The position numbers were made by a program, and so were the translations under genes. Of a stretch of 64,000 nt of DNA, positions 1 to 64,000 are shown one piece after another. This stretch comes from Planctomycetota bacterium (GTDB lineage: Bacteria > Planctomycetota > UBA1135 > UBA2386). The stretch lies in assembly GCA_020849665.1 (NCBI GenBank), contig JADLFX010000044.1:1-64000 (forward strand), written 5' to 3'. Within the stretch, counting starts at the first letter, position 1. Every line of letters begins with the position of its first letter. The notes beneath the pieces are model-generated. The model searched no databases. It saw nothing but the letters and a program-made list of their open reading frames with translations, and had not been told where the DNA came from.

Positions 1-45
1 CGCCATCCCCAGCATCACCACGTGCACCCGCTCCGGGGCCGGTGA
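1..45 (+). promoter_or_regulatory. Possible His-rich leader reading frame (hisL-like), truncated at the window edge
   Basis: Frame 1 reads R-H-P-Q-H-H-H-V-H-P-L-R-G-R-stop (TGA 43-45), 5 His in 14 codons, about 105 nt upstream of hisG. The start codon is outside the window. Alternative: antisense of a divergent minus-strand gene start reading VHVVMLGMA. Confidence 0.3.
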
Positions 46-72
46 TGGCGTAGTCCAACAGACCGCAAGCCA

Positions 73-98
73 TCGACGCCGGCCACGCCCGGCGTCGA
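73..98 (+). promoter_or_regulatory. Perfect 10-bp stem hairpin upstream of hisG (TCGACGCCGG-CCACGC-CCGGCGTCGA)
   Basis: Inverted repeat 73-82/89-98 with a 6-nt loop. An alternative pairing of 37-44 with 77-84 would disrupt it. No U-run follows. Confidence 0.5.
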
Positions 99-150
99 CG
101 CGTTCTGGGAGGGCGTGTCGGGGTCGGGTCGGCCGTGCTCCACCCCGACC

Positions 151-1035
151 ATGACCCCGAACCAGCACCCCGACGCGACCGCGCCCCTGCGCCTCGCCCT
201 GCCCAAGGGCCGCATGCAGCCCGCGGTGTTCCAGCTCCTCGCCGACGCCGGGATCGCGCTCCGCCAGGGCAGCCGCGAGTACCGGCCCACGCTCGACCTG
301 CCGGGCTTCGAGGCGAAGGTCCTCAAGCCGCAGAACATCGTGGAGATGCTGCATCTCGGCTCCCGCGACCTGGGCTTCGCCGGCGCCGACTGGGTGCGCG
401 AACTCGGCGCGGATCTGGTGGAGGTCCTAGACACGGGTCTCGACCCGGTGCAGATCGTCGCCGCCGCCCCGCGCGCGCTCCTCGCCGCGGGCCGCCTGCC
501 AGCGCGACCACTCGTGGTCGCCTCCGAGTACACCGAGCTGGCACGCGCCTGGATCCGCGCAGCGGGCCTCGACGCCACGCTGGCCCGCTCGTACGGCGCG
601 ACCGAGGTGTTCCCTCCCGAAGACGCCGACTGCATCGTCGACAACACCGCGAGCGGCGCCACGCTGCGCGCCAACGACCTGGAGGTCGTTGCGGTGCTGA
701 TGGCCTCGACCACGCGCCTCTACGCCAACCCGCGCGCCTGGGCGCGGCCCGAGCGGCGTGCGGCGATCGACCGGCTCGCACTCCTGCTGGGCTCGGTTCT
801 CGACGCGCGCCGCCGCGTGATGCTCGAGGTGAACGTCGCGCCCGAGCGGCTCGAGGCCGTGTGCGCGATCCTGCCGTGCATGCGCGAACCGACCATCGCG
901 CCTCTGCACGGCGACGCCGGATACGCGGTGAAGGCGGCGGTACCGCGCGCCGACCTGCCGCGCCTGATCCCCGAGATCAAGGCGCGCGGCGGAACGGATC
1001 TCGTGGTCTCCCAGCTCGCGCAGATCGTGTCATGA
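151..1035 (+). CDS. hisG: ATP phosphoribosyltransferase (HisG, long form)
   Basis: Translation LRLALPKGRMQPAVFQLL...DCIVDNTASGATLRANDLEVV...; C-terminal regulatory-like region; first gene of a his operon. Upstream in-frame GTG at 115 is an alternative start. Confidence 0.93.
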   Translation: MTPNQHPDATAPLRLALPKGRMQPAVFQLLADAGIALRQGSREYRPTLDLPGFEAKVLKPQNIVEMLHLGSRDLGFAGADWVRELGADLVEVLDTGLDPVQIVAAAPRALLAAGRLPARPLVVASEYTELARAWIRAAGLDATLARSYGATEVFPPEDADCIVDNTASGATLRANDLEVVAVLMASTTRLYANPRAWARPERRAAIDRLALLLGSVLDARRRVMLEVNVAPERLEAVCAILPCMREPTIAPLHGDAGYAVKAAVPRADLPRLIPEIKARGGTDLVVSQLAQIVS

Positions 1036-2771
1036 GCCGGGATACCCGCATCGCCCCGGCTGCGGGGCCCACTCCGTCGGCGCTGGTAGCGCAGGTGACC
1101 CCGTACCCCACCGCGGCCCGCGCCGGCGTCGACCTGCGGCTGGACGGCAACGAAGGCCTCCTGCCCGCACCAGCCCTCCTCGACGCCCTCTACGACGCCG
1201 GCCCCGAGGTCCTGCGCAGCTACCCCGACGCCAGCGGACTCGAGCGCCGGATCGCCGAACGCCACGGCCTCGATCCTGCCTGCGTCGTGGTCACGGCCGG
1301 GGCCGACGAGGCGCTCGACCGCCTGTGTCGCGCCTTCCTCGGACCCGGGCGCGAGTGCGTCCTGCCGGTGCCGACCTTCGAGATGCTGCACCGCTATCCG
1401 CTGCTCTCCGGCGGCATCCTGGTCGAGGTGCCCTGGCCGCCCGGCACCCCATGGCCGACGGCCGCGGTGCGCCGGGCGCTCACGCCGAGAACCGGGATCG
1501 TCGCGCTCGTCAGCCCCAACAACCCCACCGGGACGACGCTCGACGCCGCGACCCTGCGCGCGATCAGTGCCGCCGCACCCACGGCGCTGGTGCTCCTCGA
1601 CCACGCCTACGCCGAGTTCGCCGACGAAGACCTGACGCCGCAGGCCCTCGCCCTGCCCAACGCGGTGGTCGTGCGCACGCTGTCCAAGGCCTACGGTCTC
1701 GCCGGCGCGCGCGTCGGCTACGTGCTGGGCGCGCGCACGCTGCTCGAGCCGCTCCGCGCCGCGGCCGGACCCTACCCGGTGGCCGGGCCGAGCCTGCTCC
1801 TGGCCGCGGCGGCGCTGCGTCGCGACGCCGCCGTGCGCGGGTTCGTCGCGCGGGTCCGCGCCGAGCGCGCAGCCCTGGCCGATCTGCTGCGCGCGCTGGG
1901 CGCCCAGCCGCTGCCCAGCCAGGCCAACTTCGTGCTCGCGCGCTTCGCCGACCCCGATTGGGTCCGCGACGCCCTGGCCGGACTGGGGATCGCCGTGCGC
2001 CGCTTCGCAGGCCGCGCGGCCCTGCACGAGCACCTGCGCATCACCTGTCCCGGCGACGGATCCGCATTCACGCGCCTCGCGCACGCGCTGCGCACCGCCC
2101 TCCAGCCGGAGGCCCTGCTCCTCGACCTCGACGGGGTCCTCGCCGACGTCTCGCGCTCGTACCGCGCGGCAATCATCGCCACCGCCGCCAGCTTCGGCGT
2201 CGCGCTCGACGCCGCGGAGGTGGCCGCGGCCAAGCGCCGGGGCGACGCCAACGATGACTGGCGCCTGACCCGCCGCCTCATGGCGGAGCGCGGGGTCGCC
2301 GTGCCGCAGGCCACGGTCACCGGACGCTTCGAGGCGCTCTACCAGGGCAGCGCAGCGCACCCCGGCCTGCGTGCCACCGAGCGCCTGATCCCCGGGCGCA
2401 CCCTCCTGGAGCGGCTCGCGCTGCGCCTGCCCCTCGGCATCGTCACCGGACGACCGCGCGCCGACGCCGAGCGCTTCCTGGACGAGCAGGGCATCCGCGA
2501 CCTCTTCGCCGCCTGCGTGACCATGGAGGACGCGCCCGCCAAGCCGGATCCGGCGCCCGTGCGCCTCGCCCTGCAGCGCCTCGGCGTCGCGCGCGCGTGG
2601 CTGGTCGGCGACACCGTCGACGATCTGCGCGCCGCGCGCGCCGCGGACGTGGTGCCGCTGGCCGTTCCGGCCCCCGGCGAGGACCAGGACGTGGCGCGCG
2701 CAGCCTTCGCCGCCGCCGGCGTCGCGCGCACGTTCGCTTCGCTGGCCGAAGTCCTGGAGGTGCTGCCGTGA
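1032..2771 (+). CDS. hisC: Histidinol-phosphate aminotransferase fused to a C-terminal HAD-superfamily phosphatase-like domain
   Basis: HisC motifs SPNNPTG and [15 protein letters not shown]-terminal HAD motifs [24 protein letters not shown]. Start overlaps the hisG stop (ATGA). Confidence 0.9.
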
Positions 2772-3355
2772 GCCCGCGGGTCGCCACGGTACAGCGCGTC
2801 ACGCGGGAGACCCGCATCGACCTGCGCCTCGTGCTGGACGGCACCGGGCGGGCCGAGGTGGACTCCGGGATCGGATTCCTCGACCACCTGCTCACGGCCC
2901 TGGCCTGCCACGCCGGCTTCGATCTCGCGCTCGCCTGCGCGGGCGACCTGCACGTGGACGACCACCACACGGTCGAGGACTGCGCGCTCGCGCTGGGTTC
3001 CGCCCTGGATCAGGCGCTCGGCGAACGCGGCGGCATCGCCCGCTTCGGCTCGGCCTACGCACCGCTGGACGAGGCCCTGGCCCGCGCCGTCGTGGACCTC
3101 TCGGGACGGCCGTTCGCCGCGATCGACCTCGGCCTCAGGCGCGAGCGCCTGGGCTCGCTCTCGTGCGAGATGATCCCCCACCTCCTGGCCTCACTGGCCA
3201 CTTCGGCGCGCGCCACCCTGCACGTGGACGTGCTGCGCGGCGCCAACGACCACCACCGCGCAGAGGCGGCGTGCAAGGCGAGCGCGCTGGCGCTGCGCAT
3301 GGCGGTGGCGCTCCGGGGCGCCGGCGAGGTGCCGAGCACCAAGGGGGTGCTGTGA
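2768..3355 (+). CDS. hisB: Imidazoleglycerol-phosphate dehydratase (monofunctional)
   Basis: Motifs [38 protein letters not shown] start overlapping the hisC stop. Confidence 0.93.
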
Positions 3356-3978
3356 GTCGTTCCGTCGCGGTGGACGTGCACGTCGTGCAGACCGGCGTCG
3401 CCAACCTCGCCTCGGTCGAGGCCGCGCTCGCGCGCGCGGGCGCCCGGGCACTCCCGACTCTCGACCCGGCCGAAGTGCGCGACTCCGCGCGGGTGCTGCT
3501 GCCGGGCGTCGGCGCGTTCGGCCAGGCCATGGCCGCGCTGCGCGCGCACGGCCTCGACCAGGCCCTGCGCGGGCGGATCGCCGCGGACCGGCCCACGCTG
3601 GCGATCTGCCTCGGCCTGCAGCTCCTCGCCGAAGCCAGCGAGGAGAGTCCCGGAGTGTCCGGCCTCGGCGTCGTGCCGGGGACCGTGCGGCGCCTGCCCG
3701 ACGGCGTGCGCGTCCCACAGCTGGGCTGGAACACGATCGAGGCCATGCCCGAGTGCACGTGGCTCCGCTCCGGCTGCGTGTGCTTCGCCAACTCGTTCGC
3801 GCTGCGCGAGCCGCCGCACGGCTGGCGGTGTGCCATGGCCACCCACGGCGTCCGCTTCGTGGCGGGCCTCGAGCGCGGGGCCATCGTCGCCTGCCAGTTC
3901 CACCCCGAGCTCTCGGGCCGTGTCGGCCACGAGCTCCTGTGCCGCTTCGTCGCGGCCGGCACCCGGGCGCCATGCTGA
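3352..3978 (+). CDS. hisH: Imidazole glycerol phosphate synthase glutamine amidotransferase subunit
   Basis: Class I GATase motifs [26 protein letters not shown] start overlapping the hisB stop. Confidence 0.92.
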
Positions 3979-4793
3979 CCGCGCGCGTGATCCCCTGTCT
4001 GGACGTGCAGGACGCGCGCGTGGTGAAGGGCGTGCGCTTCGCCGGCCTGCGCGACGCCGGCGACCCCGCCGGTCTGGCGGCCCGCTACCAGGACGAAGGC
4101 GCGGACGAGGTCGTGGTCCTCGACGTCGCCGCCACCCCGCGCGGCCGCGCGCACCAGCTCGGCACGGTCCGCGCCGTGCGAAGCGTGCTCGGCATCCCGC
4201 TCACCGTGGGCGGTGGCGTGCGCAGCCGCGCCGACGCCCGCGCCCTGCTCGAGGCGGGCGCCGACCGCGTGGCCGTGAACACCGCGGCCGTACGGCGCCC
4301 CGAGCTGCTCACCGAACTCGCGGACGAGTTCGGCGTGCAGTGCGTCGTCCTGGCCCTGGACGCGCGCGCCGTCGGGGACCCGCGGGCCGGCGCGGCGGGC
4401 CGCCACGAGGTGCTGATCCGCTCGGGCGGCGAGGCCACGGGACTCGGCGCCGCACCGTGGGCCGCGCGGGCGGCGCGTCTGGGGGCCGGGGAGATCCTGG
4501 TCACCAGTCACGATCGCGACGGCACGCGCTCGGGATACGACCTGGAACTGATCGCGGCCGTGGCGCGCGCCGTGCCCGTGCCGGTCGTCGCCTCGGGCGG
4601 AGCGGCGCACCCCGAACACCTGCTCGCGGCTCTCCGTGCCGGCGCCGATGCCGTGCTGGCAGCCTCGATCTTCCACGACGCCGAGCACTCCATCCACGCC
4701 GTCAAGGAGCATCTCCACGCCCATGGCGTGCCGGTGCGCCGCGCCGACCGCCTCCTGCGCCCGATCCCGCCCATGCACGACGTGTCATGCTGA
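3972..4793 (+). CDS. hisF: Imidazole glycerol phosphate synthase cyclase subunit
   Basis: [23 protein letters not shown]...LTVGGGVRS...DRDGTRSGYDLEL...; overlaps hisH by 7 nt. Confidence 0.94.
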   Translation: MLTARVIPCLDVQDARVVKGVRFAGLRDAGDPAGLAARYQDEGADEVVVLDVAATPRGRAHQLGTVRAVRSVLGIPLTVGGGVRSRADARALLEAGADRVAVNTAAVRRPELLTELADEFGVQCVVLALDARAVGDPRAGAAGRHEVLIRSGGEATGLGAAPWAARAARLGAGEILVTSHDRDGTRSGYDLELIAAVARAVPVPVVASGGAAHPEHLLAALRAGADAVLAASIFHDAEHSIHAVKEHLHAHGVPVRRADRLLRPIPPMHDVSC

Positions 4794-6055
4794 TCCCCTC
4801 CATCGACCTGCTCGGTGGCCGCGTGGTCCAACTCGTCGGCGGCCGGGACCTGGCCCTCGAGGCGGGCGACCCGCTGCCCCTGGCGCGGCGCTTCGCCGTG
4901 GCCGGAGCGATCGCGGTGGTCGACCTCGACGCCGCGCTCGGCCAGGGCGACCATCGCTCCCAGATCCTCCCCCTGCTCGAGCTGGCCGAGTGCCGGGTCG
5001 GCGGCGGGATCCGGGACGTCGCGTCCGCGTGCGCGTGGCTGGACGCGGGAGCCGCGCAGGTGGTACTCGGCACCGCTGCCCGCCCGGAGGTGCTGCGCGC
5101 GCTGCCCCGCGAGCGGGTGATTGCGGCCCTCGACTGCCGCGACGGCGAGGTGGTGGTGCAGGGCTGGCGCGAGCGCACGGGCCGGAACGTGCTCGATCGC
5201 ATGGCCGAGCTGCGCGAGCACGTGGGCGGATTCCTGGTCACGTTCGTGGAGACGGAGGGGCGCATGCAGGGTCTCCCGCGCGAACGCATCCCCGCCCTGC
5301 GCGAGTCGGCTGGCCCCTGCACGCTCACCATCGCCGGCGGCGTGACCACGCCCGACGACATCGCCTTCCTCGATGCACATGGCTGCGACGCACAGGTGGG
5401 CATGGCGCTCTACACCGGCAGGCTCGACCTCGCGGACGCGCTCGCGGCGCCGCTCTGCAGCGAGCGACCCGACGGGCTCTGGCCCACGCTGGTCGTGGAC
5501 GAACTCGGCGTGGCCCTCGGCCTCGCCTGGTCGGACGCCGAGAGTCTGCGCGAGGCGGTGCGCACGCGCCGCGGCGTCTACCGCTCGCGGACCCGCGGTC
5601 TGTGGCGCAAGGGCGCGACCAGCGGCGCGCACCAGGAGCTGCTGTGCGTGTCGCTGGATTGCGACCGCGACGCCCTGCGCTTCACCGTCCGCCAGCACGG
5701 GCCCGGCTTCTGCCACCGCGCCACACGCACCTGCTTCGGCGACGACCCCGGTCCCGGGGCGCTCGCCCGCCGCCTGAGGCAGAGGATCGCTGCGGCGCCA
5801 GCCGGCTCGTACACCGCCCGTCTCGCTGCCGATCCCGCCTTGCTCAGCGCCAAGCTGGTCGAGGAGGCGGCGGAGCTCGCGACAGCGACCACGCCCGCGC
5901 ACGTCCGCCACGAGGCCGCGGACCTGCTCTACTTCGCCCTCGTGGCGTGCGCGCGCGGCGGCGTCGACCTGGCCGACGTCATGCGCGAGCTGGAGCTGCG
6001 CCACAGGCGCGTCACCCGCAGGCCCGGCCACGCCAAGCCGGCGCGCGACCCTTGA
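4787..6055 (+). CDS. hisA: HisA isomerase fused to HisI (PR-AMP cyclohydrolase) and HisE (PR-ATP pyrophosphohydrolase)
   Basis: HisA: MLIPSIDLLGGRVVQLVGG...DLDAALGQG...VTFVETEG...AGGVTTPDDI. HisI: GVYRSRTRGLWRKGATSGAHQELL..LDCDRDAL..FCHRATRTCF. HisE: LSAKLVEEAAELATAT...HEAADLLYFALVA. One continuous ORF. Confidence 0.9.
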   Translation: MLIPSIDLLGGRVVQLVGGRDLALEAGDPLPLARRFAVAGAIAVVDLDAALGQGDHRSQILPLLELAECRVGGGIRDVASACAWLDAGAAQVVLGTAARPEVLRALPRERVIAALDCRDGEVVVQGWRERTGRNVLDRMAELREHVGGFLVTFVETEGRMQGLPRERIPALRESAGPCTLTIAGGVTTPDDIAFLDAHGCDAQVGMALYTGRLDLADALAAPLCSERPDGLWPTLVVDELGVALGLAWSDAESLREAVRTRRGVYRSRTRGLWRKGATSGAHQELLCVSLDCDRDALRFTVRQHGPGFCHRATRTCFGDDPGPGALARRLRQRIAAAPAGSYTARLAADPALLSAKLVEEAAELATATTPAHVRHEAADLLYFALVACARGGVDLADVMRELELRHRRVTRRPGHAKPARDP

Positions 6056-6090
6056 CCCTGCGCGGCGTGCAGCTCCGCACCGAGACGCCC

Positions 6091-7347
6091 ATGCCCCTGC
6101 TGAACCCCCTCCCCCCCGATCGCCCCTGCGCCAGGCGCCGCCCCGCCGTGGACGCGGCGACCCTTGCCGCCGCGGCACCCATCGTCGAGGCCGTACGCAC
6201 CGGCGGCGAGGCGGCGCTGCGCGCCTTCGCCGCGGAGCACGACGCACTGCACCACGACGCCCCGCTGGTGATCGGACGTGACGGGATGCAGCGTGCGTTC
6301 GATTCCCTCGGCGGCACCGAGCAACACCTGCTGCTGCGCGTGGCGGAGCGGATCCGCGGGTTCGCGGAAGCGCAGCGCCGTGCGCTCCAGGACGTGTGCG
6401 TGCCCGTGCCAGGCGGGGTCGCGGGACACCGCATCGAACCGATCTGGTGCGCGGGCTGCTACGCCCCGGGTGGACGCCACCCGCTGCCCTCCTCCGTGTT
6501 GATGACCGCCGTCACGGCGCGCGTCGCGGGCGTCCGCACCGTCTGGTTGGCGAGCCCTCGCCCCGCGCGGATCACCCTGGCGGCGGCGCACGTCGCCGGC
6601 GCCGACCAACTCCTCGCCGCCGGCGGCGCGCACGCCGTCGCCGCGCTCGCGTTCGGCGCGGGCCCCGTGCCGGCCTGCGACGTCGTCGTCGGGCCGGGCA
6701 ATCGCTGGGTGACCGCGGCCAAGCAGCTGGTGTCGGGAAGCGTGGGGATCGACATGCTGGCGGGACCTTCGGAGCTCGTGGTGCTCGCCGACGGCAGCGC
6801 GGACCCGGAACGGATCGCCGCCGACCTGCTGGCTCAGGCCGAGCACGACGACGACGCGGTACCGATCCTGATCAGCATCGGGCCCGCGCTCGTACCCCGC
6901 GTCGAGGCCGAGCTGGCACGTCAGCTCACGTCGCTGCCCACGGCCGCCACCGCGCGGCGCGCGCTCGCCAACGGCGGTGTCCTGGTCTGCACGGACCTCG
7001 CCGAGGCGACACGGGCCTGCGATGCCCTGGCTCCGGAACACGTCCAGGTGATGACCCGCGAGCCGCACGTGGCAGCCGCCGCCCTGCATCGCCACGGCAC
7101 GCTCTTCCTGGGCGGCGCCGCGGAGGTGCTCGGCGACTACGGCGCGGGACCCAACCACGTGCTCCCCACCGGCGGTACGGCCCGGTTCACCGCCGGACTC
7201 TCGGTGTTCACCTTCCTGCGCGCCAGGACGTGGCTCGACCTGCAGGACACCGCGTCGGCCGCGGTCCTGGCCCGCGACGCCGCCGCCCTGGCCCGCCTGG
7301 AGGGACTCGAAGGACACGCGCGCGCCGCAGAGCTTCGCGCGCGCTGA
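6091..7347 (+). CDS. hisD: Histidinol dehydrogenase
   Basis: AGCYAPGGRHPLPSSVLMTAVTARVAG, VVGPGNRWVTAAKQLV, GIDMLAGPSELVVLAD, LAPEHVQVM, GPNHVLPTGGTARF. Confidence 0.95.
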   Translation: MPLLNPLPPDRPCARRRPAVDAATLAAAAPIVEAVRTGGEAALRAFAAEHDALHHDAPLVIGRDGMQRAFDSLGGTEQHLLLRVAERIRGFAEAQRRALQDVCVPVPGGVAGHRIEPIWCAGCYAPGGRHPLPSSVLMTAVTARVAGVRTVWLASPRPARITLAAAHVAGADQLLAAGGAHAVAALAFGAGPVPACDVVVGPGNRWVTAAKQLVSGSVGIDMLAGPSELVVLADGSADPERIAADLLAQAEHDDDAVPILISIGPALVPRVEAELARQLTSLPTAATARRALANGGVLVCTDLAEATRACDALAPEHVQVMTREPHVAAAALHRHGTLFLGGAAEVLGDYGAGPNHVLPTGGTARFTAGLSVFTFLRARTWLDLQDTASAAVLARDAAALARLEGLEGHARAAELRAR

Positions 7348-7372
7348 GCCGTGGGCCGCACGCGGAGCCGGC

Positions 7373-9790
<2,418 letters not shown>

Positions 9791-10182
9791 CCGATGGGCT
9801 GCGGCGGCAGCTTCGGTGGCCGCGCCGCGCGCCGGCAGGCCCGTGAGCGGCAGCGTCGCGGGCTCCCGCGCAGGGGCAGGCCGGGAGTCGGGGTCCGGGG
9901 CAGGCGGCACGCGGAGACTCTCTCCGCGTGCTCCGGCTCCGTCCAGGACCACGGGCGCCGCCGGGCCATCGCAGCCGTGCCGGCCGGCGTTCCAGTCCGC
10001 AGCGCAGCCGCGCGACGCACCGGGGAATCCGTAGAAGCCGGACCGCGCCGGCGGGGCAGGGAACGTGGCGGACGGGATGCACTTGCATGCCAGCAGGCGC
10101 CGGGCGTCCGCCGCGACGAGCGGCGGAGGCCGCGCCTTCCGGGCAGCGCCGGGAGGCGCGATGATCCGCGTCGATCCCCGCC

Positions 10183-11838
10183 ATGCTCTGCGCCGCCACG
10201 CTCGCGTTCGTCCTCGCCGTACCTGGGGCCCAGGAGTCCGCGCCCCACGCAGCGTCGGCCCTGATCCTGCGCGGCGGCAAGGTGTGGACCGGGGTGGCGG
10301 GAGCACCCGAGGCACAGGCCATACTGATCCTCGGCGAGCGGATCGAGTTCGTGGGCAGCGACGCGGAGGCGGCGGCACGGGCCCCCGCGGGCGCGCGCAC
10401 CTTCGATCTGCTGGGCAGGCGCGTGGTGCCCGGCATCGTCGACGCGCACGTGCACTTCCTGAGCGGCGGCGACACGCTCCTCGCGCCCGACCTGCGCGGC
10501 GCCCGCAGCGAGGAGGAACTCGCGCGCCGCCTGGGCGAGTCGGCCGAGCTCGTTCCTGACGGCACCTGGCTCACGTCGGGGACCTGGGACCACGAGAACT
10601 GGCCGGGTGCACGCCTGCCGACCGCAGCGGTCCTCGATCGCTTCACCCCGAGACACCCGGTGTTCGTCGCGCGGCTCGACGGGCACATGGCGGTGGCCAA
10701 CTCCCTGGCGATGCGGATCGCGGGCGTGGGCAAGGACACGGCCGACCCCCCGGGAGGCGCGATCGAGCGGGACGGCACGGGAGCCCCCGCCGGCGTGTTC
10801 AAGGACGCGGCCATGGCGCTGATCGCCAAGCACGTACCGGCGTGGAGCGCCGAGCAGCGCCTCGAGCGCGCCCGCATGGCGCTGGCCCACGCCGCGTCCC
10901 TGGGCGTGACCAGCGTGCACGACATGCTCGACGGCCACGACGCGCTCGCCACCTACCAGGAGCTGCGCCGCCGGGGCGAGCTGACCGCGCGCATCACGCT
11001 CTACGCGCCGATCACCGCGCATGCACTCTGGGGCGGGCTCAAGGTGCAGCGCGGCTTCGGCGACGCCTGGCTGCGGATCAACGGCGTGAAGGCGTTCGCC
11101 GACGGCTCGCTGGGATCGACCACTGCCTGGTTCTTCGAGCCCTATGCCGACGCGCCGGGGACGAGCGGCCTCGCCCAGACCGAGCTGAAGGCGGGCGGCA
11201 TGCTCGACCGCCAGTTGGCCGCGACGCTGCGGGACGGGCTGCAGCCGGCCATCCACGCCATCGGCGACCGCGCGATCCGCGCCGTGCTCGACCTTGCCGC
11301 CGCCCGGGCGAAGCCCGCCCAGCGACTGCGCCTCGAGCACGCCCAGCACATCCACCCCGACGACCTGCCGCGCTTCGCCGGCCTGGGCGTGATCGCGTCG
11401 ATGCAGCCCTATCACGCCATCGACGACGGGCGCTGGGCCGAGAAGCGCATCGGCGCGGAGCGCTGCCGGACGACCTACGCATTCCGTTCGCTCCTGGATC
11501 GCGGCGCGGTGCTCGCGTTCGGATCGGACTGGCCGGTGGCGCCGCTCTCGCCCTGGGAGGGGCTCTACGCGGCCGTCACGCGCCGGACCCTGGACGGGCG
11601 CAACCCGGAGGGCTGGGTCCCGGAGCAGCGGATCCGCCTGGAGGAAGCACTGCGGGCCTACACCGCGGGCTCGGCGTACGCGGGCTTCGCCGAGACCGAG
11701 GTCGGCACGCTCGAGCCGGGCAAGTACGCCGACCTCGTGGTCCTCGAACCCGATCTGTTCGCCCTGCCGGCGGAGCGGCTGCGCGAGATTGCGGTACGAA
11801 TCACGCTCGTGGGCGGGCGCGTCGCACATCTGCGTTGA
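10183..11838 (+). CDS. Amidohydrolase family protein (YtcJ-like), secreted
   Basis: Signal-like N-terminus; VVPGIVDAHVHFL, RLEHAQHIHPDD, AFGSDWPVAPLSPW, TLEPGKYADLVVLE. Confidence 0.88.
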   Translation: MLCAATLAFVLAVPGAQESAPHAASALILRGGKVWTGVAGAPEAQAILILGERIEFVGSDAEAAARAPAGARTFDLLGRRVVPGIVDAHVHFLSGGDTLLAPDLRGARSEEELARRLGESAELVPDGTWLTSGTWDHENWPGARLPTAAVLDRFTPRHPVFVARLDGHMAVANSLAMRIAGVGKDTADPPGGAIERDGTGAPAGVFKDAAMALIAKHVPAWSAEQRLERARMALAHAASLGVTSVHDMLDGHDALATYQELRRRGELTARITLYAPITAHALWGGLKVQRGFGDAWLRINGVKAFADGSLGSTTAWFFEPYADAPGTSGLAQTELKAGGMLDRQLAATLRDGLQPAIHAIGDRAIRAVLDLAAARAKPAQRLRLEHAQHIHPDDLPRFAGLGVIASMQPYHAIDDGRWAEKRIGAERCRTTYAFRSLLDRGAVLAFGSDWPVAPLSPWEGLYAAVTRRTLDGRNPEGWVPEQRIRLEEALRAYTAGSAYAGFAETEVGTLEPGKYADLVVLEPDLFALPAERLREIAVRITLVGGRVAHLR

Positions 11839-12119
11839 CGTCCCTTGGCCGCCGGTGGCGGACCCCGCCGCACGGCGCGAGCCTGCCGGGCAGCGCCGTG
11901 GTGCCTTCCCTGCGCGCCGACCCTGGCACACCATCGCGGCGCGCACGCCGGCGGTCTCCGCTCGCGAGCAGACCGGTGGATCGGCACGCCGCGTCCGCGG
12001 CCGACCTCGCCAGGATCCTTCCCGGACCCTGCATGCACGGATGGCCGGCCCGGCGCCGCTGCACCATAGTGGCCGCCGACGTCGCGTTCCCCACAAGTCT
12101 GCCCCGAGGAATGCACCCC

Positions 12120-13076
12120 ATGCGCACTGCCTTGCCCCGCCTGCTCACCGCGCTCGTGTTCGCCTCCGCTCTCGCCGCACAGCGGCCCGTCCAGGACGAG
12201 CTCGGCTCGCCCTCTTCGACGCCGCCGGCGGGAGGCGGGCCCAACCTGGTCACCGCTCAGTACACGCTCTTCGGCGACAACTGCGGCCCGTCGTGCGCAT
12301 CGCTGAACGCCGACCGCGGCAGTTTCCGCACGGGCACGCTCCCGAACGAGTACGCGTTCGGGCACAAGTTCGCGGCCCCCACCGTGATCGTGGGCTTCCA
12401 GCTCTACACGCGCACCAACACGCTGCCGAGCGCATCGATGACCTGCGCGCTGTACCGCGCGTCGCCCGCCAACCCCATCGCGCCGGACCTACTGCCCGTC
12501 GCGACCGGCGCGATGACCGTGGGCAACACGGTGGACTTCTACAGCGTGCTGCTCAACCAGCCGGTGACCGTCAACGCCAACGAGAACGTCTGGATCACGC
12601 AGTACGACTCGACCAACATCCTCGCCGCGGCGGTCACCGCGGGCACCACGCCGGCGCTCTCCACCTGCTGGCGCCGCCCCGCGGGTGGCGGCACCGCATG
12701 GGCGACCACCGGCACGATCAACTATCCCGCGTGGCGCATCCTCTGTGCGCCCGATCTGGCCTCCTTCCACTCCGCCCGGCCGCAGCTCGGCACGACCATC
12801 CGCCTGGACCTGCAGGGTGCGCCGGCCAACGCGTTGGCGGTCCTCTTCTTCGGGGGCAGCAACCCCAACGTGCCGACGCCGTTCTGCACGAGCCTCTACT
12901 CCGCCCCCACGGTGTCGCTCCCGACCACGACCGGTGCGAACGGCAAGGCCTCGTTCTCCCTGGCGATCCCCAACAGCGCGTCCCTGGACGGGGTGACCTT
13001 CTTCAACCAATGGTGGGCGCTGAGCGGCGCCACCGTGGTCGGCTCCAACGGCGGCCACGCCGTGCTCGGCAACTGA
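12120..13076 (+). CDS. Secreted protein of unknown function with recurring C-terminal module
   Basis: Signal peptide MRTALPRLLTALVFASALAAQ; C-terminal LGTTIRLDLQGAP...SFSLAIPNSASLDGVTFFNQWWAL. Alternative start 12111. Confidence 0.75.
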   Translation: MRTALPRLLTALVFASALAAQRPVQDELGSPSSTPPAGGGPNLVTAQYTLFGDNCGPSCASLNADRGSFRTGTLPNEYAFGHKFAAPTVIVGFQLYTRTNTLPSASMTCALYRASPANPIAPDLLPVATGAMTVGNTVDFYSVLLNQPVTVNANENVWITQYDSTNILAAAVTAGTTPALSTCWRRPAGGGTAWATTGTINYPAWRILCAPDLASFHSARPQLGTTIRLDLQGAPANALAVLFFGGSNPNVPTPFCTSLYSAPTVSLPTTTGANGKASFSLAIPNSASLDGVTFFNQWWALSGATVVGSNGGHAVLGN

Positions 13077-13176
13077 GCGGACCGGTTGCGGCACTACGCG
13101 CGGCCCGCGCGCGACGCACCTGCGCGATCCGTCCGCCGCGGCGAGCGGCGGGCGGATCACCCATCCAGGGCCCGCC

Positions 13177-13843
13177 TCAGGGCAGGGCGCCAAAGCGACG
13201 CGCGACGGCGCCACCCGGGGTGTTGGTCGAGGAATCGCTGCAGGTACCGGCCGGCGAATGTGGCTGCTGCTGTTGAGCTGTCGGAGCGGATGCGGCTGCG
13301 CCTCGCCGATCACCACCTCGTTGCCCGTTGTCACCGGGTTCGCGGTTGGCGAGACGATGTCGATCAGCAGGTTGCCCTGGGCTGCGATGCACAGGAACGG
13401 CGACGCCAGGGTGAGGTTCGCCCACGGCGCCACGCCACCCGGCGTGGACGTGCAGGCCGCGAGGCCGACCGGGCCGTTGAACACGCGCGTCGTCGCTCCG
13501 GTGATGCTGGTCGCGAAGGTCGTCGACATCGAACCTGGCGAGAGCGTCGAATGGCTGAGGTCGATGGTCGATCGGGCAGGCGCACGGCCGTCGAACCGCC
13601 CGGATCGTCGTCGTCGGGCCGATACGCGATCGCCTGGATCACGCCCACCGTGCCAGTCACCGAGCCCTGGGCGATGCGCTGCTGGGAACGGAATCCGGCG
13701 AAGCCGAACGGGTACCTGGCGAGGTCGTTGCCCTCGACACCCTCGGGGATCGAGGGCACGGGCTCGTGGTCCTGGGCCGGCAACGCCAGGGAAGCGGAGA
13801 CGATCGCCGACAGCCCGGCCGCACTGAGGTGCTTGGAGCGCAT
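13177..13843 (-). pseudogene. Frame-disrupted secreted protein gene (decay or sequencing frameshifts)
   Basis: Starts MRSKHLSAAGLSAIVSASLALPAQDHEPVPSIPEGVEGNDLARYPFGFAGFRSQQRIAQ...AIAYRPDDDD, continues in a second frame as STIDLSHSTLSPGSMSTTFATSITGATTRVFNGPVGLAA...IDIVSPTANPVTTGNEVVIGEAQPHP, then plausibly a third frame ending ...NTPGGAVARRFGALP-stop. Confidence 0.6.
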
Positions 13844-14078
13844 GAAGGGTCGTGGGGGAATGCGTGGAGCGCGGCACGGGGTGCGCCGCCCGCCGCAGGG
13901 GAGAGGCTTGCGGCGCCCATCCGCCCGAGGAGAAGACCAGGCACTCACCGCGGCCAAGCAAACGGCAGGATGGGCAGAGCTTCGCGCGCACCCAGGGATG
14001 GCAGGGCGGCAGGCGGCCCCCCCCTTCCTCCGGCTTGACCTGCCTCCTCCAGGAATCGACGATGCGGCCGAGGCAGCC

Positions 14079-14741
14079 ATGTTCCTCGACCCTACGCGGT
14101 TCCCGGTCAGCCGCCAGTTGGAGAGTTCCTTCGCCACGTTTCGTGGCGAACTCGACCGCCTGCCGGAGGGGCTGTTCCAGGCGTGGCCGCTGGCGGAGAG
14201 CTATCAAGGCACGTGGCAGATGTTCCCGCTGGTGCTCCTCGAAGCTCCCCCCGGGTTCGTCGTGGACCTCGCTCGCAACCGCGCGCTCTGCCCCGGCACC
14301 TGGCGACGCCTGCAGGAGATCGGACGCATCCGCACCGCCTGTTTCTCGTGGCTCGGCCCGGGCGCCCACATCTACGCGCACACCGACGCCTATTACCACC
14401 GGCTCGTCCGCCTCCACCTCGGGCTTCGCGTCCCGGCGCAATCCCTCATGCGCGTCGCGGACGAACTGCGTTCCCTCGAGGAGGGCGTCTGCATCGTGGT
14501 CGACGGTCAGACGCCGCACGAAGCGGCCAATCTCTCGGCACAACCCCGCGTCACCCTGCTCGTGGACGTCGAGATGAGCGCGGCCGAAGAGCACTATGTC
14601 CTGGCGGTGTCCCCGCATCGGCGGCGCGCCTTGGACCGCCATCTGCGAGACGCGGCCACGACCGGGCCGGGCCAGGCGATGTCGCCGATGATGGCGCCGC
14701 AGACGAGCCATACGCCACCACCTCCGGCGGAACCTGCATGA
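14079..14741 (+). CDS. Aspartyl/asparaginyl beta-hydroxylase-like protein
   Basis: GPGAHIYAHTDAYYHRLVRLHLGLRVP...EEGVCIVVDGQTPHEAANLSAQPRVTLLVDVE matches the HxD...H pattern of Asp/Asn hydroxylase-type dioxygenases. Confidence 0.7.
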   Translation: MFLDPTRFPVSRQLESSFATFRGELDRLPEGLFQAWPLAESYQGTWQMFPLVLLEAPPGFVVDLARNRALCPGTWRRLQEIGRIRTACFSWLGPGAHIYAHTDAYYHRLVRLHLGLRVPAQSLMRVADELRSLEEGVCIVVDGQTPHEAANLSAQPRVTLLVDVEMSAAEEHYVLAVSPHRRRALDRHLRDAATTGPGQAMSPMMAPQTSHTPPPPAEPA

Positions 14742-15456
14742 TCCGCTCGAGCCCGCGCACGTTCCCAATGACGGCAACATGGGGAACGTGCGAGCCGTTG
14801 CAGATCAGGGTGCGGTCGTAGTCCGGAGCGAGCATGCGCGCGAGGGTCCCGGCCTCTACCTGCGAGATGCGCCTCTCGACCACATGCACGCAGTGGCCGT
14901 TGCCCATGCCGGTCACGGTGACCCCGAAGTCCCAGGCGCCCCGGAACACTGCGCTGTCCGGATGCAGGTAGTCGTGGCCCACGAACGAGGTCGGGCCAGA
15001 CCGGTGCCATTGCTCACGGAGCTGCACCGCGGTGTCGAGCACGTGGCGCCGCGCCTGCGCCGGGAGGCCGATGACCCACAGGAGCTCCGCCGAGCCGGCC
15101 GCGTCCCGCAAGTCGTCCAGCATGCGGGGCAGGTGCTGTACCTCGAAGCCGTTCTGGATCAGGTCCAGGAGCCGCTGGCCGGACGACCCGGAACCCGCAT
15201 GCAGGCAACGGCCACCGGCGGCGCCGCCGAGGTGCCGGCAGTACTCCGGGTCGAGGCCGCACCACTCGACTCCATGATCGAGGTCCAGCACACCTCCGAG
15301 CCTTCGTCGCGGATCGCGCTGCTCGAGTGGCGGGCAGCCTTCGGCGGCGCGCTCGAGTCCTGGAACAGCACGGATCTGCTGCGGTAGTCCCTGGCGACGG
15401 CGACCACGTCCGCTCGGATCCCCGCCGGCTGGGCCATCCGGGACTGCTCGCGCCAT
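14551..15456 (-). CDS. Possible protein-coding region of unknown function; probably part of a longer frame-disrupted gene extending toward 15784
   Basis: Protein-like segment LLWVIGLPAQARRHVLDTAVQLREQWHRSGPTSFVGHDYLHPDSAVFRGAWDFGVTVTGMGNGHCVHVVERRISQVEAGTLARMLAPDYDRTLICNG; upstream coding-like segments fall in other frames. Confidence 0.35.
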   Translation of the reverse strand: MARAVPDGPAGGDPSGRGRRRQGLPQQIRAVPGLERAAEGCPPLEQRDPRRRLGGVLDLDHGVEWCGLDPEYCRHLGGAAGGRCLHAGSGSSGQRLLDLIQNGFEVQHLPRMLDDLRDAAGSAELLWVIGLPAQARRHVLDTAVQLREQWHRSGPTSFVGHDYLHPDSAVFRGAWDFGVTVTGMGNGHCVHVVERRISQVEAGTLARMLAPDYDRTLICNGSHVPHVAVIGNVRGLERIMQVPPEVVAYGSSAAPSSATSPGPARSWPRLADGGPRRAADAGTPPGHSALRPRSSRRPRAG

Positions 15457-15725
15457 TCGATGCTGCAGTCGTGCACTTGCCGCAGCGGCAACCGCGCGAC
15501 GACATCAGGGGGTGGCTCGCCCGAGCAATGCAGCAGCGCGCCAGGTCGACCGCGGTGAAGTCCGACACCGGCAGCTCGTCCAGGCCCTCCGGGTGCCTCG
15601 GACCCGACGGGCGGCGCAACACGCCGCGCCCGCCGCGCCACGCCAGGCCGCGGGCCGACTCGATGGCGCGCAAGGCCCGCTGTGCGCGCTCAGGTCGGGA
15701 GTTCCCCTGTGCCGAAGCCGGATCC

Positions 15726-16457
15726 ATGTCGTCGACCTCCACCCCTCCGCACCGCCATGCGCGGCCCCTGGAACTCGTGGCCACACCGCGGGGCCCCTAC
15801 TGGCTGCCGCAGGGCATCGACTCGGACGTGGTCGTGAACGCGATGCGCCGGGGGGAGCTCTTCGAACCCGAGATCGTCGCCGCGGGCCTCGCTCGGATCC
15901 GCCCCGGCACGCTGGTCCTCGACGTCGGCGCCTGTTTCGGCCAGATGGCGATCGAGTTCGCGCGCGCCACCGGGCCGCGCGGCATGGTGCTGGCCTTCGA
16001 GGCCGACGAATGGCTGCACGACGTGCTGCGCATGAACCTCTCGGCGAACGGCTGCACCAACGCGCGCGCGGTGCATGCCGCGGTGTGGGAGCGCAGCGGC
16101 ACCCAGGTCGTCTACCCCGAGCCGGACTTCACGCGCTTCGGCAGCTACGGCAGCTACGGGATCGATCCGCGCGCGCGCGAGGGCCGGCGCGTGCGCACGC
16201 TCGCCATCGACGATCTCGCGATCACGGCGCCGGTCTCGTTCCTGAAGATCGACGTCCAGGGCAGCGACTTGTTCGCCCTGCGCGGGGCGCGCCAGACGAT
16301 CCTGCGCCATCGCATGCCGGTGCTCTTCGAGTTCGAGGAGCAGTTCCAGGCCGAGTTCGGCACGTGCTGGGCCGACTACGCGCGCCTCCTCGACGAACTC
16401 GGCTACCGCGTGGTCGAGACCATCGGCGGCATCAATCACCTCGCCCTGCCGGCCTGA
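15726..16457 (+). CDS. FkbM family methyltransferase
   Basis: LVLDVGACFGQMAIEFARATGPRGMVLAFEADEWLHDVLRMNLSANG...SFLKIDVQGSDLFALRGARQTILRHRMPVLFEFE. Confidence 0.85.
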   Translation: MSSTSTPPHRHARPLELVATPRGPYWLPQGIDSDVVVNAMRRGELFEPEIVAAGLARIRPGTLVLDVGACFGQMAIEFARATGPRGMVLAFEADEWLHDVLRMNLSANGCTNARAVHAAVWERSGTQVVYPEPDFTRFGSYGSYGIDPRAREGRRVRTLAIDDLAITAPVSFLKIDVQGSDLFALRGARQTILRHRMPVLFEFEEQFQAEFGTCWADYARLLDELGYRVVETIGGINHLALPA

Positions 16458-16492
16458 GCGCGCTCGCCCACGCCGGGCCCCCCCTGCCGGAC

Positions 16493-18526
16493 TCAGCGCC
16501 CCCTGGCCGGCTCCCCGGCGGGCGCGGCCTTGCGCAATCGCACGCAGAACTCGAACCCGCCGCCGCCCTGGTGCACGTGCAGCACCAGCACGTTGCGCCC
16601 GGCCGTCGGCGTCACCGCGATCTGGTCCTCGCCGGAGCTGAGCCCGCGGAACGCCCACTTGTCCTGGACCCGCGTGCCGTTGAGCCACACGGCGCAGCCG
16701 TCGTCGCTGCCGACCTCCAGGACCGCCTCGCCACCGGACCATTCGAAGGTGGTCACCGCGAACGCAGAGACCTGGTCCTGCGCCATGGCCGCGCGCAGGT
16801 CCACCACGCCCTCGGCCCCGGACGCCATGACGCTGCGCCATTCGAGGTCTTTCGCGCCGATGCGGACGGGCTTGCCGGTGTCCACGGCGTCGGTGGCGAA
16901 CGGCGCCCTGCCCAGGGTCTCGGCCCGCGGGTCCGGCACCGGCCCCAGCACGTGCCACGCCACCAGATAGCCACTCTCGCGCGCGAGGTCGGCAGGGGCC
17001 ACGCCCAGCTGCTCCAGTTCCTTCGCCGCGGCCTGGCGGGTGCCACGCTCGCGCGCCTGCAGGAAGGCCTCGCGCAGCACGGCGCGAGCGCGCTCCGGTT
17101 CGCGCGCGACGAGGCCGCGGGCGATCTCCACCCGTGCGGCCGCCACCGGCTCGCGCAGATCCCGACCCTCGGCGAGCGGGGCGAGGAGCGCCAGTGCCCC
17201 CGCGTCGCGCGCCTGCCCGAGGAGCGCCACGGCCTGGGCCTGGACGCGCGGATCCGGGGCCGCGCGCACGACCTCGCGCAGCCCGGCAAGGCCCTCCGCG
17301 CCGCGGCCGCGGGCCAGCTGTCTGCGCGCGACCTGCACGAGGGCCGCGGCGGCGGAGTCCCGCACGCCGCGGTCGGCATCGCCGAGGAGGGGCTGCAGGC
17401 GACCGGCATCGGCGTCCGCACTGGCGCCCAGGACCTCGCAGGCCGCGCCGCGCAGGCTGGGCGCGCCGTCGGTCAGGCCCGCGTGGACGAGTTGGAGCAG
17501 CGCCGCCGCGTCGCAATCTCCTCGCGCCGCGAGGATCCGGAGCAGCTCCGCGCGGGCCTGCGGGGAGAGGTCGGGGTGCAGCGCGTGCAGGCGCCGGGTC
17601 AGGCCCTGGTCGGCGGCGGCGATCAGGCGGCCGCGTGCCGCTGCCCGCACCGCCGGCTGCGGATCGGCGAGGAGGTCCACGCAGACCGCGACCAGCTCCT
17701 GGTCCTGCAGGCGGGCCAGACCCTCGAGCGCGGCAAGGCGCGCCGGGGAGCCGGCGGAGGCGAGCAGGCGCCGGTAGCCGGCACGCTGGGCCTCGGCGTC
17801 GCCGCCGTGGCTCTCCAGCCAGCGGGCGTAGGCCGCCGCGGCACCGGCGCGCTGCAGGCGGACGGCCTCCAGCAGCGCGGTGCCCGCGCGCGGATCCCCG
17901 CTCGCCGCCAGGGCCGCGCGGGCCGCCTGCGCGAGCGCATCGTCGCCGCTCGCCACGGCCGCGAGGCCCGCGACGGCGGCGCGGCTGCCGCGCCCGCCGA
18001 GGGCTGCGGCGAAGTCGGCCGCGCGCAGGACGGGGCCGGGCTGGGTGAGCCGCTCGAGCAGGACGACCTCGGCCTTGGCCACGCCCGACCGCTGGAGCGC
18101 AAAGAGCGCCCCCTCGGCCAGATCCCGGTCGTCGAGGGCGGCCACCAGGAGCTGCACTCCTTCCTCGCGCCGGTTCACGAGGCCGTAGGCCTGCAGGAGG
18201 CTCTGCCGCACGGGTCGTGCCAGCCCGGTGTCGGAGACGAGCCGGGCGAGCGCCTCGGCCACGCGGTCGCGCGCCCCTTCGGGCGCGGCGGGCGCCGTGG
18301 CGCGCGCCGCCAGCCGCTCCAGCGCACGCAGCGCCGCGCGCGCCTCGGCCGGGTCCGCGGCGTGCAGCGCCTCGGCCAGTCCGGGCAACGCCGCCTCCCC
18401 GAGCTCGTGCGCCCGGCCGAGCAGCGCACGGCGGACGGCCGGATCGGTGCTGCGCAGGTCGTCCACGGCGGGCTGTTGCGCGACCAGCCGCATCGTGACC
18501 CATGCCATCAGGAGAAGGAGGCGCAT
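16493..18526 (-). CDS. Secreted HEAT-repeat protein with C-terminal SDDGCAVWLNG-type domain
   Basis: Signal-like MRLLLLMAWVTMRLVAQQ; many helical HEAT-like repeats; C-terminal EVGSDDGCAVWLNGTRVQDKWAFRGLSSGEDQIAV. TGATG junction with the upstream gene. Confidence 0.78.
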   Translation of the reverse strand: MRLLLLMAWVTMRLVAQQPAVDDLRSTDPAVRRALLGRAHELGEAALPGLAEALHAADPAEARAALRALERLAARATAPAAPEGARDRVAEALARLVSDTGLARPVRQSLLQAYGLVNRREEGVQLLVAALDDRDLAEGALFALQRSGVAKAEVVLLERLTQPGPVLRAADFAAALGGRGSRAAVAGLAAVASGDDALAQAARAALAASGDPRAGTALLEAVRLQRAGAAAAYARWLESHGGDAEAQRAGYRRLLASAGSPARLAALEGLARLQDQELVAVCVDLLADPQPAVRAAARGRLIAAADQGLTRRLHALHPDLSPQARAELLRILAARGDCDAAALLQLVHAGLTDGAPSLRGAACEVLGASADADAGRLQPLLGDADRGVRDSAAAALVQVARRQLARGRGAEGLAGLREVVRAAPDPRVQAQAVALLGQARDAGALALLAPLAEGRDLREPVAAARVEIARGLVAREPERARAVLREAFLQARERGTRQAAAKELEQLGVAPADLARESGYLVAWHVLGPVPDPRAETLGRAPFATDAVDTGKPVRIGAKDLEWRSVMASGAEGVVDLRAAMAQDQVSAFAVTTFEWSGGEAVLEVGSDDGCAVWLNGTRVQDKWAFRGLSSGEDQIAVTPTAGRNVLVLHVHQGGGGFEFCVRLRKAAPAGEPARGR

Positions 18527-19785
18527 CAGAGGCTCCACGGGGCACGCATGGGTTTGGTGAGCAGGCGGTCGGCGTCCGGATCGCCCTGGAAGCGCTCGCG
18601 CTGCGCGTCCCAGTAGAGCTTGCGGCCCAGGAGCAGGGCGATGTTGCCCAGGTGGCAGGCCGTGGCGGAGCGGTGGCCGATCTCGGCGTGGCAGATCGGC
18701 TGCGCGCGCGTGCGGATGCAGCGCAGCCAGTCCGCATGGTGATCCGTGCTCACCGGCAGCTTCACGGGCATCGTCCCGGACCTGGTGTCGAGGATCTCCT
18801 TGGGGTTGGCCCGGATCGCGCCGCGCGACACGAACACCTCGCCCTCCGAGCCGCGGAAGGTGACCCCGTTCTCGCCCCGGCTCGTGACGTGCACGCGCAC
18901 GCCGCCCGGGTACTCGTAGTGGACGTCGAACTCGGTGGCGGTCTCGAAGAAGTTGTCCGCCGGCCAGGTTCCCGTGCCGTGCACGGAGAGCGGTCCCGAG
19001 AGCTCGGCGCCCAGGCCCCACTGCACGATGTCGATGTGGTGCGCGCCCCAGTCGGTGAGCTTCCCGCCGGAGTAGTCGTAGAACCAACGGAACTGGTAGT
19101 GGCAGCGGCGCGGGTTGTACGGCACCCGCGGCGCCGGCCCGAGCCAGAGGTCCCAGTCCAGGTGCGGCGGCACCTCGGCGTCCGGCTCCGGGGCGGAGAA
19201 CGGCGCGCTGCCGAGGACCGCGGTCACGGTCTGCACGCGGCCGATCCGGCCATTGCGCACCAGCTCGCAGGCCCAGCGGAAGCGCTGGTCGGAGCGCTGC
19301 TGCGTGCCGGTCTGGAACACGCGCCCGAAGCGCTGCGCGGCCGCGGTGATGGCGCGACCCTCGGCCACGGTGAGGGTGAGGGGCTTCTCGCAGTACACGT
19401 CCTTGCCCGCGGCACAGGCGTCGATGGCCTGCAGTGCGTGCCAGTGGTCGGGCGTGACGATGACCACCGCGTCGACGTCCTTGCGGTCGAGCAGCTCCCG
19501 ATACTCCTTGTGGCCGCTGGCCCGCCCCTCGCACTTGTCGACCGCGGCCTGGACGCGTTGCGCGTCCACGTCGCACACGGCGACCACCTCCACTTCGGGG
19601 AGGCGCAGCAGGCGGCCCAGGTGGTGGCCGCCGCCGCCCAGGTCGCCGACGCCGATCACGCCGATGCCGATGCGCTCGTTCGCGGCCAGGCGCCGGCCGG
19701 ACCAGGGCGAGGTGCGCACCCAGGGAGCCGTGACCGCTGCCGCCGCCGAGTGGAGGAAGGCCCGCCGGGAGAGCGACGTGGACAT
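18526..19785 (-). CDS. Gfo/Idh/MocA family oxidoreductase with Tat signal
   Basis: MSTSLSRRAFLHSAAAAV (RR motif); IGIGVIGVGDLGGGGHHL; DVYCEKPLTLTVAEGRAI; WFYDYSGGKLTDWGAHHIDIVQW. Confidence 0.92.
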   Translation of the reverse strand: MSTSLSRRAFLHSAAAAVTAPWVRTSPWSGRRLAANERIGIGVIGVGDLGGGGHHLGRLLRLPEVEVVAVCDVDAQRVQAAVDKCEGRASGHKEYRELLDRKDVDAVVIVTPDHWHALQAIDACAAGKDVYCEKPLTLTVAEGRAITAAAQRFGRVFQTGTQQRSDQRFRWACELVRNGRIGRVQTVTAVLGSAPFSAPEPDAEVPPHLDWDLWLGPAPRVPYNPRRCHYQFRWFYDYSGGKLTDWGAHHIDIVQWGLGAELSGPLSVHGTGTWPADNFFETATEFDVHYEYPGGVRVHVTSRGENGVTFRGSEGEVFVSRGAIRANPKEILDTRSGTMPVKLPVSTDHHADWLRCIRTRAQPICHAEIGHRSATACHLGNIALLLGRKLYWDAQRERFQGDPDADRLLTKPMRAPWSL

Positions 19786-19875
19786 GGGTCCCGATTGTCG
19801 AGCGCGCCACGGTGTGGTTCCACGTGAAGGTTCGCCCGGCCCGCGCAGGCGGGGTGGATTCCCCTACGTTGCGCG

Positions 19876-20523
19876 GTGCGGGCCCGAGAGAATCCCGCCC
19901 CTGTGAACCCGCTGCCCTCCTCCCCGGCCGAGGACCAGAGCCTGATCGCCGCCCTGAAGGCCGGCGAAGAGCACGCCTACGAGCAGCTCGTGCGGCGCTT
20001 CGGCGGCTGGCTCCTGGGCGTGGCGCGGCGGCTGGTCCACGGCGAGCAGGAGGCCCAGGATGCGTTGCAAGACGCGTTCCTGTCGGCATTCAAGGCGATC
20101 GACCGGTTCCAGGGCGATGCCAGCCTCGCCACCTGGCTGCACCGGATCACGGTCAACGCCGCGCTCATGAGGCTGCGGCACAGGCGACGCCGGCCGGAAA
20201 CCCTTTTCGAGGACCTGTCATCGGGCGACGGTGCCCGCCAGGATCCGAACTACCCTCCGGTGAACTGGAGCGAGTCGGCCGAGGTGGCAGCCGAGCGGGC
20301 GGAGACCCGCGAGTTCGTCCGCGCCATGATCGACGAGTTGCCCGACACGTACCGGACCGTGCTGGTGCTGCGCGACATCGAGGAGTACGACACCGCCGAG
20401 ACGGCCAAGGAGCTCGGCATCACCCCGAACGCCGTGAAGATCCGCCTGCATCGTGCCCGACAGGCGCTCCGCGACCGGATCGACCGGCGCCTGCGTGCCT
20501 TCGACCCGGAGGCCCGGCCATGA
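19876..20523 (+). CDS. ECF-type RNA polymerase sigma factor
   Basis: DQSLIAALKAGEEHAYEQLVRRF...DALQDAFLSAFKAIDRFQGDASLATWLHRITVNAALMRLR...DIEEYDTAETAKELGITPNAVKIRLHRARQALR. GTG start; alternative GTG at 19903. Confidence 0.92.
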   Translation: MRARENPAPVNPLPSSPAEDQSLIAALKAGEEHAYEQLVRRFGGWLLGVARRLVHGEQEAQDALQDAFLSAFKAIDRFQGDASLATWLHRITVNAALMRLRHRRRRPETLFEDLSSGDGARQDPNYPPVNWSESAEVAAERAETREFVRAMIDELPDTYRTVLVLRDIEEYDTAETAKELGITPNAVKIRLHRARQALRDRIDRRLRAFDPEARP

Positions 20524-20765
20524 CCACGTGCGGCGAACTGGCCAGATTCCTCATGGCGTATCTCGACCGGGAGCTGCCCGAGGAGCAACGCGCCTCGTTC
20601 GAGCAGCACCTCAAGGCCTGCCCCCCCTGCGTCATCTACCTGAAGACCTACGAAGCGACGATCCGGCTGTGCAAGAAGTCCTGCGCCGAGGATGCGAGAC
20701 TCCCCGGCGCGGTGCCGGAGGCGCTGGTCCAGGCGATCCTCAAGGCCCGCCGGGCCACGAAATGA
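20520..20765 (+). CDS. Anti-sigma factor with zf-HC2-type zinc-finger motif
   Basis: LARFLMAYLDRELPEEQRASFEQHLKACPPC (HxxxCxxC); ATGA overlap with the sigma factor. Confidence 0.85.
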   Translation: MTTCGELARFLMAYLDRELPEEQRASFEQHLKACPPCVIYLKTYEATIRLCKKSCAEDARLPGAVPEALVQAILKARRATK

Positions 20766-20793
20766 GGACCCCGCCTGCGGGAGGACGCTCCGG

Positions 20794-22215
20794 TCAGAAG
20801 ATGACCCAGCCGGATTCGTTGCCGAGCAGGTAGGGGGTCGCCGGGCGGACGGCCTGGGCGAGGAACGTCGCACCCACCAGCGTGGGATCGTTCGGGAGCG
20901 GGATCGAGTACGTGGCGGGCACGTTCACGAGGAACGCGATCGGCAGGAGCTTCGCGGGATCGAGGCGCACCGTGCCGGTGAACCCAGGCAGGGCGAAAGG
21001 CGTGCCGCGGCCGGTCGCCCACACGAGGTAGACCGGCACGCCGGTGCCGCTGGTGGAGATCCTGAGGGTCTGGCCGGGCTGGCTCACGCCCGCGGCCACC
21101 AGGCTCAGCGAGGCGTTCGATTGCGGGTCGTAGGGCGAGGTGCGCTGCAGGATCTCGGCGGCGTTGCCCACGCCGTCGCCGTCCGCATCGCCGTTGGGGT
21201 CGACCACGAACGCGTACTGGAAGCCGCCCGGGTCCTTCGTGTTGTAGGCACCGATGCCGACCGGGGCGACGGCCTCGCGCGCGCCGGTCACGGGGTCGAA
21301 GCGGCGCAGCTCCGCGGGCGCCGGCCCGCTGAACGAGACGCGGTTCACCACCCACACCCGGCCGTACGAGTCGGTCGAGAGCCCGATCGGCGAGGGAGCG
21401 TCGGGAATCGCCGGGGCCACCACGCCGGTCACGTCGTCGATGCGGTAGATCTCGGCGCGGGTCGAGCACGACGCCCAGATGTCGTTGTTGGCGTCGAGCG
21501 TCAGGTCGCTGATGCCCGCCGTGGCGACGCTGTTGGGACGGATGGTGTTCAGGACGTTGCCGTTCGGGTCGAGCTGGAAGATCTCGTTGCTCGAATCGCC
21601 CGCCACCCACACGTTGCTCGGCGCCGCGGGGTTGGGCGAGTCGCAGAGCACGGCGACGGGCTGCAGCGTGGTGCTGGGCAGCGTGTAGTTGGTCGCCGCG
21701 AACGTGGTGGCGTCGATCTTGCTCACCCGGGTCCCGGACGGGCTGCGGTGCGCCACCCAGGCGTTGCCGGCCTTGTCGATGGCGATGCCGAGGGGGTTGG
21801 GGCCGACCGCGATGGTCCCGAGCAGCGTGCCGTTGGGCGCGTAGCGCGCCACGTTGCCCGTGTTGCTCAGGGTGACCCACGCCACGCCCAGCCGGTCGAA
21901 CGCGATCTGGTAGGCCGTGCCTGCCGTGGTGAGGTTCTGCGGGTTGGCGCCCGTGGGGTCGAGGATCGTCAGCGTGGTGGTGATGAAGTTCACCACCCAG
22001 AGCTTGCCGTCCGGCGCCTTGGTGACGGAACGGAGGTCGAAGCCGTTGCCGCTGAGGTTCACGGTCTGCAGCACCTCGCCGTTGGCGCTGACCTTGGTGA
22101 GGGTCCGGCCCTGCCGGGCCGCGATCCACATCGCGTCGGGGCCCGAGGCCTGGGCGGGGAGGAGGGAGCCGAGGGCGCTCAGGAGGGGGAACGCAACGAA
22201 CGGTGAGCGGAGCAT
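20794..22215 (-). CDS. Secreted beta-propeller (NHL/Vgb-like) protein with recurring C-terminal module
   Basis: Signal peptide; repeats such as GKLWVVNF, GVAWVTLSNTGNVARYAPNGTLLGTI, NAWVAHRSPSGTRVSKID; C-terminus ATYSIPLPNDPTLVGATFLAQAVRP. Confidence 0.82.
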   Translation of the reverse strand: MLRSPFVAFPLLSALGSLLPAQASGPDAMWIAARQGRTLTKVSANGEVLQTVNLSGNGFDLRSVTKAPDGKLWVVNFITTTLTILDPTGANPQNLTTAGTAYQIAFDRLGVAWVTLSNTGNVARYAPNGTLLGTIAVGPNPLGIAIDKAGNAWVAHRSPSGTRVSKIDATTFAATNYTLPSTTLQPVAVLCDSPNPAAPSNVWVAGDSSNEIFQLDPNGNVLNTIRPNSVATAGISDLTLDANNDIWASCSTRAEIYRIDDVTGVVAPAIPDAPSPIGLSTDSYGRVWVVNRVSFSGPAPAELRRFDPVTGAREAVAPVGIGAYNTKDPGGFQYAFVVDPNGDADGDGVGNAAEILQRTSPYDPQSNASLSLVAAGVSQPGQTLRISTSGTGVPVYLVWATGRGTPFALPGFTGTVRLDPAKLLPIAFLVNVPATYSIPLPNDPTLVGATFLAQAVRPATPYLLGNESGWVIF

Positions 22216-22350
22216 GCTGGTCGTCTCGGAGGGTTGGTCGGGGCTCTCTACGTAGGTGGCCGGCGGCGGGCGGAACCAATCGGACGAAACTCGCCGGGAT
22301 CGCTCGTTCCGCCTGCGGAGGGTGGCGGAGTCGTCCCCGGCGCGCGGGGC

Positions 22351-25071
<2,721 letters not shown>

Positions 25072-25320
25072 CGTGCGCGCGAGCATACGGCCTCGCGCCG
25101 TACGCCCCAGCACGTCCAGGACCGAGCGACGGACCCTGCCGTGCGGGGCTCGTCCCCTCCCCCACACCCCAGGAGGCCCATGGCGAGGACGAGAAGTGCG
25201 AGCGGTGAGACTCGCGACGTCGCGCGTGCTAGGGAGCATGGACTTCCTGCCGAAGGTCTGGGCATGGGGGACATCGGCTCGCCTGGGACGCGGTGCGTGA
25301 TGCGGCCGGATCCGGCCCGC

Positions 25321-26589
25321 ATGTCACGGCGTTGGCAGGGGACCCATCGCGGCCCGGGGGCTTGCCCCGGCCCGAGCCCGTGCCCCAGGCGCAGGCGCGC
25401 CGCTCCCCTGCCGCGCTGGGGTCGCCCGGGCGCCTCGCGCGGGGATCGTGACGCCAATCCACAAGACGCCAGGGCCGCCCGGCGCTCCCCGCCACCGGCC
25501 GCAGATGCGTGGCGGCGATCCGGTGCCGCACGCCGCGCCACCGCGGTGCTCCTGGCGGCGCTGGCCGCCCCGCTCTGCGCGCAGCGCCACCTCCATCTGC
25601 CCGCGGGCAGCGAGACGCGCGAGGGCAACTTCTCCAACACCATCCCGTTCTGGTCCGGCTCGGCCACCTACCAGCAGTTCCACGACGACGTCGAGCTGGC
25701 CCGCCTCGGAGCGGGGCCCTGGACCGTGGTCGGCCTCGCGCTCCGCAAGGACCGCGATCCGGCCAACACCACGGCGCGCAGCCTCGAGGTGACCCTGAGC
25801 CTCAACCTGACCTCGGTCTCGTCCCGCACGATGACCGGAGACTTCGCCGCCAACCTGGGGCCGGGCGCCACCACGGTGCTGCCGTGGACCTCCGTGAACC
25901 TGCCGGCGCTGACCAACGTGAGCACGCCCAACCCCCCCGCCCTGGCGATCGCCTTCGCCCAGCCGTTCGTGCTGGCGCCCGCGCCGGGCCGGCATCTGGT
26001 GTGGGAGTGGCGCCATCGCCGCAACAGCGACACGTCGTTCCTGATCCTCGACGCGGTCGATGCGGAGACCGCGGTACCGCATCCCAACGAGGGTCGCGGC
26101 TGCCGTTCGCCTTCGCAGCCGTCGCCGGCCACGGTGGTGGAGCGCTCGCTGCGTCTCACCGCCGGCACGACCCTGCGGATGAAGCTCGACTTCGCCGCGC
26201 CCGGGGCACCGGCGGCGCTCCTGCTCGGCTTCCAGCGCGGCACCCTCCAGGTGCCGGGATTCTGCGCGCCCGCGCTCCTCGTGCCGCTGATGACCCTCCC
26301 GGGCGCCACGGATCCCGGCGGGCGCCTCGACCTGATCGTGACCAACGGCGACCTGCGCGGGCTCGCGGCCGACGTCCTGCTCGGGCAGTTCCTCTTCCTG
26401 GATCCGGGGATCCCGCCCGGAGCGGGACTCTCGGACCTGGCGGTCCTCGAGCTGCCTCTGCCCGGCGCGTCGTCCACCGGCCGCGCGTACACCTCCCCGC
26501 AGAGCGCCGGTCAGGGCTTCGAGAACTCGACCATGGCGCAAACCGTGGATCGGTGGCGCTCGCTCGCCGTGGCGCTGCGGCTCCCCTGA
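25321..26589 (+). CDS. Secreted protein of unknown function; C-terminus weakly resembles the recurring module
   Basis: Signal-like ATAVLLAALAAPLCAQ, then ETREGNFSNTIPFWSGSATYQQFHDDVELARLG..., ending FCAPALLVPLMTLPGATDPGGRLDLIVTNGDLRGLAADVLLGQFLFLD. True start uncertain. Confidence 0.6.
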   Translation: MSRRWQGTHRGPGACPGPSPCPRRRRAAPLPRWGRPGASRGDRDANPQDARAARRSPPPAADAWRRSGAARRATAVLLAALAAPLCAQRHLHLPAGSETREGNFSNTIPFWSGSATYQQFHDDVELARLGAGPWTVVGLALRKDRDPANTTARSLEVTLSLNLTSVSSRTMTGDFAANLGPGATTVLPWTSVNLPALTNVSTPNPPALAIAFAQPFVLAPAPGRHLVWEWRHRRNSDTSFLILDAVDAETAVPHPNEGRGCRSPSQPSPATVVERSLRLTAGTTLRMKLDFAAPGAPAALLLGFQRGTLQVPGFCAPALLVPLMTLPGATDPGGRLDLIVTNGDLRGLAADVLLGQFLFLDPGIPPGAGLSDLAVLELPLPGASSTGRAYTSPQSAGQGFENSTMAQTVDRWRSLAVALRLP

Positions 26590-26617
26590 ACCAGGCCGCT
26601 CTGGCTATGGTTCGGGC

Positions 26618-27736
26618 ATGCGGCGCATCCTCGCAGCCCTGACCCTGGCCGGATCCCTGGCCGGATGCCTCGCGGCGCAGGCCGCGGTGACCGAGTCGGC
26701 GCCGGCCCCGGCCACGGCCCCCTCCAGCAGGCCGGCCGATCCCGCGACGGTGCTCGAGCGCCTCGCCGCTCCCCTGGCGACCGCCGGCAGGAGCCCCTGC
26801 CTCGTGGCCGGCGTGGTGCGGGACGGCCATCGCACGATCCGCGGCTTCGGCCGCGTACGCGCCGGCGCGGACGCCGCGCCCGACGGCAGGACGGTCTTCG
26901 AGATCGGCTCGATCACCAAGACCTTCACCGCCCTCCTCCTCGCCGACATGGTGGAGCGCGGGGAGGTGCGGCTCGAACAGACGCTGCAGAGCCTCCTGCC
27001 GGCGGAGCTGCGCGTACCGGAGCGCAACGGCAAGGCGATCACGTTGGCGCAGCTCGCCACCCACACCAGCGCGCTGCCGCGCCTGCCCTGGAACCTCGCG
27101 CCCCGGACCATGCGCAACCCCTACGCCGAGTACGACGCGCCGAAGCTGCAGGAGCTCTTCGCGATCCTCGAACTCGGGCGCGACCCGGGCGCACGCTACG
27201 AGTACTCGAACCTCGGCTACGGCCTGCTCGGCCACGCGCTCGTCCTGCACGCCGAGGCCGCGGACTACGAGGCGCTCCTGCGCAAGCGCGTCCTGGATCC
27301 CCTCGGCCTCGCGGACACCCGGATCACCCTCGCCCCGGAGCAGGCCGCGCGCCTCGCGCCCGGACACGACGAGAAGGGCAACATCGTGGCGAACTGGACC
27401 TTCGGCCTGATCGCCGGGGCCGGCGCGCTGCGCGGCACCGTGGCCGACCTCTTGGACTACGGCGAGCAGGCCGGCGGCCTGCGCGAGTCGCCGCTCGCCG
27501 CGGCGTTCCGCCGCTGCACGAAGGTGACCTTCCAGCAGCGCGAGCTGCGGGTCGGGCTGGGCTGGCATCTCGCGCGGATCGGCGGCGTCGAGGTGGTCTG
27601 GCACAACGGCGGCACCGGCGGCTACCGCAGCCATCTGGCGGTCGCGCCCGAGCGCGGCCTCGTGGTTGCGGTCCTGAGCGCATCGGTGCACCAGGTCGAC
27701 GAGCTGGCGCAACAGATCCTGCGGGAGATGCTCTGA
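26618..27736 (+). CDS. Beta-lactamase-family serine hydrolase, probable lipoprotein
   Basis: Lipobox LAGC; SITK (SxxK), YSN (YxN) and HNG motifs; VFEIGSITKTFTALLLADMVERGEV. Confidence 0.88.
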   Translation: MRRILAALTLAGSLAGCLAAQAAVTESAPAPATAPSSRPADPATVLERLAAPLATAGRSPCLVAGVVRDGHRTIRGFGRVRAGADAAPDGRTVFEIGSITKTFTALLLADMVERGEVRLEQTLQSLLPAELRVPERNGKAITLAQLATHTSALPRLPWNLAPRTMRNPYAEYDAPKLQELFAILELGRDPGARYEYSNLGYGLLGHALVLHAEAADYEALLRKRVLDPLGLADTRITLAPEQAARLAPGHDEKGNIVANWTFGLIAGAGALRGTVADLLDYGEQAGGLRESPLAAAFRRCTKVTFQQRELRVGLGWHLARIGGVEVVWHNGGTGGYRSHLAVAPERGLVVAVLSASVHQVDELAQQILREML

Positions 27737-27842
27737 GCCCGGGGCGGGGGCGGGCCCCGCGACGCTATCCTCCCGCTGCCATGCCCGGCCCGACCAGGAC
27801 CGCCCGACCCGCGCGCAGGGATGCGCAGGCACGCAGGGCCGC

Positions 27843-29543
27843 ATGACCCTCGCCCCGCTGGTGCTCCTCTGCCTGGGACTCTTCGTCCTGGCGTACCTCC
27901 TCTACGGGCGGCTCCTCGCGCGGCTCTTCCGCCTGGACGCGAAGGCGCGCACCCCGGCGCACGAGCGCTGCGACGGCGTGGACTACGTGCCGACGTCGCG
28001 TTTCTACCTGCTCTCGCAGCACTTCTCGGCCATCTCCGCCGCGGGGCCGATCGCGGGGCCGATCCTCGCGTGCACGATGTTCGGTTGGGAACCGGCGCTG
28101 CTGTGGATCGTGCTCGGCTCGATCTTCATCGGCGCGATGCACGACTTCGCCGCGCTGATCGGCTCCGTGCGGCACGGCGGCTGCTCCGTGGCGGAGATCC
28201 TCAAGCGCCACCTCAACCCGCGGACCTACGCGCTGTTCAGCCTCTACATCTGGTTCGCGCTGATCTACGTGATCCTCGCGTTCACCGACGTGACCGCGCG
28301 CGCGTTCGTCGAGAACCTGGAGGTCGAGGTGGGCACGACGGGAGGCACGATGCTGCGGGTGCCCGGCGCGGGCGTGGCCAGCGCCTCGATGCTCTACCTG
28401 GGCCTCGGCCTGCTGCTGGGCGTGGTGACCCGCTACCTGCGCTGGCGCGTGGCGGTGCAGACCCTGGTGTTCGTGCCCCTGGTCGGCGTGGCGATCTGGC
28501 TGGGGCCCCACCTGCCGCTCGACCTGAGCAGCGGCGGCGAGATCCCCTCGCTGACGTGGGCGTGGCTGATCCTCGGCTACTGCGGCGTCGCCTCGCTCCT
28601 GCCGGTGTGGCTGCTCCTGCAGCCGCGCGGCTACCTGGGCGGGTTCTTCCTGTACCTCACGCTGGGCGGCGGCCTCGTCGGCCTCCTGGTCGCCAACCCG
28701 GAGATCCGCTTCGACGCGTTCGCCGGGTTCACCGCCCGGAACGGCCAGACCCTCTATCCGTTCCTGTTCATCACCATCGCCTGCGGAGCGTGCAGCGGCT
28801 TCCACGGACTCGTGTGCTCGGGCACCACCAGCAAGCAGATCGACCGCGAACCCGACGCCCACGCCGTCGGCTACGGTGCGATGCTGCTGGAGGGCGTCGT
28901 GGCGATCCTCGCGCTCGCTTGCGTCATGTGGCTGGCGAAGGACGCGGCCCTGATCGGCAAGGGGCCCGACAAGGTGTTCGGCTACGGCGTGGGATCGTTC
29001 CTGAACGCCCTGGGCGTCCCGCTGCACTTCGCCGTGACGTTCGGGATGCTCGCGTTCGCCACGTTCGTCTACGACACCCTCGACGTGTGCACGCGACTCG
29101 CGCGATACCTCTTCCAGGAGTTCACCGGCTGGCGCGGGCCGGGCGCGGCCGTGGCAGGCACGCTCGTGTCCCTGGCGATCCCACTCTGGGCCGTGGCCCA
29201 GACCGCGCGCGACCCGACCGGCGCCGTGGTGCCGGCGTACCGGGTCGTGTGGCCGCTCTTCGGCTCGACCAACCAGCTCCTGGCCGCACTCACCCTGGTC
29301 GCGCTCACCCTGTGGCTCACGCGCACCGGCCGGCCGCTGGTCGTGCGCCTCCTCGTCGGCCTGCCGGCGCTCTTCATGCTGGCCACGACCATGACCGCGC
29401 TCTGGCTGCAGGTGCGCAGCGCGTGGACGTCACCGGGCAGCCAGCCGATCGTGTACGTGGGCGCGCTGCTGATGGTGCTGGCCGCCTGGGTGAGCGTGGA
29501 GGCGATGGTGGCGCTGCGCGCGGGGCGGACGCGGGCGGCATGA
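27843..29543 (+). CDS. cstA: Carbon starvation protein CstA family transporter
   Basis: DGVDYVPTSRFYLLSQHFSAISAAGPIAGPILACTMFGWEPALLWIVLGSIFIGAMHDF; GACSGFHGLVCSGTTSKQI; multi-TM. Confidence 0.93.
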   Translation: MTLAPLVLLCLGLFVLAYLLYGRLLARLFRLDAKARTPAHERCDGVDYVPTSRFYLLSQHFSAISAAGPIAGPILACTMFGWEPALLWIVLGSIFIGAMHDFAALIGSVRHGGCSVAEILKRHLNPRTYALFSLYIWFALIYVILAFTDVTARAFVENLEVEVGTTGGTMLRVPGAGVASASMLYLGLGLLLGVVTRYLRWRVAVQTLVFVPLVGVAIWLGPHLPLDLSSGGEIPSLTWAWLILGYCGVASLLPVWLLLQPRGYLGGFFLYLTLGGGLVGLLVANPEIRFDAFAGFTARNGQTLYPFLFITIACGACSGFHGLVCSGTTSKQIDREPDAHAVGYGAMLLEGVVAILALACVMWLAKDAALIGKGPDKVFGYGVGSFLNALGVPLHFAVTFGMLAFATFVYDTLDVCTRLARYLFQEFTGWRGPGAAVAGTLVSLAIPLWAVAQTARDPTGAVVPAYRVVWPLFGSTNQLLAALTLVALTLWLTRTGRPLVVRLLVGLPALFMLATTMTALWLQVRSAWTSPGSQPIVYVGALLMVLAAWVSVEAMVALRAGRTRAA

Positions 29544-29890
29544 CGGGAGGGAGACCGAGGGGAGGGCTCCCGTGGCCGGTGGCCGCGTGTCCCCGCTGCC
29601 AGGGTGCGCCTCGACACCGAGCCGGTTGCCGATTCCTGTCGCACGGACCTCGGAGCGCAGGTCCACGACGCAGGGCCATGGCCCGCACAGCCTGGTATCG
29701 CGGACGGCATCTCGGCTGTGCGATGGGGATCTCGCCGGACGAAGACGAACTGGTTCCCCACTCGGACCGCGCCGAACACCTGAGTCAGGAGGCGCTCGAC
29801 GTGCGCAGGAGTCGCGATCCGCCTTCGCTACGTGACGCCGGAGCGAGAATCACGGAATCGACTTCGGCGGTGGGCGCCGTGCTCCGCGCG

Positions 29891-30913
29891 TCAGTCCAGG
29901 CGGAGCAGGTACACGGCCCACGTCATCTCGAGCTGCTCATCCGTCATCGCTGACCAGGGGTCACACAGTCGCTGCCGCAGAGAGACCGGCACGGTCACCT
30001 TGTTGTCCAGCCATCTGTCGAGCACGCGGAAGCCGTGCTGCGCAAATCGGGTCTCGAACTCACAGAGGCGTAGCCGGTTGCTGTACCAGACGATCGGCTT
30101 GCTGCTCTGCACCGTCAGGAACTCGAGCGGGTGGAGGCTCGCGTCATGGTGGATGCGGTGGTCGGCCACGTCGATGCCGTGGAGGGCGAACCCGCCGCGG
30201 CGGGTGACGCGCGCCAGCTCCTGCAGTGCCGCATCGACATCGGGGACGTGCTCCATCACGCTGTTGCTGATGACGACGTCGACGCTGCCGTCGGGGAGTC
30301 CTGTGTCGGTCACTGAGCGCGGCAGGAAATCGAGTCGGGAGCGATCGGCACCGGAATCGTCGCCCCGCCGCAGCCGGGCCAGATCGAATCCCGCCAGGTT
30401 CGCGAGGACCGTCGCGGAATCGATCGGCAGGGCTCCGAAGATGCTGGCCGGATCGATCAAGGCATCGGCGGCGAGGCGCGCGAGGGTGCGGACGGCGTTG
30501 GTGACATCGCGCAGGGGGTCGGGTTCGAGACACCACGCGCGACGGACGCCCGCCATGATGTGCGTGAACATCCGCGCGAACGGATTGAGCGCTCCGGACC
30601 CGATCTCGAGGTGTGTGGCTCCCGCCAACGGCAAGCCATGGGTGCGCCAAGCGTGGAGCACGAGGTCGAACTGGGCCGCCAGGAGCTTGGTCGAGAACCG
30701 GTTGTGCACGGTCTCGAGCAGGGGCTCGATCGCGTCGCGGAGCGCGAGCAGCATCGTCAGGTGGGTCTGAGCACTCTCGTGGTACGAGGTCGGGGACGGC
30801 GTCTTCAGCCGCGCAAGCAGTTCACAGCCCAGATCCCGGGTCGAAACCGCATCCAGTTTCGCCCCGCTCGTGAGGTCGAACGTCGGCTGCACTCCCTCGG
30901 GCAATTCGGTCAT
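29891..30913 (-). CDS. Class I SAM-dependent methyltransferase
   Basis: ATHLEIGSGALNPFARMF...LPDGSVDVVISNSVMEHVPDVDAALQELARVTRRGGFALHGIDVADH. Confidence 0.82.
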   Translation of the reverse strand: MTELPEGVQPTFDLTSGAKLDAVSTRDLGCELLARLKTPSPTSYHESAQTHLTMLLALRDAIEPLLETVHNRFSTKLLAAQFDLVLHAWRTHGLPLAGATHLEIGSGALNPFARMFTHIMAGVRRAWCLEPDPLRDVTNAVRTLARLAADALIDPASIFGALPIDSATVLANLAGFDLARLRRGDDSGADRSRLDFLPRSVTDTGLPDGSVDVVISNSVMEHVPDVDAALQELARVTRRGGFALHGIDVADHRIHHDASLHPLEFLTVQSSKPIVWYSNRLRLCEFETRFAQHGFRVLDRWLDNKVTVPVSLRQRLCDPWSAMTDEQLEMTWAVYLLRLD

Positions 30914-31213
30914 GACGCGCTACTCGATCAGTCGGCCTCGGCATCACCGGAGTCAGCGCCAGCCTCGTACGGACGAAGCGCACCGAGTCCTTCGGGTCAA
31001 CCAGAAAGGAACTTGCGATGCTCGCACCGGCTTGATGGACCGTCAATCGTCGGTCCTGAAACCCTGCCGATGACCGCACACACCGCGAACCGGACCTGTC
31101 GTGCCGTGCGTCATCCGCACCCGCGGAGGCGTTCCGACCTGCGTCCGCGTTGCCGGTACCCGTTCCCCGGCACGCGCCGGAAGCCCCGCCGCACGACGCC
31201 GCACGCACAAGAC

Positions 31214-32272
31214 TCAGCCGCGTCCTGCCATCTCCGCACGGAGTGCACCCGCACTCTTCCCCGCCCGACCGGGCTCCGGTGCGCCGGGATGCGGCAACAC
31301 CTCCGCCGTCCGCTTGGGCCACACGAGCGACGCCACCACCGAGCCCGCGAGGATCGCCGCCACCACCCCCAGGCTGAGCGCCGTGGGGATCTTGTAGACC
31401 CCCATCAGGCACATCTTGGTGCCCACGAACACCAGCACCATGGCCAGGCCGAACTTGAGCAGGTGGAAGCGGTGCATCACGCCTGCCAGCAGGAAGTACA
31501 TCGAGCGCAGTCCGAGGATCGCGAAGATGTTGCTGGTGAACACGATGAACGGATCACTGGTCACCGCGAAGATCGCCGGGATGGAGTCCACCGCGAACAC
31601 CACGTCGGTGAACTCGACCAGCACCAGCACCAGCAGGAGCGGCGTGGCCAGCCACAGGCCGCGGCGCCGCACCCAGAAGCGGTCGCGGTGGTAGCGGCGG
31701 GTGGTCGGCACCCACTTGCGGAACAGGCGCACGACCGGGTTGCGGCCCGGGTCCATCTGCTCGTCGTTGCGCAGCGCCAGCTTGATCCCCGTGAGCACGA
31801 GGAAGCCGCCGAACACGTAGATCATCCAGTGGAAGCGCGTGAGCAGCTCCGCGCCCAGCCAGATGAACACCCCGCGCATCACCAGCGCACCGAGGATCCC
31901 CCAGAAGAGCACGCGGTGCTGGTACTGCGCCGGCACGGCGAAGTACGAGAACACCACCAGGAACACGAAGATGTTGTCGACGGCCAGCGACTTCTCGATC
32001 AGGTAGCCGGTGAGGAACTCGAGGCCCCTCTGGCCGCCGTAGGTCGCCCACAGCCACGCGTTGAAGAGCAGCGCCAGCGCCACCCACACCACGCTCCAGC
32101 CGAGGGCCTCCTTGAAGCCCACCACGTGGGCCTTGCGGTGGAACACGCCCAGGTCCAGCGCGAGCATCGCCAGGACCAGTCCGGTGAAGCCGGCATAGAG
32201 CCAGAACGAGCCGATCGAGGCGGAGGCAGCGAGCGCCTCCTGCGGCAGGGACACGAGCCAGGGTGCGGACAT
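31214..32272 (-). CDS. TerC/Alx family integral membrane protein
   Basis: LTGYLIEKSLAVDNIFVFLVVFSYFAVPAQYQHRVLFWGILGALVMR; VEFTDVVFAVDSIPAIFAVTSDPFIVFTSNIFAILGLRSMYFLL. Confidence 0.93.
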   Translation of the reverse strand: MSAPWLVSLPQEALAASASIGSFWLYAGFTGLVLAMLALDLGVFHRKAHVVGFKEALGWSVVWVALALLFNAWLWATYGGQRGLEFLTGYLIEKSLAVDNIFVFLVVFSYFAVPAQYQHRVLFWGILGALVMRGVFIWLGAELLTRFHWMIYVFGGFLVLTGIKLALRNDEQMDPGRNPVVRLFRKWVPTTRRYHRDRFWVRRRGLWLATPLLLVLVLVEFTDVVFAVDSIPAIFAVTSDPFIVFTSNIFAILGLRSMYFLLAGVMHRFHLLKFGLAMVLVFVGTKMCLMGVYKIPTALSLGVVAAILAGSVVASLVWPKRTAEVLPHPGAPEPGRAGKSAGALRAEMAGRG

Positions 32273-32399
32273 GGTGGCGGCGGGAGAGAGTGGGACAGTG
32301 TAGGTGGCGGTCGGCCCGCGGGCGCGACCCCGGCCTCAGACCCGGGGTGCGCGGCAGCTGCGGGCGGGTGCGGCGCGCTCGCGCGCGCCGCGGCACGGT

Positions 32400-33281
32400 T
32401 CACGAGGCGAAGCGGCGCACGCCCAGGTCGGCGGCGATCTCCTCCAGGCGGGCCACCCGGTCCTCGATCGGCGGATGGGTGGAGAAGAGCTTGAGCAGGC
32501 TCCGGCCCGCGAGCGGGTTGACGATGTAGAGGCTGGCGCTGGCCGGCTGCGGCTGGTGCTGGTCGGCCATCGCCTCGCCGAGGCGCTGCAGCTTGACCAA
32601 CGCGCTGCCCAGGGCCAGCGGGTCGCCGGTGAGCCGCGCCGCGGTCTCGTCGGCGAGGTACTCGCGCGAGCGCGAGATGCCCATCTGCACCATGGTGGCT
32701 GCGATCGGGGCGAGGAGTGCCATGAGGAGCCCGCCGCCCGCCCCACCGCCCTCGCCCTCCTCGCTCTGCTGGTGGCCACCGAACAACGCGCCCCACTGCA
32801 CCACGTTGGCGACGTAGGTGATCACCGTCGCCAGCATGGCCGCGACCGTGGCGACCAGGGTGTCGCGATTCTTGATGTGCGCCAGCTCGTGCGCGATCAC
32901 GCCGCGCAGCTCACGCGGATCCAGGAGCTGCAGGATGCCCTCGGTGACCGCCACGACGCCGCGCTCGGGGCTGCGCCCGGTCGCGAACGCGTTGGGCGTG
33001 GGGTCGGCGATGACGGCGAGGCGCGGCACGGGCATGTTGGCCTTGGCCGCCAGCTCGCTGACCATCCGGTGCAGCGCGGGCGCCTGCTCCGGCGTGACCA
33101 GGCGCGCGCCGTTCATGCGCAGGATCAGGCGGTCGGAGAACAGGTAGGCGCCGAGGTTCATCACCAGGGCCAGGCCCAGGAACACGTAGAGGCCGGTCCT
33201 GCCGATCGCGCCGCCGATGGCGACCAGCAGCACCGAGAGGATGCCGAGCAGCAGGATGGTCTTGAGTTGGTTCTTGATCAT
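32400..33281 (-). CDS. htpX: HtpX-type membrane zinc metalloprotease
   Basis: NAFATGRSPERGVVAVTEGILQLLDPRELRGVIAHELAHIKNRD (HExxH); SREYLADETAARLTGDPLALGSAL. Confidence 0.93.
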   Translation of the reverse strand: MIKNQLKTILLLGILSVLLVAIGGAIGRTGLYVFLGLALVMNLGAYLFSDRLILRMNGARLVTPEQAPALHRMVSELAAKANMPVPRLAVIADPTPNAFATGRSPERGVVAVTEGILQLLDPRELRGVIAHELAHIKNRDTLVATVAAMLATVITYVANVVQWGALFGGHQQSEEGEGGGAGGGLLMALLAPIAATMVQMGISRSREYLADETAARLTGDPLALGSALVKLQRLGEAMADQHQPQPASASLYIVNPLAGRSLLKLFSTHPPIEDRVARLEEIAADLGVRRFAS

Positions 33282-33357
33282 GGCAGTCGGGGAATCAGCA
33301 GGACGGTGCGGAATACGTTCGATGGGCCGCCGCGCTCCGGGCGACGCGGCGGTGGAG

Positions 33358-33717
33358 TCAGTCGAAGATGTCGAACATCTCGAACCAGCGCCGCTTGCGC
33401 GGCGGATAGCGGTCGTCCGGCGCGTACCGGCGCCGGTCGTCGTCATCGTCGTCGTACTCGCGCCGCCGCGGCTCGTCGTAGGGGAGCGGCGACGGTGCAC
33501 GACGCTCGTCGTCGTGGACCGGCGCGCTCTGGCGGGCGAGCTGGCGGCGGGTGCGGTCGGCGATCTCCTGGTCGATCTCCTGCGTGGCCTTGGCCACCAG
33601 GCGCTCGAGTTCGCCGCGGTCGAGCCACACGCCGCGGCACTTCGGGCAGATGTCGACCTGGATGCCGTCGCGGTCCCGTTCCTCCAGGACCACGGCTTCG
33701 CAGCGCGGGCACCTCAT
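33358..33717 (-). CDS. Zinc-ribbon protein (zf-TFIIB-like) with acidic/Arg-rich tail
   Basis: MRCPRCEAVVLEERDRDGIQVDICPKCRGVWLDRGELERL; tail REYDDDDDDRRRY. Confidence 0.85.
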   Translation of the reverse strand: MRCPRCEAVVLEERDRDGIQVDICPKCRGVWLDRGELERLVAKATQEIDQEIADRTRRQLARQSAPVHDDERRAPSPLPYDEPRRREYDDDDDDRRRYAPDDRYPPRKRRWFEMFDIFD

Positions 33718-34055
33718 GACGCAGCGCCTCCCGCCGGGATGCGGTCGCCGAAGGTCTTCCAGCGCTCGGCCAGCCGTGCCAGTCCGCGGGCGGCGCGATC
33801 CAGGACCCGGTCGATCACGAGGCGGGCGTCCCGGTCGGCGTCGTCGAAGTGCAGGTGCGGCCCGCGGTCGAGCTCGACCGCGAGGTGGCAGCGCTTGTCG
33901 ATCCCGCCCTTGGGCCCGTTGTCGTCCCACACCCGCAGGCGCAGGTGCCGGATCCGTGGGCGGAAGCGGTCGAGGGCGAAGGCCGCGCGCCGCTCGAAGT
34001 GGCTGGCGAGCTCGGCCTTCTGCGAGAGGTCCAGGCATTGGAAGTGGATCAGCAT
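33714..34055 (-). CDS. HPF/RaiA-like ribosome-associated protein
   Basis: IRHLRLRVWDDNGPKGGIDKRCHLAVELDRGPHLHFDDADRDARLVIDRVLDRAARGLARL; overlaps the zinc-ribbon gene by 4 nt. Confidence 0.7.
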   Translation of the reverse strand: MLIHFQCLDLSQKAELASHFERRAAFALDRFRPRIRHLRLRVWDDNGPKGGIDKRCHLAVELDRGPHLHFDDADRDARLVIDRVLDRAARGLARLAERWKTFGDRIPAGGAAS

Positions 34056-34174
34056 CGTGGTGTCTCGCGGCGGGGATGCCCGCAGCGCGAGTGCGGGGGT
34101 ATCGGTCCCGTGCACACTTCGATCCAGACGAACTTTTGGCATCAACGCATTGCTTTTTCCTAAGTGTCGGGCGA

Positions 34175-34192
34175 TCCATGCCTCGGCATGGA
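34175..34192. promoter_or_regulatory. Perfect inverted repeat TCCATGCC-TC-GGCATGGA spanning the NhaR-like start codon
   Basis: 8-bp arms read directly; ATG at 34188 lies inside the right arm. Confidence 0.5.
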
Positions 34193-35102
34193 ATGGCTGA
34201 ACTACCACCATCTCCGCTACTTCTGGGTGGCGGCACGTGAGGGCGGGATCGCCAGGGCCAGCAAGCTCCTGCACCTCTCGCAGCCGGCGATCAGCACGCA
34301 GATCAAGAGCCTCGAGCACGCGCTGGGCGAACGCCTCTTCGTGCGCGCGGGCCGGCGCCTGCAGCTGACCGAGATGGGACGGCTGGTCCAACGCTACGCC
34401 GACGAGATCTTCACGCTGGGCCGCGAGCTCCTCGACACGCTGAAGGACCGTCCCACCGGCCGCCCGCTCCGCTTCCAGGTGGGGATCGCGGACGCCGTGC
34501 CCAAGCAGGTCGCCTTCCACGCCCTGGAGCCGGCTCTGCGCATGCCCGAGCCGGTCCAGCTCGTGTGCCGCGAGGACAAGCCCGAGCGGCTCCTCGCCGA
34601 GCTCTCGGTGTTCGGCCTCGACCTCCTGATCAGCGACGTGCCCCTCGGGCCGATCGGCAAGGTGCGCGCCTTCCACCACCGGCTGGGCACCACGTCCCTG
34701 GCGGTCTACGGCTCCCCCGAGGTGGCGCGACGGGCGCGCACCGGGTTCCCGCGCAGCCTCGACGGCATGCCCTTCCTCCTCCCGGCCGAGGGCACGGCGC
34801 TGCGGCGCAGCGTCGAGGCGTGGTTCGAGCATGGCGGGCTGCGCCCGCGCGTCGTCGGCGAGTTCGACGACAGCGCGATGCTCGAGGCGTTCGCCCGGGC
34901 CGGCCTGGGTCTGCTGGTGGCGCCCGCGAACCTCGAGGCCGACCTGCTGGCCTTCTACCGCCTGGAACGAGTCGCCGAGGTGCCCGAGCTCGAGGAATCG
35001 CTCTACGCGATCACCGTCGAGCGCCGGGTGAAGCACCCGGCCGTGCTGGCGATCCTCGCCGCGGCAAAGAAGGCTGCGCCCGCGCCGCGGAGTCCGCGAT
35101 AA
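34188..35102 (+). CDS. LysR-family regulator, NhaR-like
   Basis: MEWLNYHHLRYFWVAAREGGIARASKLLHLSQPAISTQIKSLEHALGERLFVRAGRRLQLTEMG. Confidence 0.88.
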   Translation: MEWLNYHHLRYFWVAAREGGIARASKLLHLSQPAISTQIKSLEHALGERLFVRAGRRLQLTEMGRLVQRYADEIFTLGRELLDTLKDRPTGRPLRFQVGIADAVPKQVAFHALEPALRMPEPVQLVCREDKPERLLAELSVFGLDLLISDVPLGPIGKVRAFHHRLGTTSLAVYGSPEVARRARTGFPRSLDGMPFLLPAEGTALRRSVEAWFEHGGLRPRVVGEFDDSAMLEAFARAGLGLLVAPANLEADLLAFYRLERVAEVPELEESLYAITVERRVKHPAVLAILAAAKKAAPAPRSPR

Positions 35103-35167
35103 TCGCGTCCCGATCGCGACGTTGGAGCGGGCCTTCGCCCGAGACCGTCGCCACGTCTCACCGCCCC

Positions 35168-37129
35168 ATGATCACCCGCTCGCTCGGCTCCGTGTTCCGC
35201 GGCAAGGCCACCAAGGCCCAGATCTTCCTCGCCTGCTTCCTCGGCGGCGCGCTCGGCTTCCTGCCGGGGTTCTTCCTGCCGGGCGACGTCGGCGGCGGCT
35301 TCCTGCTCTCGCCGGGGCTGATCCTGGCGTTCTTCGTGGTGGTGATGATCCTGAACGCCAACCTCGCGGCGTTCGGCCTCGCGACCCTCGTGGCCAAGCT
35401 GGTGTCGCTGCCGCTCCTCGGCGTGTCGTACACCGTGGGCACGTGGCTGCTGGACGGACCGGCGCAGGGGCTCTTCCGCAGCCTGGTCAACATGCCGGTG
35501 TTCGCGTGGTTCGGCCTGGAGAACTATGCCACCACCGGCGGCCTCTGCCTGGGCACGGTGTTCGGGCTGGTCCTGGGCGTGGTCGCGGTCAAGTCCGTGA
35601 GCACGTTCCGCGCCCGGATGGCGACGGTCCAGGACGGCTCGGAGGCCTACAAGAAGTACACGGCCAAACGCTCGGTGCGGCTGCTCACGTGGGTGTTCTT
35701 CGGCGGCAAGGCCAAGCAGAGCTATGCGGAGCTGGCCCGGCAGAAGGCGGTCGGCAACCCGGTCCGGATCCTGGGCGTGGTCGCGGCCGTGCTCCTGGTG
35801 GCCGCCGTGTGGGCGACCGTGACCTTCTTCTCCGCACCCATCCTCACCCCCACGCTCCGCGACGGGCTCGAGCAGGCCAACGGCGCGACGGTGAACCTCG
35901 ATCGCGCCGCCGTGGATCTGGGGGCGGGCAAGATCTCGCTCGCCAACCTCGCGATGGCAGACGCCAACGAGCTGACCCGCGACCTGTTCCAGGCTGCGAA
36001 CCTCGAGGCGGCGATCGACACGCGCGAGCTGCTGCGCAAGCGCATGGTCGTGGACAAGGTCGTGTCGAGCGGCGCGCGCTCCGGCGGGACACGCCCGTCC
36101 CCGGCGAAGCGCGTGGCCAAGGAGCCGCCGCCACCGCCCCCGCCGCCGGAGCCCGGCACCAAGACCCTCGACGACTACCTGAAGCAGGCCGAGGTCTGGC
36201 GCGAACGCCTCGCCCAGGCGCAGGAATGGCTCGACGTGCTCTCGGGAGACGGCGAGGCGGTGAGCGAGCCCACGCCGGAGGCGGCGCAGGAGCGGCGCGA
36301 CGCCGAGCTGCGCCAGTTCGGGCCGGCACACGTGACGGCGCACCACCTGATCGAGGGAGCGCCCGCGCTGCTGGTGCGGCTGGTGTCCCTGGAGAAGCTG
36401 AGCGCCACCGCGCTGCCGGGCGACCTGCTCGACCTGCGCGCCGAGAACGTCTCCACCAACCCGCGCCTGGTCCAGGAACCCGTGAAGTTCGGCCTGCAGA
36501 GCCAGAGCGACAAGGTGATGGCCAGGGTGCAGCTCGGGCGCGCGGCCCAGGGCGGGTCGCGGCTCGCATTCCACTACCGGGGCCTGGCCACCGACACGAT
36601 CGCGAGCCAGCTCAAGGTGGCCGGTGCGCCGCCCTTGCGGGGCGGAACGATCGACGTCGAGGCCGACGGCGCGCTGCGCCGCGATGCGAAGGCCGGGTGG
36701 ATCCTGGACCTGCCCCTGAAGGTGACCCTCAACGACACCACGCTCGCGATCGCCGGCACCAGGGAGACCCCGGTGCAGAAGCTGGTCCTGCCCATCGCCG
36801 TGCGTGGCCCCCTCACGGCCCCGCGCGTCGTGTTCGAGGACAAGGCCCTGGTCGACGCGCTGATCGCCGCCGGACGCAAGGAGCTGGCCGATCAGGTCAA
36901 CCAGCGCGCCCAGGAACTCCTGAAGGGCAAGGTCCCCGCGGGCCTCGGCGAAGCCGCCGGCAAGCTGATCGAAGGCACGTCACGCCCGAGCGAGGTCCTC
37001 GACGAGGCGAAGCGGAAGGCCGAGGAGGAGAAGAAGAAGGCCGAGGAGGCCGCACGCAAGAAGCTCGAGGAGGAGGCCAAGAAGCGCCTCCAGGGCCTCT
37101 TCCCGCCCAAGAAGGACGGCGGCGAGTAG
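35168..37129 (+). CDS. Fused TIGR03546-like membrane domain plus TIGR03545-like (AsmA-like) periplasmic domain protein
   Basis: N-terminal DUF2062-like multi-TM region (KATKAQIFLACFLGGALGFLPGFFLPGD...), then NGATVNLDRAAVDLGAGKISLANLAMADANELTRDLFQ..., Pro-rich hinge PPPPPPPPEP, and a long C-terminal beta-rich region. Confidence 0.72.
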   Translation: MITRSLGSVFRGKATKAQIFLACFLGGALGFLPGFFLPGDVGGGFLLSPGLILAFFVVVMILNANLAAFGLATLVAKLVSLPLLGVSYTVGTWLLDGPAQGLFRSLVNMPVFAWFGLENYATTGGLCLGTVFGLVLGVVAVKSVSTFRARMATVQDGSEAYKKYTAKRSVRLLTWVFFGGKAKQSYAELARQKAVGNPVRILGVVAAVLLVAAVWATVTFFSAPILTPTLRDGLEQANGATVNLDRAAVDLGAGKISLANLAMADANELTRDLFQAANLEAAIDTRELLRKRMVVDKVVSSGARSGGTRPSPAKRVAKEPPPPPPPPEPGTKTLDDYLKQAEVWRERLAQAQEWLDVLSGDGEAVSEPTPEAAQERRDAELRQFGPAHVTAHHLIEGAPALLVRLVSLEKLSATALPGDLLDLRAENVSTNPRLVQEPVKFGLQSQSDKVMARVQLGRAAQGGSRLAFHYRGLATDTIASQLKVAGAPPLRGGTIDVEADGALRRDAKAGWILDLPLKVTLNDTTLAIAGTRETPVQKLVLPIAVRGPLTAPRVVFEDKALVDALIAAGRKELADQVNQRAQELLKGKVPAGLGEAAGKLIEGTSRPSEVLDEAKRKAEEEKKKAEEAARKKLEEEAKKRLQGLFPPKKDGGE

Positions 37130-37210
37130 CCGCGCGCGCCGGCAACCCTGGCGCGCGGTGCGTGCCGGGTTCCCACCTCCGGCCTCACGCGCCGCGCTGC
37201 GCCGCGGCGC

Positions 37211-38272
37211 TCACTTGTCCGCGTTCTTGGCGGGCTCGGCGTCCTTCTTCGCCTCGGGCCTGACGGGGTCCTTCGTCTGAGGCCTGGCCGCGGCGGCGGC
37301 ACTGGCGCGCTCGACCTTGTTGAGCTGCTTCACGACGACCTTGAACGGCTCGTCGCCGCCCATGGGGTTGTCCATCGTGATGTCCATCGTGGTGTTGGTG
37401 ACCGAGCTGACCACCATGCCGTCCTTGCGCGAGATCGTGGCCTTGCCCTCGACCTTGCCGTTGGAGACCTTGGCGTTGGCCATCATGTTGCGCATCGCGC
37501 CGCTGGCCTCGTCCTCGCCCTCCTTGGGCGCTTCGGCCGGCAGGCTCTCGATCTTCCCGGCCAGGGAGATCACATAGCGCTCCGCATTGGCCTCCTCCAG
37601 CTTGAGCGCGCTCTCGACCTTCATCTTCATGGCGCCACGGTTGGCCGCGGCATCGTCCTTGCGCGACCACGTCCCGCCGACCGCCACCGGCTCGCTGGGG
37701 AACGAGCCGAAGAGGCTGAACTGCCGCTTCAACGCGCTCTCGCTGATCGCTCCCTGCGCCATCATCTTGGCGGGGCCCTCGAGGGACTTGCCGATCTCGT
37801 CGCTCAGCTCCTTGAGGCCCTTGACCTCCTTGATCTCGCCGTTCGAGGCGACGATGGCCTGCACCGACTTGTTGGCGAGGGCGATCATCGCGCCGACCAG
37901 GCCGCCGGTGGGGTCCTCCTCGGCAGTCTCGGGCTTGGCCGAGTCGTAGGCCATCTCGCCCATCATCGAGGTCATCTTGCCGCGCACGTTCTTCCAGGTG
38001 ACCCGTACGGTCAGCTCGCCGGCCTCGCTCACCTCCAGGACCTCGGCCTCGAGCTCGGACACCTGCTCGTTGCCCTGCTCCTGGCCACCCATGGACTCCA
38101 GCACGGTGGTCTGCGAGCTGGTCACGACGAAGCGCTCCTTGGCGCCCTTCTTGGCGCCGACCTTGAGCGTGTGCTTCGCGCCGGACTGCGCGGCGGCCGC
38201 CGGCTCCTGAGCGGTGAGCGGCAGGGCGGAGGCGGCGAGGACCAAGAGGGCTGCGGAACGGGAACGGATCAT
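37211..38272 (-). CDS. Secreted DUF6263-like protein of unknown function
   Basis: Signal peptide MIRSRSAALLVLAASALPLTAQ; KGAKERFVVTSSQTTVLESMGGQEQ...; GTWSRKDDAAANRGAMKMKVESALKLEE. Confidence 0.7.
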   Translation of the reverse strand: MIRSRSAALLVLAASALPLTAQEPAAAAQSGAKHTLKVGAKKGAKERFVVTSSQTTVLESMGGQEQGNEQVSELEAEVLEVSEAGELTVRVTWKNVRGKMTSMMGEMAYDSAKPETAEEDPTGGLVGAMIALANKSVQAIVASNGEIKEVKGLKELSDEIGKSLEGPAKMMAQGAISESALKRQFSLFGSFPSEPVAVGGTWSRKDDAAANRGAMKMKVESALKLEEANAERYVISLAGKIESLPAEAPKEGEDEASGAMRNMMANAKVSNGKVEGKATISRKDGMVVSSVTNTTMDITMDNPMGGDEPFKVVVKQLNKVERASAAAAARPQTKDPVRPEAKKDAEPAKNADK

Positions 38273-38306
38273 GAGACTCCTGGGACGGGAAACGGGGCGG
38301 CAGAGT

Positions 38307-38326
38307 GTGCCGGCGCGCGCCGGCAC
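38307..38326. other. 20-bp perfect palindrome GTGCCGGCGCGCGCCGGCAC
   Basis: Read directly; intergenic between the efflux OMP stop and the downstream DUF6263-like start. Confidence 0.55.
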
Positions 38327-38447
38327 GGGCACGCACGAAATCGCCTGGGAACGTGGCCGGAGGGCGCCCGGGACCTTTCGCGGCGGCGCGGGGGCGGGAC
38401 GAACCCCCGCCCGCGCGGCGGGTTGCGCGCGCCGCCGGGGCCCGGGC

Positions 38448-39893
38448 TCAGAGATCCGACTCCACCGCCGCTTCCGCCTGCCAACCGCCCCCCAGCGCCT
38501 TGCACAGGCGCACCACCTCGAGCAGCGCGGCGCGCTGCGCGTCCAGCAGGGCGAGGCGGCTGACCAGCAGCGCGCGCTCGGCCTCCAACACGTTCAGGTA
38601 CGGAGTGAGGCCCTGCTCGTACTGCACGCTGGCGATGTCGAGGGCGCGCCGCTCCGCGGCCACCACCTCGGCCAGGCGATCGCGCGCCTCGCCCTTGCGG
38701 CGGATCCCGGCGAGCGCGTCGGCGACCTCGCGGAACGCGCCCAGCGCCACATGCAGGTAGCGCGCCGCGGCCTCGTCCTTGCGTGCGGTCACCTCCATCT
38801 CCTGCGCGCGCAGCAGGCCGCCGCGGAAGATCGGCAGGGAGATCGCCGGCGCGATGGACCAGACCTCGGTGGGGCTCGTCACCAGCCGGTCCAGCTCCCG
38901 GCTCTCGTAGCCATAGCGGCCGAGGATGGTGATCGAGGGGTAGAACTCGGCGATCGCGGCGCGAAGGCGCGCGTTCTGCGCCGCCAGGCGTCGCTCCGCG
39001 GCGCGCAGATCGGGGCGACGCTGCAGCAGCGCGGCGGGGATCCCGATCGGGATCTCGGGCGGGACGGCCACCAGCGCGGGCTCGCGCCCGGCGTACACCT
39101 CCCCCGGTGGACGGCCGAGGAGCAGCGCGAGGCGGTGCCCCGCCAGCTCGTGGTCGAGCTGCGCCTCGGGCAGCTGCGAGCGCGCGATGTCGAGCTGGCC
39201 CTGCGCCTGGTGCAGCTCCAACTCGCCCGCCAGCCCCGCGTCCACGCGCGCGCGGATCAGCTCCAGCGTGCGCGTGCGCGAGGTCACGGTCTCGAGCAGG
39301 ATCCGCTGCCGCGCGGCGGCGGTGCCGAGGTCGAACCACGCCTGGGCCACGTCCGCGGCCAGCGCCACGCGCGTGCCGTGCAGGTCCTCCTGCTGCGCCT
39401 CGGCTTCCTGGGCGTAGGCCTCCTCCTGCTGGGTGAGCCGCCCGAAGAGGTCGATCTCCCACGAGGTGTCGAGAGTGGTCGACCAGAGCGAGTACGGATC
39501 GGTGAACTCCGTGTTGCCCGGGCCGCCGAAGTACGCGTTCGAGCGTTTCTCGCGCGTGTAGCCGCCCCTGGCGTCCAGGGTCGGCAGGAGCGCGGCGTCG
39601 GCGCCGCGCGCCAACGCGCGCGCCGCGCGTACCCGTGCCGCGGCGGCGCGCAGGTCCTGATTGCCGCGCATCGCCGCGCCGACCAGCTTCACCAGCTCCG
39701 GGTCGTCGAAGGTCCGCCACCATTCCGCCCAGGGTTCGGCATCGGTGAAGCGGGTGCCTGGGCCGGCAGGGGTCTCGCCCGTGATCGAGGCGAGCGCGGG
39801 CGGCATGGGCACCTCCGGGCGTTGATGCTCGGGTCCGACCGCGCAGGCGGCCAACAGCGTGCAGACCCAGAACGACGAGTGGAATGGCCTCAT
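38448..39893 (-). CDS. NodT-family efflux outer-membrane lipoprotein (TolC-like)
   Basis: Lipobox LLAAC; WWRTFDDPELVKLVGAAMRGNQDLRAAAARVRAARA; LLQRRPDLRAAERRLAAQNARLRAAIAEFYPSI. Confidence 0.93.
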   Translation of the reverse strand: MRPFHSSFWVCTLLAACAVGPEHQRPEVPMPPALASITGETPAGPGTRFTDAEPWAEWWRTFDDPELVKLVGAAMRGNQDLRAAAARVRAARALARGADAALLPTLDARGGYTREKRSNAYFGGPGNTEFTDPYSLWSTTLDTSWEIDLFGRLTQQEEAYAQEAEAQQEDLHGTRVALAADVAQAWFDLGTAAARQRILLETVTSRTRTLELIRARVDAGLAGELELHQAQGQLDIARSQLPEAQLDHELAGHRLALLLGRPPGEVYAGREPALVAVPPEIPIGIPAALLQRRPDLRAAERRLAAQNARLRAAIAEFYPSITILGRYGYESRELDRLVTSPTEVWSIAPAISLPIFRGGLLRAQEMEVTARKDEAAARYLHVALGAFREVADALAGIRRKGEARDRLAEVVAAERRALDIASVQYEQGLTPYLNVLEAERALLVSRLALLDAQRAALLEVVRLCKALGGGWQAEAAVESDL

Positions 39894-40996
39894 CAGCGTC
39901 CTTCTCCGGTCGAGGGCCGGCTGCCCGCCTCGACGATCGCGGTGCGGTCGGGTCCCTCCATGTACACGTCCATCTGCTGGCCGACATAGACCGGCAGCGG
40001 CTGCTCGGCGATCCGGAACAGCACCTGCAGCACGCGCGTGTCCACCCGCTCGCGGTTGTCGCCCGTGAGCGAGCGCTTCGGCTTCATGTACGGCTCGATG
40101 CGCACGAACTCGAGCGGGAAGCGGTGATGCGGGAAGCCGCGCAGCGTGCCCAGGGCCTTGGGGCGGCCCTGGACGAGCGGCGCCGACTCCTCGTCCACGT
40201 CCACGCGCACCAGGGGTGCGCCGCGGTCACCGAACACCACCAGCCCGCCGCCGCCCGCCTGCGCGTACTCGCCCACGCGCACGTTCACCTCCAGGACCAC
40301 GCCGGGGCCGGGGGCGCGCACCCGGGCGCGCTCGAGATCGGTGCGCACGACCTGCGCCGCCGCCTCCGCCTGCAGCACCTCGGCTTCGGCCTGGGCGAGA
40401 TCGGGGGCCCACGCCCCGGCACGCGTGAGGTGCAGCTCGGCGCGGGCGCGCTCCAGCGCCTGTCCGGCGGCCTTGGCCTGCCAGCGGCGGCGCTCGAGGT
40501 CGTCGCCCGCCACCGAGCCGGGGTTCTTCTCGAGCGCGGTCTCCATGCGCCGCACCTGGCTCTGCCAGTCGGCCAGGGTCATCTCCAGCTCGCTCACCCG
40601 TGCGACCAGCGGCGGCACCTCCTCGGGGCGCGGCAGGGCGCGCAGGCGCTCGCGGCGCGCGAGCGCCGCGGCCAGCGCCGCCTCACGCGTGCGCAGCTCG
40701 GCCTGCAACGGCCGCTCGTCGAGCTGGAAGAGCGGCGCGTCTGCCTCGACCGGGTCGCCGGCCTTCACGAACACGCTGGTCACCACGCCGGCGAACGGCG
40801 CGCCGAGCTCGACGTTGCGCTCGCTGGGCGGCACCACGATCCCGCTCCCCGACACCGCCGTGGCGTAGGGATTGCTGGGCGGCGACACCGCAGGCCGGGC
40901 CGGCGTGGGATCCTGCGCGGTGAGCACGGTGTAGAAGGCGAACGCGGCGCCGGCCAACGCCAGCGCCGGGAACACGATGCGGGGAGACCTAGCCAT
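39893..40996 (-). CDS. HlyD/MFP-family periplasmic adaptor subunit
   Basis: SGSGIVVPPSERNVELGAPFAGVVTSVFVKAGDPVEADAPLFQLDERPLQAEL; coiled-coil hairpin region; ARVRAPGPGVVLEVNVRVGEYA. Confidence 0.9.
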   Translation of the reverse strand: MARSPRIVFPALALAGAAFAFYTVLTAQDPTPARPAVSPPSNPYATAVSGSGIVVPPSERNVELGAPFAGVVTSVFVKAGDPVEADAPLFQLDERPLQAELRTREAALAAALARRERLRALPRPEEVPPLVARVSELEMTLADWQSQVRRMETALEKNPGSVAGDDLERRRWQAKAAGQALERARAELHLTRAGAWAPDLAQAEAEVLQAEAAAQVVRTDLERARVRAPGPGVVLEVNVRVGEYAQAGGGGLVVFGDRGAPLVRVDVDEESAPLVQGRPKALGTLRGFPHHRFPLEFVRIEPYMKPKRSLTGDNRERVDTRVLQVLFRIAEQPLPVYVGQQMDVYMEGPDRTAIVEAGSRPSTGEGR

Positions 40997-41747
40997 GCAG
41001 CAACTCCTTGGGGTCGTCGTGCACCTTCACGATCCGGCCGTCGAGCATCTCGGCGATGCGGTCGCCGAACCGGAACACGCGCGCGTCATGGGTGACCACG
41101 ACGATGCACCGCTCGCGGTCGACCGCGATGTCCTTCAAGAGCTGGAGGATGCGCGCGCCCGTGTCGCCGTCGAGGCTCGCGGTCGGCTCGTCGCAGACGA
41201 TCAGGCGCGGCTCGGCCACCAGGGCACGCGCGATCGCGACGCGCTGCTGCTGGCCGCCGGACAGGTGGTGCGGGTGGTCGTGCTCGCGGCCCTCGAGACC
41301 GACCAGCCGCAGCTCGGCCACGGCCTTGTCGACCGCCGCCGCGCGGGGCGTACCGCGCAGCAGGAGAGGGATCGCCACGTTCTCGGCGTTGCTGAGCGAG
41401 GGCAGCAGGTTGAAGTGCTGGAACACGAAGCCGATGTTGCGCAGGCGGAACTCGGTGCGCTGGCGCGGCCGCATGCGTGTGACCGAGGCCCCGAAGACCT
41501 CCGCCTCGCCGCCGTCGGCGTCGAGCACGCCGGCCAGGACCGAGAGCAGCGTGGTCTTCCCGCACCCCGATGGCCCGACCAGGAGCAGCATCTCGCCGGC
41601 GCGCGCCTCGAGGTCCACGCCGCGCAGCGCGACGACCTCGTTGCCGTTGGAGCGGTAGCTCTTGCGCAGGCCGACGCAGCGCACCGCCGGCACGGTCGTC
41701 AGGGCCGCGCCGCGGCCCCCGCCACCGCTCTCCTGTGGGGCACTCAC
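40989..41747 (-). CDS. ABC transporter ATP-binding protein (DevA/LolD-like)
   Basis: Walker A GPSGCGKTT; signature LSGGQQQR; Walker B LIVCDEPTASLD. GTG start overlapping the permease stop. Confidence 0.94.
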   Translation of the reverse strand: MSAPQESGGGGRGAALTTVPAVRCVGLRKSYRSNGNEVVALRGVDLEARAGEMLLLVGPSGCGKTTLLSVLAGVLDADGGEAEVFGASVTRMRPRQRTEFRLRNIGFVFQHFNLLPSLSNAENVAIPLLLRGTPRAAAVDKAVAELRLVGLEGREHDHPHHLSGGQQQRVAIARALVAEPRLIVCDEPTASLDGDTGARILQLLKDIAVDRERCIVVVTHDARVFRFGDRIAEMLDGRIVKVHDDPKELLHG

Positions 41748-42868
41748 TTGAACACGATCCCGGGCTCGAGGGTGAGCACCTTGCGCAGGGAGATCACGCT
41801 GGCGATCGACACCAGCACGAGCATCAGGCCGAATGCGCCGTAGAGCAGCTCCGGCGGCGTGTGCCACGCGAGCGGGCCGCCGCGCGGCGCGCTGCGGCCG
41901 AAGAGCGTGGCCACGCCCACCCCGATCCCGTAGCCCATGAGCCCCGAGACCACCGCCTGGAAGAGCACCATCGTCACCAGCTTGCCGTCGCCCGCGCCCA
42001 TGGCCTTGAGCGCGGCGAAGTGGCGCAGGTTCTCGTGCGTGAACGTGTAGAAGGTCTGCGCGGCGATCGCGAGCCCGACGAAGAAGCCGAGCAGCACCGT
42101 GGTGCCGAAGTTGATCGCGATGCCGGTGTTCCGCGTGTACCAGCGCACCGTGCGCCAGCCGAACTCGTCCGTGGGGAGCGCGCCGAGCCCGGTGTTGGCA
42201 CGGATCCGCCGCGCCAGCTCCGCGTCGCTCACGCCCGGCTGCGGTGCCGTGAGGATGAAGCTGAGCATGTGGCGCTCGGCCGGCACGAAGCCCTGCGCCC
42301 GCGAGTACGTGGTGTAGACCACCGGCAGGGACTGGAAGTTGCGCTCCGTGCGGCAGATGCCCACGACCTCGGCGCGGCGGTCGTTCAGCTCCAGCACGTC
42401 GCCGATCTTCAGGCCACCCAGGCGCAACGCGCCGGGGGCGTCGACGATCACGGCGTCCTGGCGATAGAGGTCGGTGATCCGCCCCTCCAGCATCTCCGAG
42501 GGTCCGCCCATCAGGCTGGCCGAGTCGAGACCCAGGACCATCGCGTTCTGGAACTCGCCGTGGCGCGTGCGCGCGCGCCCCTGCCCCTTGAAGAGCGGCA
42601 CCGCCCACGCGATCCCCGGGACGCTGCGCACGCGCAGCAGGTCGGGATCCTTGAGCGGCTTGACGTCGTCCGGGGTCTGGACGTCGGCATCCATCACCCA
42701 CACCCGCACGGCTCCCATGTCGGTGAGCATCGAGTAGGTGCGGCGCATGATGCCGATGAAGATCGAGCCCTGCTGGGTGATGAGCATGATCGCGAACGCC
42801 AGGCCCAGCACGAGCGAGACGTACTTGACGCGGTCGCCCACGAGCATCCGCCACGCGACGTAGATCAT
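41744..42868 (-). CDS. ABC transporter permease (FtsX/DevC-like)
   Basis: N-terminal TM then large extracytoplasmic domain, then three C-terminal TMs; HENLRHFAALKAMGAGDGKLVTMVLFQAVVSGLMGYGIG. Confidence 0.88.
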   Translation of the reverse strand: MIYVAWRMLVGDRVKYVSLVLGLAFAIMLITQQGSIFIGIMRRTYSMLTDMGAVRVWVMDADVQTPDDVKPLKDPDLLRVRSVPGIAWAVPLFKGQGRARTRHGEFQNAMVLGLDSASLMGGPSEMLEGRITDLYRQDAVIVDAPGALRLGGLKIGDVLELNDRRAEVVGICRTERNFQSLPVVYTTYSRAQGFVPAERHMLSFILTAPQPGVSDAELARRIRANTGLGALPTDEFGWRTVRWYTRNTGIAINFGTTVLLGFFVGLAIAAQTFYTFTHENLRHFAALKAMGAGDGKLVTMVLFQAVVSGLMGYGIGVGVATLFGRSAPRGGPLAWHTPPELLYGAFGLMLVLVSIASVISLRKVLTLEPGIVFK

Positions 42869-43521
42869 GGCGCCCTCCGGGCGGCCTCCAGGACGCGGCG
42901 GGTGGAGGTGACGACGTGGTCGACCGCCGCGGCCCGCAGCTCGGGGGTCAGCTCGGTGGCGCCGAGGAAGTGCAGGGCCACGCCCGGGAACGCGCGGTAG
43001 AACACTAGCTGCGCGACCACGCTGAGCGCGTGGCGCACGACGACCTGTGCGTCCTTGCCCGGCAGGTGGACGGCGAGCACGCCGCGCAGCACGCCAAAGC
43101 GCGGTCCAAGGAACTCCTCGAGCACGGTCGGCAGCGCGAAATCGGCCTCGAGCAGGCAGCGGAGGAGCAGGCGCGTGTGCCACTCGGGGGCAGGACCGAG
43201 GATGCCCTGGCCGATGCCCCGCACCACGGCCTCCAGCTGGGCGCGGGCGCCGGCGGGGTCGACCTCGGGATCGAGTGGTGCGAGGGACGGCAGGGGATGC
43301 GCGTCGAAGTGCTGGCGCAGCGCCCGCCGCAGGGTGGCGAGGTAGAGCTCCTCCTTGGATCCGAAGTGGTAGTGGATCGCCGCGACGTTGGCGCCGGCCA
43401 GGGCGCAGATGTCACGCACGGTCGCCTCACGCAGCCCGCGATCCGCGAACACCGTCGCGGCGGCGTCCATCAGGCGGGAACTGGTGTCGCCGTGGGGATC
43501 CTGCGGGAGTGGATGGGTCAT
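42865..43521 (-). CDS. TetR/AcrR-family transcriptional regulator
   Basis: SSRLMDAAATVFADRGLREATVRDICALAGANVAAIHYHFGSKEELYLATLRRAL; overlaps the permease start. Confidence 0.92.
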   Translation of the reverse strand: MTHPLPQDPHGDTSSRLMDAAATVFADRGLREATVRDICALAGANVAAIHYHFGSKEELYLATLRRALRQHFDAHPLPSLAPLDPEVDPAGARAQLEAVVRGIGQGILGPAPEWHTRLLLRCLLEADFALPTVLEEFLGPRFGVLRGVLAVHLPGKDAQVVVRHALSVVAQLVFYRAFPGVALHFLGATELTPELRAAAVDHVVTSTRRVLEAARRAP

Positions 43522-43570
43522 GGCGGGGGGTGCCGTGTGCGAAGGCGAGGAAGGTAGGGCCCCGAATCAG

Positions 43571-43581
43571 CGATTCAATCG
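43571..43581. promoter_or_regulatory. Candidate operator: palindrome CGATTCAATCG in an AT-rich patch upstream of the TetR operon
   Basis: gCGATTCAATCGgttgtTTCAATCatttg; odd-centred palindrome plus direct repeat TTCAATC, about 50 bp upstream of the TetR start. Confidence 0.4.
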
Positions 43582-43840
43582 GTTGTTTCAATCATTTGTT
43601 TCCTCTCCCCCCCCATCCACCGGTCCTGGCATGCGGGGATCCCGGCCGCCGCGACCCGCAGCCGTTCCGCCGTGGGAGGATCGCGCACCCCGACCCCCCG
43701 CGCCGCATGCCCCTCGGGTTCCAGGTGGCCGGCTTCCGTCGCGCGGGACACCCACGCCAACCTCAGTGGCAGAGGAGTCTTCGGCCCTGGCCACCGTCCT
43801 GGACGCCCGCCCCCTCGACCCACGCCCGCAGCCACACCCG

Positions 43841-44656
43841 ATGCGCACCCCGCTCCTCCGCGGCTCCCTCCTCCTCGCCGGCCTCCTGGCTCTCCCCCTC
43901 CCGGCCCAGGTCGCCGCGATGCAGGGCGGGATGGGCCGCTTCCTCGACTACTCCGAGCACCTCGGCCCGAGCAGCGTGGCCGTCGTGATCGGCACACTCG
44001 CCAAGATCAGCGATGGCAAGCGCGAGAGGATGAAGGAGGGCGAGGGGGGCCTCGGCGAAGGCGGGAAGGTGCTCCAGATCGCCGGTACCACGTTCTACCG
44101 GGTGCAGACCACGGCCAGGGTGGAGGTACGTGAGGTGCTCACCCCGACCAAGCCGGCCGCAACGCTCATGCTGGCGTTCCCCGTGCAATCGTCCGGCATG
44201 CCCGACGGCACCAGGCAGCGCCACTTCCTCACCACGCCGCGCGCGCTCTGCGAGGAGGGCATGACCGGCCTCTTCGTGGTGGGCAAGGACCCCAAGAAGG
44301 ACGCATGGTCGGTGCTCGCGGCCCAGCGCCTCGACCCCAAGGGCGAGACCGGCGGCGACCCGTACAAGAGCTTCGTGGCGAAGGCGCGCGACGGGCACGC
44401 GATCAACCAGCGCGTCGCCGACCTGCGCGTGGCCGTCGACGACCTGCGCCGCACCAAGAGCGCCGCGTCGGCGAAGGAATTGAAGGAGCTCCTCGCGCGC
44501 AAGCTGGAACTGGTCACACCGGAGGCGGAGAGCTTCCGGAGCATGCAGCTCGCTCCGTTGGAGAAGCGCGCGCGCGAGGCGCTGGAGGCCGCGGGGCACG
44601 ATGGCAAGGCGAAGAGCGGGGACAAGGACGGGGCCGCGGACCCAGGCAAGGGCTGA
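43841..44656 (+). CDS. Secreted protein of unknown function
   Basis: Signal peptide MRTPLLRGSLLLAGLLALPLPAQ; ATTARVEVREVLTP...GMTGLFVVGKDPKKDAWSVL; basic C-terminus. Confidence 0.65.
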   Translation: MRTPLLRGSLLLAGLLALPLPAQVAAMQGGMGRFLDYSEHLGPSSVAVVIGTLAKISDGKRERMKEGEGGLGEGGKVLQIAGTTFYRVQTTARVEVREVLTPTKPAATLMLAFPVQSSGMPDGTRQRHFLTTPRALCEEGMTGLFVVGKDPKKDAWSVLAAQRLDPKGETGGDPYKSFVAKARDGHAINQRVADLRVAVDDLRRTKSAASAKELKELLARKLELVTPEAESFRSMQLAPLEKRAREALEAAGHDGKAKSGDKDGAADPGKG

Positions 44657-44670
44657 GCCCGCGGGGCCGC

Positions 44671-45822
44671 TCAGGGCAGGGGCGCTTCCGGCGCGGCCGC
44701 CGCGCGCACGTCATAGCGGACCAGCCGGCACTCGATCGGTCCGTTGTGCACCGGCCAGCGCTGCGTGCTGCGCAGCCCCAGGTGGCGCGTGAGCCCCGGA
44801 TCACCGCTCAGCACGTAGGCCTGGGCCCCCGGACAGCGCGCGCGCAGGAATGCGCCCAGGTCGCGCCAGCTCTGCACCAGATCCTCGCCCTCGCCGATCC
44901 GCTCGCCGTACGGCGGGTTCACGAACACGTAGGCCGGCGGGAACGAGGGGGTGTACCGCGCCACCTCGGCGTGGACGAAGCGCACCAGGTGTCCCACGCC
45001 GGCCGCATCGGCACCGCGCCTGGCGATCGCCAGCGCCCCGGGGTGCCGGTCCGCACCCTCCAGGGACACGTCGACCTTGGTGCGCACGCGCGCCTGCGCC
45101 TCGGCGCGCAGGGCCCGCATCAGGCCGGGCTCGAGATCGCCGAAGCGCTCGCAGGCGAAGCGGCGGCGCAGACCCGGCGCCATGTCCGCGGCCAGCAGCG
45201 CCGCCTCGACCACCAGCGTGCCGGAGCCGCACATCGGATCGACCAGGCCGCCGCTGCGGTCCCAGCCGGCGAGGAGGAGCAGCCCCGCCGCGATCGACTC
45301 GTTGAGCGGGCTCTTGACCTGGATGGGCCGCCAGCCGCGCTTGTGCAGGCTGGTGCCGGACCAGTCGCGGTAGAGCAGGAGGCGGTCGCGGCGCAGGACC
45401 GCGCGCAGCGGCAGGTCGGGGTCGTCGGGATCGATGTTGGGCCGGGCCCCGAACCGGTCGCGGAACCGGTCGACCACGGCGTCCTTGATGCGGAGCGCCA
45501 GATACTGCGAATGCGTGATCGCGCTGTCCCGCACCACCGCGTCCACGGCCAGGGTCTGGTCGAGCCGCAGCAGGCCCTCCCAGGGCAGATCGCGGACGGC
45601 GGCGTAGACCGCGTCCGTGGAGGGCGCCGCGCAGGCGAGCACCTCCTGCTGCACGCGGATCGCGCTGCGCAGCCAGAGGTTGGCGCGGAGGCCCAGGCGC
45701 GCGTCGCCGGCGAATCCGACTCCGCCGGCATGCGGCTCGACCTCGGTGGCACCGAGCGCCTGCAGCTCGGCAGCGAGGGCGGGTTCGAGCCCCAAGGTGC
45801 AAGGCGCGTAGAAGCGGAACAT
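44671..45822 (-). CDS. THUMP-domain class I SAM-dependent RNA methyltransferase (RlmL/YpsC-like)
   Basis: FYAPCTLGLEPALAAELQALGA; SPLNESIAAGLLLLAGWDRSGGLVDPMCGSGTLVVEAALLAADMAPGLRR; FVNPPYGERIGEGEDL. Confidence 0.92.
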   Translation of the reverse strand: MFRFYAPCTLGLEPALAAELQALGATEVEPHAGGVGFAGDARLGLRANLWLRSAIRVQQEVLACAAPSTDAVYAAVRDLPWEGLLRLDQTLAVDAVVRDSAITHSQYLALRIKDAVVDRFRDRFGARPNIDPDDPDLPLRAVLRRDRLLLYRDWSGTSLHKRGWRPIQVKSPLNESIAAGLLLLAGWDRSGGLVDPMCGSGTLVVEAALLAADMAPGLRRRFACERFGDLEPGLMRALRAEAQARVRTKVDVSLEGADRHPGALAIARRGADAAGVGHLVRFVHAEVARYTPSFPPAYVFVNPPYGERIGEGEDLVQSWRDLGAFLRARCPGAQAYVLSGDPGLTRHLGLRSTQRWPVHNGPIECRLVRYDVRAAAAPEAPLP

Positions 45823-46031
45823 GCTGCACACAGGTTCACGTCCACGGGGTGGCGAGGCAACCAGAGAACGAGCCTGCGGGGCCGGCCCTTGTCGGGTCGC
45901 CGCGCGGTTCTAGAGTTCTCCGGTCGTCCCGCTAGCCGCGGATCCTGTGCCGCTCGCCCCGCGCGATGCGCTCGCTGCCGTGGACGCGTTCCCGCGCTGC
46001 CTCTCTCTCTCCAGACCCTCCCCACCCTGCG

Positions 46032-47501
46032 ATGACGCAATACAGGCTCTCCGTCTCGATCTCCGCCCTCGTCGTGCTCGCGGCCCTCGCCCACGCCCAG
46101 AACCTCAACACCCGGCTCGTGGGCTCGGCCAACAAGTTCCCGGGCGCGGTCACACCCACCAACAACTACGCCGGCGTCTGGGGCATCGTGGGCCGCAACG
46201 GCAAGGAGTACGCGATCGTGCCGGCGCGCACGGGCACGGTGATCTACGACTGCAGCAACCCGGCCACGCCGGTGGAGCGCGGGTTCATCGCCGGACCGGG
46301 CAGCACTTCGCAGCCGTACTTCTGGCGTGAGGCCAACAGCTACGGCGACTACGTCTACATCAGCTCCGAGCACGGCCCGCTGCAGGTCATCAACATGACC
46401 AATCCGGACGCGCCGGCGCTGGCCGGGACGTTCGGGACCACGGCGCACACGGTGAGCGTCGACCCGGGCACCGGCGTCCTGTGGGCGAGCGGCGGCGGGC
46501 CGCGCGGCTGCGTGCTCTTCAACGTGGCCGCGAACCCGATCGCACCCGCCGAGCTGCGCCGCTACACCACGGACTACGTGCACGACTGCCTGCCGATCCG
46601 GGGCTACGCCTATCTGGCGCAGATCTTCAGCGGCAACATGCGGATCCTCAGCACGGCCAACATCGGCAGCGGCCTGCCGATCGTGAGCACCACGACCACG
46701 CCGGGTCGCTTCACGCACAACGTCTGGGTCACCGACGACGACAAGCTGGCGGTCACGGCCGACGAGAACCAGGGCGGCTGCCTCACGGTGTACGACATCA
46801 GCAACAAGGCCGCGCCGGTGCAGCGCTCCACCTGGTGCAGCCCGAACGGCGCCACCGTGCACAACGTGTTCATCAAGGGCAAGGTCGCCCACTTCTCGTC
46901 CTACTCGGACGGCTATTGGGCGATCGACATCAGCAAGCCCACTTCGCCGAAGCCCGTGGCGCGCTTCGACACCAACGCCCTGACCGGCAGCGACTACCAC
47001 GGCTGCTGGGGCTGCTACCCGTTCCAGCCCTCGGGCCTGATCTACCTGACCGACATGCAGACCGGGTTCTTCATCGTCGAGGTGACCGCGGGCGTGCCGA
47101 ACCACTACGGCAAGGGCACCGCCGGCACCGGCGGACTCGTGCCGACCATCGACTATGCCGGCGGCTTCGCGCAGGTCGGCAACGGCACGTTCGCGATCGA
47201 GGGCACGCAGATGCGCGGCGGATCGAGCGCCGCCCTGATCCTGGGCGTCGCAGCCACGAACCAGAGCGTGCTCGGCATCGACCTGCTCGTCGACCTCGGC
47301 CAGCCGAACGTGGTGTTCACGTCCGCGACCGGCGGCAACGGCGGCGTGGCCGGCTCGGGCAGCGCGAACATCCCGGTCCCGCTGCCGAACACTCCGGGCA
47401 TCGCGGGGGCGACGCTCTACGCGCAATACGTGGTGGCCGATCCGACCAACCCGGCCGGGCTCTCCGCGTCGCGCGGCATGAAGGTCACGATCGCCCAGTG
47501 A
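46032..47501 (+). CDS. Secreted LVIVD/choice-of-anchor-B-like beta-propeller with recurring C-terminal module
   Basis: Signal peptide; LQVINMTNPDAPALAGTFGTTAHTVSVDPGTGVLWASGGG; LTVYDISNKAAPVQRSTW; C-terminus NIPVPLPNTPGIAGATLYAQYVVADPTNPAGLSAS. Confidence 0.85.
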   Translation: MTQYRLSVSISALVVLAALAHAQNLNTRLVGSANKFPGAVTPTNNYAGVWGIVGRNGKEYAIVPARTGTVIYDCSNPATPVERGFIAGPGSTSQPYFWREANSYGDYVYISSEHGPLQVINMTNPDAPALAGTFGTTAHTVSVDPGTGVLWASGGGPRGCVLFNVAANPIAPAELRRYTTDYVHDCLPIRGYAYLAQIFSGNMRILSTANIGSGLPIVSTTTTPGRFTHNVWVTDDDKLAVTADENQGGCLTVYDISNKAAPVQRSTWCSPNGATVHNVFIKGKVAHFSSYSDGYWAIDISKPTSPKPVARFDTNALTGSDYHGCWGCYPFQPSGLIYLTDMQTGFFIVEVTAGVPNHYGKGTAGTGGLVPTIDYAGGFAQVGNGTFAIEGTQMRGGSSAALILGVAATNQSVLGIDLLVDLGQPNVVFTSATGGNGGVAGSGSANIPVPLPNTPGIAGATLYAQYVVADPTNPAGLSASRGMKVTIAQ

Positions 47502-48793
47502 GCCGGGGCGCGGCGCCAGCCGCCGACCCGGCCGCGCCGCGCGCGCCCGCCGAACGGGTGCTCGCCCTGGACGCGTTCCGCGGCCTCGTGGTCGCCGGGA
47601 TGCTCCTCGTGAACAACCCCGGCCACCCCGAGCGGGCTCCGGCGCAACTGCGCCACGCCGCCTGGGGCCAGGGCATCACGTTCGCGGACCTGGTGATGCC
47701 GTGGTTCCTGCTGGCGATCGGGGTGTCGATCCCGTTCGCCGTGCGGGCTTGGTTCGCGCAACCGCGCGCGGCCACTCCCCTGCGCGCGAGCCGCGGCCTG
47801 TGGCGGGTTGCGGCGGCGGCGACGGCAGCGGTCCTGCTCGCCAACGAGTGCGTACGCTTCCTGCCGGCTGCCCTGGCCTGGGCGATGGTGTTCGGGCTCG
47901 CGTGGCTGGTGCAGGAGGTGGTCTTCGACCTGCGCGATGGCCCGTTCTGGTGCCGGGTCCTGCGGCGCGGATGGACGCTGATGATCCTGGGCTGGATCCT
48001 GGTCAGCAGCGCGCAGCGGCGCGTGGTGATCGGCCTCGACGTCCTCCAGCACCTCGGGATCGTCAGCGTCACCGGGACCCTGCTCTACGTGCACGCCCGC
48101 CGCCAGCGCTGGTGGATCGTCGGAGGGATCCTGGCCGCGCACACCGCCCTCCTGCGCCTGGTTCCGGTCCCCGGCGTCGGTGCCTGGGTTCTGAACCAGG
48201 ACGTCAACATCGTCCGTTGGTTGAACCGCGAAGTGTTCGGCCCCTATCACCTCGCGGGGCTGGTCTCGCCGTTCGCAACCACCGCGCTGGTCGGGATCGG
48301 CACCTGGGTGGGCGACGTGCTCGCGGACCGGCACCCGCCGCCGGGGCAGACCTGCCTGCGCCTGACCCTGGCCGGCACGCTCCTGATGGCGGTGGGATGG
48401 GTCTGGCACCTCGACCTGCCCTTCAGCAAGGAAGTGTGGACGGCACCCTACCTGCTCGTCGCGGGCGGGATGGGCACCGTGCTCCTGGCGGGGATGAACT
48501 ACCTGGCGACGGGAGCGGGCCGGACGCGATGGGCGTCGCCGTGGGTCGTATTCGGCCGCAACGCCATCACGGCATACTTCGGCGCCATCCTCGTGAAGCA
48601 CTGCACGCTCGACCTGTGGCAGGTGGGCCCGCCGCACGGCGGCGGCCAGAGCGTGCGTTCGTGGTGCGTGGACCGGCTGAGCGAGGCCCTGGGCGAGCGC
48701 GCCGGCTCCCTGGCGTTCACCCTGCTCTACGTGACCCTGGTGTGGCTGGGCTGCCTGGCGCTGCACCGCCGCGGAATCCACTGGCGCGTCTGA
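47498..48793 (+). CDS. Multi-TM acyltransferase-like protein (DUF5009/heparan-alpha-glucosaminide N-acetyltransferase-like)
   Basis: ERVLALDAFRGLVVAGMLLVNNPGHPERAPAQLRHAAWGQGITFADLVMPWFLLAIGVSIPFA; multi-TM; GTG overlaps the previous stop. Confidence 0.85.
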   Translation: MSRGAAPAADPAAPRAPAERVLALDAFRGLVVAGMLLVNNPGHPERAPAQLRHAAWGQGITFADLVMPWFLLAIGVSIPFAVRAWFAQPRAATPLRASRGLWRVAAAATAAVLLANECVRFLPAALAWAMVFGLAWLVQEVVFDLRDGPFWCRVLRRGWTLMILGWILVSSAQRRVVIGLDVLQHLGIVSVTGTLLYVHARRQRWWIVGGILAAHTALLRLVPVPGVGAWVLNQDVNIVRWLNREVFGPYHLAGLVSPFATTALVGIGTWVGDVLADRHPPPGQTCLRLTLAGTLLMAVGWVWHLDLPFSKEVWTAPYLLVAGGMGTVLLAGMNYLATGAGRTRWASPWVVFGRNAITAYFGAILVKHCTLDLWQVGPPHGGGQSVRSWCVDRLSEALGERAGSLAFTLLYVTLVWLGCLALHRRGIHWRV

Positions 48794-48811
48794 GCCGCGG
48801 CGGGCGCCGCC

Positions 48812-49426
48812 TCACTGCGTGATCGTGAAGCAGTTGGGATTCAGGATCCCCAGCTCGAAGGTCGGAGTGACCGAGCCGTACACCACCTGGAAGAGCGCGC
48901 GATGCCCTACCAGAGCCGGGTCGCGCGGGATCGGCAGGTTGCGCACCGCGAGACCGATGCTGAGGTCGAAGGTCCAGTACACCGAGGTGAGCGGATCCAT
49001 CAGGTAGGTGCCGAACTGGCCGAGGGGGACGAAGGCGTTCTCGGCGCCGAACACGTACGCGACCACCGCGCCCGCCGGCGCCGTGGTGGTGATGATCACG
49101 CTGGTGCCGATCCGGTAGCCGCCCAACGCCAGCAGCGTCGTGCGGGCGGCCGCGTTCTCGATCGTGGCCACGTCGACCGTGATACAGCCCACCCGGACCT
49201 CCGGGGTGCCGGTGAGGGTGACGGTCCTGTTGACCCACTGGCTCAGGTCCACCGTGCTGCTCTTGAGCTGCACGTCCGAGCAGGTGATCCGGTACCCAGC
49301 GGCTGGATCGCAGCCGCTGGTGACGCGCTCCACCCGGCCGTTCAGGGTGACGCCGGGGAGCTGCGCCTCGACCGCGCCGAGGGTCAGGCAGGCAGAGGCA
49401 AGAAGGGACGCAAGGAACTTGTTCAT
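48812..49426 (-). CDS. Small secreted protein ending in the recurring C-terminal module
   Basis: Signal peptide MNKFLASLLASACLTLGAVEAQ; GYRIGTSVIITTTAPAGAVVAYVFGAEN...VRNLPIPRDPALVGHRALFQVVYG. Confidence 0.75.
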   Translation of the reverse strand: MNKFLASLLASACLTLGAVEAQLPGVTLNGRVERVTSGCDPAAGYRITCSDVQLKSSTVDLSQWVNRTVTLTGTPEVRVGCITVDVATIENAAARTTLLALGGYRIGTSVIITTTAPAGAVVAYVFGAENAFVPLGQFGTYLMDPLTSVYWTFDLSIGLAVRNLPIPRDPALVGHRALFQVVYGSVTPTFELGILNPNCFTITQ

Positions 49427-49672
49427 GCGAAGTGGAGGTCGGATGAGGGCGGGGCAGGACGCGTCCGCGCGCGAGGCGCGGAACGGGCGTGGTTGGTGAT
49501 CCTAGCTCCCTCCGGGGACAGGCTCCTGTCCTCGCGCGTGGACAGATCCGTCCCGGCGCGACACGGCACGGCGCAAGATCGCGGTGCCAACGTGCCATGC
49601 GACAAGGCCTTGGCTTCGGCGTGCGGCAGGTATCCTTTTTGCGGAAGGCAGCCTGTTCCCCTGGTGGCGCCC

Positions 49673-51808
49673 ATGAACAAGACCCTGCTCGTGTTGCTCT
49701 CGTCCGCCCTGCTGGCGTCGTGGATGCCGGCCCAGCGCCCGAGCCCGAGCCACTCCGGCGGTGCCCCTCGGCCGTCGATGCCTTCGCCCTCGGCTGGACG
49801 GCCTTCGATGCCTTCTCCCTCCCCTTCGGCGGGGAGGCCCTCGATGCCCTCTCCTTCGGCGGGGCGGCCGTCGATGCCATCTCCATCTCCTTCGGCGGGA
49901 CGGCCCTCGATGCCTTCCCCTGCTCCGGCGCCACGGATGAACGCGCCCACGCGGACCTACCAGCCCTCGGCCCCTGCGCCGTCACGCGTCGGCTCGACGC
50001 CCCGGCCCTCGATGTCTTCGCCGCGGCCGGGCACGAGTTCGCCGGCGCCGAGCCGCTCGAACCCCGGGGGCTACGACAGCAGCACACCGCGCGCGACCCC
50101 GCAGCCCTACAGCGGCTGGAGCTCCGGTTCCGCGTCGCCGGGTGGGCCGGGAGCCGAGCGCATCTCGACCCCTGGCTACCAGCCGTCGCGTCCGATCCAG
50201 GTGGACCTCGGCGGCAATCGCCCGGCACCCCCCGACGCCGTGGGCGGACGCAGCGGCGCCGCGCCGCAGCCCTGGTACCAGCCCAAGCCCAGGACCCTGA
50301 AGCCGGTCGATGGCACGAACCGTCCACGCACCGACCTGAAGGACGTGTACCGCCCCGACCTCGGGACTGGCACGGGCGCCCGCTACAAGCCCGATGCGCC
50401 CGTGGTCCGGGATCGGATCGGCGAGCGCTACAGCGAGCGCTACGGGAAGGACGTCCTGCGCGGCCAGCCCGTCGGGACGCCGGGCAACGTCCCCGTGCGC
50501 GACGTCACGCCGGGGGTGGGCGCGGACCGGGGCGGCGCTCGGGGAGCGTACGACACGGGCAGGCCGCGTCCCGGCACCGGTGCCGGTGCCGCGCCCGGCC
50601 GCAGCGGACCGGGTGACGTCGTGGGCGCCGGGCGTCCCGACGCGCCCCGTCGCGGCAACGCGCCCGTGAGCGATCTCGCCGGCGAGCGCTACCCCACGCC
50701 GGGTCGCGAGTCCGGACTGCAGCCCAGGCAGCCCGCTGCCAGCACGCCACGCTCGGCGTTCACACCTGTGCGCGTGGCTCCCACGCCGGGTGCCCGCACC
50801 GGCACGGTGCCGCAGCCCCGCCTCAACAACGTGTACCGCTACCCGATCGGCGGCAGTGGCGGGGGGTACCACGGCGGCGGTTACTACGGCGGCGGCTACT
50901 ACGGCGGCTACGGTTGGAAGGGCTGCTACTGGCCCTCGTACTCGTTCTGCTTCGGCTGGGGCGCCGGATGGGGCTGCTACTCCTGGCCGTACTACTGGTC
51001 CTGCTACTGGCCTTGGACCTACTCGAACTGGTGCTACGGCTGGTCGTGGAACTGGTGCACCCCGTACTACTACCGCCCTTCCTGGTGGTGGCCGGGCTGG
51101 GCCTACGACCCGATCGACTGGTGGGGTGGCTACGGCTCGGTGCAATACGTGACCCTGCCCGCGAGCACGGTCGTGATCCAGGAGACCGTGCAGGATGAGG
51201 CCCCCGCGACCGAGGTCATCCGCACTCCCGAGCCGGCGCCGCGCGGGGAGGCCGGGGAGGCGCCGCCCGCCAAGCCCACCAAGGAGCAGCTGGCGCGCCG
51301 CGCGGTGAGCATGGGTGACTTCTACTTCCAGGAGGAACGCTTCGCCGAGGCGGCGGAGTCGTACCTGGAGGCGCTGAAGCACGCGCCCGAGGACGCGAGC
51401 CTGCACCTGGTCGCCGCCGACGCGCTCTTCGCCACGGGCGACTACCACTACGCGGCGTTCATGATCCGCCGGGCCATCGACCTCGACCCGGGTGTCGCGC
51501 GCGCCAAGGCGGACAAGCGCAAGTTCTACCGGCGCCCCTCGGTGTTCGACGACCAGATGGAGACCCTGCGCCGCTACGTGAAGGAGAAGCCCTACGACGC
51601 CGCGGCGATGCTCGTGCTGGCGTGCAACCTGCGCTTCTCCGAGCAGACCGCCGAGGCGCGGCTGGCGTTCCAGCGCGTGATGGAGATCGACCCCGGCAGC
51701 CTGATCGCGAAGGTGTTCCTGTCGGCCATGGACGCATCCGACGCGGCGACCAGGCCCGGGCCCGAGCCGAAGGCCGGCACGGAGACGAAGCCGGGCGAGG
51801 CACGCTGA
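49673..51808 (+). CDS. Secreted modular protein: Pro/Ser repeats, Gly/Tyr tract, Trp/Tyr/Cys repeat tract, C-terminal TPR domain
   Basis: Signal MNKTLLVLLSSALLASWMPAQ; (RPSMPSPSAG/RPSMPSPSPSAG) repeats; GCYWPSYSFCFGWGAGWGCYSWPYYWSCYWPWTYSNWCYGWSWNWC; C-terminal TPR-like FYFQEERFAEAAESYLEALKHAPEDASLHLVAADALFATGDYHYAAFMIRRAIDLDPG. Confidence 0.8.
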   Translation: MNKTLLVLLSSALLASWMPAQRPSPSHSGGAPRPSMPSPSAGRPSMPSPSPSAGRPSMPSPSAGRPSMPSPSPSAGRPSMPSPAPAPRMNAPTRTYQPSAPAPSRVGSTPRPSMSSPRPGTSSPAPSRSNPGGYDSSTPRATPQPYSGWSSGSASPGGPGAERISTPGYQPSRPIQVDLGGNRPAPPDAVGGRSGAAPQPWYQPKPRTLKPVDGTNRPRTDLKDVYRPDLGTGTGARYKPDAPVVRDRIGERYSERYGKDVLRGQPVGTPGNVPVRDVTPGVGADRGGARGAYDTGRPRPGTGAGAAPGRSGPGDVVGAGRPDAPRRGNAPVSDLAGERYPTPGRESGLQPRQPAASTPRSAFTPVRVAPTPGARTGTVPQPRLNNVYRYPIGGSGGGYHGGGYYGGGYYGGYGWKGCYWPSYSFCFGWGAGWGCYSWPYYWSCYWPWTYSNWCYGWSWNWCTPYYYRPSWWWPGWAYDPIDWWGGYGSVQYVTLPASTVVIQETVQDEAPATEVIRTPEPAPRGEAGEAPPAKPTKEQLARRAVSMGDFYFQEERFAEAAESYLEALKHAPEDASLHLVAADALFATGDYHYAAFMIRRAIDLDPGVARAKADKRKFYRRPSVFDDQMETLRRYVKEKPYDAAAMLVLACNLRFSEQTAEARLAFQRVMEIDPGSLIAKVFLSAMDASDAATRPGPEPKAGTETKPGEAR
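49769..49933 (+). repeat. Coding minisatellite with alternating 30/36-bp units
   Basis: Translates to RPSMPSPSAG / RPSMPSPSPSAG / RPSMPSPSAG / RPSMPSPSPSAG / RPSMPSPAPAP. Confidence 0.85.
50924..51058 (+). repeat. Degenerate ~27-bp coding repeat giving C-[YF]-x-W units
   Basis: Cys spacing 8, 9, 9, 10, 8 residues: CYWPSYSF / CFGWGAGWG / CYSWPYYWS / CYWPWTYSNW / CYGWSWNW / C. Confidence 0.7.
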
Positions 51809-51885
51809 GCCCGCGGGTGCCGTGGCATCCGGGGCGCGGCGGCTCGCGCCTCGTCCCGGGCGCGCCCCGGTGCTAGAACGGCGCC

Positions 51886-53061
51886 ATGCCGCGCCGCATC
51901 GACACCTACCTGGCCGACCTCCTGCCCGAGGACAAGTTCGCCTTCTACGAGGTGGTCCGGGACTTCTCCGATCAGGAGATCGCCCCCAACCTGCTCAGGT
52001 GGGAGCGCGAGCACCAGCTCGTGCCCGACGACGCCATCGCGCGCATGGCGGACCTGGGGCTCTTCGGGCTGCCGATCGAGGAGCGCTACGGGGGCCAGGG
52101 CGGCGACCAGCTCGATCTGGTCCTCATGGGTCTCGCGCTCGCCTACCACAGCCAGAGCGTGGCGATCACCCCGGGAGCGGCGCTCTCGCTGGGCGCCAAG
52201 CCGCTGCAGCTCTGCGGCACCGAGGCGCAGAAGAAGGCCCATCTGCCCGACCTCGCCCACGGCAAGCGGATGTTCGTCTTCGGCCTCTCGGAGCCGGGCC
52301 GCGGCTCGGACGCGGCCAACCCGCAAGTGACCGCGCGCCGCTCGGGTTCGGGTTGGGTGATCCAGGGCGAGAAGTGCTGGTCGACCAACGCGCACTGGGC
52401 CAGCCACGTCGTCGTGCACGCACTGACCAACCCGGCCGCCCCGAACGGCAAGCGCTCGACCTGCTTCATCGTGCCGATGGACGCGCGCGGCGTGCACTAT
52501 CAGGAGATGGCCGGCAAGAAGGTGTGGGAGCAGTCGAGCACGGGCTCGATCACCTTCGACAACGTGGAGGTACCCGGCGACGCGGTGCTGGGCGAGGTCG
52601 ACCAGGGCTTCAAGGTGATGGTCACCACGCTCAACGGCGGCCGCCTGTTCATCGCCTCCCTGGCCCTGGGCTCGCTGGCGTTCGCGCTCGACAAGACCCG
52701 GACGTACGCCGAGGAGCGGATCCAGTTCGACGAGCAGCCGATCGGACGCTTCCAGCGCGTGCAGGACGTGATCCTCGACATGGACATCGCCCTGGAGCGC
52801 AACCTCACCTGGCTGCTGCACCTGTGCCGGCGCTACGACGAGGGGCAGGTGAGCCGCGAGCAGTGCGCCAAGGTCAAGGTCGACTCCAGCCGCGTGGCCA
52901 GCGACCTGGTGGCGCTGGCCATGGAAGTGTGCGGCGGCGTGGCATGCCTGGACGAGTTCGGCCTCATCCGCCATCACAACGACCTCTTCGTGACCCGGGT
53001 GGGCGAGGGCAGCAACTTCGCGCTCAAGGACCTGATCGTGCGCCCGCTCCGCCAGCGCTGA
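51886..53061 (+). CDS. Acyl-CoA dehydrogenase family protein
   Basis: YEVVRDFSDQEIAPNLLRWEREHQ; FGLSEPGRGSDAANPQVTARRSGSGWVIQGEKCWSTNA; EERIQFDEQPIGRFQRVQDVILDM. Confidence 0.9.
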   Translation: MPRRIDTYLADLLPEDKFAFYEVVRDFSDQEIAPNLLRWEREHQLVPDDAIARMADLGLFGLPIEERYGGQGGDQLDLVLMGLALAYHSQSVAITPGAALSLGAKPLQLCGTEAQKKAHLPDLAHGKRMFVFGLSEPGRGSDAANPQVTARRSGSGWVIQGEKCWSTNAHWASHVVVHALTNPAAPNGKRSTCFIVPMDARGVHYQEMAGKKVWEQSSTGSITFDNVEVPGDAVLGEVDQGFKVMVTTLNGGRLFIASLALGSLAFALDKTRTYAEERIQFDEQPIGRFQRVQDVILDMDIALERNLTWLLHLCRRYDEGQVSREQCAKVKVDSSRVASDLVALAMEVCGGVACLDEFGLIRHHNDLFVTRVGEGSNFALKDLIVRPLRQR

Positions 53062-53067
53062 CGGCGC

Positions 53068-54258
53068 TCAGGGCGTGACCTCGCGCGGGCCTGCGCCCGC
53101 GTGCAGCACGTAGAACGCAGGCGCCACGCCGAAGCCCTGCCGGTAGCGGGCCGCCACCTGCTCCTCCACCCGGGCCGCGCTGCCGGGACGGATCAGCGCG
53201 ATCGCGCACCCGCCGAAGCCGCCGCCCACCAGCCGGGCCCCGAACACCTCCGGGCAGGCGCGCGCCGCCGCGGTGATGAGGTCGAGCTCGGGGCAGCTCA
53301 CCTCGTAGTCGTCGCGGGAGGAGGCGTGGCTGGCGTCGAGCTGCGCGCCGAACCCGCGCACGTCGCCGCGGCGCAGGCACTCCACCGCCGCCGCCACCCG
53401 CACCTGCTCGGTGACCACGTGGCGGAAGCGCCGGAAGTGCGCGGCCTGCAGCACGAGCCGCGCGTCGGCGAGATCCCCCACCTCGTAGGCGGCGAGACAG
53501 GGCTCGGGACGGAGGCGGGTGCGGAGCACCGCCAGCGCGTCGGCACACTCGCGCACCCGCTGGTTGAAGCCGGTCGAGGCCAGGGTGCGCGGCTTGCGCG
53601 TGTCCATCACCAGGATCTCGAAGAGGCTGCGATCGAGCGGCACGTGCTCCACCTCCTCGCTGCGGCAATGCAGCAGGAGGGCCTTGCCGTCCTGGCCCAG
53701 CGCCGAGGCGTACTGGTCCATGATCCCGCACTGGACGCCCACGTAGCGGTTCTCGGCGCGGTGCGCGAGGCGCGCGAGGTCGAGCGGGGTCAGGCCGGTG
53801 TCGCAGAGGCGGTCGAACGCGAGCGCGGTGGCCAGCTCGATGGCGGCCGAGGAGGACAGTCCCGAGGCCATCGGCAGGTCGCCGCCGAAGAGCATCGCCA
53901 CGCCCCGGCTGCGCCCGGTGCGGGCCCGGAACTGGGCCAGCACGCCCAGCGGGTACGCGGCCCAGCCGTCGCCGGGACGGCGGTGGTCGCCCAGCTCGCC
54001 GCACTCGAGGTCGAGGGCGCCCTCCTGATCCAGGCTGCGCAGGCGGATCCGCGCGTCCGGCAGCAGCGCCGCGGCCACGTACACGCCGCGATCGACCGCC
54101 AGCGGCAGCACGTCGCCGCCGCTGTAGTCGAGGTGGGCGCCGACCAGGTTGACGCGGCCCGGCGCGAAGAACACGCGCACCGGCGTACCACCGAACTCGC
54201 GCTGGAACGCCGCGCGCACGCGCGCGACGAGCTCGGTGTTGCTGGGCGGGGCCGACAT
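53068..54258 (-). CDS. galK: Galactokinase-family GHMP kinase
   Basis: FFAPGRVNLVGAHLDYSGGDVLPLAVDRGVYVAAAL; MASGLSSSAAIELATALAFD; VGVQCGIMDQYASALGQ; RLVGGGFGGCAIALI. Substrate-binding motif deviates from GEHTDY. Confidence 0.85.
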   Translation of the reverse strand: MSAPPSNTELVARVRAAFQREFGGTPVRVFFAPGRVNLVGAHLDYSGGDVLPLAVDRGVYVAAALLPDARIRLRSLDQEGALDLECGELGDHRRPGDGWAAYPLGVLAQFRARTGRSRGVAMLFGGDLPMASGLSSSAAIELATALAFDRLCDTGLTPLDLARLAHRAENRYVGVQCGIMDQYASALGQDGKALLLHCRSEEVEHVPLDRSLFEILVMDTRKPRTLASTGFNQRVRECADALAVLRTRLRPEPCLAAYEVGDLADARLVLQAAHFRRFRHVVTEQVRVAAAVECLRRGDVRGFGAQLDASHASSRDDYEVSCPELDLITAAARACPEVFGARLVGGGFGGCAIALIRPGSAARVEEQVAARYRQGFGVAPAFYVLHAGAGPREVTP

Positions 54259-54315
54259 CGGTGACCGGGTGGGGAGCCGATGCTATATCGGTGCGCGAAC
54301 GAGCCGAAGCACGCG

Positions 54316-55383
54316 ATGATCCAACCCCGCGCCGTCACGATCGCGACACTCGCCCTTGTCACCGCGCTCTCCGGCCAGACCACCCTCCCGGCGAGCCGTC
54401 CCGAGTCGGCGCCCGCGGCCAGGGGCAAGCTGCTGTGGCCGCGGGACGCCCAGCGGGTGATCGCCCGGGTCGACGGCACCGACCTCACCCTCGACGAGAT
54501 GCTGCGCCACGTCGAGGAGCGCCACGCACCCGGCCTGCGCGACTACCTGGCCACTCCTTCGGGCCAGCGTGACCTCGCTGCGCCGATGGCGGCCACCTGG
54601 GTGCGCATGTACGCCGACCTGTGCGCCCTGCGCAACGAGGCGCGCTACCGGAACCTGCCGGCCAAGGACCTCGACGCGGCGCTCTCGGCATCGCTGAAGG
54701 TCGGGTTCGAGGCCTGGCTGACCGAGTACGTCGCCGGCCGGCAGCGGTTCGGCGAGACCCCCGAGCTCACCCAGGAGCGGATCAACCTGCTGCTCTCCCG
54801 CTACCAGCGCGAGCACGGTCTGGCGCGCGAGGTGGAGGGACTGCTCGCGGCCCTGGTGCCGGCGCCCGACAAGGAGCCCGAGATCCATGCCTTCTACACC
54901 AGGCACGCGCGGATCTTCGGGGGCACGGTCACCTTCGCGCACATCCTGATCCACCACCGCGATCCCGTCACGGGCGAGCTGCTCGAGGGCGAGGCCAGGG
55001 AGCGGGCCACGAACAAAGTGGCCGAGGTGCGCGCGCGGCTGCGGCCCGATGGCAGCAACTTCGCCGAGGTCGCCGCGTTGCTCTCCGACGACCGGCGCAC
55101 CGCGTCCCGCGGCGGCGAGTTCGGCCGCGTGGGCCGCCTCGACGACCGCCTGCCCGCGATCCTGTGCCGGACCGCCTGGGAGCTGGCGGACGGCGCGTGG
55201 GCCGGGCCGGTGGAGAGCCCGTTCGGCATCCACTTCGTACGCAGGATCTCCTTCGTCCAGGAGCAGTTCGTGCTCTACACGGACGCCGCCAAGCCGGAGA
55301 TCGCCGCGGCGATGCGCCGCTACCTGCAGGAGGAGCTGCTCTTCGAGGTGCGGGCGCGACGCCGCGTCACGCTGGCCTACTAG
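54316..55383 (+). CDS. Secreted parvulin-type peptidylprolyl isomerase (SurA/PrsA-like)
   Basis: FGGTVTFAHILIHHRDPVTGELLEGEARERATNKVAEVRARLRPDGSNFAEVAALLSDDRRTASRGGEFGRVGR...VESPFGIHFVRRISF. Confidence 0.88.
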   Translation: MIQPRAVTIATLALVTALSGQTTLPASRPESAPAARGKLLWPRDAQRVIARVDGTDLTLDEMLRHVEERHAPGLRDYLATPSGQRDLAAPMAATWVRMYADLCALRNEARYRNLPAKDLDAALSASLKVGFEAWLTEYVAGRQRFGETPELTQERINLLLSRYQREHGLAREVEGLLAALVPAPDKEPEIHAFYTRHARIFGGTVTFAHILIHHRDPVTGELLEGEARERATNKVAEVRARLRPDGSNFAEVAALLSDDRRTASRGGEFGRVGRLDDRLPAILCRTAWELADGAWAGPVESPFGIHFVRRISFVQEQFVLYTDAAKPEIAAAMRRYLQEELLFEVRARRRVTLAY

Positions 55384-55409
55384 AGCCGCCTCGCCGGCGC
55401 CGCAGGCCC

Positions 55410-55679
55410 TCAACCGCCCTGGAGCCACCACGCCAGGGCGGCGGCCTGCAGGACGGTGATGACCACCATCGGGATCAGGAAGGTGATCTTCCGGTTCTTG
55501 TGGCGCAGGAAGAGGATCGCCAGCCAGGCTCCGGCGGTGCCGCCGAGGAGCGCCGTGGTGAGCAGGACCGACTCCGGAATGCGCGGCCGACCACGGCGCG
55601 CACGCCGCTTGTCGACGGCGAACACCACCAACGCGACGAGGTTGATCCCCGCGAGAGCGATCCAGAGCGGCTGCGACAT
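55410..55679 (-). CDS. DUF1294-family small membrane protein
   Basis: INLVALVVFAVDKRRARRGRPRIPESVLLTTALLGGTAGAWLAILFLRHKNRKITFLIP. Confidence 0.9.
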   Translation of the reverse strand: MSQPLWIALAGINLVALVVFAVDKRRARRGRPRIPESVLLTTALLGGTAGAWLAILFLRHKNRKITFLIPMVVITVLQAAALAWWLQGG

Positions 55680-55763
55680 GCGGCGGCGATTCCACCCGTC
55701 GCACGCGCGCACGGAAACCCCGAACCGTTGCCAAGCCCCGCCTCCGCGCGGCAAGCTCGGGGC

Positions 55764-56300
55764 ATGACCCATCCGGAGCTGACCCGTGCGGATCTGCGCT
55801 GCCTCGCCGAGGCCCTCGCCGAGGCCCGGCGCGGGCTGGCCGAGGGCGGGATCCCGATCGGCTCGGTCCTCGCGGTCGGTGGCCGGATCCTCGGCCGCGG
55901 CCACAACCGCCGCGTGCAGGAGGGCAACCCCATCCTGCACGGCGAGATGGCCGCGCTGCAGGACGCGGGGCGGCAGCCGGCGCGCGCATATCGCAGGGCC
56001 ACTCTCTACACCACGCTCTCGCCCTGCGACATGTGCACCGGCGCGATCCTGCTCTACCGCATCCCCAGGGTGGTGATCGCAGAACGCCGGACGTTCCGCG
56101 GTCCCGAGGCGCTGCTGCGCCGGCGCGGCGTACAAGTCGTGGTGGCCGACCTTCCCGAGGCGGTCGCACTCCTGCGCGAGTTCGTCGCCGCACACCCGGG
56201 GCTCTGGTGCGAGGACATCGGCGAGACGGCCGCAGCGCGCCGGAAGGGCCGACGGGCGCGCGCGACGGTCGCGACCCGGCGGCGGCCGGTCAGATCCTGA
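55764..56300 (+). CDS. Nucleoside/cytosine deaminase (CDA-superfamily zinc deaminase)
   Basis: GNPILHGEMAALQDAGR (HxE) and LYTTLSPCDMCTGAILLYRIPRVVI (PCxxC). Confidence 0.88.
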   Translation: MTHPELTRADLRCLAEALAEARRGLAEGGIPIGSVLAVGGRILGRGHNRRVQEGNPILHGEMAALQDAGRQPARAYRRATLYTTLSPCDMCTGAILLYRIPRVVIAERRTFRGPEALLRRRGVQVVVADLPEAVALLREFVAAHPGLWCEDIGETAAARRKGRRARATVATRRRPVRS

Positions 56301-56628
56301 CGTTGTTGCGCTTCGCGAACTCGCCCATCAGCCGCGCGGTCATGACGCCCTTCGCGTCCTTGGCGTCCACCTCGAACACCACGGTCTCGCCGCCCGGACC
56401 CGCGCCGATCAGCGCGCGCGTCAGCTGCATCTCGCCGCCCCTCTGCCAGGACGCGAACGTGGCCTCCTTGCCGAAGACGTAGATCCGGCCGTCACGACTG
56501 GCCTGGGCATAGAAGGTCCCGTCGGCGAGGCCCGGACCGGCGGTGCCGGCGCTCTCCGCGCCGCCCGTGCCCTGGCACGCGGGGAGGACGAGGAACGCGG
56601 CGAGGGCGGCGGCGGCGCGCAGGGTCAT
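56290..56628 (-). CDS. Small putative lipoprotein
   Basis: MTLRAAAALAAFLVLPACQG (lipobox LPAC); FYAQASRDGRIYVFGKEATFASWQRGGEMQLTRALIG. Confidence 0.7.
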   Translation of the reverse strand: MTLRAAAALAAFLVLPACQGTGGAESAGTAGPGLADGTFYAQASRDGRIYVFGKEATFASWQRGGEMQLTRALIGAGPGGETVVFEVDAKDAKGVMTARLMGEFAKRNNVRI

Positions 56629-56758
56629 GGTGGTGCTCGATCGGGAAGGGCAGGACACGGTGGCGCGGAGCATAGGTGCGCCGGCCCGGCGGCCAACCCC
56701 GTCGAGCTCCGCCCGGGGCTCCGCATCCGAGACCCGCCGCGGCCGCACGCAGCGCCGC

Positions 56759-57352
56759 TCACCGCGCCCCGGGTCCGTACGGCATCCTGCCCACGAGGTC
56801 GCGCTGCAGCGCCCGGACCACGTCGCGCTCGGTGGCGTAGAGCGAGCGGGACTCCCAGCGATAGAAACCCTGGCCCGACTCGTCGCTGAGCACACGCGAG
56901 TCCTGCACCGCGTCGTAGCGGGACCGCGAGTCGCGCGACCAGAGCAGCGCGCCCGTGGCGGTGTCCACGAGCCGGTAGTGGACCTGGGAACGGAACTCGT
57001 TCAGGCCGGCGCTCCCCCAACTGGCGTCCCACCGCGCCACCTGGACCAGGAGCAGTCCGTCGATGCCTGCGGCGCGCGCCGCGGCGAGGGCCTCGGCCGG
57101 CACGCGGTCCAGACCGGCGGCTCCGCGGAGACTCGCCGGCGCATCGCCGGGCAGCGGCGCCACCCGGTAGCCTCGCTCGCGCAGGAGGCCGTCCAGTTCC
57201 ACGGCGATCGCGTCGGACACCGGCGCCGGTGCGGCGCTCTCCGCCGCGAGGACGACGGCGAGGTTGCGGGGCGGGTTGGCCAGCACCGGCACGGGCTCGG
57301 GCCCGGCGCAGCCGAGAAGGGCGAGCAGCGGCCCGGCAACCAGTCGCACCAT
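56759..57352 (-). CDS. Putative lipoprotein of unknown function
   Basis: MVRLVAGPLLALLGCAGPEP (lipobox LLGC); GIDGLLLVQVARWDASWGSAGLNEFRSQVHYRLVDTATGALLWSRDSRS. Confidence 0.7.
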   Translation of the reverse strand: MVRLVAGPLLALLGCAGPEPVPVLANPPRNLAVVLAAESAAPAPVSDAIAVELDGLLRERGYRVAPLPGDAPASLRGAAGLDRVPAEALAAARAAGIDGLLLVQVARWDASWGSAGLNEFRSQVHYRLVDTATGALLWSRDSRSRYDAVQDSRVLSDESGQGFYRWESRSLYATERDVVRALQRDLVGRMPYGPGAR

Positions 57353-57578
57353 GCTGCCATCCTACGAGCCCATCGCCGCGCGCCGCAGCGGCGCGCCGGC
57401 TGGCCCGGCGAGTCCGCCCCATGGGGCGGCCACCAGCCGCTGCGGCCGCGCGGGCCCCGGCCACAGGCCTTCACGGAAGCTTCATCGCCGGGACGGCCGG
57501 AACGACGACTCCGGCGCTCCGCGCAGCCCCGCACACGCCTAGACTCGCCATCTCGGTCGCCCGACCAGGATCCTCCGC

Positions 57579-58160
57579 ATGAAGCGCCTCTGCGTGTTTG
57601 CCGGCTCGTCCCTGGGTTCGCGTCGCAGCCATCGGGAAGCCGCCCGCCGCATGGGTGCGGAGCTGGCGCGGCGCGGGATCGGACTGGTGTACGGCGCCAG
57701 CGAGCATGGCCTCATGGCGGCGGTGGCCGAGGCGGCTCTCGAGGCCGGTGGCGAGGTGATCGGGATCCTCGCGGTCCAGGACGTGAAGCGCCTGGGCACG
57801 CTCGGGGGGCTCAGCGGGCTGCACGTCACCAAGGACGCCGCCGAGAAGCGCGAGGTCATGGCCCGCATGGCCGACGGATTCGTCGCCCTGCCCGGCGGCC
57901 TCGGCACGGTCGAGGAGTTCTGCGGCGTCGTCACCCTGGCGCACCTGGGCATGCACAAGAAGCCGTGCGGCGTCCTCAACGTCGAGGGCTACTTCGATCC
58001 GCTGCTGGCGCTCTTCGACAAGATGGTGAGCCAGCGCTTCGTGCCCGTGGAGCACGGCGACCTGGTGGTGGAGGCCGAGGATCCCGCCACCCTGCTGGAC
58101 CGGATCGCCGGGCGGCAGCCGGGCTGGTCGGAACCAGCGCTCGCCGCCAGCGGCTCCTGA
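57579..58160 (+). CDS. LOG-family (TIGR00730) phosphoribohydrolase-like protein
   Basis: MKRLCVFAGSSLGSRRSHREAARRMGAELARRGIGLVYGASEHGLMAAVAEAAL; PGGLGTVEEF; MHKKPCGVLNVEGYFDPLL. Confidence 0.92.
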   Translation: MKRLCVFAGSSLGSRRSHREAARRMGAELARRGIGLVYGASEHGLMAAVAEAALEAGGEVIGILAVQDVKRLGTLGGLSGLHVTKDAAEKREVMARMADGFVALPGGLGTVEEFCGVVTLAHLGMHKKPCGVLNVEGYFDPLLALFDKMVSQRFVPVEHGDLVVEAEDPATLLDRIAGRQPGWSEPALAASGS

Positions 58161-58209
58161 TCCCGGGCGACCGCGCCGGCGGCGGGAGTCGATCGGAAGC
58201 GCCGGCGCG

Positions 58210-61200
58210 TCACCTGGCGCGGCCGGCCTTGCGCAGCTCGGCCATCATGTCGATCTCCCACTCCACCTTCTCGCCGTCGTTCACGGTGCGGGTGAAGCGC
58301 ACCTCCTCCTTGCCGGGCTCCTTGACGATCAGCGTGTAGGTGTCGGGCGGGATGCCGCCGATCTCGCGCCAACCCGTGTCCTCCTTCTTCTCGTCCGCGG
58401 CCACGAAGCGGCGGAACACGGAGAGCACCGACACGCGGGAGGCCAGCGGCTTGCCCCGGCCGTCGAGCAGCGAGACCTGCGCCAAGGGAACGAACGAGCC
58501 GTCGACGTTGGTGACCCGCAGGCGCAACGTGGCGCCGCGCACCACCTGGATCGTCACGTCGGTGGCCGCCGATTCCGCCACGACGACCTCGTCGGCAACG
58601 CCGGGCGAGAGCCCCTCCACGTCGGCCCGCACCCGGTAGCGTCCCGGGGTGACGCCTTCGATCTTGAACCGGCCGTCCGGTCCGGTGCGCGCCGGCCGTT
58701 CCTGAAGGCCGAAGAGATCCCCCAGCGGCGAGGCCTGGTCGCGCCTCGGCCCGCCATCGCGCAGCGAGAGCACCTCCGCGTTGCCGACCGGCGCGCCGTT
58801 CCCGTCCACGACCGTGCCGGTGATCGTGCCGGCCGCGGGCAGCAGAAGGTCGAGGCCTTCCACCGCCGTACGCCCGTCGACCACCACGCCCTCCACGGCC
58901 ACTTCGCCGTAGCGCACGCCGGTCGCGCGCATGCCGCGCCCCGACGCGGTGACCCGGTAGGTCCCCTTCGCCACGCTGCGCATGGTGAAGCGCCCCTCCT
59001 GGTCGGTCCGCGCCTGGTTGGCGCCGTTCTGCAGGATCAGCCCGAGGAGGCCGTCCGGTGCCGCCGCTTCGCCGCCGACCACGCCGGCCTGCACCAGGAC
59101 GCCTGGGATCGGGGCGCCGTCGCGGCTGCGCACCACCCCTGCGATCGTGCTCTGCGGCAGGTCCAGGTCGAGGCGATGCTCCTTCACGCCCTCCGGCACG
59201 GTGATCGAGAGGCTGGCCTGCTCGGGCCGGCCGCGGAACCGCGACACCTGGAAGAAGTAGGTGCCGGGCTTGAGGCCGATCAGCTCGTAGGCGCCCTTCT
59301 CGTCGGTCGGCCGCGCGCGGATGCCGAGTCCGAGCACGCCCTCCCGGTCGGAGTTCAGCGCGGTGACCATCGCCCGGGCCACCGGCTGCCCGGCGTCGGT
59401 GACCACGCCGAAGACGCGCACGCCGTCGTCGCTCTCGTCTGCGATGTCGAAGCGGGTGACCTTGCCCTCGCGCACGGTCACGGTCTTGAGGCGCATGTTG
59501 CCCAAGAGGTCGTAGCCGAGGTTCATGGCCCGCTCGTCCATGCGCGACTTGAACACGATGTAGAGCCCGCCCGGCAGTCCGGTGAGGCGGTAGAAGCCCT
59601 GCGCATCGGTGCTGACGCTCTTGAGCGAGCCGGCCTGCAGGCTGCCCACCACGATCAGCGCGTCGGCGAGCGGCCGGCGGCCGGCGCCGGTCACCACGCC
59701 CTCGACGGTGCCGCCACCGCCGAGCTGGATCACGACGCCCTCGGTCGGGCGGTCGACCAGCACCTCCACGTCCTTGGCCGAGGCCTTGGCCAGGTCCGGG
59801 TGGCGCGCGGTGAAGCGGTACGTCCCGCCTGCCAGCCCCTTCACTTCGAAGCGGCCCTGGCTGTCGGTGAGCACGGAGCGGCGCGCGCCCATCGCGGCGA
59901 GGCCGAGGAAATCGAGGTCCTCGGGGTCGGCGCTGATCCGGAACGGCAGCGCGTCACGGTCGCGCGCCTCCCGCTCGGTGTTGGCGCGATAGGCGGTGAC
60001 CTGGGCGTCGGACACGGGCTGGTTCGACGCCGCATCCACGACGGTGCCCCTGGCCACCGCCCCCGGCCTGAGCGTGAACTCGAGCACCTCGCTGGTCGCA
60101 CCCGCGGCGAGATCGACGTCGCGGGTCTCCGGATCCAGGTAGCCCTCGGCCCGCACGCGCACGCGCACCCTGCCGGGAGGGATGCCCTTCACCGTGAACG
60201 ATCCGTCCGGGCTCTCGATCTCCTCCCAGTCGCCCTCGAGGCCGCGATCCATCATCGCCTGCCCCTCGCGCAGCTGGATCTGGGCCGCGCCGCCACGGCG
60301 CCCACCCTGGGCCCAGGGCGGGCCGCGCCGGTCGCCGCGCCGGTCGTTGCCCTGGGCCTCGGCGAGCGCGCCACGGTCCGGCCGGCTCTCCGCGCCCTGC
60401 GGGCGCGCCTCGCGCGAGCGTGCCTCGACGCGGAAGCGCGTGGCCGGTGCGCCGTCGGGCAAGGCGACCTTGCCGCGCACGGTGACGCCGCGCACCAACT
60501 GGAGCTTCACGTCCTTGTCGTCGAGCTTGACGTTGAAGCGCAGCAGGGTGACGTAGCCGGGTCGGCTGGCCTGGAGGAAGAGGTCGCGGCCGCTGAGGCC
60601 ACGGAACGCGAAACGCCCGTCGGGACCGGAGCGGGTCTTCACCGAGCGGATGCGCAGCGCGAACTTCAGCACGTCCGGGTCGTTGGGCTGCTCGAAGGGA
60701 CGCACCTCCACGTCCACGTCGGGCAACGGACGGTCCTGGTCATCGACGACGAGCCCGCCGAACGCGCGCCCCTCCCCGAGCTCGAAGGTCAGATCGTCGT
60801 AGGTACCGCCGTCCACCACCGCGAGCTCCTGGATCGCCGAGGGCGCGAGCCCGTCGGCGGCCGCGGCCAGCGCGATCCGGCCGGGGGCGACGCGCTCGAG
60901 ACGGAACGTGCCATCGGCATCCGTGGTGATCGGCTCGGTGCGGCCATCGGCGCTGAAGAGCACCCGGCTGACGTCGAGGTAGACCATCGCCACGTTGGCC
61001 TTGGCGACCGGACGCCCCTCGCCGTCGACCACCTTACCGAGCACCAGCCCGCCGGCGAGGCCGCGCACGACCACGTCCGTGGTCTGCCCCTCGCGCACCT
61101 CCACGCCGTGCACCTCCTCCAGCGCCATGATCTTGGCCGTGGCGGAGAGCGTGTAGCCTGAGCCGGTGGGCACGCCGCGCAGGTCGAAGCGCCCATCGGC

Positions 61201-61917
61201 GTCGGTCCTGGTCTCCAGCCAGCGATAGCGGCGCTGCGTGACCTGCCCCAGGAACGCGTTCAGGCCCGGTCGCACGCTCACCTCGGCGCCCGAGGCCGGC
61301 AGGCCGTCAGGGCCGAACACCTGCCCGCGGATCCGCCCGCCGGGCAGCCCCAGGAGCTCCACGCCCTCGCGCACTTCGGTCCGCGCCAGGCGCACCATCC
61401 CCGGCGTGCGCACGTAGACCCGATCGGAACGGCCGTCCAGGAAGAGCTGACCCTCGGGCAGCCCGCGGATCTCGAACCGGCCCTCGCCGTCGCTCACCGC
61501 CGAGCCGAGCACCACGACCGGCTCGTGCGGATCGGTCCACAGGCCGGTGCGGAAGAGCCCGCGGAAGCGGCTCTCCAGGCGTTCGAAGCCGGGCAGGCGC
61601 TTCATCGCCACGACCTCCACGCCGGGCAGCGGGCGGGCGGTCTTCGCGTCGAGGACCCGACCGCGCACCGTGGCCCCGCCGCCGGCCGGATCCCGGCTCG
61701 CCGTGCGCGTGGCCGGACCCGTCTCGTCCCCGGCGCCCGGCGCGGTCTGGGCCGAAGGTGCCGCGCTCACGGCGCCCGGAGCTCCGGCGACAACGGCCGG
61801 ATCGCCCGGCGTGCCGGAGGGTGCCTCGTCCTGGCCGCGATGGAGGAGCCAGGCGCCGAGGCCCAGCAGGAGGACGAGGAACGCGACGAGGAAGGAGGCA
61901 GCCGTGCGCTGGGACAT
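58210..61917 (-). CDS. Large membrane-anchored protein with about 11 tandem carboxypeptidase-regulatory-like (CarboxypepD_reg/Ig-like) domains
   Basis: N-terminal TM MSQRTAASFLVAFLVLLLGLGAWLLHRG; repeats such as ATVRGRVLDAKTARPLPGVEVVAM, LVLGKVVDGEGRPVAKANVAMV, TITGTVVDGNGAPVGNAEVLSL with TDxxGxFxxxGLxxGxY. Confidence 0.88.
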   Translation of the reverse strand: MSQRTAASFLVAFLVLLLGLGAWLLHRGQDEAPSGTPGDPAVVAGAPGAVSAAPSAQTAPGAGDETGPATRTASRDPAGGGATVRGRVLDAKTARPLPGVEVVAMKRLPGFERLESRFRGLFRTGLWTDPHEPVVVLGSAVSDGEGRFEIRGLPEGQLFLDGRSDRVYVRTPGMVRLARTEVREGVELLGLPGGRIRGQVFGPDGLPASGAEVSVRPGLNAFLGQVTQRRYRWLETRTDADGRFDLRGVPTGSGYTLSATAKIMALEEVHGVEVREGQTTDVVVRGLAGGLVLGKVVDGEGRPVAKANVAMVYLDVSRVLFSADGRTEPITTDADGTFRLERVAPGRIALAAAADGLAPSAIQELAVVDGGTYDDLTFELGEGRAFGGLVVDDQDRPLPDVDVEVRPFEQPNDPDVLKFALRIRSVKTRSGPDGRFAFRGLSGRDLFLQASRPGYVTLLRFNVKLDDKDVKLQLVRGVTVRGKVALPDGAPATRFRVEARSREARPQGAESRPDRGALAEAQGNDRRGDRRGPPWAQGGRRGGAAQIQLREGQAMMDRGLEGDWEEIESPDGSFTVKGIPPGRVRVRVRAEGYLDPETRDVDLAAGATSEVLEFTLRPGAVARGTVVDAASNQPVSDAQVTAYRANTEREARDRDALPFRISADPEDLDFLGLAAMGARRSVLTDSQGRFEVKGLAGGTYRFTARHPDLAKASAKDVEVLVDRPTEGVVIQLGGGGTVEGVVTGAGRRPLADALIVVGSLQAGSLKSVSTDAQGFYRLTGLPGGLYIVFKSRMDERAMNLGYDLLGNMRLKTVTVREGKVTRFDIADESDDGVRVFGVVTDAGQPVARAMVTALNSDREGVLGLGIRARPTDEKGAYELIGLKPGTYFFQVSRFRGRPEQASLSITVPEGVKEHRLDLDLPQSTIAGVVRSRDGAPIPGVLVQAGVVGGEAAAPDGLLGLILQNGANQARTDQEGRFTMRSVAKGTYRVTASGRGMRATGVRYGEVAVEGVVVDGRTAVEGLDLLLPAAGTITGTVVDGNGAPVGNAEVLSLRDGGPRRDQASPLGDLFGLQERPARTGPDGRFKIEGVTPGRYRVRADVEGLSPGVADEVVVAESAATDVTIQVVRGATLRLRVTNVDGSFVPLAQVSLLDGRGKPLASRVSVLSVFRRFVAADEKKEDTGWREIGGIPPDTYTLIVKEPGKEEVRFTRTVNDGEKVEWEIDMMAELRKAGRAR

Positions 61918-62288
61918 GGAAGCGGGGATCCCTGGGGCAGGACCTCTGGTTCGGGGTGGCCGGCAGGCTCCGCACGGCTGTCGTGCGTCGGACCCGGCCC
62001 CTCGGATGGCAGCGCATTGTCCCCACCCGGGCGCCCGGGGATCGCCCCCTGGTTCGTGGCCACCAGGATTTCGCCCCCGCTCCCCCGAGCGTGGTGACGG
62101 GCGGCGGAGTGCCCGCGGCTGGGGGCTCCCGCGATCCGGACGGCCAGGATCCCCCCTCGCGTGAACTGCCGCGGGCGCAGGCACGGGCCCCTGGCACGGG
62201 TGCAAGGGTCCCGGGCCGCGCCCCGCTGGCTTGGGCTGGAACCCCCCCCCGCGGGCGGCGGAGCGAGCCCGACCCGGCGTCGTGGACC

Positions 62289-64000
62289 CTAGCCCTGCCG
62301 CGGCAGGTCGACGGCGAACACCGTGCGCCCGGGACGGGATTCGAGCAGGCCGATGCTTCCGCCATGCCCCTGGAGGATGACGCGGCAGTTGAAGAGGCCC
62401 AGCCCCATGCCCGCGCTCTTGGTGGTGAAGCGCGCCGCGAAGAGCTGATCCCTGGCCTCGGCGGGGATGCCCGGGCCATCGTCCTCCACCTCGAAGCGCA
62501 CCCACTCGCCGTGCGCTCGCGAGCGCAGCGTGACCGTGCCCTGGCTGCCGCACGCCTCGATCGAGTTGTTCACGAGGTTCACGAACACCCGCTGCATCTC
62601 GTCGCGGTCGGCGAGGACCCAGAGGCCGGCCGCGCCCGGCTCCACCTGCACGCGCACGCGTCCCAGCTCGGATTGGCCGGCGTAGAACTCCGCCGCGTGA
62701 CGCAGGAGCTCGTCGGCGGCGATCCGCGCGAGGCGCGCCGCGGGCGGCTGCGAGAGCTCGCGGAACGTCGAGGCGATCCTGGCCAGCGCCTCGGTCTGCT
62801 CGGTGACGATGCGGACCAGCCGCTCGGTGAGCTCCGCGACTCGCGGGTCCTTGGCCTGCAGCGCCCGCGCCAGCAGCTGCGCGCTCATCCGCATGGGGGT
62901 CAGCGGGTTCTTGATCTCGTGCGCCACGCGGCGCGCCATGTCCACCTGGGTGGCGTGGCGCTCGGCGTCGACCAGCTGATCGCGCTTGCGCGACAGGTCC
63001 TCGGCCATGTCGTTGAACGCCCGCGCGAGCTGGGCCAGCTCGTCGTCGCGGGGCGGCACTGCCACGCGCACCGAGAGGTCGCCGGCGGCCAGCCGCGCCG
63101 TCGCGGCGGCCAGGCCCTCCACCGGATCGAGCATGCGCCGGGACGAGAGCGCGAGGCTCACGATCAGGAGCACCGCCACCCCGGCGGCCGCGTAGAGGAG
63201 GTTGCGCACGAACTCGTCGCTGGTGGCGAAGAGCTCGCGCACCGGCGCGTGCACCCCCACGTGCCAGACCAGCGGCTCGACGCGCTCGACCCTGGCGAAG
63301 CCGCCCAGCCGCTCGACGCCGCCCGCGTCGGTGAAATGCGCGCTGGCCGCCGTGCCGACCCTGGCCGCCAGCTCGCTGCCCGCCAGGGTGCTGGCGTAGA
63401 GTTCGCGCTCGCTGTGCGCGAGCACCCGGCCCGTGCCGTCCACCAGGAACGCCTGGCCGGAGGGGTACGCCGCGCGGTCGCGCAGGAACCCGGCCGCCGC
63501 ATCGATCGCCTCGTGCACGCTCGGCCAGCGCAGCAGCACGAGCACGACGCCCTGTCCGCCCTCCTCGCCCTGGACGTCGTAGGCGAGGCCGAGCGCGTAG
63601 TCGGCCGGATCACGCGATTCACGCTCCGGCTCGGCGTGCACGAAGGGCGAGCGATGCCGGTCGATCCACGCGAGGCCGCGCCCCTCGCGGATCGCGCGGA
63701 ACCAGTCCATGCCCGCCACATCCGCCTCCTGCAGCCGGCGCCGGCGCGCCTGCTCCTCGCCCAGGTCGAGCCCCGGCCGGAACACGGCGTGCAGTACCCG
63801 GCCGTCGCGGTCGAGGGCCAGGACGAGCTCGATCTGCGCGGAGAATCCTGGCAGCTGGGCGACGCGCCGGGCGAACTCCTCGGCGGCGTCGCGCGGCGGC
63901 GGCCGGTTGCCGGCCTCGCGCAGCAGCGTCTTGGCGGCGAGATCCACCAGCTGCTGTGCGGTCTGCTTGAGCTGCTCGAGGCGGGCGCGGATCCGCTCGG
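62289..64000 (-). CDS. HAMP-domain sensor histidine kinase (NtrY-like), 5' end truncated by the window
   Basis: TM AAAGVAVLLIVSLALSSR; HAMP; H-box MARRVAHEIKNPLTPMRMSAQLL; N-box VNNSIEACG; DDGPGIP; GMGLGLFN. Frame stays open to the right edge (..IRARLEQLKQTAQQLVDLAAKTLL). Confidence 0.93.
   Translation of the reverse strand, partial: ERIRARLEQLKQTAQQLVDLAAKTLLREAGNRPPPRDAAEEFARRVAQLPGFSAQIELVLALDRDGRVLHAVFRPGLDLGEEQARRRRLQEADVAGMDWFRAIREGRGLAWIDRHRSPFVHAEPERESRDPADYALGLAYDVQGEEGGQGVVLVLLRWPSVHEAIDAAAGFLRDRAAYPSGQAFLVDGTGRVLAHSERELYASTLAGSELAARVGTAASAHFTDAGGVERLGGFARVERVEPLVWHVGVHAPVRELFATSDEFVRNLLYAAAGVAVLLIVSLALSSRRMLDPVEGLAAATARLAAGDLSVRVAVPPRDDELAQLARAFNDMAEDLSRKRDQLVDAERHATQVDMARRVAHEIKNPLTPMRMSAQLLARALQAKDPRVAELTERLVRIVTEQTEALARIASTFRELSQPPAARLARIAADELLRHAAEFYAGQSELGRVRVQVEPGAAGLWVLADRDEMQRVFVNLVNNSIEACGSQGTVTLRSRAHGEWVRFEVEDDGPGIPAEARDQLFAARFTTKSAGMGLGLFNCRVILQGHGGSIGLLESRPGRTVFAVDLPRQG

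Follow-up and report, generated by a model that had tools for sequence, protein, structure and literature searches.

Planctomycetes have unusual envelopes, with many proteins that have yet to be characterised. Arg and Tyr/Trp form the sticker pair of condensate-forming proteins. Aromatic residues have been described as acting as adhesive stickers (PMC12677899). Cell-wall preparations from other planctomycetes have yielded Cys-rich YTV proteins (PF07639; PMC8567305). Here we describe a gene from a Planctomycetota bacterium, found in a stretch of 64,000 nucleotides (hereafter the window; contig JADLFX010000044.1, positions 1 to 64,000), whose product can be compared with these systems. Like the YTV proteins it is a Cys-containing planctomycete protein, here predicted to be exported, with a possible role in a cross-linked envelope; unlike them, it has its Cys confined to an aromatic tract and lacks the YTV domain, which is not among its Pfam matches, and we class it as not being a YTV wall protein. 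With FUS-like aromatic/Arg sticker proteins and Tyr/Gly-rich adhesive proteins it shares segregated Arg-rich and Tyr/Trp-rich low-complexity blocks, whereas it is bacterial, predicted to be exported and fused to a TPR domain, and its Trp and Cys contents are far higher. Its C-terminal domain is that of TPR proteins (PF07719 and relatives), scoring above the curated cut-off and forming a predicted four-hairpin array, whereas its two N-terminal blocks and aromatic tract fall in no TPR family. No paper on such a family emerged from literature searches on planctomycete TPR proteins rich in Trp and Tyr, and the main text of the essentiality study on P. limnophila makes no mention of TPR proteins; the family is apparently undescribed.

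The gene (49673..51808, + strand, as are all features of the protein given below) is an open frame with a start at 49673 that encodes 711 residues, with a GC3 of 0.90. A predicted Sec signal peptide, MNKTLLVLLSSALLASWMPAQ, can be read straight off the sequence at 49673..49735, and some homologues (L050, for example) have similar N-termini, which end in AQ-R. Two nearby ORFs, at 48812-49426 (- strand) and 45966-47501 (+ strand), have signal-peptide-like N-termini that end in AQ. The signal peptide is followed by a basic low-complexity block of 370 residues (49736..50845), which is Arg/Pro/Ser-rich and Cys-free (44 Arg, 5 Lys, 21 Asp+Glu, 75 Pro and 0 Cys) and within which an imperfect DNA tandem repeat (49790-49921) encodes PSMPSPSAGR-type units. 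The aromatic/Cys block (50846..51136; 97 residues, including 39 Trp, Tyr or Phe and 6 Cys) comprises a Gly-Tyr lead-in (~50858-50908) and a W/Y/C core (50909-51136, residues 413-488). From the alignment of homologues, a linker (51137..51280) was placed after it, opening with the stretch SVQYVTLPASTVVIQE, which aligns with the homologues' YLYVPSTVVV stretch. A TPR domain of four helical hairpins (51281..51751) was assigned by Pfam, AlphaFold2 and Foldseek. Seven Cys are present in the whole protein, six in the tract and the seventh at residue 651 in the TPR region. The C-terminal residue (51803-51805) is Arg or Lys in 28 of 30 close homologues (the L004-L032 set), compared with a background of 36% of 136 coding-like ORFs and with 24 of 52 other homologues; this basic terminus is possibly a conserved feature of the close homologues.

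The tract had been picked out in a preliminary description of the locus as a string of 76 residues with 18 Trp, 14 Tyr and 6 Cys, the Cys being spaced by 8, 9, 9, 10 and 8. On recount, these numbers and spacings were reproduced, and the string lies in frame in the 711-residue ORF. Its position had been given as 50924-51138; it really spans 50909-51136, 50924 being the first Cys codon. By chance, 18 Trp in 76 residues would be expected with a probability of 2e-17 (assuming a background of 1.4%), and among 491 coding-like ORFs drawn from the flanks of 52 homologous loci, segments of 76 residues with at least 25% Trp+Tyr+Cys were seen only in homologues of the tract protein and in one spurious frame. 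GC content by codon position inside the tract is 0.30/0.71/0.93. A frame artefact was ruled out by GC3, by the in-frame TPR domain and by the open frames of homologues. An overlapping Leu-rich ORF (50914-51198) was also rejected as a gene, as it is a shifted reading of TAC/TGC/TGG codons.

The C-terminal domain matched Pfam TPR_2 at 43.6 bits against a cut-off of 27, was modelled by AlphaFold2 as four hairpins at a pLDDT of ~98 (with 29 family members in the alignment) and matched TPR structures in Foldseek. By Pfam match and modelled helical hairpin array, the 711-residue product is thus classed as a TPR protein. The preliminary description had spoken of a secreted TPR protein: the TPR part stands, while secretion is a prediction from the signal-peptide-like N-terminus. 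Structure prediction, which it had put forward as a check, gave no confident fold for the tract (pLDDT ~32-43), and a second AlphaFold2 alignment, centred on a related subfamily, gave the same picture, with the tract low and the TPR region highly confident; such low confidence may stem from shallow or biased alignments and is no proof of disorder. Searched alone, the tract had no match at E 10 either in Pfam, carbohydrate- and peptidoglycan-binding families included, or among PDB sequences, in agreement with the initial remark that it is no named domain. NCBIfam likewise returned no known domain, its TPR equivalogs all scoring far below cut-off.

We then compared the blocks across 69 homologues. 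These share a signal-peptide-like N-terminus, an Arg-rich, Cys-free low-complexity region, an aromatic tract of 58-154 residues and a net-acidic TPR region. Trp+Tyr+Phe averages 37.7% of the tract (SD 4.6) and Cys 5.6%, values that are partly high by construction because an aromatic-scoring rule was used to place the tract boundaries; charge signs and Cys spacing are independent of that rule. The tract is almost without charge, Lys+Arg and Asp+Glu each making up 2.9% of it and aliphatic residues 7.4%, and Cys falls to 0.02% and 0.08% in the flanking blocks. The N-terminal block, with 14.6% Arg against 1.9% Lys, has a net charge of +9.3% and is positive in 69/69 homologues; the C-terminal block has a net charge of -6.6% and is negative in 69/69. 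This tri-block pattern is the strongest conserved feature of the homologous sequences. By composition, the proteins combine aromatic and Arg-rich low-complexity blocks of the sticker type, and the maintenance of composition while the sequence drifts is the pattern that would be expected of a cohesive low-complexity block.

Homologues were detected by protein search in 50/61 genomes, usually with one strong homologue per genome, and all close homologues reaching far enough have an aromatic tract of 72-122 residues before the TPR domain (L027 is truncated). The 52 loci on named contigs carry titles of Planctomycetota or of unspecific bacterial MAGs. With a TPR profile and a threshold of E 1e-12, matches were obtained in 105/294 genomes from across the phylum. 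In distant homologues (L115-L119, L123-L125 and L127), the signal-like N-terminus, the low-complexity block, a stretch rich in Trp and Tyr and the TPR domain are all present, with Cys mostly scarce or absent; L120, L121, L122 and L126 match through the TPR domain only, lack the tract and were left out of the count. Thus, some of the 105 genomes hold TPR relatives without the tract. In all 24 loci of the window's family on named contigs, the gene is followed, as a rule immediately, by an acyl-CoA dehydrogenase homologue. Across the order, most loci have a galactokinase-like gene, named by sequence motif and not by library search, in convergent orientation downstream. In the window, the aromatic-TPR gene, the acyl-CoA dehydrogenase and the convergent galactokinase-like gene follow one another in this conserved order (51886-54258). 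Loci beyond the window's family lack the acyl-CoA dehydrogenase, and there the galactokinase-like gene comes next. A mobile-element origin was rejected, there being no plasmid match and a conserved neighbourhood. Gene order here shows vertical inheritance; the two neighbours themselves give no functional clue and no hint of an envelope role. The usual single strong homologue per genome together with conserved neighbours points to a long-kept function.

The even spacing of the six Cys in the window's protein differs from random placement (p ~4e-4). An aromatic residue directly follows Cys in 5/6 cases (p=0.06) and Trp lies within three residues after it in 5/6 (p=0.17), neither being unusual given the composition. 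The tract had been described as consisting of ~9-residue C-[YF]-x-W units. A search of the C/W core for DNA tandem repeats gave none, which rules out recent duplication as the source of such units, and among the homologous tracts at least three units occur only in the window's protein. Orthologues lacking the Cys/Trp periodicity had been named as the finding that would speak against the proposal, and these are what we found: L004, which scores best among the homologues, has 2 Cys, and three tracts lack Cys altogether. The unit with its 9-residue period is therefore private to the window's genome among the homologues compared. In the alignment of 29 rows, four of the six Cys occupy columns with Cys in 6 to 20 rows, the other two being private or nearly so; three columns retain Cys in as many as 15, 20 and 17 rows. 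From this column pattern, the period of 8-10 is a local outcome of a general rule, by which Cys stand at least ~7 residues apart, and not a repeat unit. Across homologous tracts, 32 Cys pairs within 6 residues were observed against 110 expected (z -8.9), and in 35 representatives at <=55% identity, 11 against 48 (z -6.0). By contrast, Gly, His and Asp cluster; only Pro avoids close spacing as Cys does, and more weakly. This avoidance accounts for part of the impression of periodicity: a real property, dispersed Cys, had been caught and taken for a repeat unit. Such dispersion is what would be expected of isolated cross-link points, not of chelation sites.

Several features are observed: a conserved architecture, a partition of charge between the end blocks, Cys that are confined to the tract and dispersed within it, a TPR fold (as predicted) and synteny. 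On this basis we tentatively favour, at somewhat less than an even chance, an exported self-associating envelope scaffold in which the aromatic tract is cohesive, Cys is secondary and possibly cross-linking, and the TPR domain recruits partners. In this model, the protein would be exported by Sec; the aromatic block would self-associate through pi-stacking and through cation-pi contacts with the Arg-rich block, the latter adding cation-pi or electrostatic contacts; and the molecules would assemble or anchor in the cell envelope or a surface matrix. Where present, the dispersed Cys could form occasional inter-chain disulfides that harden the assembly, and the TPR domain may bind a partner protein or another copy. 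The two AlphaFold2 models, with an unstructured tract beside a highly confident TPR domain, speak for this reading. The adhesive or cross-linked polymer suggested in the preliminary description lies near this explanation and may hold. That Cys is largely lost in distant homologues counts against the scaffold reading.

A possible, if rather unlikely, alternative is that the tract is a carbohydrate-binding, peptidoglycan-binding or lipid-interface anchor, whose exposed Trp and Tyr stack on sugars or lie at the membrane surface, so that the TPR domain is kept on the envelope with no need for self-assembly. The very high Trp/Tyr content with so few aliphatic residues would suit surface stacking better than membrane spanning, and many relatives conserve a WWYP...Y-x-P stretch where the tract ends. 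A defined site for binding would nevertheless require conservation, whereas most positions of the tract are unconserved, and both the empty Pfam search, which included binders of this kind, and the AlphaFold2 models without a confident fold argue against an anchor.

We consider it improbable that the tract serves the wall as a structural element cross-linked by disulfides, with a function like that of the Cys-rich YTV proteins known from wall preparations of other planctomycetes (PMC8567305), although its Cys are confined to it and dispersed. The YTV domain was found in 0/31 relatives, a count to be read with the control genomes, which gave no match either. The number of Cys per tract ranges from 0 to 9 and is odd as often as even (37 against 35 tracts), and distant homologues are mostly Cys-poor. 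As judged from a 95%-complete draft assembly and with the models used, canonical disulfide-forming enzymes were mostly undetected while control genomes matched: DsbA-like Thioredoxin_4 (PF13462) was found in 0/31 genomes, DSBA (PF01323) in 6/31, DsbB in 2/31 and VKOR in 1/31, with the window's genome lacking a match to each. Their scarcity is surprising in bacteria whose predicted exported proteins carry Cys. Because these enzymes are mostly undetected and Cys numbers are odd as often as even, enzyme-made disulfides lack support, and we therefore treat Cys as secondary in the scaffold model; with some tracts free of Cys as well, disulfides are unlikely to have been the ancestral function.

Still less probable is that most Cys arose as mutational by-products of Trp (TGG) and Tyr (TAC) codons, with selection acting on aromatic content and merely purging close Cys pairs. 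A single base change separates TGC/TGT from TGG and from TAC/TAT, relatives often have Trp, Tyr, Ser or Gly in Cys columns, and Cys-less members exist; against this, three alignment columns retain Cys in about half or more of their rows, as given above, and the strong avoidance of close pairs needs selection. The metal-, heme- or redox-centre scaffold raised in the preliminary description is very improbable since, even with Cys present and adjacent His-Cys pairs enriched (34 against 17.7 expected), close Cys spacing is avoided in the 72 tracts (CxC 0 against 19 expected, CxxC 1 against 18, CxxCH 0) and Cys numbers vary freely.

Taken at its broadest, the scaffold reading would make these proteins an exported tri-block class (cationic, aromatic-Cys and acidic TPR), widespread in Planctomycetota, that forms a condensed or cross-linked envelope layer without canonical Dsb machinery, an extension we regard as unlikely. 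In this lineage, where YTV wall proteins went undetected, the protein would be a candidate component of the envelope. Being mostly single-copy and vertically kept, with composition, charge partition and Cys dispersion conserved while the sequence drifts, the family would also allow a clean test of whether selection acts on low-complexity 'grammar' in a bacterial protein that is exported.
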